From NCBI RefSeq assembly GCF_000166275.1, contig NZ_CM001023.1, positions 1,739,001 through 1,803,000 on the forward strand: a stretch of 64,000 bases of DNA. The letters are read 5' to 3'. The notes beneath the pieces are model-generated. The model did no database searches. It was not told where the DNA came from and was given only the letters and a program-made list of their open reading frames with translations. This document shows, piece by piece, positions 1 through 64,000 of the stretch; positions within the stretch are counted from its first letter, which is position 1; the number at the start of each line of letters is the position of its first letter. Source of the DNA: Algoriphagus machipongonensis. GTDB taxonomy: Bacteria > Bacteroidota > Bacteroidia > Cytophagales > Cyclobacteriaceae. A program made the translations under genes and the position numbers.

Positions 1-116
1 GAAAGTTTGGGAAAAAGCCCATTGAGTTAGGAATATCAGAATGAAGCTGAAATAAAAGGATCGTTTCATGGTTGCTGCTTAAGTTGATTTATTCTTCGGG
101 GTATTTCCTTCTGAAA

Positions 117-1424
117 TTAATATTTGTCATGGATCAGGTAGAGGGTTTTTTCTAATTCTCTTTTCAGTTCCGATCCAGATAGAGCGTAGTTGTTTAGGAT
201 ACATGAAAAGTGGAGGATTTTTCCACTCTTGGTAATCAAAAATCCACTGAGTGCATTACTCATACTTAGAGTTCCAGTCTTGGCATAAATGTATGCGGGC
301 TGGCCTTCGTCAGCTTTATACCAATTCCGGATGGTGCCGGATTCTCCTCCTGCGGGGAAATAGGCTTTAATTTTTTCCAAAGGTACTTCAGCTCGTATCT
401 TCCCAAGCAAGGCAATAATGGACCTTGGAGTGAACATGTTTTTAGCTGAAAGTCCTGAGCCATCTACCCAGATAGGTTCGTCCGGCAAGTCTTTCAACAA
501 GTTTTCTTTCGAGTAAGCAATGGCATCTGAAGTGCTTAATTGATTGCTCAGCTGATCTGAAACCAAGAGCATTAATTGCTCCGCCAAAAAGTTGTCTGAA
601 ATCTTCATCATTTGGGCATAGATGCTATCAGCAGGAGTAGTTTGAAGTTTGATAGGATCTTCTTGAAAGTAAGCTTCATTTTGTATAACTCTCACTTTTT
701 TTCCTGATGCCTCAGTCAATAGTTGAGCTGCAAATTCAGCTGAGGTTACAAAGGGGATGTCAGTCTCAAAAGGATCAGAAGGAACCACATCTGTAAATTG
801 GTAACTGAAAAGATTTTTATACCGATCTCTTCTAAACCTGTAGCCATTCCAGCTATCTGTCTTTTTAGCTTCCAGAAAAGGCTTAAATCTTTCAGGGCTA
901 ATCGTGAAATTATTTTGGCCTTCTTCAAATTTAAAACGTACGATATTGCCATAGACAGGCAAGGCAGATCTTTCCGTAGCATAGTAATAATTGTACCAAT
1001 CCCAAGACCATCCTGGTCCAAATGCATCGACTTGTCCAAAATTATCCAAGAGGTATAAATCCTTATCACTCGCTCTCAAGAAATTGATGGCTACTTCATT
1101 ATCCAAATCAGGATGTAAAAGTCCAGGGTCCCCTGTTCCCCAGAATATCAAGGAATCTCCTTTTTCCAGATAGTTGAGCCCATTGACCAATTCATCTCCT
1201 AGAATGGAGTAGGAGGTATAAAAAGTAAATAATTTGGTATTGGATGCAGGAATAAAATATTTATCCGAATTAATGTCCACCAATACTTTGTCCGATTCTG
1301 GATCAAGTAGCATAAAGCCCATGTGACCTTGACTTAAAACATCTGAGTTTTTAAGTGATTTGTTGATTTTTTGGACTGTACAGGAGCTGACAAGAATCAG
1401 TAATCCAACTAGGAGTTTTTTCAT
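117..1424 (-). CDS. D-alanyl-D-alanine carboxypeptidase / PBP4-type, peptidase family S13 (lipoprotein)
   Basis: A 435-residue periplasmic peptidoglycan hydrolase of the S13 (DacB/PBP4) family, which removes the terminal D-Ala or cuts cross-links. All three penicillin-binding motifs are visible: SNTK (S61-K64, nucleophile Ser61), SDN (276-278) and KTG (382-384). The N-terminus has a short hydrophobic stretch ending SSC, a lipobox-like site at Cys15, so it is probably membrane-anchored. Length suits the family. It follows a SusC/SusD pair on the same strand, but a strong terminator separates them, so it is probably transcribed on its own. The ATG start fits the signal peptide. Confidence 0.9.
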   Translation of the reverse strand: MKKLLVGLLILVSSCTVQKINKSLKNSDVLSQGHMGFMLLDPESDKVLVDINSDKYFIPASNTKLFTFYTSYSILGDELVNGLNYLEKGDSLIFWGTGDPGLLHPDLDNEVAINFLRASDKDLYLLDNFGQVDAFGPGWSWDWYNYYYATERSALPVYGNIVRFKFEEGQNNFTISPERFKPFLEAKKTDSWNGYRFRRDRYKNLFSYQFTDVVPSDPFETDIPFVTSAEFAAQLLTEASGKKVRVIQNEAYFQEDPIKLQTTPADSIYAQMMKISDNFLAEQLMLLVSDQLSNQLSTSDAIAYSKENLLKDLPDEPIWVDGSGLSAKNMFTPRSIIALLGKIRAEVPLEKIKAYFPAGGESGTIRNWYKADEGQPAYIYAKTGTLSMSNALSGFLITKSGKILHFSCILNNYALSGSELKRELEKTLYLIHDKY

Positions 1425-1453
1425 AAAAGGAGTATTCTGTGTATTAAGTTAAA

Positions 1454-1488
1454 TAAAAAAAGTCTCCTACTGGGTAGTAGGAGACTTT
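1454..1488 (-). terminator. Intrinsic terminator after the SusD-like gene
   Basis: Perfect 13-bp inverted repeat, AAAGTCTCCTACT at 1459-1471 and its complement at 1476-1488, with a 4-nt loop. Read on the minus strand it is followed by a T run. It lies 16 bp past the SusD stop codon and upstream of the PBP4 gene. Confidence 0.88.
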
Positions 1489-1504
1489 AGATATTGAAAT
1501 CAGT

Positions 1505-2920
1505 TTATTGATCCCACCAGATTCTATCAGTTAAAGTGACAGATGGTACGTTGGCACCATTTCTACTCACCTCACTATCAGGATAAGCCAGTCTTCTGAT
1601 ATATTCTCCTCCTAAATTTGGATTCAAGTTATCAGGTAACGTCATGTCCTTGTATTGATAATCAAATCTTCTTGCATCATTCCAGGTTTCTGGATGTAAG
1701 AATAAAGCAACGTATTTCTCTTTGAAAATATCATTAAGAGTCAAAGCATCAGCTCCCATGCTTACGCTAGGGTCAGCCAAATAAGCAGCTTTTTCATCTT
1801 CATCTACACTTAACATATCCATGTGTGCATTGATACCTTCTAGATACGCTTCATAAGCTCTCGCTTTATCTGTGTCAAATGCAGCTTCTGCTTCAATAAA
1901 CTTTAACTCAGCGTAAGTTGCAATAAGCAATGGAGATTGTTGTGAAGTGTAAAACTGTCCTTCAATCAAGGTAGATCTTGCACCTTGTTCTGGAGCATTT
2001 CCTCTACCTGCACCATTCACAGTGCCTACAAATTCACCTTCGTCAGTGGTGCCTACCATTAACTTCAATCTAGGATCTACTGTTGGGTAAGAGGTACCAT
2101 CTAAAGCTTCAATAAATTGTTCAGAAATCCAGCCAGTCAAAAGCAAATTCGCATTGTTGATAGCGTCATTCGCCCATGGATTGAAACGTTGTTCGAAATA
2201 TGTAACTGATGCATCATCGGCATTTGAATCAAATCCATTGGCCACGGCTGCAAGCACTTCAGAAGCATTATATCCTTCTTTTCCTTTCATGTGGATCATG
2301 TATCTAGCCTTCAGGGTGTAAGCAAATTTCACCCAGGTATCGATGTCTCCACCGTAAATGAAATCATCGGGGCCAATAGAAGCCGAAGTTTCGCTACTTT
2401 GAAGGTTTGAAATCCCTTGATCAAGTAAGGTTAAAATATTGTTATATAAAGCTTGATCATCATCATAAGCTGGAGTTACCGTGGTAAAGTTGAAGCTTTC
2501 AGAAAATGGAACATCTCCAAATAAGTCAACAGTCATTCCAAGATTAAGAGCCATCAATACCTGTCCAGCACCTAAATAGTGCGAGGCACCTGATTCCTCA
2601 GCCTTTTTAGTTAGCTCGTTTAGGTCTGTCATTACATTGTAAAGACTGAACCACATGCTGCTAAAGTTGAGCGGTTCCATCGTGTCCGAACCACTCGCTG
2701 GGTTTGGTGAGGCAAAATATTGAACATAGTTGCCTACTGCATTTCCCTCTCTGTAAACATTCAAGCTCGTTTCATAGGTGATGTTAGTCATCAAGCCTGT
2801 GATAGGAGCGTCCTGAGGGTTGTTTGGGTTTTCATTGACATCCAGGTAAGATTCACAAGCGGAAGCTGTAAGAATCAGGGATGCGCCCAAAATTGCTTTT
2901 ATTTTATTTTTATAATTCAT
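1505..2920 (-). CDS. SusD/RagB-family nutrient-binding outer-membrane lipoprotein (SusD-like_2 type)
   Basis: A 471-residue surface lipoprotein that captures ligand for the SusC channel encoded directly upstream. The signal peptide ends TASAC, and Cys+1 is followed by ESYLDVNENPNNP, the typical start of the SusD-like_2 family. The C-terminal part has the usual TPR-rich pattern and the family ending with the YIRRLAYPDSE region. The frame is open to a TTG at 2932, but the ATG at 2920 gives the better signal peptide and follows the SusC stop by about a dozen bases. The ligand cannot be read from sequence; peptides or oligosaccharides are both possible. Confidence 0.9.
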   Translation of the reverse strand: MNYKNKIKAILGASLILTASACESYLDVNENPNNPQDAPITGLMTNITYETSLNVYREGNAVGNYVQYFASPNPASGSDTMEPLNFSSMWFSLYNVMTDLNELTKKAEESGASHYLGAGQVLMALNLGMTVDLFGDVPFSESFNFTTVTPAYDDDQALYNNILTLLDQGISNLQSSETSASIGPDDFIYGGDIDTWVKFAYTLKARYMIHMKGKEGYNASEVLAAVANGFDSNADDASVTYFEQRFNPWANDAINNANLLLTGWISEQFIEALDGTSYPTVDPRLKLMVGTTDEGEFVGTVNGAGRGNAPEQGARSTLIEGQFYTSQQSPLLIATYAELKFIEAEAAFDTDKARAYEAYLEGINAHMDMLSVDEDEKAAYLADPSVSMGADALTLNDIFKEKYVALFLHPETWNDARRFDYQYKDMTLPDNLNPNLGGEYIRRLAYPDSEVSRNGANVPSVTLTDRIWWDQ

Positions 2921-2932
2921 CTTTCTAGTCAA

Positions 2933-5900
2933 TTAGAGTCCCAAATTCAAGTTAAAGAATACACTTTGAACACCAGGGAAGCCTAGCCCTGTGAAACCGA
3001 TCGCGTTTCCACCAGCACCTGCTGAGAAAGACTCAGGATCAAATCCATCCCATGGAGTGGAAAGGATGATGTTGTTTGCAGCAACAGAAAGTCTTGCCGT
3101 TCTAAAAGGAGTTCTTTCCAATAAAGAAGGCTGGAAGTTATAAGCCAAAGTGATGTTTCTTAGCTTGATGAAACTTGCATCATTTACAAAATTCTCAGAA
3201 GCTCCTCTGTAATAGTTTCTCCAGTATCCTGCACCATAATCAACCCCATCAGGGCCGATTCCTTGACCTAACCAAACTTCCTTGGTATTGGTAGATCCAT
3301 CTTCAAGTACTCCTGGGAATACCACGGTGTCGTTTCTTCTTTCAGAATCTTCTTGCTTACCAAATGCAGAAAGGAAGTTTCCAAACTGATCATATTGCTC
3401 AAGACCAGCTCTGAAATCAATCAAGAATGAAAGCTCAAGTCCCTTGTAAGTAAAATGGTTACGAAGACCTCCAAAGAATTTTGGTACGGCGTTTCCAAGA
3501 ACCAATTGACTTCCTGTTCTTACAGGGAATCCATTCGAACCAATAAGTTGAGTTAATCCTCTGTCAAGCATAGTGGCATCTGGATTTGCATCTGGTCTTA
3601 CATAAGAAGAACCATAAATATCACCGTAAGGCTCACCCTCTTTCAAGATCATAGTAACAGTGGCCCCTGCGTATCCAAATTGGCTACCAACCACAATTTG
3701 ATCTATACCCTCTCGGATATTCTTCACTTCATTTTTGTTGGTAGTAAGGTTAGCGGTCACATCCCATTTGAAATAATCTGTCTGAATAGGAGTACCCCCT
3801 AATACAATTTCAAATCCTCTGTTTTCAATTTCACCAGCATTGGTGATATAAGATGAAAATCCTGTTGCATCAGAAATCGGCACTGGAATAATCTGATCCG
3901 AAGCATTAGACTTATAATAAGTGATGTCTAAATTCGCTCGGTTGTTAAAGAATGCCATTTGAGTACCAAACTCAATTGAGGTTGTTTTCTCTGGCTTTAA
4001 TGCAGGATCACCAAATGTTGAGTTTTTAGAAAAACCTACTTGTCCGTTCAATGGGAATACGGAAGGAGAAACGAATGTTGCTCCTAAAATATGAGGATTC
4101 GTATCCTTACCTACCTGAGCATAAGAAGCTCTCAACTTACCAAATGTGATCCAGCTTGGCATGTCAAAGTTTTCACTAAATACATATCCCAAGTTGATGG
4201 AAGGGTAGAAGAAAGAGTTATTGTCTTTTGGTAGGGTAGAGGAGATGTCATTTCTTCCTGTCACATTTAAGAACAAGAAGTTTTTATAATCAACCATCAA
4301 GTCACCATAGAAACCTACTAGTCTTCTAATGCTTTTTCCTTGACTTGCAAAGATCTGACTCGTGTTACTTAAGTTGTAAAATCCAGGGATAACAAAATTG
4401 GAACCTGAAGCAGAAACTCGGTCATATTTTCTTTCAAAAATATCATTACCTACTCTTAGTTGTGTATTCCAGTCTTCTCCCCACTGTTTCTTAAGCGTAA
4501 CATAGAAGTTTGAGTTTAAGTCACGACTAGTGATTCTTGTTTCCTCCATGAATCCAGTTGAACTCAAAGCTTGCTCTCCATCGATACCCATTGGGCCAGG
4601 AGTAATCTCTGTTCTGCTATCACTGTAGAAATCAGTACCTAGTCTGTAAGATAAGGTGATCCAATCTGCTGGAGAGTAATTCATGTTAATGTTACCAATT
4701 AAGCGGTTTACATTATCCTCATAGGTAGCAAATCTGGCATCATAAATTGGGTTCGTGTTGCCATACGTTTTCATGGTTCCATCTTCGTTGATGTAATCAC
4801 GAACATCCGTTGTTTCAGACCAATACATCATTCTTTCAAGGAAACGATCATGCGGAACACGATTACCTCCAGAATTGGAGAAGTTCATAGATCCTGAGAA
4901 ATTGAATTTCTCACTTGCTGTAACAGTACCTGATAGTTTTGCTGTAGTTCTGTCCCAAGTTGAGAATGGGATGATTCCTTCTTGATCTAATCTACCAAAG
5001 GAACCATAGAAGGTCGCTTTTTCACCACCACCTGAAACGCTTAAGTTATTCTCATAGCGAGTTCCAGTATTGAATGCTCTATCCCAGTTGTTTTGATAAA
5101 CATAATTAGGGTCGTTTTCCTCGGCAATATTTGCTCCCCAAGACGGCCAGAAGCTAGAGTCATCACGCTCACCGCTAAATCCTTGACCATACTGATCCTG
5201 AAGCTTTGGTTTTTTCACAAGATTATCAAATCCAACAGAGCTATTAAAGTCTATTCTTATTTGTCCTGATTTTCCTTTTTTGGTAGTTACGATCACTGCA
5301 CCATTGGCAGCTCTAACACCATAAAGAGCAGTTGCAGCAGCACCCTTTAGTACCGACATAGTCTCGATGTCATTTGGGTTGATATCTGCAATTCTGTTTG
5401 ACATACCTCTTGGAGTTCCACCGGACTCAACAGTGGAGTTGTCTACAGGAACACCATCCACAACAAATAGTGGTTGGTTGTCTGCATTAGGATCCAAAGA
5501 GTTGATGCCTCGAATAATAATTCGTGCAGATTGACCTGGAGCACCTCCGGAATTGGTCACTTGAACACCCGCTACCTGTCCTTGCAAGGCATTGACAATG
5601 TTTGGCTGTTTTGCAGTAGTGATCTCTTCAGCATCTATACTTTGGGCAGAGTATCCCAAAGATTTTTTCTCTTGAGAAATACCAAAAGCTGTTACAATCA
5701 CCTCATCCAATTCTGAAGAGGAATAGGCTAGCGTAACATTGATTTCAGAATTGTTTCCAACTCGTCTGGTTTGCGATTCGAAACCGATGAATGAGAATAC
5801 TAATACGGATTCTGAATTAGGTACTGAGATTGAATAATTTCCGTCGATATCTGTGACGGCACCTGTGGTTGTTCCCTGAATCAAAATACTGACTCCGGGA

Positions 5901-6019
5901 AGCGGTTCCCCATCTTCCTGTGAGGTTACTTTTCCTTTGATTGATTGTTGGGCATACAATGGTACGCTCAGCATCAGTCCAAAAAGGAAAAGCATAGTTA
6001 ACAAGTAACTTTTCTTCAT
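2933..6019 (-). CDS. SusC/RagA-family TonB-linked outer-membrane transporter
   Basis: A 1028-residue TonB-dependent transporter that pairs with the following SusD lipoprotein. In order it has a signal peptide ending YAQQ (about residues 1-25), a carboxypeptidase-D-like domain (about 27-100, with GEPLPGVSILIQGT and DGNYSISVP), a TonB-box region (SSELDEVIVTAFG), a plug domain (about 120-240, with the family LFVVDGVPVDN and AALYGVRAANGAVIVTTKKG motifs) and a long beta-barrel. It lacks the N-terminal STN signalling domain, so it is not expected to signal to an anti-sigma factor, unlike the receptor at 20.7 kb. It leads a two-gene operon. Confidence 0.95.
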   Translation of the reverse strand: MKKSYLLTMLFLFGLMLSVPLYAQQSIKGKVTSQEDGEPLPGVSILIQGTTTGAVTDIDGNYSISVPNSESVLVFSFIGFESQTRRVGNNSEINVTLAYSSSELDEVIVTAFGISQEKKSLGYSAQSIDAEEITTAKQPNIVNALQGQVAGVQVTNSGGAPGQSARIIIRGINSLDPNADNQPLFVVDGVPVDNSTVESGGTPRGMSNRIADINPNDIETMSVLKGAAATALYGVRAANGAVIVTTKKGKSGQIRIDFNSSVGFDNLVKKPKLQDQYGQGFSGERDDSSFWPSWGANIAEENDPNYVYQNNWDRAFNTGTRYENNLSVSGGGEKATFYGSFGRLDQEGIIPFSTWDRTTAKLSGTVTASEKFNFSGSMNFSNSGGNRVPHDRFLERMMYWSETTDVRDYINEDGTMKTYGNTNPIYDARFATYEDNVNRLIGNINMNYSPADWITLSYRLGTDFYSDSRTEITPGPMGIDGEQALSSTGFMEETRITSRDLNSNFYVTLKKQWGEDWNTQLRVGNDIFERKYDRVSASGSNFVIPGFYNLSNTSQIFASQGKSIRRLVGFYGDLMVDYKNFLFLNVTGRNDISSTLPKDNNSFFYPSINLGYVFSENFDMPSWITFGKLRASYAQVGKDTNPHILGATFVSPSVFPLNGQVGFSKNSTFGDPALKPEKTTSIEFGTQMAFFNNRANLDITYYKSNASDQIIPVPISDATGFSSYITNAGEIENRGFEIVLGGTPIQTDYFKWDVTANLTTNKNEVKNIREGIDQIVVGSQFGYAGATVTMILKEGEPYGDIYGSSYVRPDANPDATMLDRGLTQLIGSNGFPVRTGSQLVLGNAVPKFFGGLRNHFTYKGLELSFLIDFRAGLEQYDQFGNFLSAFGKQEDSERRNDTVVFPGVLEDGSTNTKEVWLGQGIGPDGVDYGAGYWRNYYRGASENFVNDASFIKLRNITLAYNFQPSLLERTPFRTARLSVAANNIILSTPWDGFDPESFSAGAGGNAIGFTGLGFPGVQSVFFNLNLGL

Positions 6020-6481
6020 GCGAGTTTTGGTTTAGAATTATAGTATAGGATTAGTTTCATCTGTTTTATTAAAAATTAATGCTGTTTTTTTCTGTTTTCG
6101 AACAGTTGTTTAGGTGGATTAATTAACGAATGGAAATGTTTTTTATTTAAACACCTGATAATCAAATAATATGGAAGAAGGGGCTTTCTGAGCTTATGAC
6201 CCTTCTATTTTTTATTAATTGGACTTTATTATTCCATTTTGGATAAATTAAATAACCTTTATTCTATAAATTAAGAATATTTGATGTCATTTATCAAAAA
6301 AAAGCACTGAATTTTTATCAAAAAGTTAATTAATTCTTAATAATCGAATAATATTCGTTCCTGCCATATTTTGCAGTATTATATTTTGAATAGTTGCAGT
6401 AATATGCGAGGTCTTGAAAATCAAGGCAATAAAAAAGCCGCTTCCATCGAAGCGGCTTAAATCTATTTTTTGAGTTTTTGA
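6020..6481. other. Intergenic region between the SusC gene and hppA
   Basis: An AT-rich gap of 462 bp. It must contain the SusC promoter (minus strand, 6020 side) and it holds the hppA terminator near 6431-6458. I see no convincing open frame or RNA gene in it. Confidence 0.6.
6431..6458 (-). terminator. Intrinsic terminator of hppA
   Basis: Perfect 10-bp arms AAGCCGCTTC (6435-6444) and GAAGCGGCTT (6449-6458) around CATC. On the minus strand the stem is followed by six T residues, 24 bp past the hppA stop codon. Confidence 0.88.
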
Positions 6482-8689
6482 CTAATGAATCACTTTTTTG
6501 ATTTCAGTTGTGATCTTCTTTCCATTTTCATATTTGATCTCTTTTTTGATCTCTACTTTCTCAGCCATAGCCTGACCATGAGTCCCCTCACTGATATGAG
6601 GAGCTATGACTAAAGCGACAATAGACATTAATTTGATCAATATATTCATGGAAGGTCCTGAAGTGTCTTTGAATGGGTCACCTACAGTATCACCAGTGAC
6701 AGATGCCTTATGTGGCTCTGATTTCTTGTAATACATTTCCCCATCGATTTCTACACCTTTTTCAAAGGACTTTTTAGCATTATCCCAAGCACCTCCGGCA
6801 TTGGATTGAAACATTCCCATTAATACTCCTGAAACGGTCACACCTGCAAGCAATCCACCTAGAACTTCAGGGCCAAAAGTAAAGCCAACAAGAATCGGCG
6901 TGATCAACGCGATAGCACCAGGTGCAATCATTTCCCGAATGGAAGCTTTGGTGGAAATCTCCACACATTTATCATATTCAGGCTTCGCTTTGTATTCCAT
7001 GATACCAGGAATCTCTTTAAACTGTCTTCTGACTTCATTGACCATGTCCATGGCTGCTCTTCCTACGGCTGCTATGGCCAGGGAGGAGAATATAAAAGGG
7101 ATCATACCACCAACAAACAACCCGGCTAATACATCGGCTTTATAAATGTCAATGGCATCAATTCCGGCAATCCCAACAAATGCAGCAAACAAGGCCAAGG
7201 ATGTCAAAGCAGCTGATGCAATAGCAAAACCTTTTCCTGTAGCTGCTGTCGTGTTTCCAACAGCATCTAAAATATCTGTTCTTCCTCTTACTTCTTCTGG
7301 TAACTGGCTCATTTCAGCAATCCCCCCGGCATTATCTGCGATCGGTCCAAAAGCATCGATTGCCAATTGCATGGCCGTTGTAGCCATCATACCCGCAGCT
7401 GCAATTGCAACTCCATACAAGCCAGCAAATTCATAGGCTCCATAAATACCTCCTGCCAAAACTAGAATCGGTAAAACGGTAGACTCCATCCCAACAGATA
7501 GGCCTCCGATGATATTTGTTGCATGACCCGTAGCGGATTGCTTGATGATGGACATGACAGGTCTTTTGCCCATTGCTGTATAATATTCAGTAATGATACT
7601 CATTAAGGTACCTACCACTAGACCCAATGTGATTGCGTAAAACACATCCATGTTGGTAAATGAATACCCACGAATGGAAAGAGTTTCAGGAAGCATATAT
7701 TGAACTATAAAGAAAGAGGCAACACCCGTAAAAATAATGGAGGACCAGTTTCCCATGTTTAGAGCTTTCTGTACATCTCCCTTTTCATCTTTTATTGTGA
7801 CGAATGCCATTCCGATGATCGAAAAGACAATACCTAAACCTGCTAAAATCATGGGTAATAAAATAGGAGCAATACCTCCGAAAGCATCTTCGGATACGAT
7901 CTCTCTACCCAATACCATGGTGGCTAGAATGGTTGCTACATAGGAACCGAAAAGATCGGCACCCATACCGGCAACATCACCCACGTTATCCCCTACATTA
8001 TCAGCAATGGTGGCAGGGTTTCTCACATCATCTTCTGGAATTCCAGCTTCCACTTTACCTACTAAATCTGCACCAACATCAGCGGCTTTGGTGTAAATAC
8101 CACCACCAACTCTCGCAAATAGCGCAATTGATTCTGCGCCTAAAGAAAATCCTGCAAGGACTTCCAAAGCTTTTTCCATCTCAACCCCGTTAACTCCAGC
8201 TCCAACGCTTTGAACATACAGGTGGTAGAAGAGAATAAATAAAGAGCCTAAACCTAATACAGCCAAACCTGCAACGCCCAAGCCCATCACAGAACCTCCT
8301 GTAAATGAGACTTTCAATGCTTGCTTCAAGCTTTTTCTAGCCGCTTGGGTAGTTCTCACATTTGCCTTTGTGGCAATTCGCATTCCGATATAGCCTGCAA
8401 ATGCGGAGAAAAACGCACCAATAAGAAAAGATATGGCAATAACAGGACTTGAGGTTTCCACCATCATGCCTGACCAGCCAAGTAAAATCATGGCTATTAT
8501 TGCAAAATAACTCAGGACTTTCCATTCAGCTCTTAAAAATGCCATGGCCCCATCAGCAATATAGCCGGCGAGTTCCATCATGGTTTCATCTCCTGTTTCT
8601 TGTTTCGTTACCCAGGCGGACTTGACGGCCATTACGATCAGACCTAAAATCCCAAGTGCCGGGACCAAATAAATAAGCACGTTTTCCAT
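6482..8689 (-). CDS. hppA: Membrane-bound ion-translocating pyrophosphatase
   Basis: A 735-residue integral membrane pyrophosphatase with about 16 transmembrane segments, which couples PPi hydrolysis to outward pumping of H+ and/or Na+. The pyrophosphate site motif DVGADLVGK and the acidic DNVGDNVGD motif are both present. The segment [12 protein letters not shown] carries Ala where K+-independent enzymes carry Lys, so I infer the K+-dependent class. H+ versus Na+ specificity cannot be called by eye. The C-terminus extends past the family core into a charged [18 protein letters not shown] tail. A single-gene unit with its own terminator. Confidence 0.96.
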
Positions 8690-8734
8690 ATATATTCTTA
8701 ACTATTAGGTTGGATTTATTAATTATTAACTGAG

Positions 8735-8764
8735 CAAATATAGAATTTCTCTTGAACCCTCCAA
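8735..8764 (-). promoter_or_regulatory. Putative Bacteroidota promoter of hppA
   Basis: On the minus strand TTG (8764-8762) is followed after 19 nt by TATATTTG (8742-8735), matching the Bacteroidota TTG / TAnnTTTG consensus about 45 bp upstream of the hppA ATG. Confidence 0.55.
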
Positions 8765-9307
8765 CTCAGTATAAATAGTGGTTTTGCTCGGGAATAAGCC
8801 AATTTTATTAAGGATATGATAATATATTCAGTTCTTAGCTTTGATTTGGGTAGGCATGCTTACTTTTTACTGAAAAATCAGAAATTCAGGCAGTTGAGGT
8901 GAATATTTTAATTCGGTAGTTTTTTAGAATACAAGGCACAAAATCACAGGTTATGAGCTTGAGAGGTGGTTTTTAATAATTATAACAAAGTGATTGTTCT
9001 AACTATCTAATATCCAATAGGTAAGCTTTGGTTTGGCTGTTTCTTGAGCTACCTGTATTCAATCTGCCTGTAGCTATAGTGAATTTGGATGGAAAAAGAG
9101 GGACGTAAACCGTATTTAAATTGTAAGTGAGTAAACCCTGGTTGACTTGAAGCTATTTAAAGGAATGTTCAATCAGTTGAAGCTGTGGAAATTTTGTAAA
9201 TTATAAAGGGCTTTGTGCCCACAGCTTTAAGGCTTTAGGATTGATTTCCTTCCATTGTGATAGTTTCGTGATGATTAAAATCTAATTTCAAGCTCAATTT
9301 ATTGAAA
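8765..9307. other. Intergenic region between hppA and the response regulator gene
   Basis: About 540 bp between divergently transcribed genes. It should contain the promoter of the two-component pair. I see no coding frame, tRNA or strong hairpin. Confidence 0.5.
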
Positions 9308-10006
9308 ATGAAAAAAGTATTAGTAGTCGAAGATGATCCTAATATCAGTCACCTGATTCAAATTCATTTAAATGATTTAGGTTATCAGATTCAAGTCTGT
9401 AACCATGGCAGGGAAGGATTTGAAATCGCTAATTCCAATCCTTTTGACCTGATAATTTTAGATATCATGTTGCCAGAAATGGATGGCATAGCGATTTGCC
9501 AAAAGTTGAGAGCCTTGGATAATTTCACTCCTATATTAATGATCACTGCCAAGTCTGAAGAGATTGATAAGGTGATCGGACTGGAGTCTGGGGCTGATGA
9601 TTACATTACCAAACCTTTCAAGATTAGAGAGTTTATCGCCCGGGTAAAAGCTATCATGAGAAGGCAGGATCAATTTAACATGGTAGCTTCCAAGGAAGCT
9701 GATCAGCTCCAATTTAATTCCCTAGAGATAGATGAAAAGAAGAGAAAGGTTCTTCTTGATGAAAAAAGGATGGATTTGACCCCAAAAGAATTTGACCTTC
9801 TGGTTTTGATGGCTAAAAACCCCGGAAGAAGTTACAGCAGGGGAGAATTGCTGGAATTGATTTGGGGCTATGACTTTTCGGGATATGAACATACGGTCAA
9901 TGCACATATCAATAGATTACGAGCTAAGATTGAAAAAGACCCAAATAACCCCAATTTCATTTTGACTACCTGGGGAGTAGGATATCGTTTTAATGATGAA
10001 TTATAA
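9308..10006 (+). CDS. OmpR/PhoB-family response regulator
   Basis: A 232-residue two-component regulator. The receiver domain (about 1-120) has the acidic pair E8/D9, the phosphoacceptor Asp in ILDIMLP (D52) and the Lys in ITKPFK. The C-terminal winged helix (about 135-230) has LTPKEFDLLVLM and the family ending TTWGVGYRF. The frame also opens at a TTG two codons earlier, but ATG at 9308 gives the canonical MKKVLVVEDD start. The histidine kinase gene begins 9 bp downstream, so the two are co-transcribed partners. The regulon cannot be inferred. Confidence 0.93.
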   Translation: MKKVLVVEDDPNISHLIQIHLNDLGYQIQVCNHGREGFEIANSNPFDLIILDIMLPEMDGIAICQKLRALDNFTPILMITAKSEEIDKVIGLESGADDYITKPFKIREFIARVKAIMRRQDQFNMVASKEADQLQFNSLEIDEKKRKVLLDEKRMDLTPKEFDLLVLMAKNPGRSYSRGELLELIWGYDFSGYEHTVNAHINRLRAKIEKDPNNPNFILTTWGVGYRFNDEL

Positions 10007-10015
10007 ACAAGGACT

Positions 10016-11470
10016 ATGAAAAGTTTATTCTGGAGGATATCTGTAAGTTTTGCCTTGGTGCTATTGATTGTGGGTTGCTCTTATGTGTTTATTACTGCCA
10101 CTACTGCCCAAAGGTATTTTCAGGAAACTACACAAAGGCTTAATGCTACTGTGGCAGATTACCTGATCAAAGAAGTGAATCCTTTCTTAAATGGAAAGGT
10201 GAATGAAGAGGCACTTGGAACCATCATGCATTCCATGATGGCTGTCAACCCAGGGATAGAAGTTTATTTGCTGGATCCTGAGGGGGAAATCCTGTCTTTT
10301 GTCGTGTTGGATAAACTCGTCAAATTAAAAAGAGTTGATTTAGACCCTGTGGAGGATTTTTTATCAACCGGAGGTGAAGAATTTGTTTTGGGAGAAGATC
10401 CTAGGAACCCTGGTGAAAAGTCAGTTTTCTCCGCAACGGCAGTTTATGAAGAAGACCAGTTACTAGGCTATGTCTATATCATTTTGGCTAGTGAAAAATT
10501 TGAAACCATAGCCTCCGGGTTATTGGGGAGTTATTGGATGAAACTCACCTTTGAGTCCATATTGATTACCATGGTAGTCGCTTTGCTGATAGGATTGGTG
10601 CTTTTTGGTTTGCTGACTCGGCATTTGCGAAAGATTGTTCAAGCTGTGGAGCAGTTTAGGGATGGGGACCTCCATGCGAGAGTTCCTGAGGCAAAATCAG
10701 AATCTGAACTCGCCGTTTTAGGTAACACCTTTAACCATATGGCAGATACGATTCTGGGTAATATAGAAGAGTTGAAAAAAGTCGATAGTCTTAGAAGGGA
10801 ATTGATAGCAAATGTTTCGCATGATCTTAGAAATCCCCTTGCCATTATTAACGGCTATGTAGAAACTCTTCAGATAAAAGGAGATTCCGTAAGCGAGGAA
10901 GATCGGGAGAAATACCTGAAGATTATTGGAGCTTCTACTGATAAGCTTTCTCAACTTGTTTCTGATCTATTTGATCTTTCAAAACTGGAGTCAGGACAGA
11001 TGAGCTTAAAAATGGAGCGAATGAAAATTCAGGAGCTTTTATATGATTCTTCTTTAAAATATGAATTGTTGGCTCAGTCTAAGGATATTAAGATAACAAC
11101 TCAAATCTGTCAAAACCTCCCTTTAGTGAAAGCCGATTTGTACTTAATGGATAGAGTCATACAAAATCTGTTGGACAATGCTGTGAAGTACACTCCCAAA
11201 AATGGAGAGATTTTAATTGACGCTTGTGAGTCTAATGGGGGAGTGAGTATCAAAATCAGAAATTCGGGTTCGGGAATTCCTCAGAAGGATTTGGAATCTA
11301 TTTTCGATCGGTATTATATGATTGATAAGGAAAGAAAAGGAATAGAAGGTTCTGGGCTTGGTTTGGCCATTGTGAAAAGAATTTTGGAGGTCCATGGATC
11401 TCAGATTGAAATCGAATCGGATTCCGTATCCTATACTGAATTTGGATTTGACCTTCCTGCAGAAGTTTAA
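10016..11470 (+). CDS. Sensor histidine kinase (HAMP, HisKA, HATPase_c)
   Basis: A 484-residue inner-membrane kinase, cognate to the preceding response regulator. In order: TM1 (about 8-27), a periplasmic sensor region of about 150 residues, TM2 (about 183-202), HAMP (about 203-255), HisKA with phosphoacceptor His269 in SHDLRNPLAI, and an HATPase_c domain with the N box LDNAVKYT and G boxes SGSGIP and GSGLGLAIV. The periplasmic part (LDPEGEILSFVVLD) resembles an extracellular PAS/dCache-like fold, but I cannot name its ligand. Confidence 0.93.
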   Translation: MKSLFWRISVSFALVLLIVGCSYVFITATTAQRYFQETTQRLNATVADYLIKEVNPFLNGKVNEEALGTIMHSMMAVNPGIEVYLLDPEGEILSFVVLDKLVKLKRVDLDPVEDFLSTGGEEFVLGEDPRNPGEKSVFSATAVYEEDQLLGYVYIILASEKFETIASGLLGSYWMKLTFESILITMVVALLIGLVLFGLLTRHLRKIVQAVEQFRDGDLHARVPEAKSESELAVLGNTFNHMADTILGNIEELKKVDSLRRELIANVSHDLRNPLAIINGYVETLQIKGDSVSEEDREKYLKIIGASTDKLSQLVSDLFDLSKLESGQMSLKMERMKIQELLYDSSLKYELLAQSKDIKITTQICQNLPLVKADLYLMDRVIQNLLDNAVKYTPKNGEILIDACESNGGVSIKIRNSGSGIPQKDLESIFDRYYMIDKERKGIEGSGLGLAIVKRILEVHGSQIEIESDSVSYTEFGFDLPAEV

Positions 11471-11878
11471 ATAATGTGATTATCCGGAATCTTGCCAGTG
11501 CCCAAAATTTCTTTGCTCACCTTGCCAGAAGATAGAAGCAAGCAAAATTTTTATGATCTCTTTATCATATGATGCTTTTGAATACTTATTGGTAAAAAAT
11601 GGTGATACATATAATTAATTAAGAAATTTCAGACCCCATTGGGGTCAAAGCTTTATTACCCAGGGTTTCAACCCTGGGTAATAATGGATTAGATTTCTCC
11701 AAGCGCTGGCCCGGGGTTTTATTACTGAGACAGATCGTTTTGCCAGCAAGATGGAACCAAATCTTATAATGCTTATGGATAATTACTGGAATAAAAGCGG
11801 ATATACATTTTAAATAAAATTAGCAACCCAAGTTTATTCAAAAATAAAACTTGATGTTGCCAATTAAATTTGTTCGTT
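11471..11878. other. Intergenic region with palindromic repeats
   Basis: A 408-bp gap between convergent transcription units. It carries two adjacent palindromes (listed separately) and no supportable gene. Confidence 0.6.
11632..11684. repeat. REP-like double palindrome
   Basis: GACCCCA-T-TGGGGTC at 11632-11646 is followed seven bases later by a perfect 15-bp inverted repeat (11653-11667 and 11670-11684, arm TTATTACCCAGGGTT) with a 2-nt loop. The paired GC-rich short palindromes resemble REP elements mobilised by RAYT transposases. No transposase gene is in this window. A bidirectional terminator role is possible but there is no clean T run. Confidence 0.6.
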
Positions 11879-12340
11879 TCATTCGAAGGAACCGTATCCA
11901 AAAGGTATACCTGCTGCGCCACACCATATGATGCCATCGCTGAATTTTGATTCAGGTAATTTTGAAAGATTGAAAAAATGCTCTCCAGCATCGTTGACGA
12001 CTCCGACCAATTGAAACGATTCTGAAGCGCTGAGATTCAATTGATTGGAAGTGGAAAGATAGACAGTGACCGTACCGGTGTGAAAATCAGATAAAAAATC
12101 ATTTCCCAATCGAAGAAAGTAATTTTCTTCCTCGTCAGAAACAATTTCTATCATTCCTTTGGTATTGGTGCCGCTTTGAGGCATTAGCATCCCCTCTTTA
12201 ATGACAGCAAGCGTGCCAACTGGATTTATTTCTGTTTCAGGGGCAGGAAGGGAAGGGTTCATGTCTGCTGTGGAAGAAGAACAGGAAAATAAAAACAGGA
12301 TAAATGAGAGGGCAGTAGTTAGATGCATTAATTTTTTCAT
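11879..12340 (-). CDS. DM13-like domain lipoprotein (second of a paralogous pair)
   Basis: A 153-residue exported protein with a lipoprotein signal ending LFSCSS. The rest matches the DM13 pattern: a beta-rich domain with HTGTVTVYLSTS and a C-terminal IIWCGAAGIPFGYGSFE containing the conserved Cys. DM13 domains are proposed to take part in redox or electron transfer in other proteins. It is clearly paralogous to the first gene of the same operon (13885-14334), sharing the IPFGY ending. Its ATG overlaps the TGA of the upstream Crp/Fnr gene, so translation is probably coupled. The family call is by pattern only. Confidence 0.65.
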   Translation of the reverse strand: MKKLMHLTTALSFILFLFSCSSSTADMNPSLPAPETEINPVGTLAVIKEGMLMPQSGTNTKGMIEIVSDEEENYFLRLGNDFLSDFHTGTVTVYLSTSNQLNLSASESFQLVGVVNDAGEHFFNLSKLPESKFSDGIIWCGAAGIPFGYGSFE

Positions 12341-12978
12341 GATATCAGGGGTTTAAATTGAGCTATATTCCTAAAAAGGAACCTGTTTCTACTGTAGTTG
12401 ATTAAGCCACTTTTCTTTAAAGAGGATAAGATTTTTGAGACCACAGGTCTACTGGTATCGGCTAAGAAGGCTATTTCTTCATGTGTTAAATTGATTTTGA
12501 GCAGGGTTTCGTCACCAAATTTCCTACCCTTTTTGATAGCGAGATCGTATAAAAGAGATGTAATTCTTTCTTCTGCTTCCAAGGCCAAAAAGCGATTATG
12601 CCGAACAGCCATTTGATTGTTCTGCTCTTGTAATTGTAAATGGAATTGATGCTTGATCTCTAGCGTGTTTATTTTAGGAGAATCAAGTTTTTGCACTAAA
12701 GTGTCTTCTTCTATGACCAGTGCAGAATTAAGGTTGCTTTGATTTTGATTGGAGAATCCATCTCCAAAAATTTCTCCTTCAAAGACAATTCTCATGATTG
12801 TTTGGGATCCTTTGGGAAGCTTTTTATGAAGCTTGACTGTTCCTTTTTTCAAAAGATAATATCCTTCCGATATTTCTCCTTGACTATAAATGCGGTCTCC
12901 TTTTCTGAAGATCTTAAAATCAGGAAAAGAGGAACTTCCCTGTAAATGGGGTAAGTCAGTTGTTTGGATTAAGTTCAT
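12337..12978 (-). CDS. Crp/Fnr-family transcriptional regulator
   Basis: A 213-residue regulator with an N-terminal cyclic-nucleotide-binding-like beta-barrel (about 22-115, with FRKGDRIYSQGEISEGYYLLKKG) and a C-terminal Crp-type helix-turn-helix (about 165-195, EEIAFLADTSRPVVSKILSSL). No Cys cluster typical of Fnr is present, and the usual cAMP-binding Arg/Glu signature is not evident, so the effector is unknown. It overlaps by 4 nt both the upstream barrel gene and the downstream DM13 gene, which means the regulator is embedded in the operon it probably controls. Confidence 0.88.
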   Translation of the reverse strand: MNLIQTTDLPHLQGSSSFPDFKIFRKGDRIYSQGEISEGYYLLKKGTVKLHKKLPKGSQTIMRIVFEGEIFGDGFSNQNQSNLNSALVIEEDTLVQKLDSPKINTLEIKHQFHLQLQEQNNQMAVRHNRFLALEAEERITSLLYDLAIKKGRKFGDETLLKINLTHEEIAFLADTSRPVVSKILSSLKKSGLINYSRNRFLFRNIAQFKPLIS

Positions 12979-13874
12979 TTTTTGTCTGGTATAAGTTGGT
13001 AATACACACCAAAGCCAATCACTCCTGAGGAGTAGATGTTTTTTCTTTCAAAAATCCAGTCTGTAAAATTCCTGTAGGATAGGCTTAAGTGAAATTCTTT
13101 GTAAATGGGGACGCTAGCTCCAAAGCTATAGCTGGTGAATTCTGTACCATCCCCTCTGACAAAATCAGTTACCGTAACCACTTCTTGCGTGGACTTTAAT
13201 GCATTCAGTTTGGCGTTTACCCATACCTTTCCTGCGATTTGATAACCCAGCTCTGCTCCAAAGCCATATTGATCAGAAAACTGGATGTCATTGTATTGAG
13301 TTCTATAATTATAAGTGCCAAAGATGCTTCCATATAAAGGTGCGTTTGGGAGAGCGAATGAACTTGCCAAAGTGCCCCATACATTAAATTCACCATCTCC
13401 TGAAGGAAGGTTTATTTGTTCAAAATCGTTGACTTTACTTTGTGCAAAATGATTTGCCCTACCTATGGGGATTTCGGGGGTAATGGAAATGCTTAAGGGG
13501 AGATATTTCTTTAGAATGGCATGTTTGAGTTCTATTTTTAAATCCCCAAGTCCACTGACTGTTTCAGTGGTTTCAAATCCATTCCAGGTTTGTAATGGCC
13601 AGTTGGCAATAATGGTAAACTTGTCAGTGATTCCATACTCTGTATATAAGACCAGTGAATGTTGAGAGAATTTATTTGTTTCCAAAAGCTCTCCATCCAG
13701 AGTGAAATAATCCTCTGATACAAGGGATTGAAAGCTCATCTGGAAAAAACCTTCTCCTTTTGCTTTAGTCCATCCGCTTTGAGCCTGCGAAGGAAGGTTA
13801 GGCAATAGGAAAATCAACCCAAAGCAAAATGCTTTGAGCTGATTTACTCTACCTAACCAATAATTAGTCTTCAT
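12975..13874 (-). CDS. Outer-membrane beta-barrel protein (MetA/transporter-like)
   Basis: A 299-residue exported protein with a signal peptide ending PSQAQS (about residue 33). Alternating hydrophobic strands with repeated aromatic ends run to the C-terminus (for example YGITDKFTIIANWPL, GLGDLKIELKHAIL, FHLSLSYRNFTDWIF), as in the phenol-degradation MetA-like or transporter-type barrels. No enzyme motif is visible. It sits between the two DM13 lipoproteins in a four-gene operon, which suggests an outer-membrane partner for them, but this is inference. Confidence 0.65.
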   Translation of the reverse strand: MKTNYWLGRVNQLKAFCFGLIFLLPNLPSQAQSGWTKAKGEGFFQMSFQSLVSEDYFTLDGELLETNKFSQHSLVLYTEYGITDKFTIIANWPLQTWNGFETTETVSGLGDLKIELKHAILKKYLPLSISITPEIPIGRANHFAQSKVNDFEQINLPSGDGEFNVWGTLASSFALPNAPLYGSIFGTYNYRTQYNDIQFSDQYGFGAELGYQIAGKVWVNAKLNALKSTQEVVTVTDFVRGDGTEFTSYSFGASVPIYKEFHLSLSYRNFTDWIFERKNIYSSGVIGFGVYYQLIPDKK

Positions 13875-13884
13875 TTTTCAAGGA

Positions 13885-14334
13885 TTAATTAAGCGGTGCA
13901 TAGCCAAATGGAATTCCGACTGAACCGCACCATAGAATGACATGAGTGTATTTTTCAGACATAGAGCCAGAAGGAAGCATGAAATAATTGGTTCCAGAAT
14001 CTCTTACTACTCCTAGGGCAAGTAGATCAGGGTTACCGTTTCCAGGATCTGCATTAAAAGTGTCGGAGGTAGAAAGGAATACGGTCACTGTGCCTGTTCC
14101 AAGAGCGGTGTTAAAACTATCTCCAAACTCTAAGAATTCAGTTCCTTCAGAGTCCACTCCTATGGAAGCTGTGCCAGTGGAACCAGCTCCATTTTGATCC
14201 ATAAAGCTACCCATCCTAAGCACGGAAAAGTTGCCTTGAGGAAGAGTAGGGTCTATGGTTACTGGGTCTGGATCATCTGAGCAAGCAACGAGTCCTAAAA
14301 ATGTGAGGTAAAATAAGAGAATGATCTTTTTCAT
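13885..14334 (-). CDS. DM13-like domain lipoprotein (first of a paralogous pair)
   Basis: A 149-residue lipoprotein: the signal peptide ends FLGLVACSDD with lipobox Cys18. The mature part has the DM13-type pattern, with a glycine-rich strand (GTGTVTVFLSTSD), GVVRDSGTNYFMLPSG and a terminal HVILWCGSVGIPFGYAPLN. It leads the operon and ends 10 bp before the barrel gene. Its paralogue is the last gene of the operon. DM13 domains are associated with electron transfer in eukaryotic DOMON/b561 proteins; the role in Bacteroidota is not known to me. Confidence 0.68.
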   Translation of the reverse strand: MKKIILLFYLTFLGLVACSDDPDPVTIDPTLPQGNFSVLRMGSFMDQNGAGSTGTASIGVDSEGTEFLEFGDSFNTALGTGTVTVFLSTSDTFNADPGNGNPDLLALGVVRDSGTNYFMLPSGSMSEKYTHVILWCGSVGIPFGYAPLN

Positions 14335-14454
14335 GATTTTGTAGGTTTTGTGATATCCAAAATTGACTTTAGGGTATCACAAAAAAATCACGGAAGGATA
14401 AAGCTTTTGTCGCAAAAATGACTTTGCTTTAAGGTTTAGCATTAAAAAGATAGG

Positions 14455-14748
14455 ATGGAAAAGAAAGAAATAGATAGGTTTTTGGCATTGAATGAACCCT
14501 TATCATCCTTCTCTCCAGAACTGAAAGCTCTGTATTTTGATGGGAAAGGAGATTGGGATACCTCTCATGATCAAGTAGATCAATTAGCTGGTGAAACAGC
14601 AGCTAGAGTTCATGCATATTTACATAGGAAAGAAGGAGATCAATGGAATGCGGATTATTGGTATAGGAGGGCAAGTGAAAAACGACCTAACCTCAGTTTA
14701 GATGAGGAGTGGGAAATGCTTTTAGAAAGATTTTGGGAGGATTTCTAA
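14455..14748 (+). CDS. Conserved hypothetical protein, 97 aa
   Basis: A small, soluble, acidic protein of 97 residues with no signal peptide. It has a characteristic central segment GKGDWDTSHDQVDQL and AAWVHAYLHRKEGD-like AARVHAYLHRKEGD, then NADYWYRRA. Similar small proteins are widespread in Bacteroidota and proteobacteria, but I know of no function. It is transcribed divergently from the DM13 operon and ends 80 bp before a bidirectional terminator-like hairpin. Confidence 0.75.
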   Translation: MEKKEIDRFLALNEPLSSFSPELKALYFDGKGDWDTSHDQVDQLAGETAARVHAYLHRKEGDQWNADYWYRRASEKRPNLSLDEEWEMLLERFWEDF

Positions 14749-14827
14749 AGAGGGAATCAGCTTTAAATTGTTTGTCAAAGAATTATTAATGTGTATGAAA
14801 AATTCTATGTTTAGACATAATTAGCTC

Positions 14828-14855
14828 AAAAAATACCCAATATTGGGTATTTTTT
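14828..14855. terminator. Bidirectional terminator-like hairpin
   Basis: Perfect 13-bp inverted repeat AAAAAATACCCAA (14828-14840) and its complement (14843-14855) around a TA loop, with A and T runs at the outer ends. It follows the 97-aa gene and precedes the 75-aa gene. Confidence 0.7.
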
Positions 14856-14901
14856 GGCAGCTAAAGGTCTTGTAGATTTGGGGGATAGTAAATTTTTGAA
14901 T

Positions 14902-15129
14902 ATGAAATTCTTTTATATATCCTCCATTCCAAATGATAATGGGAAATTTGAAATTCACGAAAGAGAATGTGAGATGATCCCAGATCTTCATGACAGAGAG
15001 TATTTAGGACCTTATAATAATGGTAAGGAAGCGATGCGGAAAGCATTGGATTTGAACAGTAATGCCAGTTTATGTAGAAAATGTGGCTCCTCCAGTTTCC
15101 AGGCGATATTCTCCGGCTCAGAGGATTGA
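14902..15129 (+). CDS. Small conserved hypothetical protein with CxxC motif, 75 aa
   Basis: The frame opens at TTG 14854 inside the preceding hairpin, but the ATG at 14902 gives a more credible start (MKFFYISSIPNDNGKFEIH). The protein has HERECEMIPDLHDREYLGPYNNGKEA and a C-terminal CRKCG, a layout of one isolated Cys plus a CxxC that may bind zinc. Similar short proteins occur in other Bacteroidota, with no known function. It ends 74 bp before the tRNA-Pro gene. Confidence 0.65.
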   Translation: MKFFYISSIPNDNGKFEIHERECEMIPDLHDREYLGPYNNGKEAMRKALDLNSNASLCRKCGSSSFQAIFSGSED

Positions 15130-15164
15130 TTTAAGCTTTGGTTTTTTTTATTTGCCCAAAATGC

Positions 15165-15194
15165 TTTGGAATAAAAGACAAAACATTAATTTCG
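15165..15194 (+). promoter_or_regulatory. Putative promoter of tRNA-Pro
   Basis: TTTG (15165-15168) and TAATTTCG (15187-15194) are separated by 18 nt, a close match to the Bacteroidota TTTG / TAnnTTTG promoter. The tRNA starts 10 bp downstream. No equivalent promoter is visible before the truncated copies. Confidence 0.55.
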
Positions 15195-15203
15195 TGCCTT
15201 ATT

Positions 15204-15278
15204 CGGGGTGTGGCGCAGTCCGGTTAGCGTACACGTCTGGGGGGCGTGGGGTCGTGGGTTCAAATCCCGCCACCCCGA
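15204..15278 (+). tRNA. tRNA-Pro, anticodon GGG
   Basis: A complete cloverleaf can be drawn: acceptor CGGGGTG/CACCCCG, D stem GCGC/GCGT, anticodon stem CACGT/GCGTG with the 7-nt loop CTGGGGG (anticodon GGG at 15239-15241, G at position 37 as usual for tRNA-Pro), T stem GTGGG/CCCGC with loop TTCAAAT, and discriminator A. CCA is not encoded. It is the only intact copy; eight 3' fragments follow it. Confidence 0.93.
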
Positions 15279-15289
15279 CTAAACATATT

Positions 15290-15316
15290 AGCAGTTCTTC
15301 GGAACTGCTTTTTTTA
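15290..15316 (+). terminator. UUCG-tetraloop intrinsic terminator of tRNA-Pro
   Basis: AGCAGTTC-TTCG-GAACTGCT followed by a T run. The same terminator is repeated after each of the eight downstream tRNA fragments. Confidence 0.92.
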
Positions 15317-15360
15317 TAGAAATAGCAGAAGAATTGTGGACAGTTAACAAATCATAAGCT
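15317..15360 (+). repeat. Short-module spacer with GGACAG/CTGTCC hairpin, copy 1
   Basis: Spacer between the tRNA terminator and fragment 1. GGACAG and CTGTCC (the latter overlapping the start of the next fragment) can pair around an AT-rich loop. Further copies start near 15877, 16437, 16581, 16725 and 17287. In the last, the loop has three changes but the arms are intact. Confidence 0.75.
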
Positions 15361-15422
15361 GTCCGGTTAGCATATCCTGACTGAGGTCAGGAGGGTCGTG
15401 GGTTCAAATCCCGCCACCCCGA
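15361..15422 (+). pseudogene. tRNA-Pro 3' fragment 1 (before nuclease gene 1)
   Basis: Matches the tRNA from its D-loop GTCC to the discriminator A. It lacks the 5' acceptor strand and 5' D stem, and its anticodon arm is replaced by TCCTGAC-TGAG-GTCAGGA. Carries the GCA variant (GGTTAGCATATCC). Followed by a UUCG terminator at 15434-15460. Confidence 0.88.
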
Positions 15423-15538
15423 CTAAACATATTAGCAGTTCTTCGGAACTGCTTTTTTTTAGTTTTTTTAGAAGAAATCAGATAAGCTTTTAAATCGCAA
15501 GTGATCTGGTTCGCTTCAATTTAAAGCAATTATTTTTT

Positions 15539-15778
15539 ATGGAGTTCACCGTGTACATTCTCTTTTCTGATAAACTAGGTAAGTATTATGTTGGGCAAAC
15601 CAAAGACTTAAAAAGTCGGCTTTCAAGGCATAACCAAGGTCGAGAAAGGTTTACAAGAACTGGCTGCCCTTGGAAGCTTATTCATTCGATTTATTGTAGT
15701 AGCAGGAGTGAAGCGATGATTTTGGAAAAAAAGATCAAGAACCTCGGTGCAAAGAGATATTTGGCAAGTCTAGAGTAG
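15539..15778 (+). CDS. GIY-YIG nuclease family protein, copy 1
   Basis: A 79-residue single-domain GIY-YIG nuclease (UvrC N-terminal/YhbQ fold), predicted to cut DNA with one metal ion. Visible motifs: VYIL with Tyr6 (GIY), YYVGQT with Tyr17 (YIG), Arg27 in SRLSRHN, and Glu63 in AMILEKKIK. There is no accessory DNA-binding domain. The leader has a stem (AATCAGAT pairing with ATCTGGTT) but no obvious promoter or Shine-Dalgarno. The final G of its TAG stop is the first base of tRNA fragment 2, so gene and fragment are fused end to end. Identical in protein sequence to copy 2. Confidence 0.9.
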   Translation: MEFTVYILFSDKLGKYYVGQTKDLKSRLSRHNQGRERFTRTGCPWKLIHSIYCSSRSEAMILEKKIKNLGAKRYLASLE

Positions 15779-15839
15779 TCCGGTTAGCGTATCCTGACTG
15801 AGGTCAGGAGGGTCGTGGGTTCAAATCCCGCCACCCCGA
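15778..15839 (+). pseudogene. tRNA-Pro 3' fragment 2 (after nuclease gene 1)
   Basis: 62 nt with the GCG variant (GGTTAGCGTATCC) and the same palindromic replacement of the anticodon arm. Its first base is the last base of the nuclease stop codon. Followed by a UUCG terminator (15851-15876) and a short-module spacer. Confidence 0.88.
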
Positions 15840-15921
15840 CTAAACATATTAGCAGTTCTTCGGAACTGCTTTTTTTATAGAAATAGCAGAAGAATTGTGG
15901 ACAGTTAACAAATCATAAGCT

Positions 15922-15983
15922 GTCCGGTTAGCATATCCTGACTGAGGTCAGGAGGGTCGTGGGTTCAAATCCCGCCACCCCGA
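15922..15983 (+). pseudogene. tRNA-Pro 3' fragment 3 (before nuclease gene 2)
   Basis: 62 nt with the GCA variant, matching fragment 1. Followed by a UUCG terminator (15995-16021) and the leader of nuclease gene 2. Confidence 0.88.
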
Positions 15984-16099
15984 CTAAACATATTAGCAGT
16001 TCTTCGGAACTGCTTTTTTTTAGTTTTTTTAGAAGAAATCAGATAAGCTTTTAAATCGCAAGTGATCTGGTTCGCTTCAATTTAAAGCAATTATTTTTT

Positions 16100-16339
16100 A
16101 TGGAGTTCACCGTGTACATTCTCTTTTCTGATAAACTAGGTAAGTATTATGTTGGGCAAACCAAAGACTTAAAAAGTCGGCTTTCAAGGCATAACCAAGG
16201 TCGAGAAAGGTTTACAAGAACTGGCTGCCCTTGGAAGCTTATTCATTCGATTTATTGTAGTAGCAGGAGTGAAGCGATGATTTTGGAAAAAAAGATCAAG
16301 AACCTCGGTGCAAAGAGATATTTGGCAAGTCTAGAGTAG
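16100..16339 (+). CDS. GIY-YIG nuclease family protein, copy 2
   Basis: The 79-residue product is identical to copy 1, and the gene lies exactly 561 bp downstream of it, so this is a recent duplication of a nuclease-plus-short-module block. All catalytic residues (Tyr6, Tyr17, Arg27, Glu63) are kept. The leader is also unchanged. Its stop codon again shares a base with the following tRNA fragment. I infer the same activity as copy 1; three near-identical genes in 1.7 kb suggest the gene travels with the repeat. Confidence 0.9.
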   Translation: MEFTVYILFSDKLGKYYVGQTKDLKSRLSRHNQGRERFTRTGCPWKLIHSIYCSSRSEAMILEKKIKNLGAKRYLASLE

Positions 16340-16400
16340 TCCGGTTAGCGTATCCTGACTGAGGTCAGGAGGGTCGTGGGTTCAAATCCCGCCACCCCGA
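16339..16400 (+). pseudogene. tRNA-Pro 3' fragment 4 (after nuclease gene 2)
   Basis: 62 nt with the GCG variant. Followed by a UUCG terminator (16412-16437) and a spacer with one base change (GAATTAGCAG). Confidence 0.88.
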
Positions 16401-16482
16401 CTAAACATATTAGCAGTTCTTCGGAACTGCTTTTTTTATAGAATTAGCAGAAGAATTGTGGACAGTTAACAAATCATAAGCT

Positions 16483-16544
16483 GTCCGGTTAGCGTATCCT
16501 GACTGAGGTCAGGAGGGTCGTGGGTTCAAATCCCGCCACCCCGA
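16483..16544 (+). pseudogene. tRNA-Pro 3' fragment 5
   Basis: 62 nt with the GCG variant, in a run of three consecutive 144-bp short modules. Followed by a UUCG terminator (16556-16581). Confidence 0.88.
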
Positions 16545-16626
16545 CTAAACATATTAGCAGTTCTTCGGAACTGCTTTTTTTATAGAATTAGCAGAAGAAT
16601 TGTGGACAGTTAACAAATCATAAGCT

Positions 16627-16688
16627 GTCCGGTTAGCGTATCCTGACTGAGGTCAGGAGGGTCGTGGGTTCAAATCCCGCCACCCCGA
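16627..16688 (+). pseudogene. tRNA-Pro 3' fragment 6
   Basis: 62 nt with the GCG variant, 144 bp after fragment 5. Followed by a UUCG terminator (16700-16725). Confidence 0.88.
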
Positions 16689-16770
16689 CTAAACATATTA
16701 GCAGTTCTTCGGAACTGCTTTTTTTATAGAAATAGCAGAAGAATTGTGGACAGTTAACAAATCATAAGCT

Positions 16771-16832
16771 GTCCGGTTAGCATATCCTGACTGAGGTCAG
16801 GAGGGTCGTGGGTTCAAATCCCGCCACCCCGA
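16771..16832 (+). pseudogene. tRNA-Pro 3' fragment 7 (before nuclease gene 3)
   Basis: 62 nt with the GCA variant, as for the other two fragments that precede a nuclease gene. Followed by a UUCG terminator (16844-16868) with a shorter T run. Confidence 0.88.
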
Positions 16833-16947
16833 CTAAACATATTAGCAGTTCTTCGGAACTGCTTTTTTAGTATTTTTTAGAAGAAATCAGATAAGCTTTT
16901 AAATCGGTAGTGATCTGGTTCGCTTCAATTTAAAGCAATTATTTTTT

Positions 16948-17187
16948 ATGGAGTTCACCGTGTACATTCTCTTTTCTGATAAACTAGGTAAGTATTATGT
17001 TGGGCAAACCAGAGACTTAAATAGTCGGCTTTCAAGGCATAACCAAGGTCGAGAAAGGTTTACAAGAACTGGTTGCCCTTGGAAGCTTATTCATTCGATT
17101 TATTGTAATAGCAGGAGTGAAGCGATGATTTTGGAAAAAAAGATCAAGAACCTCGGTGCAAAGAGATATTTGGTAAGTCTAGAGTAG
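16948..17187 (+). CDS. GIY-YIG nuclease family protein, copy 3 (diverged)
   Basis: A 79-residue GIY-YIG protein that differs from copies 1 and 2 at four positions (K22R, K25N, S54N, A76V), with one further silent change. The catalytic residues Tyr6, Tyr17, Arg27 and Glu63 are unchanged. Its leader also differs in the loop region but keeps the paired segments. Four of the five base changes alter the protein, so constraint on the non-catalytic surface appears weak or the copies are young. The stop codon is fused to fragment 8 in the same way as the other copies. Confidence 0.9.
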   Translation: MEFTVYILFSDKLGKYYVGQTRDLNSRLSRHNQGRERFTRTGCPWKLIHSIYCNSRSEAMILEKKIKNLGAKRYLVSLE

Positions 17188-17248
17188 TCCGGTTTGCGTA
17201 TCCTGACTGAGGTCAGGAGGGTCGTGGGTTCAAATCCCGCCACCCCGA
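17187..17248 (+). pseudogene. tRNA-Pro 3' fragment 8 (last in array)
   Basis: 62 nt. The D-loop part reads GGTTTGCG instead of GGTTAGCG, otherwise like the GCG variant. Followed by a UUCG terminator (17260-17286) and the terminal spacer, whose GTCC at 17331-17334 joins unique sequence. Confidence 0.88.
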
Positions 17249-17413
17249 CTAAACATATTAGCAGTTCTTCGGAACTGCTTTTTTTATAGAAATAGCAGAA
17301 GAATTGTGGACAGTAAACTAATTATAAGCTGTCCCAGCAATGCAGGATTTTCAAACCTGACCCTAGATCATGGGACTTCTTATCCGTATAACTTTAAGAT
17401 TTTAATCCATATT

Positions 17414-17450
17414 AAAAAAAATGGATTCGCTTGAAATCAAACGAATCCAT
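17414..17450 (-). terminator. Intrinsic terminator of the haem-binding gene pair
   Basis: Nine-bp arms ATGGATTCG (17421-17429) and CGAATCCAT (17442-17450). On the minus strand the stem runs into eight T residues, 22 bp past the stop codon of the 17473-17943 gene. Confidence 0.85.
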
Positions 17451-17472
17451 CAAGGTAAAGTAGTTTTAATTT

Positions 17473-17943
17473 TTATTCATCTTCTTCCTCTACTACGATA
17501 TCCATTGCCGCCTCAGCCCACTCTATAATTAACTGCCTTTGACTATCGTCTAATTTGGCTTCTGAATGCATGGTCAAATAAATTGGTAAAGGCATATGTT
17601 CCTCCTTTACTTCTTCTATAATATCATCTAGTATCGCCAATTTATCCATCATATCTACCTCTGTCCATTGAGAAAAATTGACTTCTTCTCTACCTTCTCG
17701 GGTGTCTTTTGCTACTAGCCAGGAAGCAGGGGCAACATAAGAATACCAAGGGTATTTGGTGGTATTGCTATGACAATCATAACAAGCTGTTTTTAGTAGA
17801 TTGGAAACCTCGCCATCTACTAGTCCCGATCCCATGAGATCTTGGGGATTTTCATTTGATACCTCAGGTAGTTGATTTGGAACAAATTGGATGGCAAGGA
17901 GTATGATTCCTAATCCCAAGATAAGGTATTGCCAAATCTTCAT
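17473..17943 (-). CDS. Haem-binding domain protein with one CxxCH motif
   Basis: A 156-residue exported or membrane-anchored protein. An N-terminal hydrophobic helix (about 4-21) is followed by a haem c site CYDCH (Cys54, Cys57, His58) in the context SNTTKYPWYSYVAPASW, the signature of the Bacteroidota haem-binding domain (PF14376 type). A short acidic tail ends the protein. It probably works as a periplasmic electron carrier or sensor. It starts immediately after the stop codon of the upstream haem-binding gene, so the two form an operon. Confidence 0.85.
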   Translation of the reverse strand: MKIWQYLILGLGIILLAIQFVPNQLPEVSNENPQDLMGSGLVDGEVSNLLKTACYDCHSNTTKYPWYSYVAPASWLVAKDTREGREEVNFSQWTEVDMMDKLAILDDIIEEVKEEHMPLPIYLTMHSEAKLDDSQRQLIIEWAEAAMDIVVEEEDE

Positions 17944-18339
17944 TTACTCTCCGTTTTTCTTCTTGCGAGTACTCCAATCCAATAGGATGGTCTTCTCCTC
18001 ATCAGTCAAAGCCCCTTCTGGCTTAAATTCCAAAAACTTTTTAGGTGGCATTTCACCTTCCTCTAACACTTCACTGATTTTAGACATGGTAGCAAACTGC
18101 TTGGATTTTTTGGAGTCTTCAAATTTGTCCCAATCCAGTTTTTCTTTCCCTTTATCATTTTTTGCCTCCTCATTATGGCAACCATAGCATTTTTGCTCTA
18201 CGACAGCCTTTACCTCAGTGGGTAATTTGGGGCCTAAACCTAGTAGTTCAGGGTGGCTTTCTGCTTCAGGCTTTTGAGTGGCCTGGAAAAATAGCAGCCC
18301 GGTTATAGCTGCTCCGAATAGTAAAGAAGTTTTTTTCAT
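17944..18339 (-). CDS. Small c-type haem protein with one CxxCH motif
   Basis: A 131-residue protein with a signal peptide or anchor (MKKTSLLFGAAITGLLFF) and a haem c motif CYGCH (Cys51, Cys54, His55). A Met in GEMPPKKF may be the second axial ligand. The frame extends upstream to an ATG at 18390, but only the start at 18339 gives a proper signal sequence. It is first in a two-gene operon with a second haem-binding protein. The two probably exchange electrons, which is inference from the pairing. Confidence 0.82.
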   Translation of the reverse strand: MKKTSLLFGAAITGLLFFQATQKPEAESHPELLGLGPKLPTEVKAVVEQKCYGCHNEEAKNDKGKEKLDWDKFEDSKKSKQFATMSKISEVLEEGEMPPKKFLEFKPEGALTDEEKTILLDWSTRKKKNGE

Positions 18340-18712
18340 AGTTGTGGGTTGAAATGATTGTTTTGGAATTAATACGTTAAATAGATACAATAAGGTTTTA
18401 TTGACAATAAATATGTATAAAAATTTGATAAATGGTTCAATAATAAAATTATATATGGTTTAAGCACGCTCTGTGTCGCGGTGAATTTTATAGTTTGAAA
18501 TGACTTTTTGTTAGTATGAAAGTAAAAAAAAGATTTTTAAACTATGTATTAATACTCTTTTATTCAATGTTTTATCCGGGGAAAAATGGAAAATTGTAAT
18601 TTTTTTTATTTGTTTGTTCACTTTAAAGTGAAAATGCTTTTCGGCTAAACCAACCAAAATGGTTTTAAAATTTCACTTAACTTGGCAGAAATTTCATTAA
18701 CTCAAAATAGAA
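18340..18712. other. Intergenic region between haem-protein operon and sigma-factor gene
   Basis: An AT-rich 373-bp gap between divergent genes. It should hold both promoters. I see no gene, tRNA or strong hairpin. Confidence 0.5.
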
Positions 18713-19306
18713 TTGACCTTTTTAAACACTTCTCAATCGGTAGCGCTTGAAGCCCAAGATCATTGGGCAAATTTGCGACGCGGAGAGAAATCTTCGTTGG
18801 AGGCGATCTACAGAAGTCATGTACATGATTTGTTCAATTTTGGGATGAGGATTCACTCAGATGAAACACTCGTAAAAGATTCCATCCAAGATGTTTTTAT
18901 TGATCTATGGAATTATCGCTCCAAGCTTTGTTCGGATGTAGTGGTTAAACAATACCTTTTCAAGGCCCTTTCTAATAGAATTCAAAAGGAGCTTGGGAAA
19001 AGTGCGAAACGATCTGCCATTCATTGGATGTCCGAGCAAGAGACCTTGATTAGCTCACCGGAACAGGATTTAATAAATGATCAACAAAGCTCAGAGCTAA
19101 GCTCCAAAATGAGAGAAGCCCTGGAAGATTTGCCTATAAGACAAAAAGAAGTGATTCAATACCTGTATTTTGAGAAATTGAGTTACGAGGATACCTCTCG
19201 TTTACTTGATATTACAATACGCTCTACTTACACACTTGCCTGGAAGGCTATCAATGCGCTGAAAAAATCAATTTTAGTATTTATTACCTATTGTTTCATT
19301 TTGTGA
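18713..19306 (+). CDS. ECF RNA polymerase sigma factor (FecI-like)
   Basis: A 197-residue extracytoplasmic-function sigma factor. Region 2 covers about 27-95 (AIYRSHVHDLFNFGMRIH, VKDSIQDVFIDLWNYR) and region 4 about 130-185 (LPIRQKEVIQYLYFEKLSYEDTSRLLDI). The only upstream in-frame start is TTG at 18713, so I accept a non-ATG start; the next Met would delete region 2.1. Next to it are a FecR anti-sigma factor and an STN-containing SusC receptor, the standard arrangement for cell-surface signalling in Bacteroidota. It probably drives the SusC operon. Confidence 0.9.
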   Translation: MTFLNTSQSVALEAQDHWANLRRGEKSSLEAIYRSHVHDLFNFGMRIHSDETLVKDSIQDVFIDLWNYRSKLCSDVVVKQYLFKALSNRIQKELGKSAKRSAIHWMSEQETLISSPEQDLINDQQSSELSSKMREALEDLPIRQKEVIQYLYFEKLSYEDTSRLLDITIRSTYTLAWKAINALKKSILVFITYCFIL

Positions 19307-19460
19307 TAATAAGTAAAATCCGAAAGTAATCAGTGTTTTTTTTAAAGATTTCACAATCGATTGCGAAAATTATTGATAGAAGTGGAAATGTTAAAAAATA
19401 TAAATTTTTTAAAGGATAACTTTTAGATGATCTGTCCTTAATGTAGTGAATAGCCACATT

Positions 19461-20543
19461 ATGGATAAATCAAATTTCACAGTAGAAGATTTTGTCTTGG
19501 ACTCTGATTTTAGAGAATGGATCCTTTTTCCAAACAAAAGGAGAAATCTAAAATGGGAGGATTATATAAATAAAAACCCTCAGAGCTTAGAGAATATTCG
19601 TGTTGCTCGGCAGATTGTTTTAAATATGCCAGCTTCGAATTATAAGATGGATGAGCATCAGGTAGATGGGCTTTGGGATGCCATAGAAGGTAAGCTTGAA
19701 ACTAATGAGAAGATTCCTGAAGAGTCAGAAAGTTTGCCTTTAAATTCTCAAGCTACAATTTCCCGATTCGAAAAGCAGCAATCAAATACTAGATCTAAAT
19801 TCAACTTCTTAAAAGTTGCCGCGATTTTAGTGTTCGGTTTAATATTAGGCTTATTGTATTATTCTCAAGCACCAGAAGAGGAAACGCCAGAAGTACATTG
19901 GCTTACTTTTTCGACTAAGCCTGGAGTAAAGTCCTCTCTCAAATTGAGTGATGGTACAGTGGTAAAGCTTAATTCAGGGAGTACCATTAAATATGTAAAG
20001 GATTTTGTAGGAGATACCCGTGAGATATTTTTGGAAGGAGAGGCATTTTTTGAGGTTGCCCATGATACCTTAAAACCATTTATTGTTCATACCCAAGATA
20101 TTTCTACCAAGGCTTTGGGGACTTCTTTTAATATCAAGGCAGGTCAGGGAGGAAAGATTGCGATCTCATTAATTACAGGAAAGGTAGAGGTGAAATCAGA
20201 AGATGTACCTGACTTTTTGGATTACCTGATTCCGGGTGAGCAGATACAGGCATTGGCTCATAGTAAGTCTTGGGAAAAAAGTGCTTTTGACTCTGAAAGA
20301 GTCATGGCTTGGCTAGACCAAACCATCATTTTTGATAAAACTCCATTGCCAGAAGCAGTTAAGATGCTGGAAAATTGGTTTGGGGTAGAAATCTCAATAC
20401 TCAATTTCGAAGACGAAAACCTGACGATCTCAGGTAAATATAAAGGAGAGACTTTGAATAATATTCTTGATGGCTTGAGTTATACCGCAAGGTTTAACTA
20501 TGAAATAAAAGGCAAAGAGATTCAAATTAATTTTCAACAATAA
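19461..20543 (+). CDS. FecR-family anti-sigma factor
   Basis: A 360-residue inner-membrane anti-sigma factor. It has a cytoplasmic N-terminal sigma-binding part (about 1-110), one transmembrane helix (about 118-136, VAAILVFGLILGLLYY), a periplasmic FecR domain (about 145-245, KSSLKLSDGTVVKLNSGS and EGEAFFEVAHD) and a C-terminal DUF4974-type domain (about 280-355). The last domain is the usual contact for the STN domain of the receptor. A GTG five codons upstream is an alternative start. It lies between the sigma factor and the receptor genes and relays substrate binding to the sigma factor. Confidence 0.92.
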   Translation: MDKSNFTVEDFVLDSDFREWILFPNKRRNLKWEDYINKNPQSLENIRVARQIVLNMPASNYKMDEHQVDGLWDAIEGKLETNEKIPEESESLPLNSQATISRFEKQQSNTRSKFNFLKVAAILVFGLILGLLYYSQAPEEETPEVHWLTFSTKPGVKSSLKLSDGTVVKLNSGSTIKYVKDFVGDTREIFLEGEAFFEVAHDTLKPFIVHTQDISTKALGTSFNIKAGQGGKIAISLITGKVEVKSEDVPDFLDYLIPGEQIQALAHSKSWEKSAFDSERVMAWLDQTIIFDKTPLPEAVKMLENWFGVEISILNFEDENLTISGKYKGETLNNILDGLSYTARFNYEIKGKEIQINFQQ

Positions 20544-20699
20544 CCCCCTATTTATTTTATGCAGAAAAACCAACTTAAAGTAAAAGCAAGAAGACTGAAG
20601 ATGCGCGAACATCTCCAGTCTGAGGTTTCAGAATGTTTGTTAAAACACTCTGGATTTTAGAATAAACCACTCAAAATAGTTTAAACCAAAATTAAAGTT

Positions 20700-23600
20700 A
20701 TGAAAAATGACATACGGTTACGCATTTTAACGATGTCTAAGAGATTTTTACTTTTAATCTTAGTGAAATGCCTTACTCTAGATGTTCTTTTGGCAAATCC
20801 AGCCAAGGTTCAGGACAAAAGAATGGATGAGGTGTACATGAGCATGCATTTTCAGAATGCAACTATTGAGGAAGCATTTAAGCAAATAGAAGCTGCTTCC
20901 GGATTTAACTTTGTTTATACCAATAAGGAAATCAAGGGAGTTCCTAAGGTAGCACTACAAGTGAATACCAATGTTTTTGATGCTTTGGTGACATTATCCC
21001 GTCAAACTAAGCTGGAATTTAGACAGATCAATGAGAATATTGTTGTTCGAAAGAAAGATGTCTATGTTCCTGAAACTGCGGTTGTGATTGAAGAAGCAGC
21101 TGCGATTTCTGTTTCTGGTGTAGTAGTAGATGAATCTAACATGCCACTTCCAGGGGTGACCATCATCGAAAAAGGCACAACCAACGGTACAGTAACTGAT
21201 ATCGATGGTAATTTTTCTTTGGAAGTAAATTCTAGCGAATCCATTTTGACCTTCTCATTTATTGGGATGGAGTCCATTGAAATGGCAGTAGGTGAAAGAA
21301 GAACTTTCAATATTACCATGCTTGATGATATTCAGTCGCTTAATGAAGTGGTTGTGATCGGATATGGTACCCAAACTAAAAAGGAGATTACTTCTGCTGT
21401 TGCAAACGTTTCAAGCGAGGATTTTGTGCAGACAGGTGTCCGCTCTCCAATGGAGTTGATTCAAGGTAAAGTAGCAGGTCTGAATATCATCAGAACTCAG
21501 GGTAGTAACCCAAATGCAGGTACAGATATTCAACTTAGAGGTCTTACTTCAGTGGAAGGAACTACTCAGCCATTGATCGTCATCGATGGTATTCCAGGTG
21601 GTAATCTTGACCTATTGCAGCAAGATGATATCGCTACGTTTGACGTATTGAAAGATGGATCTGCAGCAGCTATTTACGGTACTCGAGGTAATGCAGGTGT
21701 AATCTTGATTACAACTAAAAAAGGAAAATCAGGTCAAGCTAGATTTGATTACTCTACTTATTTCCAAAGAGAATTTGTGGATAGAAGACCTGATAACTTA
21801 ACTGCTGACGAATACCGTGATCTAATTGATCAGGGGTTAGTGGATGAGCAGAATGATTTTGGAACATCTACTGATTTATATGACGAGCTAATAAACAAGG
21901 AGAACTTAAGTCAGTATCACAATTTTGCAGCTTCTGGTGGAAGTGAAAATAGTAACTACAGAGTTTCCTTCTTCTTCAACGATGCTGAAGGTATCGCTAA
22001 AGAAAATAGCAGAAAGCAGTATGGTGGTAGAATGAGCTTCAGCCAGACAGGTCTTCAGGATCGATTGACCTTGGCAACCAATATGGCTGTTAACCTTTTC
22101 GATGCAAATAGACTTGGTGGAGGAGGCGGTGACTTCGAGCAAGCCATCCAAAGAAACCCAACCGCTCCAATTTATAATGAGGACGGTTCTTTTGTAGAAA
22201 CTGAGGCTTACAATAACTACAACCCACTTTCGAGGTTTGCCAATAGAATAAGTGAGCGTAAGCAATTGAACTTATCTGGTGATGTGAGATTGACACTTGA
22301 AATCATGGAAGGTTTGACAGCTTCTGTATTTGGAGCACATCAGAGACGTACTTACAATGATCGTTATTACCAGTCAATGAATGACTTTGCGAACAGACCT
22401 GCTTCCCAATATCAAGGAACCGGTTATGCTTCCAAATACAATTATATAAACTGGAATAATACCTTAGAGGCGACAGTAAACTATAAGAGAATTTTCAATT
22501 TGGATCACAGTTTAGATGTGATTGGTGGGTATAGCTACCAGTATTTTACTACTGAAACATTCAATGTAAACAACAGTGGTTTTACTACTGATGGATTCTT
22601 GGATTGGAACTTGTCTGCTGGTTCTGCTATCAACAATACGTTACTTCCAAGACCAGGGATGGATTCCTTTAAGGATGACAATACCTTGATCGCATTCTTT
22701 GGTAGAGCAAGCTATTCTTATAAGGATAAGTATTTTGCTCAGGCTACTTTGAGAAGAGAAGGTTCATCTAAATTCGGAGAAAACCACAAATGGGGTAATT
22801 TCCCTGCGGTATCTGTAGGTTGGGCTTTATCTGAAGAAAGCTTTTTGAGCAGTAGTTCTACTGTGAACAACTTGAAAATGAGATTAGGATATGGTGTTAC
22901 TGGTAACCAGGGTATCGGAAACTATCTTTCTCTTGTGACTTTGGGTACTGGTGGAGTTTACCCACAAGAAGGTGTTTACTACCAAACTTATGGAGCAGCT
23001 AGAAATCCAAACCCTGACTTAAGATGGGAGAAAAAGAAAGAGTGGAACCTTGGTTTTGACTTCTTACTATTCAACAGAAAGCTGACGGGTTCATTGGACT
23101 TCTACACAAGAAATACGGAAGATCTTCTTTATAACTACACAGCGCAGCAACCTGCTTTTGTAAAAGGTTCATTGTTTACCAATGTGGGTACTATCAATAA
23201 CAGAGGTATTGAGCTTTACTTAAGTTCTCAGATCATGGAGAGAGGGGATTTCACTTGGCAAATGGACTTGACTGCAAATACGCAGATCAATGAAATTACA
23301 TCTCTTTCAAACGATGTGTTCACTGTTTCTTGGATTGAAACAGGAGGACTTCCTAGCCCAGGTAATTTGGGTAATGCTATCCGAGTAGAAGAAGGTGGAG
23401 CTGTAGGTAACTTCTATGGTAAAAAATTCGCAGGATTCAACGAAGATGGAAAATGGTTATTCTACAAAGCTGATGGATCTACTGGTACTGCTGGTGAGAT
23501 GAGTCAGGAAGATTTGACTATCATCGGTAACGGTGTACCTAAGTATATGGCATCATTAAACAATGTCTTCAGATACAAAGGTTTTGATTTCACTGTATTC

Positions 23601-23984
23601 TTCAGAGGTAAATTTGACTTTGATATCTTGAATACCAAGGAGATGTACTTTGGAAATAAGAGATGGTTGCCAAATAACTTGCTTTCAAGTGCTGTTAACA
23701 AGCACGTGGAGTTAGATGATGACCCTCAATACTCTGATTACTATTTAGAGAATGGATCATTTGTGAAGCTTGACAATATTACATTGGGCTATACATTTAA
23801 AGTAGATGGTAAGTATGTGAAAAACCTTCGCGTATATGCTGCAGGGCGTAATATCGCCACCTTCACAGGATATTCAGGTCTTGATCCTGAACTTCAGGAT
23901 GCTGGATTTACTACAGGTATAGATGGCAGAGGTTTCTACCCTCGTACTAAAAGTTTTACAGTAGGTCTAAATATTGGATTTTAA
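20700..23984 (+). CDS. SusC-family TonB-dependent receptor with STN signalling domain
   Basis: A 1094-residue outer-membrane transporter and signal transducer. After a signal peptide (about 1-35) comes an STN domain (about 48-122, with NATIEEAFKQIEAASGFNFVYTN), then a carboxypeptidase-D-like domain (about 131-205), a TonB box (LNEVVVIGYGTQ), a plug domain (about 220-345) and the barrel. The STN domain marks it as the receptor that contacts the FecR protein encoded upstream. It is followed 13 bp later by its SusD partner. Which sugar or glycoside it imports is not evident; the downstream enzymes suggest an oxidised glycoside or related compound. Confidence 0.95.
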   Translation: MKNDIRLRILTMSKRFLLLILVKCLTLDVLLANPAKVQDKRMDEVYMSMHFQNATIEEAFKQIEAASGFNFVYTNKEIKGVPKVALQVNTNVFDALVTLSRQTKLEFRQINENIVVRKKDVYVPETAVVIEEAAAISVSGVVVDESNMPLPGVTIIEKGTTNGTVTDIDGNFSLEVNSSESILTFSFIGMESIEMAVGERRTFNITMLDDIQSLNEVVVIGYGTQTKKEITSAVANVSSEDFVQTGVRSPMELIQGKVAGLNIIRTQGSNPNAGTDIQLRGLTSVEGTTQPLIVIDGIPGGNLDLLQQDDIATFDVLKDGSAAAIYGTRGNAGVILITTKKGKSGQARFDYSTYFQREFVDRRPDNLTADEYRDLIDQGLVDEQNDFGTSTDLYDELINKENLSQYHNFAASGGSENSNYRVSFFFNDAEGIAKENSRKQYGGRMSFSQTGLQDRLTLATNMAVNLFDANRLGGGGGDFEQAIQRNPTAPIYNEDGSFVETEAYNNYNPLSRFANRISERKQLNLSGDVRLTLEIMEGLTASVFGAHQRRTYNDRYYQSMNDFANRPASQYQGTGYASKYNYINWNNTLEATVNYKRIFNLDHSLDVIGGYSYQYFTTETFNVNNSGFTTDGFLDWNLSAGSAINNTLLPRPGMDSFKDDNTLIAFFGRASYSYKDKYFAQATLRREGSSKFGENHKWGNFPAVSVGWALSEESFLSSSSTVNNLKMRLGYGVTGNQGIGNYLSLVTLGTGGVYPQEGVYYQTYGAARNPNPDLRWEKKKEWNLGFDFLLFNRKLTGSLDFYTRNTEDLLYNYTAQQPAFVKGSLFTNVGTINNRGIELYLSSQIMERGDFTWQMDLTANTQINEITSLSNDVFTVSWIETGGLPSPGNLGNAIRVEEGGAVGNFYGKKFAGFNEDGKWLFYKADGSTGTAGEMSQEDLTIIGNGVPKYMASLNNVFRYKGFDFTVFFRGKFDFDILNTKEMYFGNKRWLPNNLLSSAVNKHVELDDDPQYSDYYLENGSFVKLDNITLGYTFKVDGKYVKNLRVYAAGRNIATFTGYSGLDPELQDAGFTTGIDGRGFYPRTKSFTVGLNIGF

Positions 23985-23997
23985 TTAAGGAGAAATC

Positions 23998-25620
23998 ATG
24001 AGAAAATATTTCAATAAACTATCCGCTGCTTTAACTCCAGTTGCCCTTTTGGCTACGGTATCTTGTACCGATTTGGATGAGACGATATACAGCGAATTAT
24101 CAAAAAATAATTTCTACAACAGTAAAGTAGAAATTATGCAAGGTGTACTTAGACCATTTACCCATATGCAGGCTTGGCTTGCTCCTACGGGACAAAGTGG
24201 CTATTACTATCACACAGAATCTGCTGCAGATCAAATTGCTTGGCCTCAAAAAGGTCGTCATGGATATGATGGTGGTGATCACGTTCGTTTACACCGCCAT
24301 GAGTGGACTCCACAGGAAAACCGATTGAGAGGTTCCTGGAGTCTAATGTGGGAGGGATTAGGCTATGTCAATGCCCTTTTAGCAGACTTCGAAGATGTGG
24401 ATTATGCTGCAGCAGGTCTGACAGAAGCAGAGATGGAGTCAATTCTTGCTGAAGTAAGAGTAATGCGTGCATTCCATTACATGAAAATCATGGATATGTG
24501 GGGTAATGTGCCTATCGTGACCACGGTGGGTGAACCTCTTAACCCAGAGACAAGTTCAAGTGCAGAAGTATTCCAGTTTGTGGAGCAAGAGCTCTTGGAC
24601 AATGTTGAAAAACTACAGCCACTTTCTCAGGCATTGGTAGGAAGAGTTTCTAAAGCCGCTGGTTATGCAATGCTTTCTGAACTTTATCTAAATGCTGAGG
24701 TTTGGGCTGGTACTCCGAGATATGATGATTGTATCAAATATTCTGATAAAGTAATCAATGGTGAAGGTGGAAGCTTGACTGGAAATATGAGTTTAGATCC
24801 GTCTATTCTAGGTCCTTTCAGCAATCAAAATCAATACTCACCAGAAAACATCTTCCAATTTGCTTTTAGCCGTGATGGTGGATTTACTTTCAACTGGGCT
24901 GGTTTCTTCTTTGGATATGGAAATATGTCACGTGCTTTGAATGTTACTTATAGTGGCTGGAATGCATTTGTGGTAACTCCAAATGCATTCGATGCATATG
25001 AAGAAAATGATATGAGAAAGCAGGAGTGGTTCCTATTTGGACCGCAATATGATTACGAAACTGGTGAGCCAATCCTAGGAACTGAGGAGTGGGCAGATCA
25101 GCCTTTGGTATACGTGAATAATATCCGTAGAAATTCTGAAGGAGCAACTGGTGAAGGATCTATGACAGAAGGTGAAGAAAACTCCGGTGCAAGATTTAAT
25201 AAATATAGATCCGGAACTTCTGATGAAGAAGGTACTTACTGGGAGAATGATTATGTGATTTATCGTTTGACTGAAATTTACTTCAACAAAGCAGAAGCAT
25301 TGATGAGAAAAAATGGTGGAGCAGCTACATCTGAGGCTGTTGCATTAATCAACGAATCAAGAAAAAGAGCTTTTGATGATGCTGATTGGTCAAGTGAAGC
25401 ATATACAACTTCTACATTAACATTAGACGAACTGCTTGCAGAACGAGGTAGAGAGTTTATCTTTGAGGGCAAAAGAAGAGCTGATTTAATCAGATTCGGT
25501 GAATTTACTTCTGGAACTTGGTGGGATAAGGATGCTTCCGAACCAACGAGAGCATTGTTCCCAATTCCTCATATTCACCTTGCTTTGAATCCTAATCTAG
25601 TTCAAAACCCAGGTTATTAA
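23998..25620 (+). CDS. RagB/SusD-family nutrient-uptake lipoprotein
   Basis: A 540-residue outer-membrane lipoprotein that forms the lid of the SusC transporter encoded 13 bp upstream. The signal peptide ends LLATVSCTDLDE (lipobox Cys). The N-terminal SusD part has LRGSWSLMWEGLGYVNALL and EVRVMRAFHYMKIMDMWGNVPIV, and the C-terminal RagB part has LTEIYFNKAEALMRKNG and LLAERGREFIFEGKRRADLIRFG, all classic SusD signatures. It ends with LFPIPHIHLALNPNLVQNPGY, the usual family C-terminus. Confidence 0.95.
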   Translation: MRKYFNKLSAALTPVALLATVSCTDLDETIYSELSKNNFYNSKVEIMQGVLRPFTHMQAWLAPTGQSGYYYHTESAADQIAWPQKGRHGYDGGDHVRLHRHEWTPQENRLRGSWSLMWEGLGYVNALLADFEDVDYAAAGLTEAEMESILAEVRVMRAFHYMKIMDMWGNVPIVTTVGEPLNPETSSSAEVFQFVEQELLDNVEKLQPLSQALVGRVSKAAGYAMLSELYLNAEVWAGTPRYDDCIKYSDKVINGEGGSLTGNMSLDPSILGPFSNQNQYSPENIFQFAFSRDGGFTFNWAGFFFGYGNMSRALNVTYSGWNAFVVTPNAFDAYEENDMRKQEWFLFGPQYDYETGEPILGTEEWADQPLVYVNNIRRNSEGATGEGSMTEGEENSGARFNKYRSGTSDEEGTYWENDYVIYRLTEIYFNKAEALMRKNGGAATSEAVALINESRKRAFDDADWSSEAYTTSTLTLDELLAERGREFIFEGKRRADLIRFGEFTSGTWWDKDASEPTRALFPIPHIHLALNPNLVQNPGY

Positions 25621-25742
25621 TCTAAAGTATAGATAGCCAGGGTTAAATAAGAAGTTTTGTGGGAAGGTTTTTGCTTTCCTACAAGACTTCTTCTTATATA
25701 AAGCCATAATAACCACTTGTTATTAATTAATTATCTAATCAA

Positions 25743-27530
25743 ATGATTTTGAACAAACATGTTTGCTTGTTTACGGCTGCCCTGGCACTTCAGATCGGCG
25801 CCCTACAAGCACAGCAAAATCCTGTCAAACTTGACCTAAACTCCTTTGAAGGGAACAAAGGCAGTTGGTCAGAAGTAGGAAAAGTTTGGGCTGACCCAAC
25901 TGTTCCTAATGAACTTCAAGCCGCAGATGGTTCTGGAGTTTTCGCAAATTTACCCACTAAAAAGAAGCCAGGAGCTGACCTGATCTCCATTGAGAAATTT
26001 GGTGATGTGGATCTATCTCTTGAGTTTATGGTAGCCCCTAATTCAAACTCGGGTGTTTACCTTCAAGGAAATTATGAAATTCAAATCCTGGATAGCTGGA
26101 CATCTACAGCTTCTAAGCCAGGTGACAACGGAGGGATTTACCAACGTTGGGACGAAAGTAAACCAGATGGCCAAAAAGGTTATCAGGGATATGCTCCTCG
26201 ACAGAATGCAAGTAAAGCACCTGGAGTTTGGCAAAAGCTGGACGTTTCCTTCCAAGCAGCCAAGTTCAATTCCAATGGTGAGAAAATCGAAAATGCTAGA
26301 TTCCTTTATGTAGCATTAAATGGAGTAACTATCCATGAAAATTTAGAGGTTTTTGGACCTACTCGTGGATCTCTTACAGGAGAGGATGTAGCCGAGGGAC
26401 CCCTTAGAATTCAAGGTGATCATGGAGCGGTCGCATTTAGAAATGTCGTAATCACACCCTACGATGCGGCAAGTCCAAAAATTTCAAACGTTTCATACGA
26501 GACTTTTCAAGGTTCTTTCAATAATCTGGAAGACTTAAGCGGTAAAACTGCAAAAGCAAAAGGAACTGTAGCTTCACTGAATGAAATTCCTGCATCTGTA
26601 TCAGGTGTAAATTTGACAAAGATCGATGCGAACTTAAACGTTGCCGAAACTGGTGAATACTTTATCACTCTTCAAGTACCAGGAGGATTGTCAGGTCTTG
26701 CAGTTGGGAATGAAACAGTCTCAGACCTTAGCAATAGAGGTGTAAGAATTAAAAAGCAATTAAATGCTGGAGACAATCCAATTCATATTATTGCTTCAAA
26801 AAATAGAAACTGGTCTGTGGATGGGTTTAACTTATATATTTCTGGACCAGGCCTAAGAAATACCGAATTATTGGTGTCACAAGCTGGCGCAAATCAAGCA
26901 ACTGACCCGATTTTAGTAGATGCTTCTGAAACTCCTGTTTTGAGAAGTTTCAGAGATTTTCCTGACTTTAAAAGATTGAGTCATGTCGTTTCTGTAGCCA
27001 GTGAAGAAAAGGTGAACTATGCCTATGACATGGAAACAGGAACCTTAATTCAAGTTTGGAGAGGAGAGTTTCTAGATGCGACACCTATGTGGAATAGCCG
27101 AGGAAACGGAGTATCAGTGCCACAAGGTGCTTTAATTAATTTGAGCACCCCAGCGATCAATGCCGTTAATGCCGATTACCAAACTTCAGAAGAATTCAGA
27201 ACAAAAGGATATCAATTGAAAAATGGTTCTGAAGACATGGTGTTCAATTACCTGCTTTCTGGCAACGCCGTTACTGACGAGATCAAAGTTTTGGAGTCTG
27301 GTAAGGGAATTAGTAGAACTGTTTCAGGAATTGGAAATGGTTTCTACAAAGTAGCTGATGGAGTAGAAATTCAAAAAGTTGCTAAAGGATATTATTTATT
27401 ACCTGAAACTGGAGTATATCTCCAATACGATGAAGGTACATATGGAGCTCCGGTGACAAACTCATCAAATGATGAATCTGGAATTTTCTTGCCTGCAAAG
27501 GGAAACATCGTTTATAATCTTCTCTTTTAA
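25743..27530 (+). CDS. DUF1080 (3-keto-disaccharide hydrolase-type) domain protein
   Basis: A 595-residue exported protein with a signal peptide ending ALQAQQ (about residue 25). The first half (about 45-245) is a DUF1080/PF06439 concanavalin-like domain with NSNSGVYLQGNYEIQILDS, GGIYQRW and EGPLRIQGDHGAVAFRNV. Some members hydrolyse 3-keto-glycosides. The second half (about 255-595) has no family I can name and looks beta-rich. It is separated by 18 bp from the sorbosone-dehydrogenase/cytochrome gene, so the two are probably made together. The pairing fits extracytoplasmic oxidation and cleavage of a sugar, by inference. Confidence 0.85.
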   Translation: MILNKHVCLFTAALALQIGALQAQQNPVKLDLNSFEGNKGSWSEVGKVWADPTVPNELQAADGSGVFANLPTKKKPGADLISIEKFGDVDLSLEFMVAPNSNSGVYLQGNYEIQILDSWTSTASKPGDNGGIYQRWDESKPDGQKGYQGYAPRQNASKAPGVWQKLDVSFQAAKFNSNGEKIENARFLYVALNGVTIHENLEVFGPTRGSLTGEDVAEGPLRIQGDHGAVAFRNVVITPYDAASPKISNVSYETFQGSFNNLEDLSGKTAKAKGTVASLNEIPASVSGVNLTKIDANLNVAETGEYFITLQVPGGLSGLAVGNETVSDLSNRGVRIKKQLNAGDNPIHIIASKNRNWSVDGFNLYISGPGLRNTELLVSQAGANQATDPILVDASETPVLRSFRDFPDFKRLSHVVSVASEEKVNYAYDMETGTLIQVWRGEFLDATPMWNSRGNGVSVPQGALINLSTPAINAVNADYQTSEEFRTKGYQLKNGSEDMVFNYLLSGNAVTDEIKVLESGKGISRTVSGIGNGFYKVADGVEIQKVAKGYYLLPETGVYLQYDEGTYGAPVTNSSNDESGIFLPAKGNIVYNLLF

Positions 27531-27548
27531 TCCAAGGACAGCGCAAAG

Positions 27549-29489
27549 ATGAAAACATTATTAAAAAATAAATTCACAAAAATTGCCTTTGGACTAGCTG
27601 CGATTATTCAGCTGATGCCAGGGCATGTTGAAGCACAGGAATCTCCTAAAGAGGAGGATTTCTTTAAAATCATGCGAGTGACGGCTCCAGAAGGAACACT
27701 TTTAGAAGTGGGAGGTCTGACGGTATTGCCAAATGGCGATCTGGGTGTTGCAACTCGAAGAGGTGACGTATTTATTGTAGAAAACCCAACCAGCCCAAGA
27801 CCATTCTTCAGAAAGTTCGCTTCTGGACTTCATGAGATTTTGGGATTGGTATACGAAGATGGAGCATTTTACCTAGCACAAAGAGGTGAGTTGACCAAAT
27901 TGGTAGATACTGACCAAGACGGTAAGGCTGATTTGTATGAGACGGTATATGCTTGGCCACTTTCTGCACACTACCATGAATACAGCTTTGGTCCTAAGGT
28001 GGGTCCTGATGGATCTTTCTATGTATCTGCGAATGTTGCCTTCGGTAATCAAGAATGGTGGAGAGGTGAAAGCCGTGTTCCAATGAGAGGATGGATCATG
28101 AAAATCAATCGTGATGGAAGCATGGAACCTTATGCTACAGGGATGAGATCTCCTGCAGGTTTGGGCATGCTTGGTGATCAATTGGTCTACACTGAAAATC
28201 AAGGTGATTATATGGGGTCTGGTGGACTTTGGTTCATCGACAAAGGTGATTTTACAGGACACCCAGCAGGACTTGCTTGGACAGGAAGAGAAGATTCTCC
28301 ATTAAAGTTGACTGTTGAGGAATTTAATCAAGTGGTAGATCCACAAAAAGTACCGAACGGTAACGGAGGCTATTTAAAGCCAGAAAATGTGGTGGATGCT
28401 CCCTACATTACAAACGCTCAGGCGAAGGAAAAACTTCCTGACCTGAAGTTGCCGGCAATTTGGTTGCCACATGGAATTCAAGGTATTTCCAATTCTGAGC
28501 CAATCCTGATTCCTGAAGGAACCTTTGGACCTTTTGAAGGACAGGTTTTGATAGGCGATCAAGGGCAAAGTAAAATCATGCGAGTGATTCTTGAAGAAGT
28601 AAATGGCGTAATGCAAGGTGCTTCTATTGATTTTAGATCTGGTTTCCAGTCTGGAATTTTGAGAATGGCTTGGGCACCTGATAATTCATTGTTTATTGGA
28701 GAGACCAACCGTGGTTGGGGTTCTGCAGGTGAAGCAAATGAAGGCTTACAAAGATTAGTTTGGAATCATAATATTCCATTTGAGATGAGAACTGTAAAGG
28801 CTCAGCCTGATGGATTCTTAGTAGAGTTTACCAAGCCAGTTGACAAAGCTTCTGCAGAGGATCTAACATCATATGCTGTTGAAAGCTTTACCTATAAATA
28901 TCATCCGGTATATGGTAGCCCACCAGTGGATATCAAAGAACTTGAGATTTTAGGAGTAGAAGTTGCAGAAGATGGAATGTCAGCAAGAATTGCTGTAGAT
29001 GGATTGAGACCTTATTTTGTTCACAAAATTAGCCTAAATGGCGTGAGAGCTGTAGACGGTAGCTTCTCTTTGGTTCACCCAGATGCTTATTATACCTTGA
29101 ATCAGATTCCAAGTGGAAGCAAAATGGTTATCAAGCCAAAGCCTGAGCCAGTAAAGGAATCTAAGCCTGCGCCTAAAGTAGTAGCAAAAGCGACTGAAAA
29201 GGTAGAAGTAGCAGCAAAAACTGCGATTCCTTCTGATGCAGAGATTAAAACTTTGCTTGCGAAGAATACCTGTACTGCTTGCCACACTACAGACAAAAAA
29301 GTAGTGGGACCTCCATTCAAGCAAATTGCAGAAAGAGGATATACTCCTGAGAAAATTGTAGAATTAATATATAACCCTCAACCTGAAAACTGGCCTGATT
29401 ATGCCACTCCTATGGCACCAATGCCACAGGTTAAGAAGGAAGATGCACTTAAAATTGCAAGATGGATTAATTCTCTAAACGGGAATTAA
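27549..29489 (+). CDS. Sorbosone/glucose-dehydrogenase-like beta-propeller fused to cytochrome c
   Basis: A 646-residue exported protein with a signal peptide ending HVEAQE (about residue 30). The main part (about 45-420) is a beta-propeller resembling PQQ-dependent soluble glucose/L-sorbosone dehydrogenases (GLVYEDGAFYLAQRGELTKLVDTDQDGKAD is split over two blades). A Lys/Pro/Ala-rich linker (about 535-565) leads to a cytochrome c domain with CTACH (Cys575, Cys578, His579) and a Met in TPMAPMP. It likely oxidises a sugar-type substrate and passes electrons to its own haem. PQQ dependence is not shown by the sequence. Confidence 0.85.
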   Translation: MKTLLKNKFTKIAFGLAAIIQLMPGHVEAQESPKEEDFFKIMRVTAPEGTLLEVGGLTVLPNGDLGVATRRGDVFIVENPTSPRPFFRKFASGLHEILGLVYEDGAFYLAQRGELTKLVDTDQDGKADLYETVYAWPLSAHYHEYSFGPKVGPDGSFYVSANVAFGNQEWWRGESRVPMRGWIMKINRDGSMEPYATGMRSPAGLGMLGDQLVYTENQGDYMGSGGLWFIDKGDFTGHPAGLAWTGREDSPLKLTVEEFNQVVDPQKVPNGNGGYLKPENVVDAPYITNAQAKEKLPDLKLPAIWLPHGIQGISNSEPILIPEGTFGPFEGQVLIGDQGQSKIMRVILEEVNGVMQGASIDFRSGFQSGILRMAWAPDNSLFIGETNRGWGSAGEANEGLQRLVWNHNIPFEMRTVKAQPDGFLVEFTKPVDKASAEDLTSYAVESFTYKYHPVYGSPPVDIKELEILGVEVAEDGMSARIAVDGLRPYFVHKISLNGVRAVDGSFSLVHPDAYYTLNQIPSGSKMVIKPKPEPVKESKPAPKVVAKATEKVEVAAKTAIPSDAEIKTLLAKNTCTACHTTDKKVVGPPFKQIAERGYTPEKIVELIYNPQPENWPDYATPMAPMPQVKKEDALKIARWINSLNGN

Positions 29490-29506
29490 GAATTCCTATT
29501 TGAAGG

Positions 29507-29538
29507 AAACCGCAGTCACGATTGGCTGCGGTTTTTTT
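29507..29538 (+). terminator. Intrinsic terminator of the SusC/D-dehydrogenase operon
   Basis: AACCGCAG (29508-29515) pairs with CTGCGGTT (29526-29533), followed by a T run. It ends the operon before the FAD oxidoreductase gene. Confidence 0.85.
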
Positions 29539-29666
29539 GTTTTTAATTGGCTTGGGTAATAGGTGGCTAACTCATATTATATGAGAGATATTATCTTTTT
29601 CATAAATTGGAAGTAGACAAATGATCGATTAATAATTGACTATTCTTAGAACCCAACCAATAACCC

Positions 29667-31328
29667 ATGCCTAAATATTTTTTCCTAGCCCTGATCCTGG
29701 TATTTTTTTCATGTTCTACAACAGAAGAGAAAGCTGGTGTAGAAGAATATCAAGCAGATGTCATTATCTACGGAGGTACATCAGCCGCAATTACATCAGC
29801 TGTTCAAATAAAGAAAATGGGGAAATCTGTGATTGTGGTTTCTCCGGATAAACATTTGGGAGGATTATCTTCAAGTGGCTTAGGTTTTACTGACACAGGT
29901 AATAAAGCTGTAATTGGTGGTTTAGCAAGAGAATTTTACAGCCGGATATATGACCATTACCAGCAAGATTCTTCTTGGAAGTGGCAAGCCAAAGAAGAAT
30001 ATGGGAATAAAGGACAAGGAACTCCTGCAATAGATGGAGATTCAAGAACCATGTGGATTTTTGAGCCCCATGCTGCAGAACAAGTTTTTGAGGATTTTGT
30101 AGTGGAAAATGAATTGGAGGTGTTGAGAGATGAATGGTTGGACCGTGCCAATGGAGTTAAAAAAGAAGGGGGAAGAATAACCTCTATTCAAACTTTGTCA
30201 GGAAAAGTCTTTCAAGGAAAAATTTTTATTGATGCGACTTATGAAGGTGATTTGATGGCAGCAGCTGGAGTAAGCTACCTTGTAGGCAGGGAGAGCAATG
30301 AACTATATGGCGAAACTTGGAATGGAGTACAAGTTGGAGTTTATCAACATAGACACTATTTCCAAGATTCGATCAGTGCTTATCAAACCCCGGGAGACCC
30401 TACCAGCGGCTTGGTGGCAGAGGTAGTTGCAATTCCTCCAGGAAAAAATGGAACGGCAGATAAACGATTGCAAGCCTATAATTATAGAATGTGTCTCAGT
30501 AGACACCCGGACAACCGAGTTCCCTTTGAAAAACCCGAAGGATATGATCCAGCCAGGTATGAATTACTGGCAAGAGTTTATGAAGCAGGTTGGGATGAAA
30601 CTTTTGATAAGTTTGACCCCATCCCAAACCTTAAAACAGATACGAATAATCATGGCCCTTTTAGCACCGATTACATAGGGAAAAATTATGCCTATCCTGA
30701 GGCGAGCTATGAAGAGAGAGAAGAGATATTATTGGATCATATCAATTATCAAAAGGGTCTGATGTACTTTTTAGCGAATGACCCCAGTGTCCCTGAAAAA
30801 ATTAGAGAGGAAATGGCTCAATGGGGGCTTGCCAAAGACGAATTTCAAGACAATGGTCATTGGCCCCACCAAATCTATGTGAGAGAGGCTAGGCGAATGG
30901 TTGGGGATTATGTGATGACGGAGCATGAAGTTCTCGGGAATCGAGCAGTACCTCAGCCCATAGGAATGGGTTCCTATTCATTGGACTCTCATAATGTTCA
31001 GCGTTTTGTAACAGCCGAGGGGCATGTGCAAAATGAAGGAGATATTGGTGTCCACCCAAAAATGCCATATAGCATTTCTTATGGTACTTTGTTGCCTAAG
31101 AAATCAGAGTGCAGTAATCTTTTAGTTCCTGTCTGTGTTTCCAGTTCACATACTGCCTTTGGTTCCATCCGGATGGAACCTGTATTTATGATCCTTGGTC
31201 AATCCGCAGCAGTAGCCGCCTCGCTTGCCATAGATAATCAACAAGCTGTCCAAGATGTTGACTTCCAGGAGTTAAAGAAAATGCTCCACCAGGAAAACCA
31301 AGTATTGGAATTGAATGATCAACTGTAG
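29667..31328 (+). CDS. FAD-dependent oxidoreductase lipoprotein
   Basis: A 553-residue exported flavoprotein of the FAD_oxidored (PF12831) type. The signal peptide ends LVFFSCSTT, so the mature protein is lipid-anchored. The dinucleotide-binding fold begins with ADVIIYGGTSAAITSAVQIKK (about 31-51), and KHLGGLSSSGLGFTD follows. The C-terminal part has LLVPVCVSSSHTAFGSIRMEP, typical of this family. It is next to, but separated by a terminator from, the dehydrogenase operon. I infer a role in oxidation of the same class of substrate; the reaction is unknown. Confidence 0.85.
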   Translation: MPKYFFLALILVFFSCSTTEEKAGVEEYQADVIIYGGTSAAITSAVQIKKMGKSVIVVSPDKHLGGLSSSGLGFTDTGNKAVIGGLAREFYSRIYDHYQQDSSWKWQAKEEYGNKGQGTPAIDGDSRTMWIFEPHAAEQVFEDFVVENELEVLRDEWLDRANGVKKEGGRITSIQTLSGKVFQGKIFIDATYEGDLMAAAGVSYLVGRESNELYGETWNGVQVGVYQHRHYFQDSISAYQTPGDPTSGLVAEVVAIPPGKNGTADKRLQAYNYRMCLSRHPDNRVPFEKPEGYDPARYELLARVYEAGWDETFDKFDPIPNLKTDTNNHGPFSTDYIGKNYAYPEASYEEREEILLDHINYQKGLMYFLANDPSVPEKIREEMAQWGLAKDEFQDNGHWPHQIYVREARRMVGDYVMTEHEVLGNRAVPQPIGMGSYSLDSHNVQRFVTAEGHVQNEGDIGVHPKMPYSISYGTLLPKKSECSNLLVPVCVSSSHTAFGSIRMEPVFMILGQSAAVAASLAIDNQQAVQDVDFQELKKMLHQENQVLELNDQL

Positions 31329-31346
31329 GATAATAAAATTCTCGAT

Positions 31347-31934
31347 TTAATTTCTCGGAGGTGTAATCATGATATGTGCTCTGTGGGTTCCTGGATCCAT
31401 AATCCAAGGCATTCCTGGAGCACTGGGTTTTAGCGGTAACCCTGTGGTTTCTGGAGTGGACCAAGGGATATAAACAACATAGCGCAAGTAGGTGTTAGAA
31501 ACATCTCCGGTAGTAGCGTTGAAGTCCTCTTTTTCAGCGGTTAGAACATATAAAGTTGCTCCTTCTTCAGGCATTTTTAAAGTACCACTTTTGGCTTCCG
31601 CTTCTCGGGTATCAAATATTTCCTGAAATGATTTTCCCTCTTTTTTTAATTCTCTGCCACGTGCCATAAAGGCTTCAAGGTCTTTAGGATAGGCTGCAAC
31701 ACTAAACCCCTCTGTTTCTGGGTTATCAGCGATGCAAATCATTTCATTACTGCCATTTTTTAAAACAGTAAATTCTCCATTTGAATCGTATCCGTATACC
31801 ATTGCACCCTCTCTTTTCTCCTCAGGAGCAGCCAGGATTGCAGTTTTGATCTGAACCTCCTTGGATGGGATTACCTGGGAATATCCAAATGGGCTGATGA
31901 AAAGTGTTAGGAAAAATGCGATTAGAGTTCTCAT
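31347..31934 (-). CDS. Exported protein of unknown function, 195 aa
   Basis: A 195-residue protein with a signal peptide ending SPFGYSQV (about residue 19). The mature part contains EKREGAMVYGYDSNGEFTVLKNGSNEMICIADNP and ends DPGTHRAHIMITP. I recognise no named domain, although exported proteins of this type occur in other Bacteroidota. It converges with the FAD oxidoreductase gene, 18 bp apart, and is followed upstream by a lipoprotein gene on the same strand. No function is assigned. Confidence 0.7.
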   Translation of the reverse strand: MRTLIAFFLTLFISPFGYSQVIPSKEVQIKTAILAAPEEKREGAMVYGYDSNGEFTVLKNGSNEMICIADNPETEGFSVAAYPKDLEAFMARGRELKKEGKSFQEIFDTREAEAKSGTLKMPEEGATLYVLTAEKEDFNATTGDVSNTYLRYVVYIPWSTPETTGLPLKPSAPGMPWIMDPGTHRAHIMITPPRN

Positions 31935-32003
31935 AGTAAAATGGTTTTGGGTTATTCAATTTACATTTTATTTCCGAAACTCTTTTCAATACTGAACTCT
32001 ATC

Positions 32004-32990
32004 TCAATACTCGGAAATGTTGGTTTCGAAGAATTGTCGAGATGCTTCTCCATCCCTAAGTTTATATTGGACTTGTCTAGTTTTTCCCGTCTGAACCCAG
32101 TCTTCTCCTTTTTGTTCATAAATAGGAAATCTCTGAACCAATGAATTTTCTACAATTTCAAATTGATCCTGACCCCGAAAACCTTGGGAAGCCTCTTCAC
32201 TAAGTTCAGGCATACTGATTTGGCTCATCGATTTTCCATTATTCACAGAAAATCCAACAACCATACCCTTCATTTCCATACCATAGGAATTAAAAAAGAT
32301 TAATATTTCGGGCCAGCCGTCACTGTTGAGATCTTCTATCTCAGATTTTAGGTATCCGCCATCTACTTTCTGCACTACCGCTTCATTTGAAATTTCAAGA
32401 CCCTCCGGCTGTACTAGGAGAGTAGTGTATGGGTTTTGCTCCGTGGCTTTAATATCGAATTTTATTTTTTGCAGACTCAATTCCTCTTCGAAAGTGTAAT
32501 TCATATACTGGCTGGAATCCAAATCCTCCTCTAGCTTAGTATAAGTCCCTGCTAAACTTGCCCCACCATTACAAAAGAAATGAAGTGCATTTTCTCCTTC
32601 TTCGGTTTCTGTTTGAATCTCCAAGCTGTCTCCATTGATAAGAAAAAACACTTTTTGATTCATCAACATGGCCTCCAAATTGGAAGAGTCATTCAGTTGA
32701 AGTTCGAAGGCTGCCGAGCAACTCGGTCTTTTAAGGTCAGATCTTGAGCTTACTTCCCCAATAAGTTTATTCTGGTCTCCAGGGAGAATCCTCACTACAG
32801 TCCAATCATATCCATCTTCTCGCTGAAAGTAACCTGAGGTAACATAATCCCCAATGAAATTTTCAAGTGAAGTTTCCTCAGCTTCTTCAATTACAACCTC
32901 TTTTTCTGTTTCCTTATTTTCAGAGTCTGGTGAACATGAGATCATGCAAAAAAGTAATGGAATCAACCAAATTGAATGTAAAGGTTTCAT
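32004..32990 (-). CDS. Lipoprotein of unknown function, 328 aa
   Basis: A 328-residue lipoprotein: the signal peptide IWLIPLLFCMISCSPDSEN ends at a clear lipobox Cys. An acidic linker follows (about 20-40), then a beta-rich body with paired DWTVVRILPGDQNKLIG and DLNSDGWPEILIFFNSYG segments; the second resembles an FG-GAP/VCBS-type calcium loop. An upstream ATG at 33038 would place 16 extra residues before the signal peptide and is less likely. No catalytic motif is visible. The role is unknown. Confidence 0.72.
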   Translation of the reverse strand: MKPLHSIWLIPLLFCMISCSPDSENKETEKEVVIEEAEETSLENFIGDYVTSGYFQREDGYDWTVVRILPGDQNKLIGEVSSRSDLKRPSCSAAFELQLNDSSNLEAMLMNQKVFFLINGDSLEIQTETEEGENALHFFCNGGASLAGTYTKLEEDLDSSQYMNYTFEEELSLQKIKFDIKATEQNPYTTLLVQPEGLEISNEAVVQKVDGGYLKSEIEDLNSDGWPEILIFFNSYGMEMKGMVVGFSVNNGKSMSQISMPELSEEASQGFRGQDQFEIVENSLVQRFPIYEQKGEDWVQTGKTRQVQYKLRDGEASRQFFETNISEY

Positions 32991-33114
32991 AAGCTTAACA
33001 TATAAATTGCACATGAATGGTGGTTTTGGCCATTCCAAAATAGTTCTAGCAATAGAATGCCTGAGGAATAGTAATTTAATTTAAGTTATTTTTTTAATTA
33101 AAGAGCATGATAGA

Positions 33115-34248
33115 CTAGTAGTTTAATGACCAAATGCCGGCCTTCTCAGCTTTTCGGCTTTCCAATGTCATTCCATTAAATAAAAATGTGGGTTGTCCAT
33201 CACTCCCAAATTCCCAAAAATCACCTTTAAAAAATACGTTGACACCAATTCTGGAATTAGTGCTTTTTATTTTTTCCTCAATAGAATATTTACTCCAGGC
33301 ATCTCTCTCCGTGATTTTGTTTACATCGGATGTTAAAACGAAGCTGGGTAAGGAATTGAGGTTTTTTCCCTCCCAAGGAGAATCCATCCTATTGTTACCT
33401 ATACAAAATGAAGGGACTAAGATTAAGTCTGGCTGATGTATTAAGATTTGCTGGTAGGACTCAGGAAACCAACTATCCTCGCTGATCAAAATAGAAGTTC
33501 TGGCAAATGGCAATTGGAAGTTTTGAACTGTCTGAATGGTAGGCTCGGAAAGAAAATTAGCCTCAGTAGAAGTCAAATGGGATTTAATAATGGGATCTCC
33601 GAGAATCTCTCCTTCAGGAGAAAAAACAAAAGACACATTGTAAAGGTCCTTGTTAGGTTCTATGAAAATCTCACCATTTTTCACATAAGGGCCAGGCAAT
33701 ACAATGGAACCTGCTATGATATAGCAATTCGTCTCTATTGCCAAGTCACTAAAACTATTTTGGTAGACAGATGCCATCACTTTGGCTTTCATTCTAAAAA
33801 TAGCTGAAATTGGTCTGTCTTCTTTTTTTCCAGTCTTGATGTAGCCAAGAAAAAAATCAAATAAATTACTCCAGATAAAGGTTGATTTTACTTCTCTCCA
33901 ACTCTCTTTTTCTGCGAGAGAATGTTTTTCTCCCAAAAGAACTAATGGACTTGCAAAGTGCTCAGGGAAAAGGATGGTCGTTTTGTTTCGAAGGAAGCCG
34001 CTTTGTTTTGCAGCCGAGGTATACTGCCTGATTTTCTCGTTGAATTTACTTTCATTAAAGTAATCTTCGGGCAACATAAAAGGTTGAATTGCCACGATGT
34101 TTCTATCGAGGCTATCACTTGGATTTATTTCCTCAATAACTGAGAGGTAGGGGTTTGGTGGGGAAACAGGTAAGTTTCTACCTGAATAGGACCAGATTAA
34201 CCAAATAAAAATTACCAGAGTAAGAAAGCTAAGGCTTCTCTTTATCAT
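33115..34248 (-). CDS. Carbon-nitrogen hydrolase-fold protein, catalytic Cys replaced by Ser
   Basis: A 377-residue protein with one N-terminal transmembrane helix (about 7-21) and a nitrilase-superfamily domain resembling the periplasmic domain of apolipoprotein N-acyltransferase. The catalytic Glu (E96 in LFPEHF) and Lys (K222 in IKSHL) are recognisable. The position expected to be the nucleophilic Cys is Ser256 (ILISEDSWFPE). The corresponding codon is AGC in the DNA, so it is not a translation error. It may be an inactive or binding-only homologue, or use Ser. It has no other Lnt transmembrane segments, so it is not an Lnt itself. Confidence 0.78.
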   Translation of the reverse strand: MIKRSLSFLTLVIFIWLIWSYSGRNLPVSPPNPYLSVIEEINPSDSLDRNIVAIQPFMLPEDYFNESKFNEKIRQYTSAAKQSGFLRNKTTILFPEHFASPLVLLGEKHSLAEKESWREVKSTFIWSNLFDFFLGYIKTGKKEDRPISAIFRMKAKVMASVYQNSFSDLAIETNCYIIAGSIVLPGPYVKNGEIFIEPNKDLYNVSFVFSPEGEILGDPIIKSHLTSTEANFLSEPTIQTVQNFQLPFARTSILISEDSWFPESYQQILIHQPDLILVPSFCIGNNRMDSPWEGKNLNSLPSFVLTSDVNKITERDAWSKYSIEEKIKSTNSRIGVNVFFKGDFWEFGSDGQPTFLFNGMTLESRKAEKAGIWSLNY

Positions 34249-34342
34249 GAGAAAATAAATCGCTGTTGAATTCTGAATTCAAACTTAACAGATTATCCTA
34301 AACTGAGGACCTATAAATCGAAATTAAACCTATTTCCAAAGA

Positions 34343-36679
34343 TCAATCCATCTCAAAGCCAAATTTCTCCCCCTTCTTAAGCATTAGGTTCATCTCAGAT
34401 CCATTGTAAAACAAGGTGATGTTTTGGTCTTCGCCCGGAACAAGTGAAAGCGCTGTGATTTCACCATCTTCCCACTTCATTTCCACGGTAATATCTCCTC
34501 TTGCTTTAATTCCTTTGACTTCCCCATCTTTCCAGGCCTTTGGCAAAGCTGGTAATAAGCGGACGATGTCTTTTTCATGAGATTGGATGAGCATTTCTGC
34601 AACACCTGCAGTATAACCAAAGTTACCATCAATCTGGAATGGAGGATGACCATCAAATAGGTTTGGGTACAATGATTTTTTTATCAGCTCGAGAATATTA
34701 TCATGCGCCATTTCTCCATCTAACAATCTCGCAGAAAAATTAATAAGCCAAGCTCTAGACCAGCCTGTTCCTGCACCACCATGTTCGAGTCTATATTCCA
34801 AAGTTTTCCTAACTGCGGCAAAGGCTTCAGGTGTTTCACTTTCGGTGATGGCATCTCCAGGGTGAAATGCATATAGATGGGACATATGACGATGTCCTTT
34901 TTCAGTTTCTTCATAGGGTTGATCCCATTCTAGTATTCTTCCATCCTCTGCAATTTGGACTCCTGGTCTCAAACGAGCGAGTTGTTCTTTTACTCGATCT
35001 CTAAGTCGGGATTCCGAGTTCAATATTTCGGAGGCAGCTAAGAAGGAAGAAAAGACATCTGCGATGATTTGCTGATCCATGGCAGCCCCCATCGTAGTGG
35101 CAACTGGCCTACCAGCCTCGTTAAAAAATCGATTTTCCGGTGAAGTGGAAGGAGCGGAAACTAGTGTGTTTTCGCCTGGGTATTCTACCAACCAATCAGA
35201 ATAAAACGCGGTAACTTGAGAAATGGCTGGAAAAGCTCTCTCTCTAAGAAAACGTTCATCTTTTGTAAATAGATAGTGATCCCAATAATGTCTAGCCATC
35301 CATCCTCCAGCGCCTACCCAGCCACCCCAATAGGCAGTAGCTGCACGCATAAATGGAACTTGCCATAAATCTGTAGCATGTGGAAGAAAAGTGCCCGCCA
35401 TACCAAAATTGGTTTGGGCTACTTCCTGACCTCTGTGAATAACGCCATCTACAAAATCAAAAAGAGGTTGATTTAGTTTACTTAGATTGGTAACATCAGC
35501 CGGCCAGTAGTTCATCTGCAGGTTAATATTCAGATGATAATCAGCGTTCCATGGTGCATTGATATCCTTATTCCAGATTCCTTGAAGGTTTGCGGGATTA
35601 TTGCCTGGTCTACTAGAGGAAATCAACAGGTACCTTCCATAGTCAAAAAGTAACTTTTCCAAGTGAAGATCAACTCCACCAGCCTGAACATTTTCTATTC
35701 TTACATCTGTTGGGACTTCGCTCATCGCTGCCTTCCCTAACTTCAATTCCATTCTCTCGAACCATTGAGAGTAATCCTGAATATGGGGCTCTAAGATCCC
35801 TTCCCAGTTTTTTGTCTTTACATTTTCTAGTTCTAATTCTGCTGCATGATCAAAATCTTGGTTGTAAAAGCTTGTTTCGGTTACCAGCTTAATTAGCACT
35901 TCCTTGCTGCCAGATAACTCCAAATAATCAACCCCATTATTTAGGTTGCCATCTTCTGTCTCTACATAAACCAAGGTTTTGAATTTGACTCCAGTTAATA
36001 AAGGATAAGGATTCGAATCAAGTTGCCCTTTTCTCTGGGTTATCATCCCAGCCATTGAGAGTGTGTTTTCGCTTAGACTTTTTGTCTCAGCAGTGGCAAA
36101 GCCTTCGTCCTCTGGGCGTGATAGTCTTATTTTTCCCACAAAACCATCTGGGTGGTTTGTTTTTAATCGAATGACAATCGCATCATCGGGGGCAGAGGAT
36201 AAAACCTCCTGAGTTACAGTATAACCTTGACTTTTAAATGTACTGCTCGCGACCGCTGTGGTCAGGTCTAAACTTCTTTTGTAGTCGCTTATCTCTTGAA
36301 AATCAAAATCCAGCCATAGGTCACCCAAAGTTTGATGCGAACGTGTAATTGCTTTTCTAGAAAATGCAGCTACTAAAAGGGAATCAGATTTTTCATTTTC
36401 ACCAGCTCTTAAGTAAGCTCTGATCTGGTCTAAATCGCTTCTTCTACCTTTTGCTATTCCCCAATCTCCCTGTTCTCCCGGCCATAATGAATCCTCATTC
36501 AATTGGATTCTTTCCATGCTTGGTTTACCAAAAACCATCGCGCCTAATCTTCCATTTCCAACAGGTAAGGCTTCTTCCCAAATTTCAGCAGGAGAAGTGT
36601 ACCATAAAATAGATTTCTGTGAATAGACTTGGGTAATAATTGTAAAAAATAGGGCACTTAGGGCAAGCAGGTTTTTCAT
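34343..36679 (-). CDS. Glycoside hydrolase family 95 (alpha-L-fucosidase-type)
   Basis: A 778-residue exported glycosidase. The signal peptide ends VYSQKS. The N-terminal beta domain begins LWYTSPAEIWEEALPVGNGRLGAM, a hallmark of GH95. The (alpha/alpha)6 barrel contains LQGIWNKDINAPWNADYHLNINLQMNYWP split over two helices, and VSAPSTSPEN near the active site. GH95 enzymes are alpha-1,2-L-fucosidases or alpha-L-galactosidases. An upstream ATG at 36727 is disfavoured by the signal peptide. It stands alone, without a fucose cluster nearby. Confidence 0.93.
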   Translation of the reverse strand: MKNLLALSALFFTIITQVYSQKSILWYTSPAEIWEEALPVGNGRLGAMVFGKPSMERIQLNEDSLWPGEQGDWGIAKGRRSDLDQIRAYLRAGENEKSDSLLVAAFSRKAITRSHQTLGDLWLDFDFQEISDYKRSLDLTTAVASSTFKSQGYTVTQEVLSSAPDDAIVIRLKTNHPDGFVGKIRLSRPEDEGFATAETKSLSENTLSMAGMITQRKGQLDSNPYPLLTGVKFKTLVYVETEDGNLNNGVDYLELSGSKEVLIKLVTETSFYNQDFDHAAELELENVKTKNWEGILEPHIQDYSQWFERMELKLGKAAMSEVPTDVRIENVQAGGVDLHLEKLLFDYGRYLLISSSRPGNNPANLQGIWNKDINAPWNADYHLNINLQMNYWPADVTNLSKLNQPLFDFVDGVIHRGQEVAQTNFGMAGTFLPHATDLWQVPFMRAATAYWGGWVGAGGWMARHYWDHYLFTKDERFLRERAFPAISQVTAFYSDWLVEYPGENTLVSAPSTSPENRFFNEAGRPVATTMGAAMDQQIIADVFSSFLAASEILNSESRLRDRVKEQLARLRPGVQIAEDGRILEWDQPYEETEKGHRHMSHLYAFHPGDAITESETPEAFAAVRKTLEYRLEHGGAGTGWSRAWLINFSARLLDGEMAHDNILELIKKSLYPNLFDGHPPFQIDGNFGYTAGVAEMLIQSHEKDIVRLLPALPKAWKDGEVKGIKARGDITVEMKWEDGEITALSLVPGEDQNITLFYNGSEMNLMLKKGEKFGFEMD

Positions 36680-36765
36680 ATATTTTGGGTTTGGGTTAAA
36701 GATTAGAAAAAACCCTTTCGGCAACAAATAAAACCCGTGAAAAAGCCATTTTTCGCAGGCAAACC

Positions 36766-37338
36766 CTATTGAGAGACTAAAAATTCCTCAAATTCTTTTG
36801 TGTTGAAGTTACTCATGCCTTGTTGGTAGAAAACAATCTTACCTTCTGGACTCACCACAAGAGTAGTGGGGATTGCCTCACTTTGTAAGCTTTGATTTAG
36901 GCCATAGCTGGCATGTGCTGTAGGAAAACCCCAGGGTTTTCCTTCTATAAAACCTCGACTTTTTTCAATGTCATTGTCGAGTCCAATCATTAGAAATTCA
37001 ACATTTGGATCATTTTTAACTTTCTTATAAAGTTCAGAAATATGTGGCATTTCTGCCCTGCATGGTCCACACCAAGATGCCCATAAATTAATGAAAAGGG
37101 TTTTTCCTTTATAGTCCTCTAAATCGATCACGTTTCCTTCAAAATCCATGAATTGTCCTCGGTAATCAAAGGATTGGTCGACTAAGTTGGGGACTTCAAT
37201 TTTAGGTTTAATTAAACCTGTAGAAAGTAAGACCGATTGCACTCCACCCATGATCACAGGCAACAAACCAGTAAAGTATAAAAATGCTACTATGCTGAGC
37301 ATGATACCCCAGCTTTTAATTTCTTTTTTCCAATCCAT
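36766..37338 (-). CDS. TlpA-like membrane-anchored thioredoxin-fold protein
   Basis: A 190-residue protein with an N-terminal transmembrane helix (about 10-32) and a thioredoxin-like TlpA/AhpC-type domain. The redox site is WASWCGPC, with Cys90 and Cys93, and the cis-Pro is in EAIPTTLVV. It is predicted to face the periplasm and to reduce disulphides in cytochrome c maturation or related proteins. It is expressed from the same strand as GH95, but a promoter of its own is likely. The start ATG fits the membrane anchor. Confidence 0.9.
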   Translation of the reverse strand: MDWKKEIKSWGIMLSIVAFLYFTGLLPVIMGGVQSVLLSTGLIKPKIEVPNLVDQSFDYRGQFMDFEGNVIDLEDYKGKTLFINLWASWCGPCRAEMPHISELYKKVKNDPNVEFLMIGLDNDIEKSRGFIEGKPWGFPTAHASYGLNQSLQSEAIPTTLVVSPEGKIVFYQQGMSNFNTKEFEEFLVSQ

Positions 37339-37416
37339 AGTTAAGTACGAAGTACGAGTTTTGATTTTCGAAGTTCATGGAAATCAACATCGTCTATCAA
37401 ATATTAATGTTTATGC

Positions 37417-37470
37417 TTGTCAGTTTGATCGGCGTAGAAGCCAAGTTCTCGACTCCGCTCGAACTGACAA
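37417..37470. repeat. REP-like inverted repeat upstream of tex
   Basis: Twelve-bp arms TTGTCAGTTTGA (37417-37428) and TCGAACTGACAA (37459-37470) pair with one wobble. The inner part GTTCTCGACTCCGCTCGAAC is a motif I recall as dispersed through Bacteroidota genomes. It lies in the 308-bp gap between the TlpA-like gene and tex, near an AAGTACGAAGTACGA-type simple repeat. Confidence 0.6.
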
Positions 37471-37646
37471 CGTCTGATTTTCTGATTAAAGAACCTGCCA
37501 GTTTTACCACCTTTCTACTTATAACATTATCCAAAATTACTTCCACATTCACAGGAGTTTAGTGACAAGACACACATTTCTTTCTTTTTGTCTCAAAAAG
37601 GAGGCTTAACTTGCGGGTCGAATTAAGAGTAGAATTTCAATTTCCT

Positions 37647-39893
37647 ATGAATTACGAAGTACAGATAGCCAGTGAACTTAATGTCAAATCGAATCAGGTC
37701 AAAGCGACAATTGGATTATTGGATGAGGGAGGTACGGTTCCATTTATTTCCCGATATAGAAAAGAAGCAACAGGTTCCTTAGATGAGGTGGAGGTAGCCG
37801 CAATCAGGGATCGAGTGCTTCAGTTAAGAGACTTGGATAAAAGAAAAGAAGCTGTTCTTAAATCCATTGAGGAGCAAGGGAAGCTTAATCCTGACCTGAA
37901 AAAGAAGGTGGAAGAGGCGGAAACCATGGCTAAGCTTGAAGATATTTATTTGCCATATAAACCCAAAAGGAGAACAAAAGCTACGATTGCAAAAGAAAAA
38001 GGCTTGGAGCCACTTGCTGAGTTGATTTTTGAGCAAAAATCGCTGAATCTTGAAGAAGAAGCAGAAAAGTTTTTGGATGCTGAGAAAGAGGTGAATTCAG
38101 TAGAGGAGGCACTTCAGGGAGCACGGGATATCATGTCCGAATGGATTAATGAAAATGCCGATTTGAGGGAAAAGATGAGAAAACTATTCTTAAATGAAGG
38201 TGTGTTCTCATCAAAAGTTCTACCCGGAAAAGAGCAGGAAGCGATCAAATACAAAGACTATTTTGATTGGTCTGAACCTATCAAATCTGCACCCTCACAT
38301 CGTGTACTTGCTATGCGTAGAGGGGAAAAGGAGCTTTTCTTAATGCTAGATTCCCTTCCTGAAGAAGCATCTGCAATCTTTCAAATGGAGAAAGTGATAT
38401 TGTCGGATGCGGCAAACTCCTCGGTAGATCAAGTGAAATTGGCGATCAAAGATTGTTATAAACGATTGTTGAAGCCTAGTATGGAAACAGAGATTCGCTT
38501 GTTAACCAAGAAAAAAGCGGATGAGGAGGCGATCAAAGTTTTTACGGAAAACTTACGCCAACTATTATTGGGAGCTCCTTTGGGACAAAAGTCGGTGATG
38601 GCCATTGACCCAGGGTTCCGAACAGGCTGTAAGTTAGTTTGCTTGGGACCACAAGGACAGTTTTTACACTATGAAGCGATTTTCCCTCATGAGCCACAAA
38701 GAAGAGCTGCTGAAGCTGGAATGAATATTAAAGGGCTTGTAGAAAAGTATGAAGTGCAGGCAATAGCCATTGGCAATGGAACAGCAGGAAGAGAGACTGA
38801 AGCTTTTGTGAAAAGTCTAGGGCTTCCAAAATCTGTGGTCATAACTATGGTGAATGAATCAGGAGCATCTATTTACTCAGCTTCGGATGTTGCAAGAGAA
38901 GAATTTCCTGATCTGGACTTGACAGTAAGAGGAGCGGTTTCTATTGGTCGTCGATTGATGGATCCTTTGGCTGAGCTAGTTAAGATAGATCCTAAATCTA
39001 TTGGTGTAGGGCAATACCAGCATGATGTGGATCAAAACGCATTGAAAAATGCCTTGGATGATACGGTGATGTCTGCAGTAAATGGTGTAGGAGTAGAGGT
39101 TAACACAGCTTCAAAACAGTTACTAACCTATGTTTCAGGATTAGGGCCCACGTTGGCACAGAATATTGTGGATTTCAGAAATGAAAATGGTCCTTTTAAA
39201 AGCCGTTCACAATTGAAAAAAGTACCAAGATTAGGAGATAAGGCTTTTGAGCAAGCGGCGGGATTCTTGAGAATAAGTCAAGCAAAACACCCGTTGGATT
39301 CCTCTGCGGTCCACCCAGAGCGATATGCTTTAGTGGAGCAAATGGCGAAAGATCTCTATTCAACCGTATCCGATTTGATGAGCTCTGATGATTTGAGGAA
39401 AAAGATATTGTTGAAGAATTATGTGTCTGAAACGGTGGGTATACCTACCCTTCAGGATATTTTAGAGGAACTGGCAAAGCCTGGCCGTGATCCGCGTGAG
39501 AGCTTTGAGGTTTTTGCATTTGAAGAATCAGTAAATAGTATTGGTGATCTAAAAACAGGGATGAAACTCCCAGGTGTCGTGACCAATATTACTGCCTTTG
39601 GAGCATTTGTGGATGTGGGAGTTCATCAAGATGGCTTAGTTCATTTGAGTCATTTGGCAGATCGTTTTGTGAAAGATCCAAATGAGATTGTGACTGTGAA
39701 TCAAAAAGTTCAGGTTACCGTGATGGAGGTAGATATTCCTCGAAATAGAATTGGGCTAAGCATGAAGTCAGACCCATTTGCTGAGCGAGGAAAGAAGATG
39801 GAAAAGCGCGCCTCTTCTAAACCAAAGCGCCAAGAGTCTGAAGGTTCGATGGCCGAGAAATTAGCTGCGCTGAAAGGGAAGTTTGGAGGTTAA
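37647..39893 (+). CDS. tex: Tex-family RNA-binding transcriptional accessory protein
   Basis: A 748-residue nucleic-acid-binding protein. In order: the Tex N-terminal domain (about 1-190, with GTVPFISRYRKEATGSLDE), an RNase H/YqgF-like domain (about 320-450, with VMAIDPGFRTGCK), helix-hairpin-helix motifs (about 490-560) and an S1 RNA-binding domain near 640-715 (PGVVTNITAFGAFVDVGVHQDG). Tex has broad roles in transcription and stress tolerance. A TTG start twelve codons upstream is possible, but ATG at 37647 gives the family N-terminus. A damaged copy of its 3' end lies 126 bp downstream. Confidence 0.95.
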   Translation: MNYEVQIASELNVKSNQVKATIGLLDEGGTVPFISRYRKEATGSLDEVEVAAIRDRVLQLRDLDKRKEAVLKSIEEQGKLNPDLKKKVEEAETMAKLEDIYLPYKPKRRTKATIAKEKGLEPLAELIFEQKSLNLEEEAEKFLDAEKEVNSVEEALQGARDIMSEWINENADLREKMRKLFLNEGVFSSKVLPGKEQEAIKYKDYFDWSEPIKSAPSHRVLAMRRGEKELFLMLDSLPEEASAIFQMEKVILSDAANSSVDQVKLAIKDCYKRLLKPSMETEIRLLTKKKADEEAIKVFTENLRQLLLGAPLGQKSVMAIDPGFRTGCKLVCLGPQGQFLHYEAIFPHEPQRRAAEAGMNIKGLVEKYEVQAIAIGNGTAGRETEAFVKSLGLPKSVVITMVNESGASIYSASDVAREEFPDLDLTVRGAVSIGRRLMDPLAELVKIDPKSIGVGQYQHDVDQNALKNALDDTVMSAVNGVGVEVNTASKQLLTYVSGLGPTLAQNIVDFRNENGPFKSRSQLKKVPRLGDKAFEQAAGFLRISQAKHPLDSSAVHPERYALVEQMAKDLYSTVSDLMSSDDLRKKILLKNYVSETVGIPTLQDILEELAKPGRDPRESFEVFAFEESVNSIGDLKTGMKLPGVVTNITAFGAFVDVGVHQDGLVHLSHLADRFVKDPNEIVTVNQKVQVTVMEVDIPRNRIGLSMKSDPFAERGKKMEKRASSKPKRQESEGSMAEKLAALKGKFGG

Positions 39894-39953
39894 GGCTTTA
39901 AATACTTGCTTTCCTGAGTGTCTCCACTCAGGATTATTTCAATTATTGATTTT

Positions 39954-39987
39954 GTCCTGCTTCTCCAGAAGCAGGACATCTTTTTTT
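39954..39987 (+). terminator. Intrinsic terminator after tex
   Basis: Perfect 10-bp arms GTCCTGCTTC (39954-39963) and GAAGCAGGAC (39968-39977), then a T run. A smaller hairpin (CCTGAGTG...CACTCAGG, 39913-39932) lies just before it. Confidence 0.88.
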
Positions 39988-40018
39988 ATTTATCAATGAG
40001 GGTAGGTGTGGATTAATT

Positions 40019-40232
40019 CATTTGGTGAGCGAAAAGGAGATGTGCTGGGTTTTAATTGTGAATAGAAACATACATGGAAGGAAAGTGATGGTTAATTTGC
40101 TGTACAGGATGGCCACATTCCCTTATTGGGAGAAGAAAAGAGAAGTTGGCTGCGTTGAAAAGGAAGTTTGGCAGTTAAGGCTTATAATACTTGCTTTCCT
40201 GAGTGTCTTCACTCAGGACTATTTCAATTTTA
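40019..40232 (+). pseudogene. Decayed partial duplication of the tex 3' end
   Basis: CATTTGGTGAGCGA at 40019 repeats CATTTGCTGAGCGA at 39775 in tex. From 40140 (GAGAAGTTGGCTGCG) to about 40232 the match to 39855-39945 is close and includes the codons for KFG, the TAA stop and the CCTGAGTG/CACTCAGG hairpin. The middle part has diverged or contains an insertion. The downstream end overlaps the last codons of the flavin oxidoreductase gene on the other strand. Confidence 0.75.
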
Positions 40233-41222
40233 ATTTCTCCCTAATACCTCTGCCGTAATCTCCAGCGATCTCAATCGCTTTTCTGGCTCATAAATATTCG
40301 TAGACACCATCAATTCATCGACTTCCACTTGCTGGAAGAAACTTTCAAATTGAGGTTTGAGAGATTCTTTGGTTCCGATAAAAGTGCATGCCATCATATT
40401 TTGAATAGCAGCCGCTTCTTGCTCCGTCCAAATTCCTTCCATACTTTTCACCGGTTTTTTCATTGGATAGGATTTACCTCGAATGATGCCTAAAGCTGTC
40501 TGGTAAAATGAAGTAGCCAAATAATGCGCTTCCTCATCGGTATCAGCTGCGATTACATTGACGCAAGAAATGAAATGGGGTGATTGTTGATTTTCGGAGG
40601 GCTGGAAGTTTTCTCTGTAGTATCTAGATGCCTGAATTAAATAGGCTGGAGCAAAATGGCTGGCGAAAGCATAGGGTAAACCCTTTTGCGAAGCTAAAAC
40701 CGCACTGCTCATACTCGAACCCAATAAATATATTGGAATATTTAAGCCCTCTGCGGGAAATGCTCTGACTTTGCTATCCTGATTTTCTTCAGAAAAGTAA
40801 GCTTTCAGCTCATCCAAATCATTTGGGAATTCTTCAACAGATTCCATGCGACCCCTTCTCAGCGCTCTGGCTGTTGTCTGATCTGTTCCTGGAGCTCTTC
40901 CCAACCCTAAGTCAATTCTATTGGGGTACAGGGTTGCTAAGGTCCCAAACTGCTCAGCAATGATTAAAGGACTATGGTTAGGAAGCATAATCCCACCGGA
41001 ACCCAGTCTAATTTTGGATGTGCCATTGGCAAGGTATCCAATTAGTATTTGGGGCGAGGAACTACCAACGTTGGCCATGTTATGATGCTCGGCAAGCCAC
41101 ATCCTGGTGTAACCAAGTTCTTCAGCATGCTTCGCAATTTGTAAACTTCTTTTATATGCGTCTTTGGCGTCAAAGTCCTCTCGAACAATCGCTAGATCGA
41201 GAAGAGAATAGGGGGTAGACAT
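40230..41222 (-). CDS. LLM-class flavin-dependent oxidoreductase (luciferase-like)
   Basis: A 330-residue cytosolic luciferase-like monooxygenase of the MsnO8 subgroup, which uses FMN or F420-type flavin with an unknown substrate. The TIM-barrel signature is seen in [49 protein letters not shown] and [13 protein letters not shown]. Length is normal for the family. It is monocistronic and faces tex. Its stop codon lies inside the decayed tex copy, so its downstream flank was changed by that duplication. Confidence 0.9.
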
Positions 41223-41499
41223 AATCTTAATTCTATAGTAAACTTTCTATTAAAGCTTATTGAAGAATAGAAAGTTTCATGAGACAAAGGTTTTTCTCAT
41301 TTGAAGGTTATGTCAACAAAGTGAGTATTTGAAACCACATTATTTCTCTTTTGAATGGTTGATTTATCTTGTTTAAATAGCTGTAAATGAGATGTAAAGG
41401 GTTTTTGTTGAGTAATGTGAGTTGGAATTGTTTTTGAGAAAATTTACCCGTGGAAATGAATATTTAATTCATTGATTAAGAACCCAAAATCAAATTACC

Positions 41500-41832
41500 A
41501 TGACTATGAATGAACTAACCCAGCTAAAAAGCAATATAATTGAAGCCTGCTTTCAGTGTATTCAAGACTGTGAAAAATGCGCGGATATGTGCCAGAAAAT
41601 GTTAGGCATGGAAACCTGCGTCAGGCAATGTGGTCGATGTATAGATGCATGTACCGATTGTATTTCGGCCTTTGAAAGTAGTTCCGATAATAGAGGTGCT
41701 TTATTACAAGCTTGTATTGATGCTTGTAAAAAATGTGCAGATGAATGCGGCAAACATCAGCATGATCATTGTCAGAAATGTGCCGATTCCTGCAGAGCTT
41801 GTTTGGAAGAATGTGAATCTATGATGTTATAA
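41500..41832 (+). CDS. Cys-rich four-helix-bundle copper-binding protein (Csp-like)
   Basis: A 110-residue protein with 19 Cys, arranged as repeated CxxC/CxxxC along four predicted helices (for example CFQCIQDCEKCADMC and CVRQCGRCIDACTDC), plus a HQHDHC segment. The pattern matches the Csp/DUF326 copper-storage family. There is no signal peptide, so it is cytosolic. It would bind many Cu(I) ions. The neighbouring genes give no copper-resistance context. A second ATG two codons later is an alternative start. Confidence 0.88.
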   Translation: MTMNELTQLKSNIIEACFQCIQDCEKCADMCQKMLGMETCVRQCGRCIDACTDCISAFESSSDNRGALLQACIDACKKCADECGKHQHDHCQKCADSCRACLEECESMML

Positions 41833-41860
41833 AAAAAGCCCGATCAATCGGGCTTTAATT
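41831..41860. terminator. Bidirectional terminator between the Csp gene and the barrel receptor gene
   Basis: Ten-bp arms AAAGCCCGAT (41835-41844) and ATCGGGCTTT (41847-41856) around CA, with A and T runs on both sides. It serves two convergent genes. Confidence 0.85.
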
Positions 41861-41861
41861 T

Positions 41862-44642
41862 TTAAATTGTTCCTGGTCTTCCTCGTCTATCACCTCCACC
41901 ATCATTGACCATTTCGTTATAGTCTTGCATGTCCATTCCTTTACTGAATCGACGAATGTTGAATGTGAAGGTTAGCATGAAATATCGCTGAAGTACATTG
42001 TTTTGTACATCTTCAATGTAAACATCTGTCACATTTCTTCTCACGCTTGTATTCTGTCCTAGTAAATCATAGACATTAAGTGAAATTTCACCTCGTTGGT
42101 TAGCAAAGACTTTCTTACCAATACTCATATTCATGAGCAAGAAATTATTGTCAAATCCTTCAGAAAGACCTGAATTGATTTGATGGTTCAAGTCCATTCT
42201 ATAAACGAAACCTTCCCAAATAATCCAGCTGAAATTCAATCGAGTTCTCTGGTTAAAATATTTATTATCTAAGCTCGGGTTTAAGGTGTTCTTTACATTA
42301 TTGAAAGACGCTCGGGTAGATATATTAAAATCAACCTGATCACTGATGTTACTACTAATTGAAATACCTGTACTAATTCTACTGGAGTTATTAAAACTCA
42401 ACTCATTATTCACTTGTCCAGGTCTTTTGCTGAAGCTTAACCCACCATTGATATTGAGGTTTGACTTCATAAAATCCAAAGGCATCCCATAACTCAGCCA
42501 AGACCTGAAATCTTGGTAACCATCTAAGTTTACAGGTCTGAAAAGTTGCGAACCTTTTTCCAATACGATTCCTCCTGGTAGAGTTGTAGTAGAGTCAGCA
42601 ATAAAAGAACTATTGGCAATAGAATTCTCCACGATGCTGGCTTGTGCGAATACAAACCATGATTTATCTGTGTCAGGGTTTCTGCTTCTCAATCTCAATC
42701 TAATTCTGTTAGAGTAGGATTGATCAAGATCTGGATTACCTGTTCTTAATTGAAGCGGATTGGAGTTATCGATTACACCTTGTAGCTGTTGCACGGAAGG
42801 AGCATCTGTATCCGTGTCGTAGTCGATCTCCATATTGGTGTTGTCAGAAAACTTATAATCAAAACGCACCGTCGGCATGAAGCTTTCGAAGGTTCTTTGC
42901 AAGTCAAAAGGAGCAGGGAAGCCTTGGTCATTTTGCAGTTTTGCATGTTGATATTCACCTTCTACCTGAAACTGAACTTTGTCTTTTTTCCATTGGTATC
43001 CCAACTCAGTTTCCTGACGAATGTATTTGCTCTCGAAGGTATTACTCAAGGCTGTGTCAAGTTCCAAACCTAGATTAGGTAAATCCTCATCTAATATGTC
43101 AAAAGTCAGCTGATCGGAGTCGTCAGATCGATTTCCAATTTCATATTCCAATTCCATCTGACCGTATTTCCCTATTGGTTCGGTATAGGAAACTCCAGTA
43201 TTCCAATTGGTTCCTGTTCTGTCTCTCTGGATTCGTTGTTGTATGATTTCAGTTTTTTCTGTTGGTTGGAAGAAACTGTTAGTAGCTTTTCTGAATGCCA
43301 AATCCTTATTCCAATGATAGCCATAGCTAGCTCTTACGGTCAAAGATCTACCGGCTTTATTGAATTTATGTCCATAGTACAGCCTATTGTCTATGTCAAA
43401 ATCGTCATTGTCGGCTGTTCTGGTATTTTCGGTCTGGTTCAATAATCCCAAATCATTCATAGATTCTCCTAAAAATCCAGAATTCTCTTTGTCATTGGAA
43501 GCTGAGAACCTTGGTCTAAATACGATTCGGTTGTTATCATCAATGTTATACTCCAATCGCATGTCAAACCTGTGATCTCTATTAACTCGTGTGTTTCGGC
43601 TTTCTTCAGTATACGTTTGACCATCATTGGCATCCGTTACATATTCGCGGAATAAGGAAGAAATCCCATTGTTTTCACGCTTTCTGAAAAGATAGCTTCC
43701 ACTGATTTTCAGTTTTTCACCAATCAGATCAGAGTAATTTAAGCCAAGAATGTTGGTCTTGATAATTCCGTTTTGTGGTCTGTCATTTCCTCTGGCGTTG
43801 GGATCCGCCGTATAGCTGTCCACATTAATATTGTTGCTAAGACCTGTAAAAGTTATTCTTTGGTCCTCATTAAAAGCATTGACACTGGCTCCTGCTAGAT
43901 ACCTGTCATCTGTTCCGTAACCTACGGATGCTTTTCCAAATTGTCCTTTTCTTCTGTTGGGTTTAGTGATGATGTTAATGGTTTTCATACGCTCACCATC
44001 ATCAAATCCACTCAGTTGTGCCTTTTCACTTTTTTGATCAAAAATTTCAATCCCTTGAATAACTTCAGCAGGTAAGTTTTGAAGTGCAGTCTGCACATCC
44101 CCTCCAAAAAATGGTTTTCCATCCACCAAAATTTGAGCAATAGATTCTCCTTGTGCCTGCAATGATCCGTCCATAGAGGTGACCCCTGGAAGTTTCTCCA
44201 CCAAAGTTTGAGCGGAAGCATCTTTCATTGTTTTGAATGCATCTGCATTATATAAAGTGGTGTCACTTTTTTGAGTTCCTGTGGACCGTCTGGCATTTAC
44301 CGTCACCTCCCCAAGCTCTGTGGCTGTCTCTTTCAGATTTAAATTACCTAAATCAAGATCTTCTTTAACCTCAATGGTTTTAAACAAATTTTGGTAACCC
44401 AAATACTGGACCTTTAAAAGGTATTCACCCTCATCGACGTTTTGGATATCAAAATACCCATCAATGTCTGATATCATACCATCTACCTGGACAGAGTCAG
44501 AGTAGGTTAATAATAAGATGGTAGCATTGGGGATACTCTGGTCAGACCCAAATTCTAAAATTCTTCCCTTTATAAAATAGCTTTGGGCAGAGCCCAAATG
44601 GACTAGGCCGAAAAAAAATAAAAGTGGTAATAAATATTTCAT
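41862..44642 (-). CDS. TonB-receptor-like outer-membrane beta-barrel protein
   Basis: A 926-residue outer-membrane protein. The signal peptide ends HLGSAQS. A carboxypeptidase regulatory-like domain (about 22-105, with GSDQSIPNATILLL and DIDGYFDIQNV) is followed by a plug-like region (about 115-215, LVEKLPGVTSMDG and AQILVDGKPFFGGDVQTALQNLP) and a barrel of the OMP_b-brl_3 type. Homologues are annotated as TonB-dependent receptors, but no SusD partner is next to it. The upstream ATG at 44687 does not fit a signal peptide. The substrate is unknown. Confidence 0.88.
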   Translation of the reverse strand: MKYLLPLLFFFGLVHLGSAQSYFIKGRILEFGSDQSIPNATILLLTYSDSVQVDGMISDIDGYFDIQNVDEGEYLLKVQYLGYQNLFKTIEVKEDLDLGNLNLKETATELGEVTVNARRSTGTQKSDTTLYNADAFKTMKDASAQTLVEKLPGVTSMDGSLQAQGESIAQILVDGKPFFGGDVQTALQNLPAEVIQGIEIFDQKSEKAQLSGFDDGERMKTINIITKPNRRKGQFGKASVGYGTDDRYLAGASVNAFNEDQRITFTGLSNNINVDSYTADPNARGNDRPQNGIIKTNILGLNYSDLIGEKLKISGSYLFRKRENNGISSLFREYVTDANDGQTYTEESRNTRVNRDHRFDMRLEYNIDDNNRIVFRPRFSASNDKENSGFLGESMNDLGLLNQTENTRTADNDDFDIDNRLYYGHKFNKAGRSLTVRASYGYHWNKDLAFRKATNSFFQPTEKTEIIQQRIQRDRTGTNWNTGVSYTEPIGKYGQMELEYEIGNRSDDSDQLTFDILDEDLPNLGLELDTALSNTFESKYIRQETELGYQWKKDKVQFQVEGEYQHAKLQNDQGFPAPFDLQRTFESFMPTVRFDYKFSDNTNMEIDYDTDTDAPSVQQLQGVIDNSNPLQLRTGNPDLDQSYSNRIRLRLRSRNPDTDKSWFVFAQASIVENSIANSSFIADSTTTLPGGIVLEKGSQLFRPVNLDGYQDFRSWLSYGMPLDFMKSNLNINGGLSFSKRPGQVNNELSFNNSSRISTGISISSNISDQVDFNISTRASFNNVKNTLNPSLDNKYFNQRTRLNFSWIIWEGFVYRMDLNHQINSGLSEGFDNNFLLMNMSIGKKVFANQRGEISLNVYDLLGQNTSVRRNVTDVYIEDVQNNVLQRYFMLTFTFNIRRFSKGMDMQDYNEMVNDGGGDRRGRPGTI

Positions 44643-44968
44643 AAGTTGGTTTTGATTACCATGAATTACTCCGTTGAGTAAATTCAAAAGTTGGTTTAAT
44701 AGGTTTTACTTGTTATCTAGTTTATTAACAAAGGAAATTAAATAGATGTTTGTTTGATAGGGAATATTGTCTAAGCGGTCAAATGTTAAATTTAATTGGG
44801 GATCATCTTGTTCGTTGTGATGAGTGGTAAGATTTTCATGGTTTTATTAGTGCTTGATAATGAATAGATTAATTGTGTCTCATGGATTTTTGACACTTAT
44901 TGACATACTTACATGTTAATTTTTTAATCATATGTATGTTTATAAAAACAACATTTGTAAATTAGCTG

Positions 44969-45244
44969 ATGTTAAAAATGACAAAGATGGAAAATCAGGA
45001 AAAAATCAGCATTACGACAAAGACCTTGGCCTCAGGAAATTGCCAGGTGAAATTTTTTATTGAAGACGAAGCAAAACCACAGTATGGTTACCTTTTAGTG
45101 ACCGAGCCGAAGCCTGTAGGTGAGATCATAGAGGAGATCAAACAAAGGATGGAGAAAAGGAGAGACAGGACTTTGAATCTCAATTCATTGATTCCTATGT
45201 CTAAGGCTTCTGAAGATCATAACTTTTACTTGTTTTCAGCATGA
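44969..45244 (+). CDS. Small hypothetical protein, 91 aa, coupled to an XRE/S24 regulator
   Basis: A 91-residue soluble protein with no domain I recognise. It contains SGNCQVKFFIEDEAKPQYGYLLV and a basic segment IKQRMEKRRDRTLNLNS. Two other in-frame ATG codons (44978 and 44987) are also possible starts. Its TGA stop overlaps the ATG of the following XRE/S24 gene, so the two are translationally coupled. It may be a partner or regulator of the repressor; this is inference from position only. Confidence 0.6.
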   Translation: MLKMTKMENQEKISITTKTLASGNCQVKFFIEDEAKPQYGYLLVTEPKPVGEIIEEIKQRMEKRRDRTLNLNSLIPMSKASEDHNFYLFSA

Positions 45245-46014
45245 GTTTTTTATCCTCAAACCTACGTTTTCTGAGAAAGCAAAAAGGCATCACTCAAATG
45301 GAGATGGCCGATCAGCTTGCTGTGCAAAGGACCATGATTTCAGCATATGAAGATGGAAGATCTGAACCCAAATTATTGACTTTGAAAAAGCTGAGCGATA
45401 TGTTGGAAGTAGGGGTGGAGGAATTATTGGAGCATGATATTGAAAAGCTTGGAAGAAGAGCTATTCAAAAGAGAAAGCTGAATATTTTAACTATTGCAAC
45501 TGATGCCAATGATAATGAAAACATTACCATGGTTCCTCAGAAAGCTTCTGCAGGGTATTTAAACGGATTTGCAGACCCGGAGTACATTGAAGAGCTTCCC
45601 CAGTTTCACTTGCCTAATTTGCCTAAAAACGCCACCTATAGGGCATTTGAATTAGCAGGAGATAGTATGCTTCCACTGATTCCTGGTACAATAGTGATCG
45701 GAGAATATGTAGATCAGCTGACCAATATCAAAAGTGGTAAAACCTATGTGTTGGTCACACAGACAGAAGGGGTGGTTTACAAACGAGTTTTTAACTATTT
45801 ATCCGAAAACGGGAAGTTATTTTTAGTCTCCGACAATGAACATTATAAGCCTTTTGAGGTGAAAGGGGAAGACGTTCTTGAAGTCTGGGAATCCAAAGCT
45901 TTTATCAGCACTGACTTTCCAAACCCTGGAGATAAAAAGAAATCCTTGACTTTAGAGGATTTAGGTGAAATGATAAAAGATATTCAAGCTGATTTACGAA
46001 GGATCAAGGGTTGA
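45241..46014 (+). CDS. XRE-family repressor with S24/LexA-like C-terminal domain
   Basis: A 257-residue regulator. The N-terminal XRE helix-turn-helix (about 6-62) has LRKQKGITQMEMADQLAVQRTMISAYE. The C-terminal part resembles S24 peptidases (LexA/CI): an Ala-Gly at 104-105 (KASAGYL), the nucleophile Ser142 in GDSM and the base Lys181 in VVYKRV. Both catalytic residues are in place, so autocleavage is possible, though many Bacteroidota homologues are not known to cleave. It overlaps by 11 bp the TIR gene that converges on it. Confidence 0.85.
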   Translation: MSFLSSNLRFLRKQKGITQMEMADQLAVQRTMISAYEDGRSEPKLLTLKKLSDMLEVGVEELLEHDIEKLGRRAIQKRKLNILTIATDANDNENITMVPQKASAGYLNGFADPEYIEELPQFHLPNLPKNATYRAFELAGDSMLPLIPGTIVIGEYVDQLTNIKSGKTYVLVTQTEGVVYKRVFNYLSENGKLFLVSDNEHYKPFEVKGEDVLEVWESKAFISTDFPNPGDKKKSLTLEDLGEMIKDIQADLRRIKG

Positions 46015-47092
46015 TTCTTTGCAACATGATCTTGGTTTGAGTTCTGGGATTGTCAATGTCGATAGTTCCTGACCAGGTTCTCCCATAATTATTGGTGGAT
46101 AAATTGAGTTTTCCTCCTATCTGAAAAAACGTATTGTAGTAGTCAGCAGTCAATTTATTATCAGTGATTGTTCCAGAGCCTTCTCCGATTTCTGCGTCAA
46201 GAAAATTATATTCAATAAATTCAAAATACCCATCTTCATACTGATTGAATACCAAAGTACTTGTATTCCCCTGCCCATCAGATTGAAGCCAAAAACCAGA
46301 AATTTCATCAATCTCCGGACTTGTAGGCTGTGAATTATTTTGACTTGGGGTATTCTGAATTTCCGGTTCCATTGTACTCTCCTCCTGAAGTTCCTGAAAA
46401 TCCTCTGTACTAGCAGTACCGGGATCATTAGAAAAATCTTCTAATGCTACCTGAGTCTCTTCACTGTAGTCGTTTGGGTATTCATCTCCAGAATTCTCTA
46501 GCATTAAGGAAAAGATGATTAAACCCACAATAGCAGCCAAAAGCCAGATATAGTTTTTGGCAAACCAACTTTTCTCTTTTTTTTGAATTGGAGGGATTGG
46601 ATTAAAAGGCTTGTTTTTTGGTAAAGGTTTGATGATTTTACTCAGAACCTCAATCAATTGATCGCAATCATATTTCCACCTCGAACTACTTAATTCATGG
46701 GCATGTCGCCTTGTTAAAGCTTGTAGTTCTTCGGGAAGCTCTTCTGATTTAGGCATGACAGCTCCATTGACTAAGACAGGGATGACTCGGATATCCCTTT
46801 TTAAAGCCGCAGAAATTTCAAGCCTTATAAAATCACCTTCATGAAACAAACGGGGATTACCTTCTGAGTCTTTAATGTTTAACCAGTGTGGACCAATTAA
46901 AGCAATAAGCACTTTGCAAGAATTTAGTGCTTTATCTATCGCCTGAACGAAGTCTAATCCTGCTTCTATTGTTTCTACATCCAAAAAAACAGTATCATCT
47001 CCAAAAACCTCCTGTAGGTGGTCTACTAATCGGCCAGCTTCACCAGATGCATCTTGTCGACGGTAGCTTACGAATATTTTATTGTCAGCCAT
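46004..47092 (-). CDS. TIR-domain protein with a transmembrane segment
   Basis: A 362-residue protein with an N-terminal TIR_2 domain (about 3-150). The sequence FVSYRRQDASGEAG is followed by VFLDVETIEAG, where Glu43 matches the catalytic Glu of TIR NADases. A Lys/Pro-rich linker leads to one transmembrane helix (about 181-198), an acidic low-complexity stretch (about 200-260) and a beta-rich C-terminal domain (about 262-360) that may sense or bind something. Possible roles are defence effector or surface signalling. An intrinsic terminator sits immediately upstream of its ATG. Confidence 0.82.
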   Translation of the reverse strand: MADNKIFVSYRRQDASGEAGRLVDHLQEVFGDDTVFLDVETIEAGLDFVQAIDKALNSCKVLIALIGPHWLNIKDSEGNPRLFHEGDFIRLEISAALKRDIRVIPVLVNGAVMPKSEELPEELQALTRRHAHELSSSRWKYDCDQLIEVLSKIIKPLPKNKPFNPIPPIQKKEKSWFAKNYIWLLAAIVGLIIFSLMLENSGDEYPNDYSEETQVALEDFSNDPGTASTEDFQELQEESTMEPEIQNTPSQNNSQPTSPEIDEISGFWLQSDGQGNTSTLVFNQYEDGYFEFIEYNFLDAEIGEGSGTITDNKLTADYYNTFFQIGGKLNLSTNNYGRTWSGTIDIDNPRTQTKIMLQRINP

Positions 47093-47120
47093 AAAAAAAA
47101 GTCCCTGATATTCAGGGACT
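47093..47120 (-). terminator. Intrinsic terminator abutting the TIR gene start codon
   Basis: Nine-bp arms AGTCCCTGA (47100-47108) and TCAGGGACT (47112-47120). On the minus strand the stem is followed by eight T residues and then directly by the ATG of the TIR gene. It would end transcription from the upstream 251-aa gene, and it leaves no room for a conventional ribosome-binding site before the TIR gene. Confidence 0.82.
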
Positions 47121-47166
47121 AAAATAAGGAAAAATGTCTTTTATGCACTAAAAACTCCCGATCTTA

Positions 47167-47922
47167 TTACCCGAGGAGATCCCTAAATCTTTCTTTAATT
47201 TTACTGACTACGTCATTGGCCGGGTCGATATTTACCACCCCTTTTCCTAATTCGTGCCAGTAGCCATCACCACATTCTATATAAGATCCTCTCTTCTTAC
47301 CGGGCTCTTCTTTGGCAAATTCGTAATTATAGTCAGGAGTGAAAATTAACTTCATCAACTGTACTGTGTATTCCCAATTAATAGATCGATTTTCATCTTC
47401 ATGCTTGAAAATAACCGATCGATCCGAGAAGTGAACAGTGATTTCACAATCTTCAATTTTGTCTGTGCTGACTTCTCTATAGTGTACAGTTAAAGGAGCT
47501 TCTTTTTGAGAAGTTTCGTAAATAGCTTGGATTAAATCCTGTCCAAAAAGCTGCCAGCCCTCTTGATCAGCAGGTATCTTCACTTTTCCTTCCTGTCCAT
47601 TTTCAGATAATTTGACAATGATCCCACCGTCATCCATAGACTTTCCAGACCATTTAACGCTTTCTGTTTTTTGTTGAACCGCTTTAATCCAGACTGGATT
47701 TAATTCCCCGTCAAAGGAATAATCATCAGATAAAGTAAAACCTTCTTCCAGAATCTCAGCTTCGCTCAATTCCTCTCGGTCTGTGTAGTGAAGATCCAAT
47801 TTGGCGTGGAGATTACCTTTACTCCAATCGAGTGAGATTCTATAAACGTGGCTATAAGGAGGGGGGATTATTCCCGAATCAAATTCAAGTTCAATTCCTG
47901 TTAAGGAGTCTTTTTGAGGCAT
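47167..47922 (-). CDS. Conserved hypothetical protein, 251 aa
   Basis: A 251-residue soluble protein with no signal peptide and no domain that I recognise. It is rich in charged residues and contains SHVYRISLDWSKGNLHAKLDLHYTDREEL, SGKSMDDGGIIVKLSE and ECGDGYWHELGKG. The frame is open to a TTG at 47943, but the ATG at 47922 is the first credible start. A terminator follows the gene and separates it from the TIR gene on the same strand. Whether the two are functionally linked is not clear. Confidence 0.7.
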   Translation of the reverse strand: MPQKDSLTGIELEFDSGIIPPPYSHVYRISLDWSKGNLHAKLDLHYTDREELSEAEILEEGFTLSDDYSFDGELNPVWIKAVQQKTESVKWSGKSMDDGGIIVKLSENGQEGKVKIPADQEGWQLFGQDLIQAIYETSQKEAPLTVHYREVSTDKIEDCEITVHFSDRSVIFKHEDENRSINWEYTVQLMKLIFTPDYNYEFAKEEPGKKRGSYIECGDGYWHELGKGVVNIDPANDVVSKIKERFRDLLG

Positions 47923-47995
47923 AGTAAAATTTGCTTTGCGCAAAAGTAATTTATTTCAAGGAATTAGCAGTTATTTGCAAGGTTAAACACGTTCT

Positions 47996-48607
47996 ATGGA
48001 ATCAGTATATGAAAGGATTGCCTCAGAGATTTATGATAAATCTTATGCAATCGTTGATGATTTTATTAGTGAGGATCTAAGGGCCTCGCTTCTTCAGGAA
48101 CAAACCGAGCTTTTGGAAGCAGGAAAGTTCAGATTGGCAGCAGTTGGTAAGGGGGAGAAAAAACAAATAAGGACAGAAATCAGAAATGATCAAGTCCTTT
48201 GGCTTAACCCGGATGAGTTAAGTAGGTATGAAAGTATCTATTGGGGGGAAGTTGAAAAGGTTAGACTTGCCATCAACCAAAGATGTTATATGGGACTGAA
48301 ATCCTTTGAAGGCCATTTTGCCAGATATCCAAAGGGATCATTTTATGTCAGGCATATGGATCAATTTCAGCAGGTAATTTATCGGCAAGTTACCGTGATT
48401 ATTTACCTCAACGACTCCTGGTCAGAGGAAGATGCTGGTATGTTAAGGATGTATTTGCCACAAGCAAACGGTTCGGAAGAAATCTTGGATATTTCTCCAA
48501 TAGGAGGGCGACTTGTAGTGTTTTTAAGTGGTGAAATTCCTCATGAAGTTCTTCCTACCAATAAGGAACGTATAAGCATTACTGGTTGGCTGAAAGATAT
48601 AGATTAG
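47996..48607 (+). CDS. 2OG-Fe(II) oxygenase (prolyl 4-hydroxylase-like)
   Basis: A 203-residue cytosolic dioxygenase. The facial triad is visible as His120-x-Asp122 in YVRHMDQF and His183 in IPHEVLP, and Arg192 in RISITGW probably binds 2-oxoglutarate. The fold and length match the prolyl 4-hydroxylase/2OG-FeII_Oxy_3 group; similar bacterial enzymes modify proteins such as EF-Tu or ribosomal proteins, but the target here is unknown. The gene is divergent from the 251-aa protein gene and ends 4 bp into the convergent DUF2141 gene. Confidence 0.88.
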   Translation: MESVYERIASEIYDKSYAIVDDFISEDLRASLLQEQTELLEAGKFRLAAVGKGEKKQIRTEIRNDQVLWLNPDELSRYESIYWGEVEKVRLAINQRCYMGLKSFEGHFARYPKGSFYVRHMDQFQQVIYRQVTVIIYLNDSWSEEDAGMLRMYLPQANGSEEILDISPIGGRLVVFLSGEIPHEVLPTNKERISITGWLKDID

Positions 48608-49029
48608 CGAAGTTTTATTTTGACTTTAACTTCTTGATCTGTGACTTCAAATGAGGCTTTTGAGAAACTGGGTGCACCAAAAAGTAAGCTTGGGTTGTTA
48701 GAAAACCCAAATTTATCCAATGGATAACCGATGGCATTCGTCTTTATTTCTCCGTCCATGTCCTCATCATGAAACACCGATACAGCATAGCTGCCTGGTT
48801 CAACATCTGGAATAATGATTTCAGCCTTCTTGTTTTCCACAGGAAGGCTTAATCTTTTCCATGCCTTGTCTATTTCTGAAGGAAAGCCTTCTTCTTGATT
48901 AAAAATCAGTACTTGCACATGCCCATGATCCACTACCGTTTCCTGGATGATTAAATGGATTTTGCCCGCTGGAGCTGATGTCATCAACCCTAAGCAACTA
49001 AAGAAGAAAGCAAAAATCAGTTGAATCAT
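48604..49029 (-). CDS. DUF2141 domain-containing exported protein
   Basis: A 141-residue exported protein with a signal peptide ending TSAPAGK (about residue 21). The mature part is a DUF2141 beta-sandwich with the family motifs PGSYAVSVFHDEDMDGEI and AIGYPLDKFGFSNNP. The function is unknown; many members sit with cell-envelope genes. Its start codon overlaps the menE stop codon by 4 bp, so it is the second gene in that transcript even though it has no evident link to menaquinone. Confidence 0.85.
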   Translation of the reverse strand: MIQLIFAFFFSCLGLMTSAPAGKIHLIIQETVVDHGHVQVLIFNQEEGFPSEIDKAWKRLSLPVENKKAEIIIPDVEPGSYAVSVFHDEDMDGEIKTNAIGYPLDKFGFSNNPSLLFGAPSFSKASFEVTDQEVKVKIKLR

Positions 49030-50084
49030 ATGTTATCAGCTGTAAGTTTTCTGTTTATTTTTCCAGTTTCTGTTCGGATAAATTTATCTACGAAATAAAT
49101 TTCCTTGGGGATTTCATATTTATCGAGGACCTCGAGAAATTTATCTTTCAATTCCCGAGAGACTTTGTCAGCCACAGAAAGATCAGATTCTATGATTAAG
49201 ACAAGTTTCTGGCCAAACTTTGAGTCAGGAATACCAAAAAGAAAATATGAATGATCTGGAATTAGATGTTCAAGCTTTTTTTCAATTCGTTCAGGATGGA
49301 GTTTATACCCACCTGAGTTAATGACAAAATCTGTTCTTCCCAACCACTTGAAATGATAGGGATCAATTAGCTCGACCATATCATTGGTCTGGATTTTTTG
49401 ATGATTGCTCATAGGGCAGTTTACCCAAAGTGCTCCTCTATTATCTGTTCCCACTTCGACTGATGGTAATACTTGATAAACCATTTCTTCACTGGAATAA
49501 GAAGCAATGGCAATATGTGAAACAGTTTCTGTCATTCCATAGCTTTGAAAAGCGTTAAGCTTTAATTCCAATATGGCTTCCTGCAAGTTTTTAGAGGCCG
49601 GAGCACCACCAATCAGAAGATAGTTTATAGCTTTTAGCTTATTTAAAGAGCTTTTAATACTTTCTTCCACCTGTAAAGGAACCATGGCTACAAATTCTGG
49701 ATCGAATGAATCTGGTAGATTTTTCAATGGCGTTGAACTTGGTTCAATGAGTAGAATGCTTCCTCCCCATACCATAGCTCTAACCAACATCATCTTCCCT
49801 GCAATAAATTGAGTATTCATGCAGCAAAGTAATTGGGGCTTAGCGGGAATTTCGAAAAACTGCTTCGTCGCCAATGCACTGGATTCCATTTGGGATCTTT
49901 GGATCAAGATTGGCTTTGGGGTTCCAGTAGATCCTGAGGTGTGTAGTAAAAAGGAGTTTTTGCCTTCTAGCCAATCCTTGCAAAAGGAAAAAGCGTCTTT
50001 AGCAAAGTGCGGGATTTCTACTGAAGGGCTTTGAAAGTCTTGAAGGGTACGAAATGAATGTGAACCTATTTGCAGCTGAAACAT
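49026..50084 (-). CDS. menE: O-succinylbenzoate-CoA ligase-like AMP-binding enzyme
   Basis: A 352-residue adenylate-forming enzyme, short like the Bacteroidota MenE proteins. It has the ATP-binding signature LLHTSGSTGTPKPI (residues about 47-60), the YGMTE motif (SYGMTETV) and a C-terminal domain with GRTDFVINSGGYKLHPERIE, and the catalytic Lys in ETGKINRKL. It activates o-succinylbenzoate to its CoA ester in menaquinone synthesis. Divergent from menB (next gene) across a 105-bp promoter region, which supports the assignment. Confidence 0.87.
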   Translation of the reverse strand: MFQLQIGSHSFRTLQDFQSPSVEIPHFAKDAFSFCKDWLEGKNSFLLHTSGSTGTPKPILIQRSQMESSALATKQFFEIPAKPQLLCCMNTQFIAGKMMLVRAMVWGGSILLIEPSSTPLKNLPDSFDPEFVAMVPLQVEESIKSSLNKLKAINYLLIGGAPASKNLQEAILELKLNAFQSYGMTETVSHIAIASYSSEEMVYQVLPSVEVGTDNRGALWVNCPMSNHQKIQTNDMVELIDPYHFKWLGRTDFVINSGGYKLHPERIEKKLEHLIPDHSYFLFGIPDSKFGQKLVLIIESDLSVADKVSRELKDKFLEVLDKYEIPKEIYFVDKFIRTETGKINRKLTADNI

Positions 50085-50189
50085 ATAAAATCAAGCATAT
50101 ATCTTGGAAACTCCATGGGCAAACTAACAACAAATTTCCACGAAGCCTGTTATCTTGCACCAAAAATAGAGCAATAAAAAGGAAATATA

Positions 50190-51023
50190 ATGGAGTGGAT
50201 AACTGCAAAAGAATACGAAGATATCACCTATAAAAAATGCAATGGCGTAGCTAGGATTGCTTTTAATCGTCCAGAAGTAAGGAATGCTTTTCGGCCAAAA
50301 ACCACTTCTGAATTGTACGATGCCTTTTATGATGCACAAGAGGATACTTCTATAGGAGTTGTTTTATTGAGTGGGGAAGGACCTTCTAAGAAAGATGGAG
50401 GTTGGGCTTTTTGTTCTGGTGGAGATCAAAAGGCAAGAGGCGATCAGGGATATGTAGGAGAAGATGGATACCATCGTTTAAACATCTTGGAAGTACAGCG
50501 TTTGATCCGATTCATGCCAAAAGTGGTGATTGCTGTGGTGCCAGGTTGGGCAGTAGGGGGAGGGCATAGCCTTCACGTGGTTTGTGATATGACACTAGCG
50601 AGTAAAGAGCATGCTATTTTTAAACAAACCGATGCTGACGTGACTAGCTTTGATGGAGGATATGGTTCTGCCTATTTGGCTAAAATGGTAGGCCAGAAAA
50701 AAGCCCGTGAAATTTTCTTCTTAGGTAGAAATTACTCCGCACAGGAAGCCTTTGAGATGGGAATGGTCAATGCCGTAATCCCTCATGATGAGTTGGAATC
50801 GACAGCTTATGAGTGGGCTCAAGAGATCTTAGCGAAATCGCCAACCTCAATCAAAATGTTGAAATTTGCCATGAACCTAACCGATGATGGTATGGTGGGT
50901 CAGCAAGTTTTTGCAGGAGAAGCTACTCGTTTAGCTTATGGAACTGAAGAAGCTAAAGAAGGTCGAAATGCCTTTTTAGAAAAGAGGAAACCTAATTTTG
51001 GAGACAATAAGTGGATCCCTTAA
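50190..51023 (+). CDS. menB: 1,4-dihydroxy-2-naphthoyl-CoA synthase
   Basis: A 277-residue crotonase-superfamily enzyme that closes the naphthoate ring in menaquinone synthesis. The family sequence is nearly complete: RIAFNRPEVRNAFRPKTTSEL, GDQKARGDQGY, the oxyanion-hole segment PGWAVGGGHSLHVVCD and TDADVTSFDGGYGSAYLA, ending with FLEKRKPNF. The MenB-specific Asp in FDGGYGS is present. It lies divergent from menE. A terminator follows at 51051. Confidence 0.96.
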   Translation: MEWITAKEYEDITYKKCNGVARIAFNRPEVRNAFRPKTTSELYDAFYDAQEDTSIGVVLLSGEGPSKKDGGWAFCSGGDQKARGDQGYVGEDGYHRLNILEVQRLIRFMPKVVIAVVPGWAVGGGHSLHVVCDMTLASKEHAIFKQTDADVTSFDGGYGSAYLAKMVGQKKAREIFFLGRNYSAQEAFEMGMVNAVIPHDELESTAYEWAQEILAKSPTSIKMLKFAMNLTDDGMVGQQVFAGEATRLAYGTEEAKEGRNAFLEKRKPNFGDNKWIP

Positions 51024-51050
51024 GATTCAGAAAGCTAAATCATGAAATCT

Positions 51051-51087
51051 AAAAAGGTTCGGGTTTTAATACTCGAACCTTTTTTTG
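51051..51087. terminator. Bidirectional terminator between menB and the serine hydrolase gene
   Basis: AAAAAGGTTCG (51051-51061) pairs with CGAACCTTTTT (51074-51084), with a T run on each strand, between two convergent genes. Confidence 0.85.
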
Positions 51088-51093
51088 TCAATT

Positions 51094-52317
51094 CTATTCA
51101 ATTGCCTGATAGACAAATTGCCTCATTTTTTCTCCCCAGAAATTATTGTAGGGGGCCATTTGAGTCATAAAGATAGCAATCAGGTCTTCTTTAGGGTCCA
51201 CAAAGAAAAAGGTACAATAAGCTCCACTCCAAAAGTATTGCCCTTCTGATCCCAAAGCTTTGGCATCTGCCAAGTCTTCTAACACAGCAAAACCGAATCC
51301 GAATCCATGGCCGGGGGATTGGTATAGTCCATTGGCCTGATCTATAGTCATTATTTCAATGGTTTTGGGGCTTAAAAACCGGGTTCCATTGCTTTCACCA
51401 CCATTGAGCAACATCCGTGTGAATTTTAAGTAATCCTCAGCAGTAGAAAAAAGGCCATGGGTTCCTCCATATACTTTGTTTCCCTCAGTAGGGGTTTGAT
51501 CTTCAAGTTTTATCAATTCTCCATTTCCATCGATGGCGTGGAGTTGAACCATCCTTGTTTTTTGTTCTTCGTTTAGGTTGTACCCAGTATCTTCCATTTC
51601 AAGCGGATCAAAAAGTTTGGTCTGAAGAAATTGAGCGGTACTCATTCCGGAAAACTTTTCAATCAATAAGGCTAAGACATCGGGCGATGCAGAGTAAAAC
51701 CATTGATTGCCTGGTTCGCCGATCATGGGTTGATTAATCAAAGTTTTAACTCTGCTTTCTATGTTTTCCTGTGGAGACCCATACAATGCTGTCCTGATTT
51801 CCTCCTCTAGTTTTCCTTCAGCAATACCATGAGAAAAACCCGCTGTGTGGCTTAAGAGCTGAGCTATCGTGATTTTATTTTTTGCCGCAATAGTCCCTCC
51901 AGAAATTCCTTTACTTGGATCAATAGCGATCACATAATCTTTAAACCAAGGAAGGTACTTTTCTACCGGGTCGTTTAATTGAAAATGACCTTCTTCATAT
52001 AGCATCATAAAGGCCGTAGTAACAATTGGTTTGGTCATGGATTGTATAAAAAAAATCTGATCCTTGACCATTTCCTTTTGGCTGACAATATCGCTGGAAC
52101 CATAGGCTTCATGATGCATAACATCTCCATTTTTTGAAACCATCAATACAGCACCAGGTAGAGAGCCCTTACTGATTTCTTTCTCTATAAAATCATCATA
52201 TCTGGTTAACCTTTCAACTGAAAGGGTACTAGCCTCATGAAGGGTAGTTTGTGATACCGCTTGATTGGAAATGAGCAATATCGTAACGAAAAGCTTAATA
52301 TAGATTGACTTGTACAT
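51094..52317 (-). CDS. Class C beta-lactamase-like serine hydrolase
   Basis: A 407-residue exported hydrolase with a signal peptide ending QAVSQT (about residue 24). The catalytic SxxK is S93-M-T-K96 in IQSMTKPIVT, and the Tyr motif is in WFYSASPDVLALL. The sequence is closest to the esterase/carboxypeptidase-like members (EstB, DD-peptidase-like) rather than true AmpC lactamases. Possible substrates are esters or peptidoglycan peptides. It is a single-gene unit. Confidence 0.88.
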   Translation of the reverse strand: MYKSIYIKLFVTILLISNQAVSQTTLHEASTLSVERLTRYDDFIEKEISKGSLPGAVLMVSKNGDVMHHEAYGSSDIVSQKEMVKDQIFFIQSMTKPIVTTAFMMLYEEGHFQLNDPVEKYLPWFKDYVIAIDPSKGISGGTIAAKNKITIAQLLSHTAGFSHGIAEGKLEEEIRTALYGSPQENIESRVKTLINQPMIGEPGNQWFYSASPDVLALLIEKFSGMSTAQFLQTKLFDPLEMEDTGYNLNEEQKTRMVQLHAIDGNGELIKLEDQTPTEGNKVYGGTHGLFSTAEDYLKFTRMLLNGGESNGTRFLSPKTIEIMTIDQANGLYQSPGHGFGFGFAVLEDLADAKALGSEGQYFWSGAYCTFFFVDPKEDLIAIFMTQMAPYNNFWGEKMRQFVYQAIE

Positions 52318-52385
52318 GGTGGTTTTGGGTGCCTATTGTTAAAAACTGTTTCTTTTGATCAATTTAAGGAATTCCATCATTTAAA

Positions 52386-52421
52386 ATAAAAAAGCCTTTC
52401 CAGAGTAATCTGAAAAGGCTT
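52386..52421 (-). terminator. Intrinsic terminator after the DJ-1/PfpI gene
   Basis: AAGCCTTT (52392-52399) and AAAGGCTT (52414-52421), extended by CAGA/TCTG inside the stem. On the minus strand it is followed by a T-rich tract. Confidence 0.78.
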
Positions 52422-52443
52422 ATGCATTGAATTTGGATTGGTT

Positions 52444-53019
52444 TTAAATCTCTATTTTGACACCCAAGATTTTTAAGAATTCTCGAATCCATGCTGCGTG
52501 TCCAGGCCAAGCTGGAGAGGTGACTAGGTTACCATCCACATAGGCATCAGTAACTGGAATATCCTGGTAATCGCCTCCGGCAATAGTAACTTCAGGCCCT
52601 ACTGCAGGGTAAGCGGTGAGTTTTCTTCCTTTCACAACTCCTGCTGCAGCTAAAATTTGAATTCCATGACAAACTGCTGCCACAGGTTTATTGGTCTCGA
52701 AAAAGTGTTGAACGATTTCTAAAACCTTTGAATTTAACCTGAGATATTCAGGTGCCCGACCTCCGGCTATGGCGATACCAGCATAGTCTTCAACATTCAC
52801 ATCGTCAAATGAGTAATTGATAGCAAAGTTATGTCCTGGTTTCTCCGTATAGGTTTGATCTCCGAGGAAATCATGAATGGCTGTTTTGATGGTGTCACCT
52901 TTTTTCTTGCCGGGACAAACCGCATGAACTTCAAAACCAACCATTTCAAGCATTTGGAAGGGTACCATGGTCTCATAATCTTCTGCAAAATCTCCAGTCA
53001 AAAACAATATCTTTTTCAT
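52444..53019 (-). CDS. DJ-1/PfpI-family protein
   Basis: A 191-residue cytosolic protein of the DJ-1/PfpI/class I glutamine amidotransferase-like fold. The nucleophilic elbow [10 protein letters not shown] gives Cys117 and His118, and the GGRAPEYLR segment is the usual family motif near the active site. The fold covers chaperones, glyoxalases and PfpI-type peptidases, so the activity is uncertain. It is monocistronic with its own terminator, and a lipase-like gene is divergent from it. Confidence 0.9.
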
Positions 53020-53143
53020 TTGTCTATAGGTTTTATTTAAAAATTGATTTTCTGCAATTGTCTTTATAACGGGAAAGAAGTGAAAATCATTCTCGAATTC
53101 GTAGGAAACTTTGCATCTTAATGGAAAGTTAACACGATCCGAA

Positions 53144-53980
53144 ATGAATCATTTAGAAACAAGCTATACCACCCATGACGGAATTAAGCTATACCTCCAA
53201 GCATGGATGCCTGATGAATCTAAAGCGGCAGTTTTGCTAGTTCATGGTCTTGGAGAGCATAGTTCCCGATATGTTCATTTGGCAGAGAGGCTGGTTAAAA
53301 TTGGTATATCCGTTTTTACCTTTGATGGGAGAGGGCATGGCAAATCAGTGAAAGGAAAACCTAATGCTTATTTTAAATCCTATGAAGATTATTTGAGGGA
53401 TATTGATTCCTTATTTAGGAAAGTAAAAAGTTATGTGCCTGAAGTACCAACTTTCTTTTATGGGCATAGTATGGGCGGAGGGTTGGTTGCGGCTTATGTT
53501 TTAAAATATCAACCTGAAACTGCAGGTGTGATTTTGAGTTCTCCAGCCATTAAAGAAGCGGAAGGAACATCTCAAATCCTGATTGCGCTTTCTGGCATTA
53601 TCAGTAAGTATTTCCCAAAATTGAAGGCTCTTAAATTGGACGCCAGCAAAATCTCAAGAAATCCGAAAGAGGTAGAAAAATATCTGAATGACCCGCTAGT
53701 ATATTCTGATGCAATTCCTGCACGGACAGGTCACCAATTATTACAGATGATGCGGTTCATCCAAAATTTGGGAAGTCATTTTGAATCTCCTTTGCTTTTG
53801 GTTCATGGATCAGCAGATGAGCTTACGAATCCTAGAGGATCTGAAATGTTATTCAAAATGGCAAAATCGTCCGATAAAACCCTTAAGATTTTTCCCGCAG
53901 GATTCCATGAGTTAATAAATGATTTAGACAAGGAAGAGGTTTTGGAACTAATAGAGAATTGGTTGAAAGAAAGGGTTTAA
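53144..53980 (+). CDS. Alpha/beta hydrolase, monoacylglycerol-lipase-like
   Basis: A 278-residue cytosolic hydrolase of the Hydrolase_4 (monoglyceride lipase) group. The oxyanion segment [12 protein letters not shown], the nucleophile elbow GHSMGG (Ser109), the acid in [10 protein letters not shown] and the His in FHELIND are all present. The frame reaches back to a TTG at 53111, but ATG at 53144 gives the normal family start [10 protein letters not shown]. It probably cleaves monoacylglycerols or lysophospholipids. Convergent with the next gene, overlapping it by 4 bp. Confidence 0.9.
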
Positions 53981-54750
53981 TTTTTTGGGATTCCGAGAAG
54001 AAACAAAAGCGAGGCTGGACCTGACTTGACTTTTCCAACCTCCCAGTCAAACTCATCCTTATTTTTTACCTGGGTAACAAGCTGGTTCATTTCAGCAATG
54101 GAATAGGTTCTTAAGCAAGAGACCATTCCATCCCACCACACAAACAGCGAAACTATCGGAATTAAGTAAGTGAAAAGGATTCTTCTCCAACTAAATGGCC
54201 TGATAAATGGAGTTACAAATAAAACCGTGATCGGGGAGAAGAACATGGCTAAAAAACTGGGGATCGATCGTTCTTGCCCTTCTGCGATAAAAATGGGTTC
54301 CTTTGCTTCAACAGCATTCCCCAATATTTTGATGGCATCTTTGGGTTGAAAATGATGAAGGGATAAAAACTGAGTCCTTAAGCCCTCAAAGTATTTTGGG
54401 ACATTTCGAGCATCAACAGATTCCTGTGCAAAGCTAATGTTGGAAGCTTGTGAGCTACAGTAATCAAAAGCACTGAGGTTGGGAAAATAGTCGGTTAATA
54501 AAATCTTAATGTTTGGGTTCTTCTCAAGGAGTTCTTGGTTCAAAGAAAGTATCCCACCTCCTCCTCCAGATGCTAAATCAATAATTGTTTGGGTCTTGGA
54601 AGCAGATAACCCTTTTTCAATCCAAGGAATCAGTGGAACGAACATTCTTGTCTTATTGGCAAGAAACTGAAGGAAATCAGTTCCATAATTTCTTAGAAAG
54701 GCTGGGAACCACTTTTGATCCTCAAATTCAAAAAGATGGATTCTACTCAT
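53977..54750 (-). CDS. Membrane-associated SAM-methyltransferase-like protein
   Basis: A 257-residue protein with a class I SAM-binding core in the N-terminal part (IIDLASGGGGGILSL, about residues 56-70; LLTDYFPN acidic loop) and a hydrophobic hairpin in the C-terminal half (about 165-205, AMFFSPITVLFVTPFIRPF and LFTYLIPIVSLFVWWDG). The SAM motif is present but the rest diverges from families I can name. The likely role is methylation of a membrane or lipid target. Overlaps the lipase-like gene by 4 bp at its end. Confidence 0.72.
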   Translation of the reverse strand: MSRIHLFEFEDQKWFPAFLRNYGTDFLQFLANKTRMFVPLIPWIEKGLSASKTQTIIDLASGGGGGILSLNQELLEKNPNIKILLTDYFPNLSAFDYCSSQASNISFAQESVDARNVPKYFEGLRTQFLSLHHFQPKDAIKILGNAVEAKEPIFIAEGQERSIPSFLAMFFSPITVLFVTPFIRPFSWRRILFTYLIPIVSLFVWWDGMVSCLRTYSIAEMNQLVTQVKNKDEFDWEVGKVKSGPASLLFLLGIPKN

Positions 54751-54793
54751 TCTTTTCGGTGTTTATGTAGAATCAATTTATAGATTTTTTCTT

Positions 54794-55279
54794 TTAAATC
54801 TCAGCTAACAAGCCCTGGATATCGAGTTGGCGAGTGTACATCTGTAGACTTCCATCAGGATTTTTTGGCCATTCCTCACGTGGTCTGTCCCAGTAAAGCT
54901 CCACACCGTTTTCATCTGGGTCATCCAAATACAATGCTTCCGAAACACCATGATCTGCTGCGCCGGTTAGAGGGTAATTCGCATCAATTAGGCGTTGCAA
55001 AAGAATTGCTAAATCTCGTCTTGTTGGGAGTAATATCGCTGTATGAAACAAGCCTGCAGTGTCTTTAGGTGCAGGTTTCCCTCCTTTACTTTGCCAAGTA
55101 TTCAAGCCGATGTGATGGTGATATCCGCCCGCCGAAATAAAAGCAGCATCTTGGCCATAGGTAGTGATCAATTCGAACCCTAATAAGCCCTGATAAAACT
55201 CTAATGACCTTTGCAGGTCAGAGACTTTTAAATGAATATGGCCAATTCTTGTTGCGGAAGGAATGGTGTAATTATTCAT
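54794..55279 (-). CDS. VOC-family (glyoxalase/dioxygenase-fold) protein
   Basis: A 161-residue vicinal-oxygen-chelate protein with two beta-alpha-beta-beta-beta modules. The first begins IGHIHLKVSDLQRSLEFYQGLLGF; the metal site includes His at this point and Glu in NGVELYWDRP. Catechol 2,3-dioxygenase-like members look like this (PDEN, YWDRPREEWP), but the substrate cannot be read. It is on the same strand as the methyltransferase-like gene, 44 bp upstream of it. Confidence 0.88.
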   Translation of the reverse strand: MNNYTIPSATRIGHIHLKVSDLQRSLEFYQGLLGFELITTYGQDAAFISAGGYHHHIGLNTWQSKGGKPAPKDTAGLFHTAILLPTRRDLAILLQRLIDANYPLTGAADHGVSEALYLDDPDENGVELYWDRPREEWPKNPDGSLQMYTRQLDIQGLLAEI

Positions 55280-55413
55280 GATAATGGAGTATTTTGCTGT
55301 TTTGAATTTCGTTCAGTTTCCACTTTTCGACATTCAATTCTGATACTAAAGAATCCGAATATCGAATGATGAATAATGAAGGATTTTTACTTCTCAAAAG
55401 TTCACAATAACAC

Positions 55414-57567
55414 CTAAATACCCGGTGCATTCGGAAACATAAGGCTTTTATAATACTCCAAGTTTCCTTCAGGCTGTTCTATATCCGAAGGAAATGGTCG
55501 ATTGGAAAAAGTCTGAAAGTAAAGTAAACAGGCATTTCTCCACCATTCTGCCTCTTCCTCCTGTATAGCTAATAATTGTTTGACATGATCAAATTCTTCT
55601 GGATCAATTTGGGACTCCAATGAATCCCATGTTTTCTGCATTTGTCTTACCTCTTTCACCCCTTGATCATAATGGTAAGCAATTTCCTCCCAAAGCGTAT
55701 TTCCATTGCTCAACTCAAAATCCCATGGTACATGGTGGAACCATAGCAGATATTTTTCTGGGATCTGATGTGGATCCTCCCAGTTTTTAACTACCTCGGG
55801 TGCGTACTGATTTAAGGCTCCACTACCATCAATCGTCCTGTCAAAGCCGATTCCAAGGCTATCTGCCTGATGATAATAAGGGGCCGTCCAGTCTGCTCTT
55901 CCTCCCACTACCCAAGGTCCAGGGCCATAATGATGGCTTCTTCCCATGATATGATGCAGGCCTAAGGGAGTCATATAATTTACAGCAGTCTCATAGGATA
56001 CTAATAATATTTCTCCCACTTTAGAAACTACCTCTTGGTTTTGACTGAAGGTCAATTTAGTCCATTCTTCTGCGATCTCAGCAGAAGTAGCTTCTGGGTT
56101 CCAAGCTAGTTTACCGAATGCAAACCAGTTTGACTGCGCAAAGAGATGTCCTGTCCAGTTGCGATCGGTACCGATGTTAGATACTCCTGCAATTAAAGTT
56201 GTTTTTTGACCCGTTTCTTTTCCTTCCAAAACGCTTCCTACTGTAGATGCCGGGCTGGGCTTATAAGTTTTACTTTTGAGGACTTCCTCCCACATAGGAG
56301 CGAGGTAGACTAAATTTGTTGCCTGCCCCAGATACTCCTGAGTAATCTGAAATTCCATTCCCACATTCGTTTTATTAATTGACCCGAATAGTGGGTGAAA
56401 TGGCTCCCTTGGCTGAAAGTCTATCGCACCGTTTTTGATTTGAATGATCACATTGTCCTTGAACTTTCCGTCGAGTGGTTCAAATTCATTATTGGCTTGC
56501 ATATGCCGATCAACCTCGTCTTCATGGGAGTAAACAAAAGCCCTCCAAATAAGCAAGCCTCCATGGGGTGACAATGCATCCGCAAGCATGTTTGCTCCCT
56601 CCGCATGATTCCGTCCGTACTCATGTGGACCGGGCTGTCCCTCGGAATTTGCTTTCACTAGAAATCCTCCAAAATCAGGAATGAAAGAATAGATTTCATC
56701 CGTCTTCTTCTTCCAGAAATCTATCACTTCCGAGTTTAGCGGATCTGCTGTTTCCAGTCCTCCAATTTGCATAGGAGCAGAAAAGCGTGCTGTCAGAAAA
56801 ACCTTGATTCCATAAGGTCTAAATACATCTGCCAAGGCCTTCGCTTTCTTCATGAAATCAGTGGTCAAAATTAAGGCATTCGCATTGACGTTTGTCAGGG
56901 AAACTGCATTGATTCCGATGGATGCATTTGCTCTGGCATAATCAATATACCTTGGATCTATATAGCCAGGAAGTCTGTGCCAGTCCCAAATTGAGAAACC
57001 GGCATAGCCTCTTTCAACAGTCCTATCGAGGTTATCCCAATGGTTTAACATTCTCAGTTTAATCTTCGGACTATCAGAAAATTCTGTGTCTTTACTGAAA
57101 GTATTGGTTTGGATGGTTTTTATCCATTTATAAGTGCCATAGAGTACGCCAACAGGTTTGTTGCCAATGATAGAAAAATAAGTTTTCCCTTCTATTTCAA
57201 CTGGTCCCATCCAATATCCATCTTCTCCTAAAGCTTTTATTTCAGCTTGCTGGGTTAATGATAATACCTGCGAAAACTCTTCTCTCGTGCCTAGGTAAAA
57301 CTTCGCCGAAGTTAACCTCTCCTGACTAAATTTAGGACTCCTTCCAATCCAGGAATCGGAAGCAAGTTTAAGCTCGTTTTTGATCGCTTCGTAAGTGGGA
57401 TTCTTACCGAAAAAATATATGTTGGATAGTAAGTCCGAGACTTCAGTTTTAAGCTCCAAGTTTTCAATCTTTTGGTAATCCATCCACAGTTTATAGCCAT
57501 CATTGGCGAAAGAACTTAGGGTAATAAAAAGAGAGAGTGCTAGTGACAGGAAATAGGCTTTGAACAT
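55414..57567 (-). CDS. aguA: Alpha-glucuronidase, glycoside hydrolase family 67
   Basis: A 717-residue exported GH67 enzyme that removes 4-O-methyl-glucuronic acid from xylooligosaccharide ends. The signal peptide ends LSSFAND. The GH67 domain has HWDNLDRTVERGYAGFS at the start of the barrel, VKANSEGQPGP with the general-acid Glu, and IDFQPREP and MEFQITQEYLGQ with the Asp and Glu of the active site. The C-terminal helical domain follows. No xylanase gene lies in this window, so the rest of a xylan system must be elsewhere. Confidence 0.94.
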   Translation of the reverse strand: MFKAYFLSLALSLFITLSSFANDGYKLWMDYQKIENLELKTEVSDLLSNIYFFGKNPTYEAIKNELKLASDSWIGRSPKFSQERLTSAKFYLGTREEFSQVLSLTQQAEIKALGEDGYWMGPVEIEGKTYFSIIGNKPVGVLYGTYKWIKTIQTNTFSKDTEFSDSPKIKLRMLNHWDNLDRTVERGYAGFSIWDWHRLPGYIDPRYIDYARANASIGINAVSLTNVNANALILTTDFMKKAKALADVFRPYGIKVFLTARFSAPMQIGGLETADPLNSEVIDFWKKKTDEIYSFIPDFGGFLVKANSEGQPGPHEYGRNHAEGANMLADALSPHGGLLIWRAFVYSHEDEVDRHMQANNEFEPLDGKFKDNVIIQIKNGAIDFQPREPFHPLFGSINKTNVGMEFQITQEYLGQATNLVYLAPMWEEVLKSKTYKPSPASTVGSVLEGKETGQKTTLIAGVSNIGTDRNWTGHLFAQSNWFAFGKLAWNPEATSAEIAEEWTKLTFSQNQEVVSKVGEILLVSYETAVNYMTPLGLHHIMGRSHHYGPGPWVVGGRADWTAPYYHQADSLGIGFDRTIDGSGALNQYAPEVVKNWEDPHQIPEKYLLWFHHVPWDFELSNGNTLWEEIAYHYDQGVKEVRQMQKTWDSLESQIDPEEFDHVKQLLAIQEEEAEWWRNACLLYFQTFSNRPFPSDIEQPEGNLEYYKSLMFPNAPGI

Positions 57568-57906
57568 AGGTTTAGGGTTTGAGTTAATTTGGAGTTTGTA
57601 CTAGTAATTCTGCTGCGGTTCAATAGTACTGTAAAATCAGAGGCTTTAATCACTTTTTGTTCTCACCTAAGCGGGACTAAGACTTGATCTCCAGAGTGAA
57701 GATTTTCTTGTGGTTTGAAAGCTCGCCGCGAATCCTAATACATAATCCAACTCAAAAGATCGAAAAATCAAGGCTAATTACAAGGGATTTGTCAGGATTA
57801 GCAATTGCTTTCATCTTAGAATATCCTGACAATTTTTGTCAAAGCCAATAATTGATGAAGCTTTAACTAAAGGCCTTCCTTATCTTAGAATTCTTATTTT
57901 TCAACT
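57568..57906. other. Intergenic region between GH67 and addA-like gene
   Basis: A 339-bp gap between divergent genes that should contain both promoters. No gene, tRNA or strong hairpin is seen. Confidence 0.5.
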
Positions 57907-60900
57907 ATGGAACAAAAACCTTTCATCATTTACAAATCCTCCGCAGGTTCAGGGAAAACTTATACTCTGACTCTGGAATACCTCAAACTTGCCTTGCAAA
58001 GTCCCCATGCTTTTAAGCAGATTTTGGCAGTGACTTTCACCAATAAGGCTACTCAGGAAATGAAGGAAAGGATTGTGGAGGAGTTAAAAAGACTCAGGTT
58101 TAATGTCAAACCAGATGAGAAGATGGATAGGGAATTGATGAATTCCTTAGAAGTAGATGAGTCTGGGTTGAAGGTCTTAGCTCAGCAGACATTGACAGCG
58201 ATTTTGCATGATTATGGTCGGTTTTCTGTAAGTACGATAGATAGCTTTTTTCAAAAGGTGGTTCGAGCTTTTGCCAGAGAAATTGATCTAAACGCCAAAT
58301 TTGATGTGGAATTAGATCAGGATGCGGTTTTGGAGCGAGTGGTGGACCGGGTGGTAATGCTTGTGATGGAAGATGAGTTTCTCCATAAATGGTTGGTTGA
58401 TTATGCTTATGAACAAATCCAGAATGGAAAATCCTGGGATATTCGGAGGAATATTCGCGGGTTAGGCAAGCAGATTTTTCAAGAGGATTTTAAGAAATAC
58501 GCTCCTGAGGTCAAGGAATTTTTAAAGGATAAGGAAAACATTACTCTATTACAGTCTTTTGCCAAGGAGCGAAAGAATGAAATAATTGCCATTTCAAAAG
58601 AATTAGGCAAACAGGCCGAATTGATCAGAGTCTCAAATGGCTTGGAATGGAAGGATTTCTTCAGAGGCTTTGCAAAAGTGTTTGAGAAATTCGGGGATCG
58701 AAACCAGCCTTTGCCAGAACTAACAGCAGCAACTTTAGCTAAAATCGATAATCCTGAGGCTTGGTTTTCTAAATCTAGTAAGAAGAAAGATTCCATTCTA
58801 GCGGCCTATGAACAAGGTTTGAATCAGATGTTGCATCAAATTCAAGCTTTAACTTCCAAATGGAATACACTTCAGGCGATTGCTAAAAACACTTATGTGT
58901 ACGGAGTTTTTAGAAATTTATTAGATGAGCTTTCGCTGATCAAGGATGAGGAAAACATCCTCTTGATTTCGGATTCTAATGAGTTTCTGAAAGAAATAAC
59001 CAAAGGAAATGACACGCCATTCATTTATGAAAAGGTAGGAAATCAATACAAAAATTACCTGATAGATGAATTTCAGGATACCTCGGGTTTTCAGTGGGAT
59101 AGTTTCAAGCCATTGTTAGAAAATGCCTTGGGGCAAAATCAGACCAACCTTCTTGTAGGTGACGTGAAGCAATCTATATACCGCTGGAGAGGAGGAGAAA
59201 TGAAATTGTTGCTTTCTCAAGTGGAAGATGAAATAGGAAAAGAGAGGATAAAGCTTGAAAATTTAGATACAAATTTTCGAAGTCTCCCTACTATCATCCA
59301 ATTCAATAATGCGATTTTTAAGGCATTACCAAGTGCCTTCGAAGAAGTATTAACTGAGAGCTACGGAGTCCAAAACTCTCAAATCCTTTCTGATGCTTAT
59401 GCTGATTCTTTTCAAAAAGTTTCTCCTAAAAAAAGTAAATCTGAATTTCAAGGAAAAGTCAAATTAGAGTTCATTGACTCTAAGGAAGAGGAAGTTGAGG
59501 GTAATTTTGATGATATCGTTCTTTCTAAATTACCCGAATTAGTCATGGAGCTCCAAGACCATGGGTATGAATTGGAAGACATTGCTTTTTTGGTAAGAAG
59601 AAAATCTGAAGGGGAAGCAATAGCGGATACCTTGATGAATTATGGTGCTGCCAACCCTGATTCCGGCTATAGTTTTGATGTGCTTTCTGATGAATCTATG
59701 TATTTAAACAAATCAGCTTCTGTTAAAGCCTTGGTTTCAGGATTTAATTATTTGCATAACCCAAGTGACAAGGTACAGTACAAGACCATGTGGTACTATC
59801 TCGCTGTGTTGATGGAATTACCAGTAAATCATGAGCTTTTTGCCCTTGAAAAGATTCCAACCGAATTGCAAAGCAAACTAGAAGCATTCCAAGAAAAAGA
59901 AAATTTAATGCTTCAGCTTCCTTTAATGGAGGCATTAGAAGAGTTGATTAAGGTACTTGGATTGATGGAGATAGGTTTGGAGTTAGCTTATATTTCAGGA
60001 TTCAAGGAGGCGGTTTATGATTTTACTGCAAACAACAGAGCGGATTTAAGTGGCTTTTTGGAGTGGTGGGAAACCAATCAGACGAAGCGCACAGTAAAAA
60101 TTCCTGAGGGGCATAATGCCATGCGTATCCTGACTATACATAAATCAAAAGGCTTACAGTTTAAAGTGGTCCTAATGCCATTTTTGAAGTGGACTATTTT
60201 CGATACCGTCAAGGGAAATGTGGTTTGGTCTCCATTTGAAGATCGGGAAAAGGGCCTTTCTGCCATAATTCCATTGACATTAGAAGGTAGCTTGGCAGAT
60301 TCTGATTTTAGTGATACCTACGCTGAAGAAGCAATCATGGCTTATCTAGATAGCTTGAACATGCTTTATGTGGCTCTCACCCGAGCGGAGGATGTCTTTT
60401 ATGGTTACGTTCCTTTCAAGGAAAAAATAGGCTCTAAGAATTCTATAGAGATTCAGCTCCAACAATTGATGGACAGTCAGGTAAATATTGATGGAGAAAT
60501 TAGCTTCTCTTCTCAATTTGACCAAGAGTCAAAAGTTTTTGAGTTTGGGGATTGGCCTGTTAATCAAGTAAAAAAGCTAAAACCAAAAAGACCTCCGGAA
60601 CTTCGCTGGGCCTATAAGAATTGGTCTGAGGTGCTCACCTTGAAGAAATATGCAGTAGACTTTTCATTGGAAGGTATGGAGCAACGAAAGAAGCAGAAGT
60701 TTGGGTTGATCGTACATGAGATTCTGGAGTTATCCGCTAATAAGTCCTCTGCGCTGCAGAATTTGCAGACATTTTATTTTGATGGCAGACTCAATGATGA
60801 GGAAAAACAACTCGTCGAAAAGCAATTAGAAACCCTATTCAACAATTCCCTCTTTGCCTCCTGGTTTGATACTGGAGGGATCTTGTTAGCTGAGCAAGGT

Positions 60901-61116
60901 ATTCTTCTTCCTGGAGGTAAGCAGAAAAGGCCAGATAGGATCATTATGAATGATACGGATGCAGTCATTGTGGATTTTAAGACAGGAGAGGCTCATAGTC
61001 GATACGCCAATCAAGTCAGAGAATATATGGAGTTGGTTAATAATCTATCTCAAAAGCCAGTAAAAGGCTATATATGCTATTTAGAAACCGGAATTATCGA
61101 AGAAATCCATGCATAG
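57907..61116 (+). CDS. UvrD/AddA-like helicase-nuclease
   Basis: A 1069-residue SF1A DNA helicase with a C-terminal RecB-type nuclease domain, probably the AddA-like subunit of a double-strand-break resection enzyme. The Walker A is SSAGSGKT (11-18), the Walker B is LIDEFQDTSG, motif V/VI regions are RILTIHKSKGLQF and NMLYVALTRAED, and the nuclease motif is VIVDFKTGEA with QVREYMELV. The PD-(D/E)XK protein encoded downstream overlaps it by 8 bp, so the two are co-translated partners. Confidence 0.9.
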   Translation: MEQKPFIIYKSSAGSGKTYTLTLEYLKLALQSPHAFKQILAVTFTNKATQEMKERIVEELKRLRFNVKPDEKMDRELMNSLEVDESGLKVLAQQTLTAILHDYGRFSVSTIDSFFQKVVRAFAREIDLNAKFDVELDQDAVLERVVDRVVMLVMEDEFLHKWLVDYAYEQIQNGKSWDIRRNIRGLGKQIFQEDFKKYAPEVKEFLKDKENITLLQSFAKERKNEIIAISKELGKQAELIRVSNGLEWKDFFRGFAKVFEKFGDRNQPLPELTAATLAKIDNPEAWFSKSSKKKDSILAAYEQGLNQMLHQIQALTSKWNTLQAIAKNTYVYGVFRNLLDELSLIKDEENILLISDSNEFLKEITKGNDTPFIYEKVGNQYKNYLIDEFQDTSGFQWDSFKPLLENALGQNQTNLLVGDVKQSIYRWRGGEMKLLLSQVEDEIGKERIKLENLDTNFRSLPTIIQFNNAIFKALPSAFEEVLTESYGVQNSQILSDAYADSFQKVSPKKSKSEFQGKVKLEFIDSKEEEVEGNFDDIVLSKLPELVMELQDHGYELEDIAFLVRRKSEGEAIADTLMNYGAANPDSGYSFDVLSDESMYLNKSASVKALVSGFNYLHNPSDKVQYKTMWYYLAVLMELPVNHELFALEKIPTELQSKLEAFQEKENLMLQLPLMEALEELIKVLGLMEIGLELAYISGFKEAVYDFTANNRADLSGFLEWWETNQTKRTVKIPEGHNAMRILTIHKSKGLQFKVVLMPFLKWTIFDTVKGNVVWSPFEDREKGLSAIIPLTLEGSLADSDFSDTYAEEAIMAYLDSLNMLYVALTRAEDVFYGYVPFKEKIGSKNSIEIQLQQLMDSQVNIDGEISFSSQFDQESKVFEFGDWPVNQVKKLKPKRPPELRWAYKNWSEVLTLKKYAVDFSLEGMEQRKKQKFGLIVHEILELSANKSSALQNLQTFYFDGRLNDEEKQLVEKQLETLFNNSLFASWFDTGGILLAEQGILLPGGKQKRPDRIIMNDTDAVIVDFKTGEAHSRYANQVREYMELVNNLSQKPVKGYICYLETGIIEEIHA

Positions 61117-63973
61117 TTTTTTAAGAAATACAGCGAAAGAAATTCTTGATTCCGGAGTGGATTTGCAAAAACTTACCGTGGTTTTGCCCAACAGACGAGC
61201 AGGATTGTTTTTTACCCAACATCTCGGAAGTTTAATTACTGAGCCCACTTGGATGCCGGAGGTGAAGACCATTGAAGAAATTTTCTATGATTTGGCTGGA
61301 AATAGACCTGCTGATGATTTGACTCTGATTTTTGAATTGTTCCGAGTTTATCAAGAACTGAATCCTGATGCGGAAACCTTTGATCGTTTTTATTTCTGGG
61401 GTGAAATGATCTTGAAAGATTTTAATGATGTGGATCAGTTTATGGCTAATGCCAGCAAATTGTACCACCACTTGTCCGAAATCAAAGAATTAGAGTCTGA
61501 TTTAAGCTTTTTGAATGATAGTCAAGTTGAGTTGATTAAGCAATTTTGGTCCTCATTTGAACGGCAGGATAGAGATCATCAGGAGAAGTTTTTAAAATTT
61601 TGGCAATTGCTTAATCCACTTTATACTAGCTTTCAGGCTTCGCTTGCCGTGTCTGGATTAGCCTATTCTGGAATGCTTTACAGAAAGGTCGTAGAATCTC
61701 TTGATACGATAACACGTCCAGAAAAGACTCATTATTTTATTGGATTTAATGCCTTCACAGGTACTGAAGAAGTCTTAATTAAGCATTACCTAACCGATTT
61801 TGATGCCAAGATATTTTGGGATATAGATACATATTATTTAGAAGATAGAGTTCAGGAAGCGGGTTTATTCTTTCGAGACTATCAAAAAGACAAGGTGTTT
61901 GGACCTACTTTTCCTAAGGAAACTCCAAGCCATATTGAGGATAGGAAAGCAAGTATTAAAACCTATGCTACTCCTTTGAAAACCAATCAAGCAAATTTGG
62001 TCGGTTCAATTTTAGATAAAATTCCTGCTGGAGAAAGGTGGGAAGAAACAGTTGTGATTTTGCCTGATGAGCAAATGCTTTTCCCAGTCTTGCACACCCT
62101 CCCAGAGCAAGTTGATAAGGTGAACGTGACCATGGGGTATCCAGTCAAGAATGCTCCTGTTTATTCCTTCTTGGAGGCAGTTTTAGAAATGCAGCGATTT
62201 ATCAAAGAAGAGGATGGTAAGTTATTATTTTACCATACAGCAGTAAAAAATCTCTTGAGTTCGATTTATTTAAAAAACGAGCAACCGGGTTTTGCAGAGG
62301 AGTTGATGGATGAAATGCAGCTTTTAAACCAGATCCATGTTTCAGCAGATAAGCTGCATAAGGGAGGAAAGCTCTACCATATGATCTTTCAAAAATTAGA
62401 TAACCAATCTTTATTTCCCTACTTGGCCGAATTAATGGAGGCTTTGGCCGAGAGATTGGAAGAGGAACCCCTGCAGCGATCCTATCTCTATCAGTGCTTT
62501 AAACAATTGACCAGATTGCGTGAGATATTTGCTGGACAGGATACGCTAAGTATCAATAGAGAGTTTTTTATTAGGCTATTTCGCCAGATTTTTAGAGAGG
62601 TGAAATTACCTTTTGAAGGAGAGCCTCTTCAAGGATTACAAATCATGGGGGTACTTGAATCACGTAATTTGGACTTCAAGCGAGTGATTATTTGTAACAT
62701 GAATGAGGATAGTTTTCCTCCGGCCGCAGGTTTGAACTCCATGATTCCTTTCAATATCCGAAAGGCGTTTGGCTTGCCGGTGCAGGAGCAAAATGATTCA
62801 ATCTATGCCTATACTTTTTATAGGCTTTTGCATAGTGCTGAGGAGGTACATATGATTTATACCACTGCATCCGATCAAGGAAAAGCGGGTGAAAAGAGCC
62901 GATACATTCAGCAAATGGGGGTAGAATTAGGAAGAGAAATAGCCGAAGAAGTGATCTATATTCCCATAGATCAGAAATCTCCAGAAGAGATTACTATCCA
63001 AAAGAATAATGAAGTTTTGGGTTTATTGGATAAGTATCTGATTGATGAGCATGGAAGGTCACAAACCTCATTTTCTCCTTCTGCCTTGAGCGTGTTTCTG
63101 GACTGTAGATTGAAGTTTTATCTTCAATATTTAGCCAATATTCAAGAGAAGCAGGAAGTGAATGAGGAGATCGACGCTGCTGTTTTTGGGAATCTGGCTC
63201 ACCTGAGCATGGAAATCCTTTACCAGGACTTTGCCAAAAGAAAGGGTAGGACGCTTTTGGAAAAATCCGATTTTGATGATTTAAGCAAAACTTGGGTATT
63301 CCCTGCGATTGAAAAAGCGATTCGTCAATTCTATCATTTGGAGGATGAGACTGATACCAAGCTGAATGGACAAATGGCGATAGCCCGAGATGTTCTCCAG
63401 AAATACCTACATCAGATATTAAAAGTAGATAAAGATTCTGCCCCTTTCCGCTTGATTTCTTTGGAGAAAGAAAAGAAGTATACGGCAGGAATAGAGATTG
63501 AAACTTCAAAAGGGAAGCAGATAGTTTCCCTGAAGGGTATAATCGATCGCGTGGATGAACATCAGGGCTCTGTACGGCTGATAGACTATAAATCGGGTCA
63601 GGACAATAAAAACTTTCCTGATGTGCCCTCACTTTTTGATCGGGATCATAAATCAAGAAACAAAGCTGCGATGCAGACAATGTTTTATGGGCTTATCTAC
63701 CAGGCTACAAACCCTAGCAATAAGCTTCCTCTCAAACCTGCGATTTTTAATCTAAGGGAGATGTTTAGTGATGATTTCAATCCTTATCTACAAGAGAAAA
63801 TCCCGTATAAAACTGGAATTGAAGTAGATGATTATAGGAATTACGAGGAAGAATATAGTACTGGGTTGAAGACACTTTTAGGGGATATATATAATCCAGA
63901 TATACCTTTTGATCAAACCGAAGATTTGAAAAAGTGTGCCTATTGCCCCTACAAGGAAATCTGTGGTAGGTAA
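61109..63973 (+). CDS. AddB-like PD-(D/E)XK nuclease
   Basis: A 954-residue protein with an inactivated helicase-like N-terminal part and a C-terminal nuclease domain (about 650-954) with FGNLAHLSMEILY and LIDYKSGQ. Four Cys, one in LDCRLKFYL and three in CAYCPYKEIC at the extreme C-terminus, match the 4Fe-4S cluster of AddB. Together with the AddA-like protein it would form a helicase-nuclease for recombination. The gene ends 27 bp before the window edge, with an intact stop codon. Confidence 0.9.
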   Translation: MHSFLRNTAKEILDSGVDLQKLTVVLPNRRAGLFFTQHLGSLITEPTWMPEVKTIEEIFYDLAGNRPADDLTLIFELFRVYQELNPDAETFDRFYFWGEMILKDFNDVDQFMANASKLYHHLSEIKELESDLSFLNDSQVELIKQFWSSFERQDRDHQEKFLKFWQLLNPLYTSFQASLAVSGLAYSGMLYRKVVESLDTITRPEKTHYFIGFNAFTGTEEVLIKHYLTDFDAKIFWDIDTYYLEDRVQEAGLFFRDYQKDKVFGPTFPKETPSHIEDRKASIKTYATPLKTNQANLVGSILDKIPAGERWEETVVILPDEQMLFPVLHTLPEQVDKVNVTMGYPVKNAPVYSFLEAVLEMQRFIKEEDGKLLFYHTAVKNLLSSIYLKNEQPGFAEELMDEMQLLNQIHVSADKLHKGGKLYHMIFQKLDNQSLFPYLAELMEALAERLEEEPLQRSYLYQCFKQLTRLREIFAGQDTLSINREFFIRLFRQIFREVKLPFEGEPLQGLQIMGVLESRNLDFKRVIICNMNEDSFPPAAGLNSMIPFNIRKAFGLPVQEQNDSIYAYTFYRLLHSAEEVHMIYTTASDQGKAGEKSRYIQQMGVELGREIAEEVIYIPIDQKSPEEITIQKNNEVLGLLDKYLIDEHGRSQTSFSPSALSVFLDCRLKFYLQYLANIQEKQEVNEEIDAAVFGNLAHLSMEILYQDFAKRKGRTLLEKSDFDDLSKTWVFPAIEKAIRQFYHLEDETDTKLNGQMAIARDVLQKYLHQILKVDKDSAPFRLISLEKEKKYTAGIEIETSKGKQIVSLKGIIDRVDEHQGSVRLIDYKSGQDNKNFPDVPSLFDRDHKSRNKAAMQTMFYGLIYQATNPSNKLPLKPAIFNLREMFSDDFNPYLQEKIPYKTGIEVDDYRNYEEEYSTGLKTLLGDIYNPDIPFDQTEDLKKCAYCPYKEICGR

Positions 63974-64000
63974 CTGCTTTGATTTAGCCTTGTAAAGTGA

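What the first reader, a model, noticed from the sequence alone, without database searches (positions are those of the whole stretch)
15204..17334. Tandem array of truncated tRNA-Pro copies interleaved with three GIY-YIG nuclease genes
An intact tRNA-Pro(GGG) is followed by eight 62-nt copies of its D-loop-to-3'-end part, each with the same UUCG terminator, and three near-identical 79-aa GIY-YIG nucleases. None of the copies can fold as a tRNA, because the 5' acceptor strand is missing and nothing in the spacers replaces it. The nuclease genes are fused to the fragments (the last base of each TAG stop is the first base of a fragment). I infer a mobile, self-amplifying element that targets the tRNA-Pro gene while keeping an intact copy at the left end. 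GIY-YIG genes near tRNAs are, from memory, common in Bacteroidota, but I know of no described mechanism for such an array.
Basis: partly seen in the sequence, partly recalled or inferred. Interest (0 to 1): 0.92.

Follow-up and report, generated by a model that had tools for sequence, protein, structure and literature searches.

The report
tRNA-parasitising nuclease cassette with decoy tRNAs
A tiny DNA-cutting-enzyme gene sits between an intact tRNA gene and broken tRNA copies whose anticodon arm has been swapped for a palindrome; the same kind of cassette recurs at many different tRNA genes across the Bacteroidota and looks like a little-noticed family of selfish genes that live on tRNA genes.

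Summary
In detail: an intact tRNA-Pro(GGG), eight 3' fragments, nine identical UUCG terminators and three 79-aa GIY-YIG genes. Tools add four things. (1) It is one of ten such loci in this Algoriphagus genome; all 20 GIY-YIG hits lie at tRNA genes. Across Bacteroidota the association holds in 54 of 65 stretches and in 26 of 31 and 22 of 27 loci; the 11 misses of the first sample form one separate clade. (2) Nuclease clades largely follow tRNA identity: 22 label changes on the tree against 53-63 in 500 shuffles. (3) The partial copies are not plain truncations: the anticodon arm or a loop is replaced by a palindrome. (4) Palindrome arms are 96% identical between species while fourfold sites of the nuclease gene are 35% identical, so the pseudo-tRNA is maintained. 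Best explanation: free-standing homing-type cassettes, each specialised on one tRNA gene, amplified in tandem. The palindrome's role is unknown; a masked target (decoy) is my preferred reading. No cleavage was shown. The listings of ten literature searches held no description that I recognised.

The parts
15204..15279 (+). intact tRNA-Pro, anticodon GGG, head of the array
   Evidence: ARAGORN; Rfam RF00005, 56.9 bits
15290..15315 (+). UUCG intrinsic terminator of the intact tRNA, first of nine identical hairpins (others start 15434, 15851, 15995, 16412, 16556, 16700, 16844, 17260)
15338..15364 (+). spacer with inverted repeat GGACAG/CTGTCC in units without a nuclease gene; exact copies at 15899, 16460, 16604, 16748, a variant at 17308
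   Evidence: sequence; exact search
15358..15423 (+). pseudo-tRNA fragment 1, D loop to 3' end, anticodon arm replaced by TCCTGACTGAGGTCAGGA at 15375
15539..15778 (+). GIY-YIG nuclease gene, copy 1, 79 aa
   Evidence: PF01541 E 8e-17; Y6, Y17, G19, R27, H31, E63 invariant among ten paralogues
15777..15840 (+). pseudo-tRNA fragment 2, overlapping the stop codon of nuclease copy 1; palindrome at 15792
15919..15984 (+). pseudo-tRNA fragment 3, palindrome at 15936
16100..16339 (+). GIY-YIG nuclease gene, copy 2, protein identical to copy 1
16338..16401 (+). pseudo-tRNA fragment 4, overlapping the stop codon of nuclease copy 2; palindrome at 16353
16480..16545 (+). pseudo-tRNA fragment 5, palindrome at 16497
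16624..16689 (+). pseudo-tRNA fragment 6, palindrome at 16641
16768..16833 (+). pseudo-tRNA fragment 7, palindrome at 16785
16948..17187 (+). GIY-YIG nuclease gene, copy 3, 95% identical to copy 1
17186..17249 (+). pseudo-tRNA fragment 8, overlapping the stop codon of nuclease copy 3; palindrome at 17201
17260..17334 (+). last terminator and truncated spacer unit, right end of the array

Best explanation
A free-standing homing-type cassette that lives on a tRNA gene. Unit: an intact tRNA, a terminator, a minimal GIY-YIG nuclease, and on the far side a partial pseudo-copy of the same tRNA whose anticodon arm (or a loop) is a palindrome. Shown here: recurrence at many tRNAs on the same strand, intact tRNA kept, nuclease clade largely matched to tRNA, purifying selection on the nuclease between species, maintained palindrome, cassette-less relatives, near-identical tandem units. 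Inferred: the nuclease cuts its cognate tRNA gene when no cassette is present; repair from a cassette-bearing copy installs the cassette, which carries the missing tRNA half so that the tRNA is rebuilt, while the displaced half becomes the pseudo-tRNA. The repeated tRNA ends and terminators then let unequal recombination (perhaps provoked by cuts) expand the unit to three nucleases and eight fragments. The palindrome most likely removes the cut or binding site from the spare copy, so that it is an uncleavable decoy; this last step is the weakest.
For: Own genome: 20 of 20 GIY-YIG hits lie at tRNA genes, at 10 sites (18 of the 20 loci scanned, the other two are in the window array), among 37 tRNA matches over the cut-off. 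Pieces of the same tRNA lie on the far side. Twelve relatives: 54 of 65 GIY-YIG stretches within 1 kb of a tRNA, all 54 on its strand; the 11 others form one separate clade. Wider: 26 of 31 loci and 22 of 27. Clade follows tRNA identity: 22 changes vs 53-63 in 500 shuffles, nearest relative from another locus at the same tRNA in 65 of 71. Cassette-less state: 27 of 30 tRNA-Pro(GGG) loci examined show no GIY-YIG gene, three of the 27 with under 300 nt of downstream sequence. Different terminators after the intact tRNA and after the last fragment at Asn, Val and one Met site fit an inserted half and a displaced native half. Between species dN is 0.21-0.32 with saturated dS in all nine cross-genome pairs of the Pro clade; median dN/dS 0.05-0.15 in four other clades, over the minority of pairs with unsaturated dS (21 of 78). 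Tandem units 560 of 561 identical. Nearest solved relatives are UPF0213 proteins and the structure-specific nuclease SLX1. The same anatomy in fungal mitochondria is attributed to endonuclease-driven insertion (PMC3630166, passages), and phage SegB, a GIY-YIG enzyme, promotes amplification of a tRNA segment (PMC13096335, abstract and two sections).
Against: No cleavage, homing or transfer was observed. The clade/tRNA match could also arise by vertical descent of orthologous loci, and six of 71 rows break it; for instance the Flavipsychrobacter Val enzyme groups with the Ala clade. The intact tRNA stays next to the nuclease, so something must protect it. The tRNA-Pro 3' allele of carriers also occurs in a relative without the gene (G044), so co-conversion is not proven. 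At Asn, Val and Thr the intact 3' end and the matching part of the fragment are identical, so no foreign 3' half is visible there. Palindrome-bearing fragments follow tRNA-Pro without a GIY-YIG gene within 1.5 kb (L119, L122). Within the window array, copies 1 and 3 differ by 4 non-synonymous and 1 synonymous changes, which shows no constraint. A maintained pseudo-tRNA is not predicted by simple homing.
Confidence: 0.57

Rival explanations
1. Decoy or antitoxin reading: the nuclease attacks the cognate tRNA (RNA or gene) at the anticodon arm; the pseudo-tRNAs, which lie in line with the nuclease gene and sometimes outnumber it, bind it without being cut, like the RNA repeats of type III toxin-antitoxin systems (recalled).
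For: The tRNA body is kept in part and the anticodon arm exactly swapped (Lys 27-43; Val and Pro 29-45); palindrome arms 96% identical against 35% at fourfold sites; eight fragments to three nucleases in the window; at least nine fragments to one nuclease in the 3.2 kb of L087.
Against: No GIY-YIG domain is known to me as a tRNA-cleaving RNase (recalled). Many fragments lack one acceptor strand; at one Met site only the anticodon loop is replaced (36-40). No expression data.
Confidence: 0.17
2. Passenger reading: tRNA genes duplicate in part, hairpin-seeking mobile palindromes land in the spare copies because insertion into the only copy is lethal, and the nuclease gene is an incidental hitch-hiker.
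For: The palindromes are dispersed repeats: 49 CCCGAN{2,10}TCGGG against 22 reversed-pattern controls in this genome, and 18 TCCCGAN6TCGGGA in G161, which has no nuclease hit at 1e-15, though one of its 15 fetched stretches holds a weaker GIY-YIG hit of 5e-13. Some sit in loops of other hairpins: 8 of 32 sites against 0.9 expected, a count that includes ordinary terminators. A palindrome is nested in another (L179).
Against: Arms conserved although synonymous sites are near saturation; nuclease under purifying selection between species; clade follows tRNA identity.
Confidence: 0.15
3. Minimal integrase-mobilised cassettes: a tyrosine recombinase that uses tRNA 3' ends as attachment sites inserts small GIY-YIG circles, giving tandem tRNA 3' ends as in an integron.
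For: In G042 a tyrosine integrase (PF13102, E 2e-18) lies just left of a displaced cassette that starts at tRNA-Thr position 31.
Against: In the window array the ORF list (50 aa or more) shows only the three GIY-YIG ORFs and one ORF over the intact tRNA; the other units read are about 400 bp, too short for an integrase. The mirror form carries 5' fragments (L142, L144). The palindrome would break the attachment core. The G042 case is better read as a later element that split the cassette from its tRNA.
Confidence: 0.07

Closest known systems
Free-standing GIY-YIG homing endonucleases of T-even phages, SegB of T4/T6 (PMC2988022 passages; PMC13096335 abstract and sections 10 and 12)
   Same: GIY-YIG gene without intron or intein, next to tRNA genes; tandem amplification of a segment with tRNA and nuclease by recombination.
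   Different: Chromosomal; enzyme lineages largely sorted by tRNA species; partial tRNA copies with palindromes; 79 aa. tblastn against 50,697 phage records found no relative of the window protein at 1e-6. SegB sequence was not compared.
Mobile endonuclease ORFs that carry a gene's 3' end in fungal mitochondria, Glomus and Allomyces atp6 (PMC3630166 passages)
   Same: Order gene 5' part, inserted 3' end, endonuclease ORF, displaced native 3' end.
   Different: Protein genes in mitochondria, mostly LAGLIDADG in Glomus; here tRNA genes in bacteria, and the displaced end carries a maintained palindrome.
REP palindromes with RAYT transposases (PMC3733652, listings only)
   Same: Short dispersed palindromes in a bacterial genome.
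   Different: The three Y1_Tnp loci of this genome have no TCCCGA or CCTGCC palindrome within 1.5 kb; one has a single CCTGAC match.
tRNA-integrating islands with tyrosine integrases
   Same: Duplicate a tRNA 3' end and keep the tRNA intact (recalled).
   Different: No integrase in the window array; palindromes; mirror form with 5' ends.
UPF0213 and SLX1 GIY-YIG proteins
   Same: Nearest solved relatives by sequence.
   Different: In the 12 genomes the separate tRNA-less clade (11 of 65) has no tRNA within its fetched flanks of about 2 kb; that this clade is UPF0213 itself was not tested.

Membership tests
free-standing homing endonuclease gene | nuclease domain with catalytic residues, under selection | tested here: met
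   PF01541 E 8e-17; Y, Y, G, R, H, E invariant in ten paralogues; between-species dN/dS well below 1 where dS is not saturated; the two diverged copies inside the window array show no constraint
free-standing homing endonuclease gene | stable association of each enzyme lineage with one target gene | tested here: met
   22 label changes vs 53-63 shuffled; 65 of 71 nearest neighbours; vertical descent not excluded
free-standing homing endonuclease gene | cassette-less alleles exist at the same site in relatives | tested here: met
   27 of 30 tRNA-Pro(GGG) loci without the gene, three of them cut short by contig ends; upstream 97-aa gene matched in 18 of the 30 loci, own one included
free-standing homing endonuclease gene | host gene function preserved | tested here: met
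   intact tRNA at all ten sites of the own genome; exception: in A. algorifonticola the tRNA-Pro(GGG) is broken
free-standing homing endonuclease gene | co-conversion of flanking sequence | tested here: inconclusive
   carrier tRNA-Pro allele differs from the commonest non-carrier allele at five places between 46 and 67, but G044 has it without the gene
free-standing homing endonuclease gene | cleaves the cassette-less allele; biased inheritance | not testable with these tools
   needs enzyme assay and crosses
group I intron endonuclease (TIGR01453) | score above the curated cut-off | tested here: not met
   24.7 bits vs 56.05 for the window protein; 19.3 for a Lys-type one
REP/RAYT system | palindromes flank the Y1 transposase gene | tested here: not met
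   no TCCCGA or CCTGCC palindrome at the three Y1_Tnp loci; one CCTGAC match in L220
tRNA-integrating island | integrase within the element | tested here: not met
   ORF list of the window array: three GIY-YIG ORFs and one ORF over the intact tRNA; other loci were only read by eye
type III toxin-antitoxin system | RNA repeats neutralise a toxic endoribonuclease encoded beside them | not testable with these tools
   repeats and nuclease are adjacent; activity unknown
SegB family | sequence similarity to SegB beyond the GIY-YIG domain | not tested
   no SegB sequence was fetched

The most novel reading that the evidence does not exclude
A new kind of module: a family of minimal GIY-YIG nucleases in which each clade attacks one tRNA (gene or RNA) at its anticodon arm, kept with purpose-built pseudo-tRNAs in which exactly that arm is exchanged for a palindrome, so that they act as uncleavable decoys or operators that restrain the enzyme; tandem amplification sets the ratio of decoy to nuclease.
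Probability: 0.2. Interest if true: 0.93.

Novelty: new variant of a known kind. Interest (0 to 1): 0.82.

Why it matters
If right, tRNA genes in much of a phylum carry selfish nuclease genes that rebuild the tRNA they invade, with enzyme lineages sorted by tRNA. It would explain many of the small GIY-YIG genes by tRNAs in Bacteroidota genomes, give a bacterial counterpart of the mitochondrial gene-end-carrying endonucleases and of phage SegB, and offer many natural enzyme-target pairs for studying how a 79-aa domain finds one tRNA gene. The palindrome that replaces a tRNA arm and stays conserved while the gene beside it nears saturation is unexplained and can be tested directly.

Tried and rejected
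Assembly error: rejected; single-contig genome and the same anatomy in other genomes.

Relocated cassettes as proof of transposition: first thought strong, since L099 and L266 begin at tRNA position 31, then rejected for L099/L276 because a tyrosine integrase adjoins and intact tRNA-Thr lies on another contig. For L266, L083 and L098 I saw no recognisable integrase among the ORFs listed (100 aa or more; 80 or more for L098) in 1.4-1.9 kb to the left, judged by eye without a family search; unresolved.

RAYT as mover of the palindromes: no TCCCGA or CCTGCC palindromes at the three Y1_Tnp loci, one CCTGAC match.

Nuclease as sole mover of the palindromes: genomes with a hit at 1e-15 have more TCCCGAN6TCGGGA (70 genomes, total 344, control 9, median 2) than those without (78 genomes, total 99, control 16, median 0), Mann-Whitney p 3e-7, but phylogeny was not corrected, palindromes inside cassettes were not taken out, and G161 (18) and G135 (19) have many without a hit. 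In the genus, first-look candidate numbers and palindrome counts correlate at 0.58 over 59 genomes, and at 0.32 over the 43 of 3.3 Mb or more.

Nuclease clade versus palindrome family covariation: looked suggestive by eye (in G000 Leu/Arg: CCTGCC; Pro: CCTGAC; most others: CCCGA) but may follow from shared descent; not claimed.

Phage origin: no match in phage records at 1e-6; one weak 20-residue match in IMG/VR. Only the window protein was used in both.

Literature: ten searches listed no paper that I recognised as describing tRNA-bound GIY-YIG cassettes of Bacteroidota or these palindromes. Opened: PMC13096335 (abstract, two sections), and passages found by term in PMC1564403 (a GIY-YIG superfamily survey with no occurrence of 'bacteroid' and no passage on tRNA-bound genes among those shown), PMC3630166 and PMC2988022. 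The others were seen as listings.

Weak points of counts: one search gives 73 of 101 rows with a palindrome flanked by tRNA sequence on at least one side, but at least five of these (two L004 rows, L096, L195_1846, L190_1501) are terminators or the native arm; both-sided rows 41, one of them L190_1501. One search kept only tRNAs of 78 nt or less with both anchors found: 22 distinct segments. One search used 25 rows chosen because they have a clear palindrome; decayed ones (L167_3638, L186, L083) were not in it, and its Asn pair is not saturated (17 of 22 fourfold sites identical). Rows for the trees came (121 rows; stretches under 181 nt left out); under-66-aa rows dropped (119), then one row per locus and tRNA (95, of which 76 carry a tRNA label), with L105 and L190 relabelled Ala by hand. 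In one search only 150 of 381 candidates were scored. In one search, 42 of 60 genomes matched and 30 loci were examined.
Full report
What is there. Window 15204-17334 holds an intact tRNA-Pro(GGG), nine copies of one UUCG terminator, eight tRNA-Pro 3' fragments and three 79-aa GIY-YIG genes, all on the + strand. Units are of two sizes, 144 bp (fragment, terminator, spacer) and 416-417 bp (fragment, terminator, nuclease). One 561-bp doublet is repeated at 560 of 561 and the longest exact repeat found is 634 bp, so at least this step of the amplification looks recent. Each fragment runs from the D loop to the 3' end, but tRNA positions 29-45 are replaced by TCCTGACTGAGGTCAGGA, a 7-bp palindrome with a 4-nt loop, in all eight. 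The fragments cannot be tRNAs: no 5' acceptor strand and no anticodon arm of their own; only the intact copy is called.

The same thing elsewhere in the genome. The window lies in a 4.79-Mb single-contig genome whose close relatives are Algoriphagus (record titles). A search with the nuclease finds 20 matches, all at tRNA genes, at ten sites: Pro 3, Thr 4, Asp 4, Met 3 and 1, Asn, Leu-TAA, Leu-CAA, Val and Arg 1 each (18 of the 20 loci were scanned, the other two lie in the window array, whose third nuclease is 1.67 kb from the tRNA). Two of the 20 are short or broken. At nine sites the order is intact tRNA (two copies at Asp and Val), terminator, nuclease, and then tRNA debris, which BLAST recognises as a 3' fragment of the same tRNA except at the Met site of L008, where it is heavily degraded; at Arg the nuclease precedes the intact tRNA and a broken copy lies upstream. 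Further tRNAs without a nuclease hit (Lys, Ala, two Ser, Arg-ACG) also have partial copies. At Asn, Val and one Met site the terminator after the last fragment differs from that after the intact tRNA, as expected if the cassette brought its own tRNA end and terminator and displaced the native ones.

Relatives. In twelve near-complete genomes of the genus, 54 of 65 GIY-YIG stretches lie within 1 kb of a tRNA, all 54 on the same strand and nearly all just downstream; the remaining 11 form one separate clade with no tRNA within the fetched flanks of about 2 kb, a natural negative control. A pattern scan of genome contigs gave 31 loci, 29 titled as Bacteroidota (Algoriphagus, Aquimarina, Flavobacterium, Chitinophagaceae and others), one as Sumerlaeota and one as Rickettsiales MAG; 26 have a tRNA within 700 nt. 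Of the other five, three lie at contig ends, one (L161) is 0.5 kb from a contig end, and one is the A. algorifonticola locus with a broken tRNA-Pro. In a phylum sample 70 of 148 genomes have a match at 1e-15; of 27 newly fetched loci 22 have a tRNA within 1 kb and 19 show tRNA fragments; of the five without, three are within 300 nt of a fetched end. Starting from the tRNA instead, 3 of 30 tRNA-Pro(GGG) loci in the genus have the nuclease, so the cassette is patchy.

Target specificity. A tree of the nucleases groups them largely by tRNA. With one row per locus and tRNA (76 labelled rows, 19 labels) 22 changes of label are needed (18 is the least possible), against 53-63 in 500 shuffles; the nearest relative from another locus has the same tRNA in 65 of 71 rows. 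One supported group (99/86) holds the Val enzymes of Algoriphagus and Flavobacterium, together with Flavobacterium Pro-TGG enzymes; the Val enzyme of Flavipsychrobacter falls with the Ala clade instead. Target-specific enzymes predict such sorting; long vertical descent would give much the same picture and was not excluded. Between species the genes are under purifying selection: saturated dS with dN of 0.21-0.32 in the Pro clade, median dN/dS 0.05-0.15 in the Lys, Ala, Met and Leu clades over the 21 of 78 pairs with unsaturated dS; no Thr pair was usable. Inside the window array copies 1 and 3 differ by 4 non-synonymous and 1 synonymous changes, i.e. no visible constraint.

The palindromes. 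With anchors taken from the tRNA on either side of the anticodon arm, and no reference to palindromes, 22 distinct segments were cut from pseudo-tRNAs: 19 have a stem of 7 or more (mean 6.9 against 3.0 in shuffles), none keeps the native arm, and 14 read TCCCGA-N-TCGGGA. The exchange is exact for the whole arm in Lys (27-43), Val and Pro (29-45), and limited to the loop at one Met site (36-40); T arms and T loops are hit in the same way. Across 25 rows in seven clades the 6+6 arm bases are identical in 484 of 504 comparisons, while fourfold sites of the neighbouring nuclease genes are identical in 261 of 745 (rows chosen for having a palindrome). The pseudo-tRNA is therefore maintained or constantly renewed, not a decaying relic. 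Palindromes of this family also occur dispersed, some in loops of other hairpins, and in G161, which has no nuclease hit at 1e-15 (one of 5e-13 lies beside one of its palindromes). Their mover is unknown. In A. algorifonticola the only tRNA-Pro(GGG) match has its T arm replaced by such a palindrome.

How it most likely works. I commit to a homing-type cassette (0.57): a nuclease cuts its cognate tRNA gene, repair installs the cassette, a carried tRNA half rebuilds the tRNA, and the displaced half stays as pseudo-tRNA. The mirror form in Aquimarina, where 5' fragments with a replaced T arm precede the nuclease and the intact tRNA follows 9 nt after it (in L141 ARAGORN calls such a fragment a tRNA although its T arm is the palindrome), obeys the same logic. 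Expansion follows from repeated tRNA ends and terminators. Cutting, transfer and the role of the palindrome are inference. Precedents: Glomus and Allomyces mitochondrial genes rebuilt by an endonuclease element with the native end displaced (PMC3630166, passages), and SegB, a GIY-YIG enzyme that promotes amplification of a tRNA segment in phage T6 (PMC13096335, abstract and sections 10 and 12).

What does not fit. The intact tRNA beside the nuclease should be a target too; a relative without the gene shares the carriers' tRNA allele; fragments occur without a nuclease next to them; and conservation of the palindrome calls for a function that homing does not supply. Hence the decoy reading is kept as the novel case (0.2).

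Novelty. As a whole, a new variant of a known kind (free-standing homing endonuclease cassettes), with a part, the palindrome-armed pseudo-tRNA, that I cannot match to anything known to me or recognised in the listings of the ten searches named under Tried and rejected. On checking, the confidence in the homing reading was lowered from 0.58 to 0.57 because the Val enzymes proved less cleanly grouped than first written.

Noticed in passing
   Followed up: partly
L082:1225-1300 (same place as L139, A. algorifonticola): The only tRNA-Pro(GGG) match of this genome has its T arm replaced by TCCTGACAAAGTCAGGA, so the gene looks dead.
   Followed up: partly
L266:1889-4752: Eight tandem GIY-YIG copies headed only by the 3' part of a Met-type tRNA; no intact tRNA called in 7.5 kb.
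   Followed up: partly
L055 (own genome, tRNA-Ser GCT): Tandem 5' fragments of tRNA-Ser with a palindrome in the D loop, upstream of the intact gene, without a nuclease hit there.
   Followed up: no
L087:800-1320: Five tandem tRNA-Lys pseudo-copies (positions 1 to 59-67) with TCCCGATTTTGATCGGGA in place of the anticodon arm, upstream of the intact tRNA-Lys.
   Followed up: partly
L224 (own genome 3757724 and 3758671): TCCCGA palindromes at the same place in two similar, coding-looking sequences.
   Followed up: no
L076, L078, L223, L225 (own genome): A dispersed repeat with a CCTAGGGTT-type hairpin has palindromes in its loop.
   Followed up: partly
window 17331-17376: Inverted repeat GTCCCA/TGGGAC at the right end of the array.
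   Followed up: no
L116, L131, L133: Relatives without the cassette have repeated TTTGCAC-type motifs after tRNA-Pro, perhaps ends of integrated elements.
   Followed up: no

What the first reader, a model, noticed from the sequence alone, without database searches (positions are those of the whole stretch)
15204..17334. Tandem array of truncated tRNA-Pro copies interleaved with three GIY-YIG nuclease genes
An intact tRNA-Pro(GGG) is followed by eight 62-nt copies of its D-loop-to-3'-end part, each with the same UUCG terminator, and three near-identical 79-aa GIY-YIG nucleases. None of the copies can fold as a tRNA, because the 5' acceptor strand is missing and nothing in the spacers replaces it. 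The nuclease genes are fused to the fragments (the last base of each TAG stop is the first base of a fragment). I infer a mobile, self-amplifying element that targets the tRNA-Pro gene while keeping an intact copy at the left end. GIY-YIG genes near tRNAs are, from memory, common in Bacteroidota, but I know of no described mechanism for such an array.
Basis: partly seen in the sequence, partly recalled or inferred. Interest (0 to 1): 0.92.

Follow-up and report, generated by a model that had tools for sequence, protein, structure and literature searches.

The report
Nuclease elements living beside tRNA genes
Bacteria related to this one carry small nuclease genes beside particular tRNA genes, usually with a broken copy of the same tRNA, interrupted by a short DNA hairpin, on the gene's other side; this looks like an undescribed family of tRNA-specific mobile elements.

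Summary
In detail: one intact tRNA-Pro(GGG), eight 63-nt partial copies and three near-identical 79-aa GIY-YIG genes. It is no lone oddity: the same genome has 20 such gene copies in 10 clusters, each beside a tRNA gene. On a tree of 89 proteins, clades follow the tRNA they sit beside (20 label changes; shuffled mean 62.4). A scan with the Leu-linked protein, blind to tRNAs, kept 80 of 248 loci: 70 lie within 400 bp of a same-strand tRNA, 68 of these tRNA-Leu, in Bacteroidota, Ignavibacteria and candidate-phyla bins. The gene's far side usually holds a piece of the host's own tRNA; 74 of 90 hairpin inserts lie in or at a loop (null 43.5). Best reading: tRNA-gene-specific, homing-like elements keeping one intact tRNA and a hairpin-disabled remnant, with arrays from tandem duplication. 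Cutting and movement are untested. Carriers' intact tRNAs are often identical to non-carriers', which counts against simple homing. The hairpin's role is open.

The parts
15204..15279 (+). intact tRNA-Pro(GGG)
   Evidence: ARAGORN; only Pro(GGG) gene among the 37 tRNAs found in this genome
15290..15316 (+). UUCG intrinsic terminator of the tRNA, repeated after every fragment
   Evidence: sequence
15361..15423 (+). fragment 1 (tRNA nt 15 to 3' end, anticodon arm replaced by hairpin), preceded by ORF-less spacer
15539..15778 (+). GIY-YIG gene copy 1 (79 aa)
15778..15840 (+). fragment 2, starts on last base of ORF 1 stop
15922..15984 (+). fragment 3, after ORF-less spacer
16100..16339 (+). GIY-YIG gene copy 2 (identical protein to copy 1)
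16339..16401 (+). fragment 4, starts on last base of ORF 2 stop
16483..16545 (+). fragment 5
16627..16689 (+). fragment 6
16771..16833 (+). fragment 7
16948..17187 (+). GIY-YIG gene copy 3 (95% identical)
17187..17249 (+). fragment 8, starts on last base of ORF 3 stop
15375..15392 (+). hairpin TCCTGAC-TGAG-GTCAGGA replacing the anticodon arm (first of eight; others start at 15792, 15936, 16353, 16497, 16641, 16785, 17201)
   Evidence: folds

Best explanation
The array is one member of a large family of tRNA-gene-resident, homing-like elements. SHOWN by sequence: a small GIY-YIG nuclease gene sits on the tRNA's strand, between one intact tRNA and, usually, a partial copy of the same tRNA on its far side. 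Two mirror forms exist: tRNA-ORF-3' fragment and 5' fragment-ORF-tRNA. The partial copy matches the host's own tRNA and usually carries a roughly 20-nt hairpin, most often in or at the edge of the D, anticodon or T loop. Nuclease sequence tracks tRNA identity across species, and for Leu across phyla. The gene is present at a given tRNA in some species and absent or broken in others. Three species pairs show the low dN/dS of purifying selection. INFERRED: the nuclease recognises its tRNA gene (as DNA sequence or extruded structure) and starts recombination that places or copies the ORF there, leaving one intact gene because the tRNA is needed. The hairpin disables the second copy, by destroying the cut site, by blocking recombinational loss, or by stopping tRNA-processing enzymes from treating it as a tRNA. 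Ordinary or nuclease-stimulated recombination between the direct repeats gives tandem arrays and keeps fragments like the tRNA.
For: Ten clusters with 20 copies in this genome, each cluster beside a tRNA. In loci held from G000-G053, 83 of 105 small GIY-YIG rows have a same-strand tRNA in the locus and in none is the nearest tRNA on the other strand; the first gene is typically 45-71 bp downstream (part of these loci had been fetched around tRNAs, so this is not an unbiased sample). Protein tree versus label: 20 changes, least 14, shuffled 62.4, 0 of 200 as low. Scans blind to tRNAs: 70 of 80 loci within 400 bp of a same-strand tRNA, 68 of 70 Leu, 60 of 70 with a partial copy; window protein, 21 of 24 other genomes at a tRNA, 9 of them tRNA-Pro. 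Inserts of at least 10 nt in 57 of 58 far-side fragments; 74 of 90 hairpin inserts in or at a loop versus 43.5 expected, maximum 58 in 2000 simulations. Fragment versus own tRNA identity 0.972, versus other same-anticodon tRNAs mean 0.695, best 0.914. Empty Leu(TAA) site in G018. dN/dS 0.07-0.17 in the three between-species pairs with finite dS. Ten columns invariant in 21 proteins. Closest solved relatives: UPF0213 and structure-specific SLX1. Weak profile matches to group I intron endonuclease, below cut-off, and to a phage homing endonuclease family for one of three proteins.
Against: No cleavage, homing or transcription data. Intact tRNAs of carriers are identical to non-carriers' for Thr, Asp and Val, so the donor has no changed target inside those tRNAs. 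The Pro T-stem difference between 3 carriers and 16 genomes without a neighbouring gene may be clade history, and a Pro-type gene in G053 follows an unaltered tRNA end. No foreign tRNA half is seen. Fragments also occur without a nuclease gene. No relative was found in phages for two query proteins or in viral contigs, so the vehicle of any transfer is unknown. Vertical descent of old paralogues could also give tRNA-matched clades. Not each label is one clade (Met needs 3 changes, Ala, Lys, Pro, Leu-CAA, Asn and Arg-CCT 2 each).
Confidence: 0.55

Rival explanations
1. RNA-level insulation. The elements persist mainly by vertical descent; ORF and fragment share the tRNA's transcript. The hairpins exist because a plain half-tRNA there would pair with the intact tRNA or attract RNase P, RNase Z or modifying enzymes and disturb maturation.
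For: Hairpins sit mostly in or at D, T and anticodon loops, places those enzymes read (enzyme contacts recalled); ORFs lie directly after the tRNA terminator with little room for a promoter; in mirror forms the tRNA lies downstream of the fragment and ORF; ORF-less fragments carry hairpins too.
Against: Does not explain why the fragment is kept, or the match between nuclease and tRNA identity. It complements the homing reading more than it excludes it.
Confidence: 0.2
2. RNA-directed nuclease with decoys, like a type III toxin-antitoxin: the GIY-YIG protein acts on tRNA and the hairpin-capped fragments are sponge RNAs.
For: Repeats, terminator and nuclease ORF in that order in the window; a fragment folds better than shuffles (z -4.1 with terminator, -2.2 without); nuclease matches tRNA identity.
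Against: SLX1, one of the closest relatives with a solved structure, acts on DNA (its role recalled); many loci have the fragment downstream of the ORF, or a 5' fragment; ORF-less fragments occur.
Confidence: 0.08
3. Plain decay: tRNA genes duplicate in tandem, spare copies collect palindromic repeats and nuclease genes at random because they are dispensable.
For: Fragments without ORFs; the same hairpin types occur outside tRNA fragments, e.g. 7 of 12 sites of one pattern.
Against: 70 of 80 same-strand association with 68 of 70 Leu, loop placement, conserved hairpin and fragment in several species while ORF synonymous sites are diverged.
Confidence: 0.1

Closest known systems
Phage T4/T6 SegB, free-standing GIY-YIG homing endonuclease in tRNA clusters (PMC13096335: abstract, passages and sections 10 and 12 read; PMC2988022: passages read)
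   Same: GIY-YIG nuclease gene beside tRNA genes; associated with tandem amplification of a tRNA segment
   Different: Chromosomal; tblastn of two of these proteins found nothing in the phage collection; only about 80-100 aa; nuclease clades keep to a tRNA identity, whereas the paper saw no preferred isotype for SegB; flanked by a hairpin-bearing partial tRNA
Fungal mitochondrial mobile ORFs (mORFs) that duplicate a gene's 3' end (Allomyces, Glomus; PMC3630166, passages read)
   Same: Gene - nuclease ORF - duplicated terminal part of the gene; one case has a GIY-YIG ORF
   Different: Target is tRNA; there the inserted end is foreign and the displaced one native, here both match the host; the mirror 5' form and hairpins are not described in the passages read
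Mitochondrial double-hairpin elements (search listing only; loop insertion recalled)
   Same: Short palindromes inserted in RNA-gene loops (recalled)
   Different: Here they sit in tRNA remnants flanking a nuclease gene, in bacteria
UPF0213/YhbQ-like and SLX1 GIY-YIG nucleases
   Same: Closest solved relatives by profile
   Different: Not known to be tied to tRNA genes (recalled)

Membership tests
Free-standing homing endonuclease element | Nuclease domain with conserved catalytic residues | tested here: met
   PF01541; Y6, Y17, R27, H31, E63 invariant in 21 proteins; catalytic roles recalled
Free-standing homing endonuclease element | Alleles without the gene exist at the same site | tested here: met
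   Leu(TAA): G018 empty, G000 and G009 filled, both flanks shared; one locus only
Free-standing homing endonuclease element | Carrier allele protected by a changed target | tested here: not met
   Intact tRNAs identical in carriers and non-carriers for Thr, Asp, Val; a target that includes flanks is not excluded
Free-standing homing endonuclease element | Cuts its target and is preferentially inherited | not testable with these tools
   needs biochemistry
Free-standing homing endonuclease element | Horizontal spread | tested here: inconclusive
   Phyla mix on the Leu-type tree (19 changes, least 11, shuffled mean 20.7, as low in 6 of 200) but the protein is short and support low
Fungal mORF-type element | Terminal part of target gene duplicated across the ORF | tested here: met
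   58 far-side fragments, both ends represented
Fungal mORF-type element | One copy of the duplicated part is foreign | tested here: not met
   Fragment and intact tRNA share the host's own variable arm in the Leu(TAA) loci resolved; identity 0.972 over 62 Leu loci
tRNA-targeting integrative element | Integrase gene between the tRNA repeats | tested here: not met
   Only the 79-aa GIY-YIG ORFs are listed between the repeats in the window at 50 aa or more
Type III toxin-antitoxin | Upstream RNA repeats, terminator, then toxin | tested here: inconclusive
   Order fits the window, not the 5' fragment-ORF-tRNA loci; toxicity untested
REP/RAYT palindromes | Y1 transposase mobilising the palindromes | not tested
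   No search for the transposase was made

The most novel reading that the evidence does not exclude
A new class of element whose niche is the tRNA gene itself: families of tiny nucleases, each specialised for one tRNA identity across phyla, that move with a hairpin-armed half-tRNA as a functional part, in which the hairpin at loop edges both marks the cut site and keeps the tRNA maturation pathway undisturbed.
Probability: 0.35. Interest if true: 0.93.

Novelty: new variant of a known kind. Interest (0 to 1): 0.85.

Why it matters
If right, tRNA genes in Bacteroidota, Ignavibacteria and candidate-phyla bacteria host a widespread family of specialised nucleases. It would give a natural set of protein-to-tRNA-gene specificities readable from sequence, help explain small GIY-YIG genes and tRNA pseudogenes in these genomes, and offer a chromosomal counterpart to phage SegB amplification. 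The hairpin-capped half-tRNAs are directly testable by RNA-seq and cleavage assays.

Tried and rejected
T-stem recoding as nuclease immunity: 3 Pro carriers (G000, G001, G018) differ from the 16 genomes without a neighbouring gene printed, but intact tRNAs of Thr, Asp and Val carriers do not differ and G053 has a Pro-type gene after an unaltered tRNA end. Dropped as a general rule; clade history was not tested. The output was cut, so some tRNA groups were not seen there. Foreign tRNA half as in mORFs: not seen. Phage origin: no match for two proteins in phages; 38 pattern matches but no relative in viral contigs. Terminator copied with the fragment: true in some loci (Thr G000 and G017 1.00) and not in others; over 90 comparisons mean within 0.68, mean best other 0.73, within better in 41, so no general claim. 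Hairpins as genome-wide repeats: one pattern has 12 sites (control 0), 5 in tRNA fragments, one after tRNA-Glu, the rest elsewhere, including terminators and a 23S-5S spacer; the second pattern has 46 sites against 5 for the control. Over all 169 hairpin inserts 119 are at loops versus 77.6 expected, weaker than in the named loci alone; inserts over 45 nt, with N, or without a stem were left out (169 kept of 201) and some may be alignment noise. Literature: no paper on chromosomal tRNA-linked GIY-YIG arrays among the rows listed (long listings were capped), and none holding either of two hairpin strings; held library only.
Full report
Observation. The window is part of a 4,786,724-base single-contig genome. 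One genome of the same genus code, G010, has a contig whose length and position match Algoriphagus mannitolivorans, so the genus is most likely Algoriphagus; that is an inference. The array reads tRNA-Pro, fragment 1, ORF 1, fragments 2 and 3, ORF 2, fragments 4 to 7, ORF 3, fragment 8. Stretches 561 bases apart match without a difference over 300 bases, so part of the array duplicated recently. Each fragment keeps tRNA nt 15 to the 3' end, but nt 29-45 are replaced by a hairpin with a 7-bp stem. With its terminator the first fragment folds better than all 200 shuffles (z -4.1); without it z is -2.2 and 5 of 200 fold as well.

Same genome. A protein search gives 20 matches, one with an internal stop and one truncated. 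They fall in 10 clusters, each beside a tRNA gene: Pro, Thr, Arg, two Met, Asn, Asp, two Leu, Val. A PF01541 search gives 23: these 20, two in long frames of 611 and 460 aa, and one among dispersed repeats with no tRNA in its locus. The sites printed bear a piece of the same tRNA on the far side of the gene, with hairpins in place of or inside its loops. Fragments without a nuclease gene also exist, for example at Lys, Ala, Arg(ACG), Ser and initiator Met.

Genus and order level. In 264 loci from G000-G053 I found 105 small GIY-YIG rows. 83 have a same-strand tRNA in the locus, 22 have none, and in no row is the nearest tRNA on the opposite strand. This sample is biased: part of the loci were fetched around tRNAs, and the list of nuclease hits was capped. 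For the tree, short or weak pieces and identical proteins were dropped, leaving 89 proteins, 20 of them without a tRNA in the locus. Fifteen of these 20 form a separate clade. Of the other five, two lie near contig ends and group with Met and Lys proteins, one (G053) groups with Pro proteins beside tRNA-Pro pieces, and two (G025) have no tRNA. I merged labels of hairpin-bearing Ala and Val copies that ARAGORN misnames. The 15 labels, 'no tRNA' among them, need 20 changes (least possible 14; shuffled mean 62.4; 0 of 200 as low); without that label 15. Met needs 3 changes and several others 2. The proteins are short and many forks are unresolved.

Wide level. A scan of named genomes with an alignment of five Leu-linked proteins kept the best 80 of 248 confirmed loci. 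70 of 80 have a same-strand tRNA within 400 bp, 0 on the opposite strand; 3 more have one at 432-516 bp and 7 have none. 68 of the 70 are tRNA-Leu with five different anticodons, the other two tRNA-Ser, also a long-variable-arm tRNA. Organisms of the 80 include Bacteroidota, Ignavibacteria, Balneola, a Chlorobiota bin and several candidate-phyla bins; bins can be contaminated. 60 of the 70 show a partial copy. One search resolved 58 far-side fragments in 56 of the 80 loci (fragments identical to ones already held were dropped): 30 of the form 5' fragment-ORF-tRNA (28 of 30 start at tRNA nt 1) and 28 of the form tRNA-ORF-3' fragment; 57 of 58 carry an insert of 10 nt or more. The commonest insert, CCTGCCTGCCGGCAGGCAGG, occurs in 18 distinct contexts. 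Among 90 hairpin inserts in the named loci 74 lie in or at the edge of a D, anticodon or T loop (null mean 43.5, maximum 58 in 2000 simulations). For all loci together the excess is smaller, 119 of 169 versus 77.6.

The window protein searched over 395 genomes of the class hit 25, its own included, at E 1e-16 or better. I examined 28 loci that cover all 24 others: 21 of 24 have the gene within 400 bp of a same-strand tRNA; 9 are tRNA-Pro, the others His, Asp, Met, Ser, Arg, Ala, Gly; in 19 of the 21 BLAST finds a piece of that tRNA elsewhere in the locus (E 0.02 or better, some short). G266, another genus of the family, has a four-copy array at tRNA-Pro(TGG).

Evolution. Over 62 Leu loci the fragment matches its own tRNA (mean identity 0.972) better than other same-anticodon tRNAs (best 0.914, mean 0.695); own is at least as good as the best other in 57 and strictly better in 35. 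At Leu(TAA) the variable arm differs between species and the fragment follows its own tRNA with few differences, while the hairpin keeps its stems and varies in its loop (the fragment was resolved in 8 of the 10 filled loci given, two of which repeat a genome already among them). This implies gene conversion, constraint, or repeated insertion. Of nine protein pairs, dN/dS is 0.07-0.17 in three between-species pairs (dS 1.94 in one), 1.05 between two array copies with almost no changes, and dS is saturated in five. G018 lacks the element at Leu(TAA) with both flanks preserved. Some copies look broken, e.g. G018 Leu(CAA) and G040 Thr. Architecture changes often on the Leu-type tree (12 changes, shuffled 20), and phyla are mixed, but resolution is low.

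Mechanism. Association, matching of nuclease to tRNA, mirror architecture, hairpin placement and presence/absence are shown. Cutting, movement and the hairpin's function are inferred. SegB is a precedent for a GIY-YIG nuclease that sits by tRNAs and drives tandem amplification (PMC13096335, abstract, passages and sections 10 and 12 read). Fungal mORFs are one for gene-ORF-duplicated gene end (PMC3630166, passages read). The point against simple homing is that the intact tRNA in carriers is often unchanged. A nuclease that reads flanking or structured DNA, low expression, or inefficient cutting of the donor (reported for such enzymes in PMC13096335) would reconcile this.

Verdict. A real and widespread association, undescribed in the rows returned by the searches made. 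I rate it a new variant of homing-type elements, with an open case for something more distinct.

Noticed in passing
L055 (15 kb left of the window; G000:C1:1723964): A GIY-YIG gene of a separate clade sits among dispersed repeats of the type GTCATTGCGAGG...GGAACGACGAAGCAATCT; the 15 proteins of this clade on the tree have no tRNA in their loci.
   Followed up: partly
L052 and L053: Tandem 5' halves of tRNA-Ser(GCT) (two, plus one without its start) and of initiator Met (two), with a D-loop hairpin, upstream of the intact gene, without a nuclease gene.
   Followed up: partly
L155 (G009): Around tRNA genes, eight roughly 112-nt repeats of tRNA-Lys 5' parts with an anticodon hairpin, plus a Lys-type nuclease gene and several 3' fragments.
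   Followed up: partly
hairpin inserts, e.g. L300, L305, L307: The 20-nt insert CCTGTCTACCGACAGGTAGA can form either of two overlapping 6-bp hairpins, read by eye.
   Followed up: no
L267: A hairpin of the same type lies between the 23S rRNA end and the 5S rRNA (genes recognised by eye).
   Followed up: no
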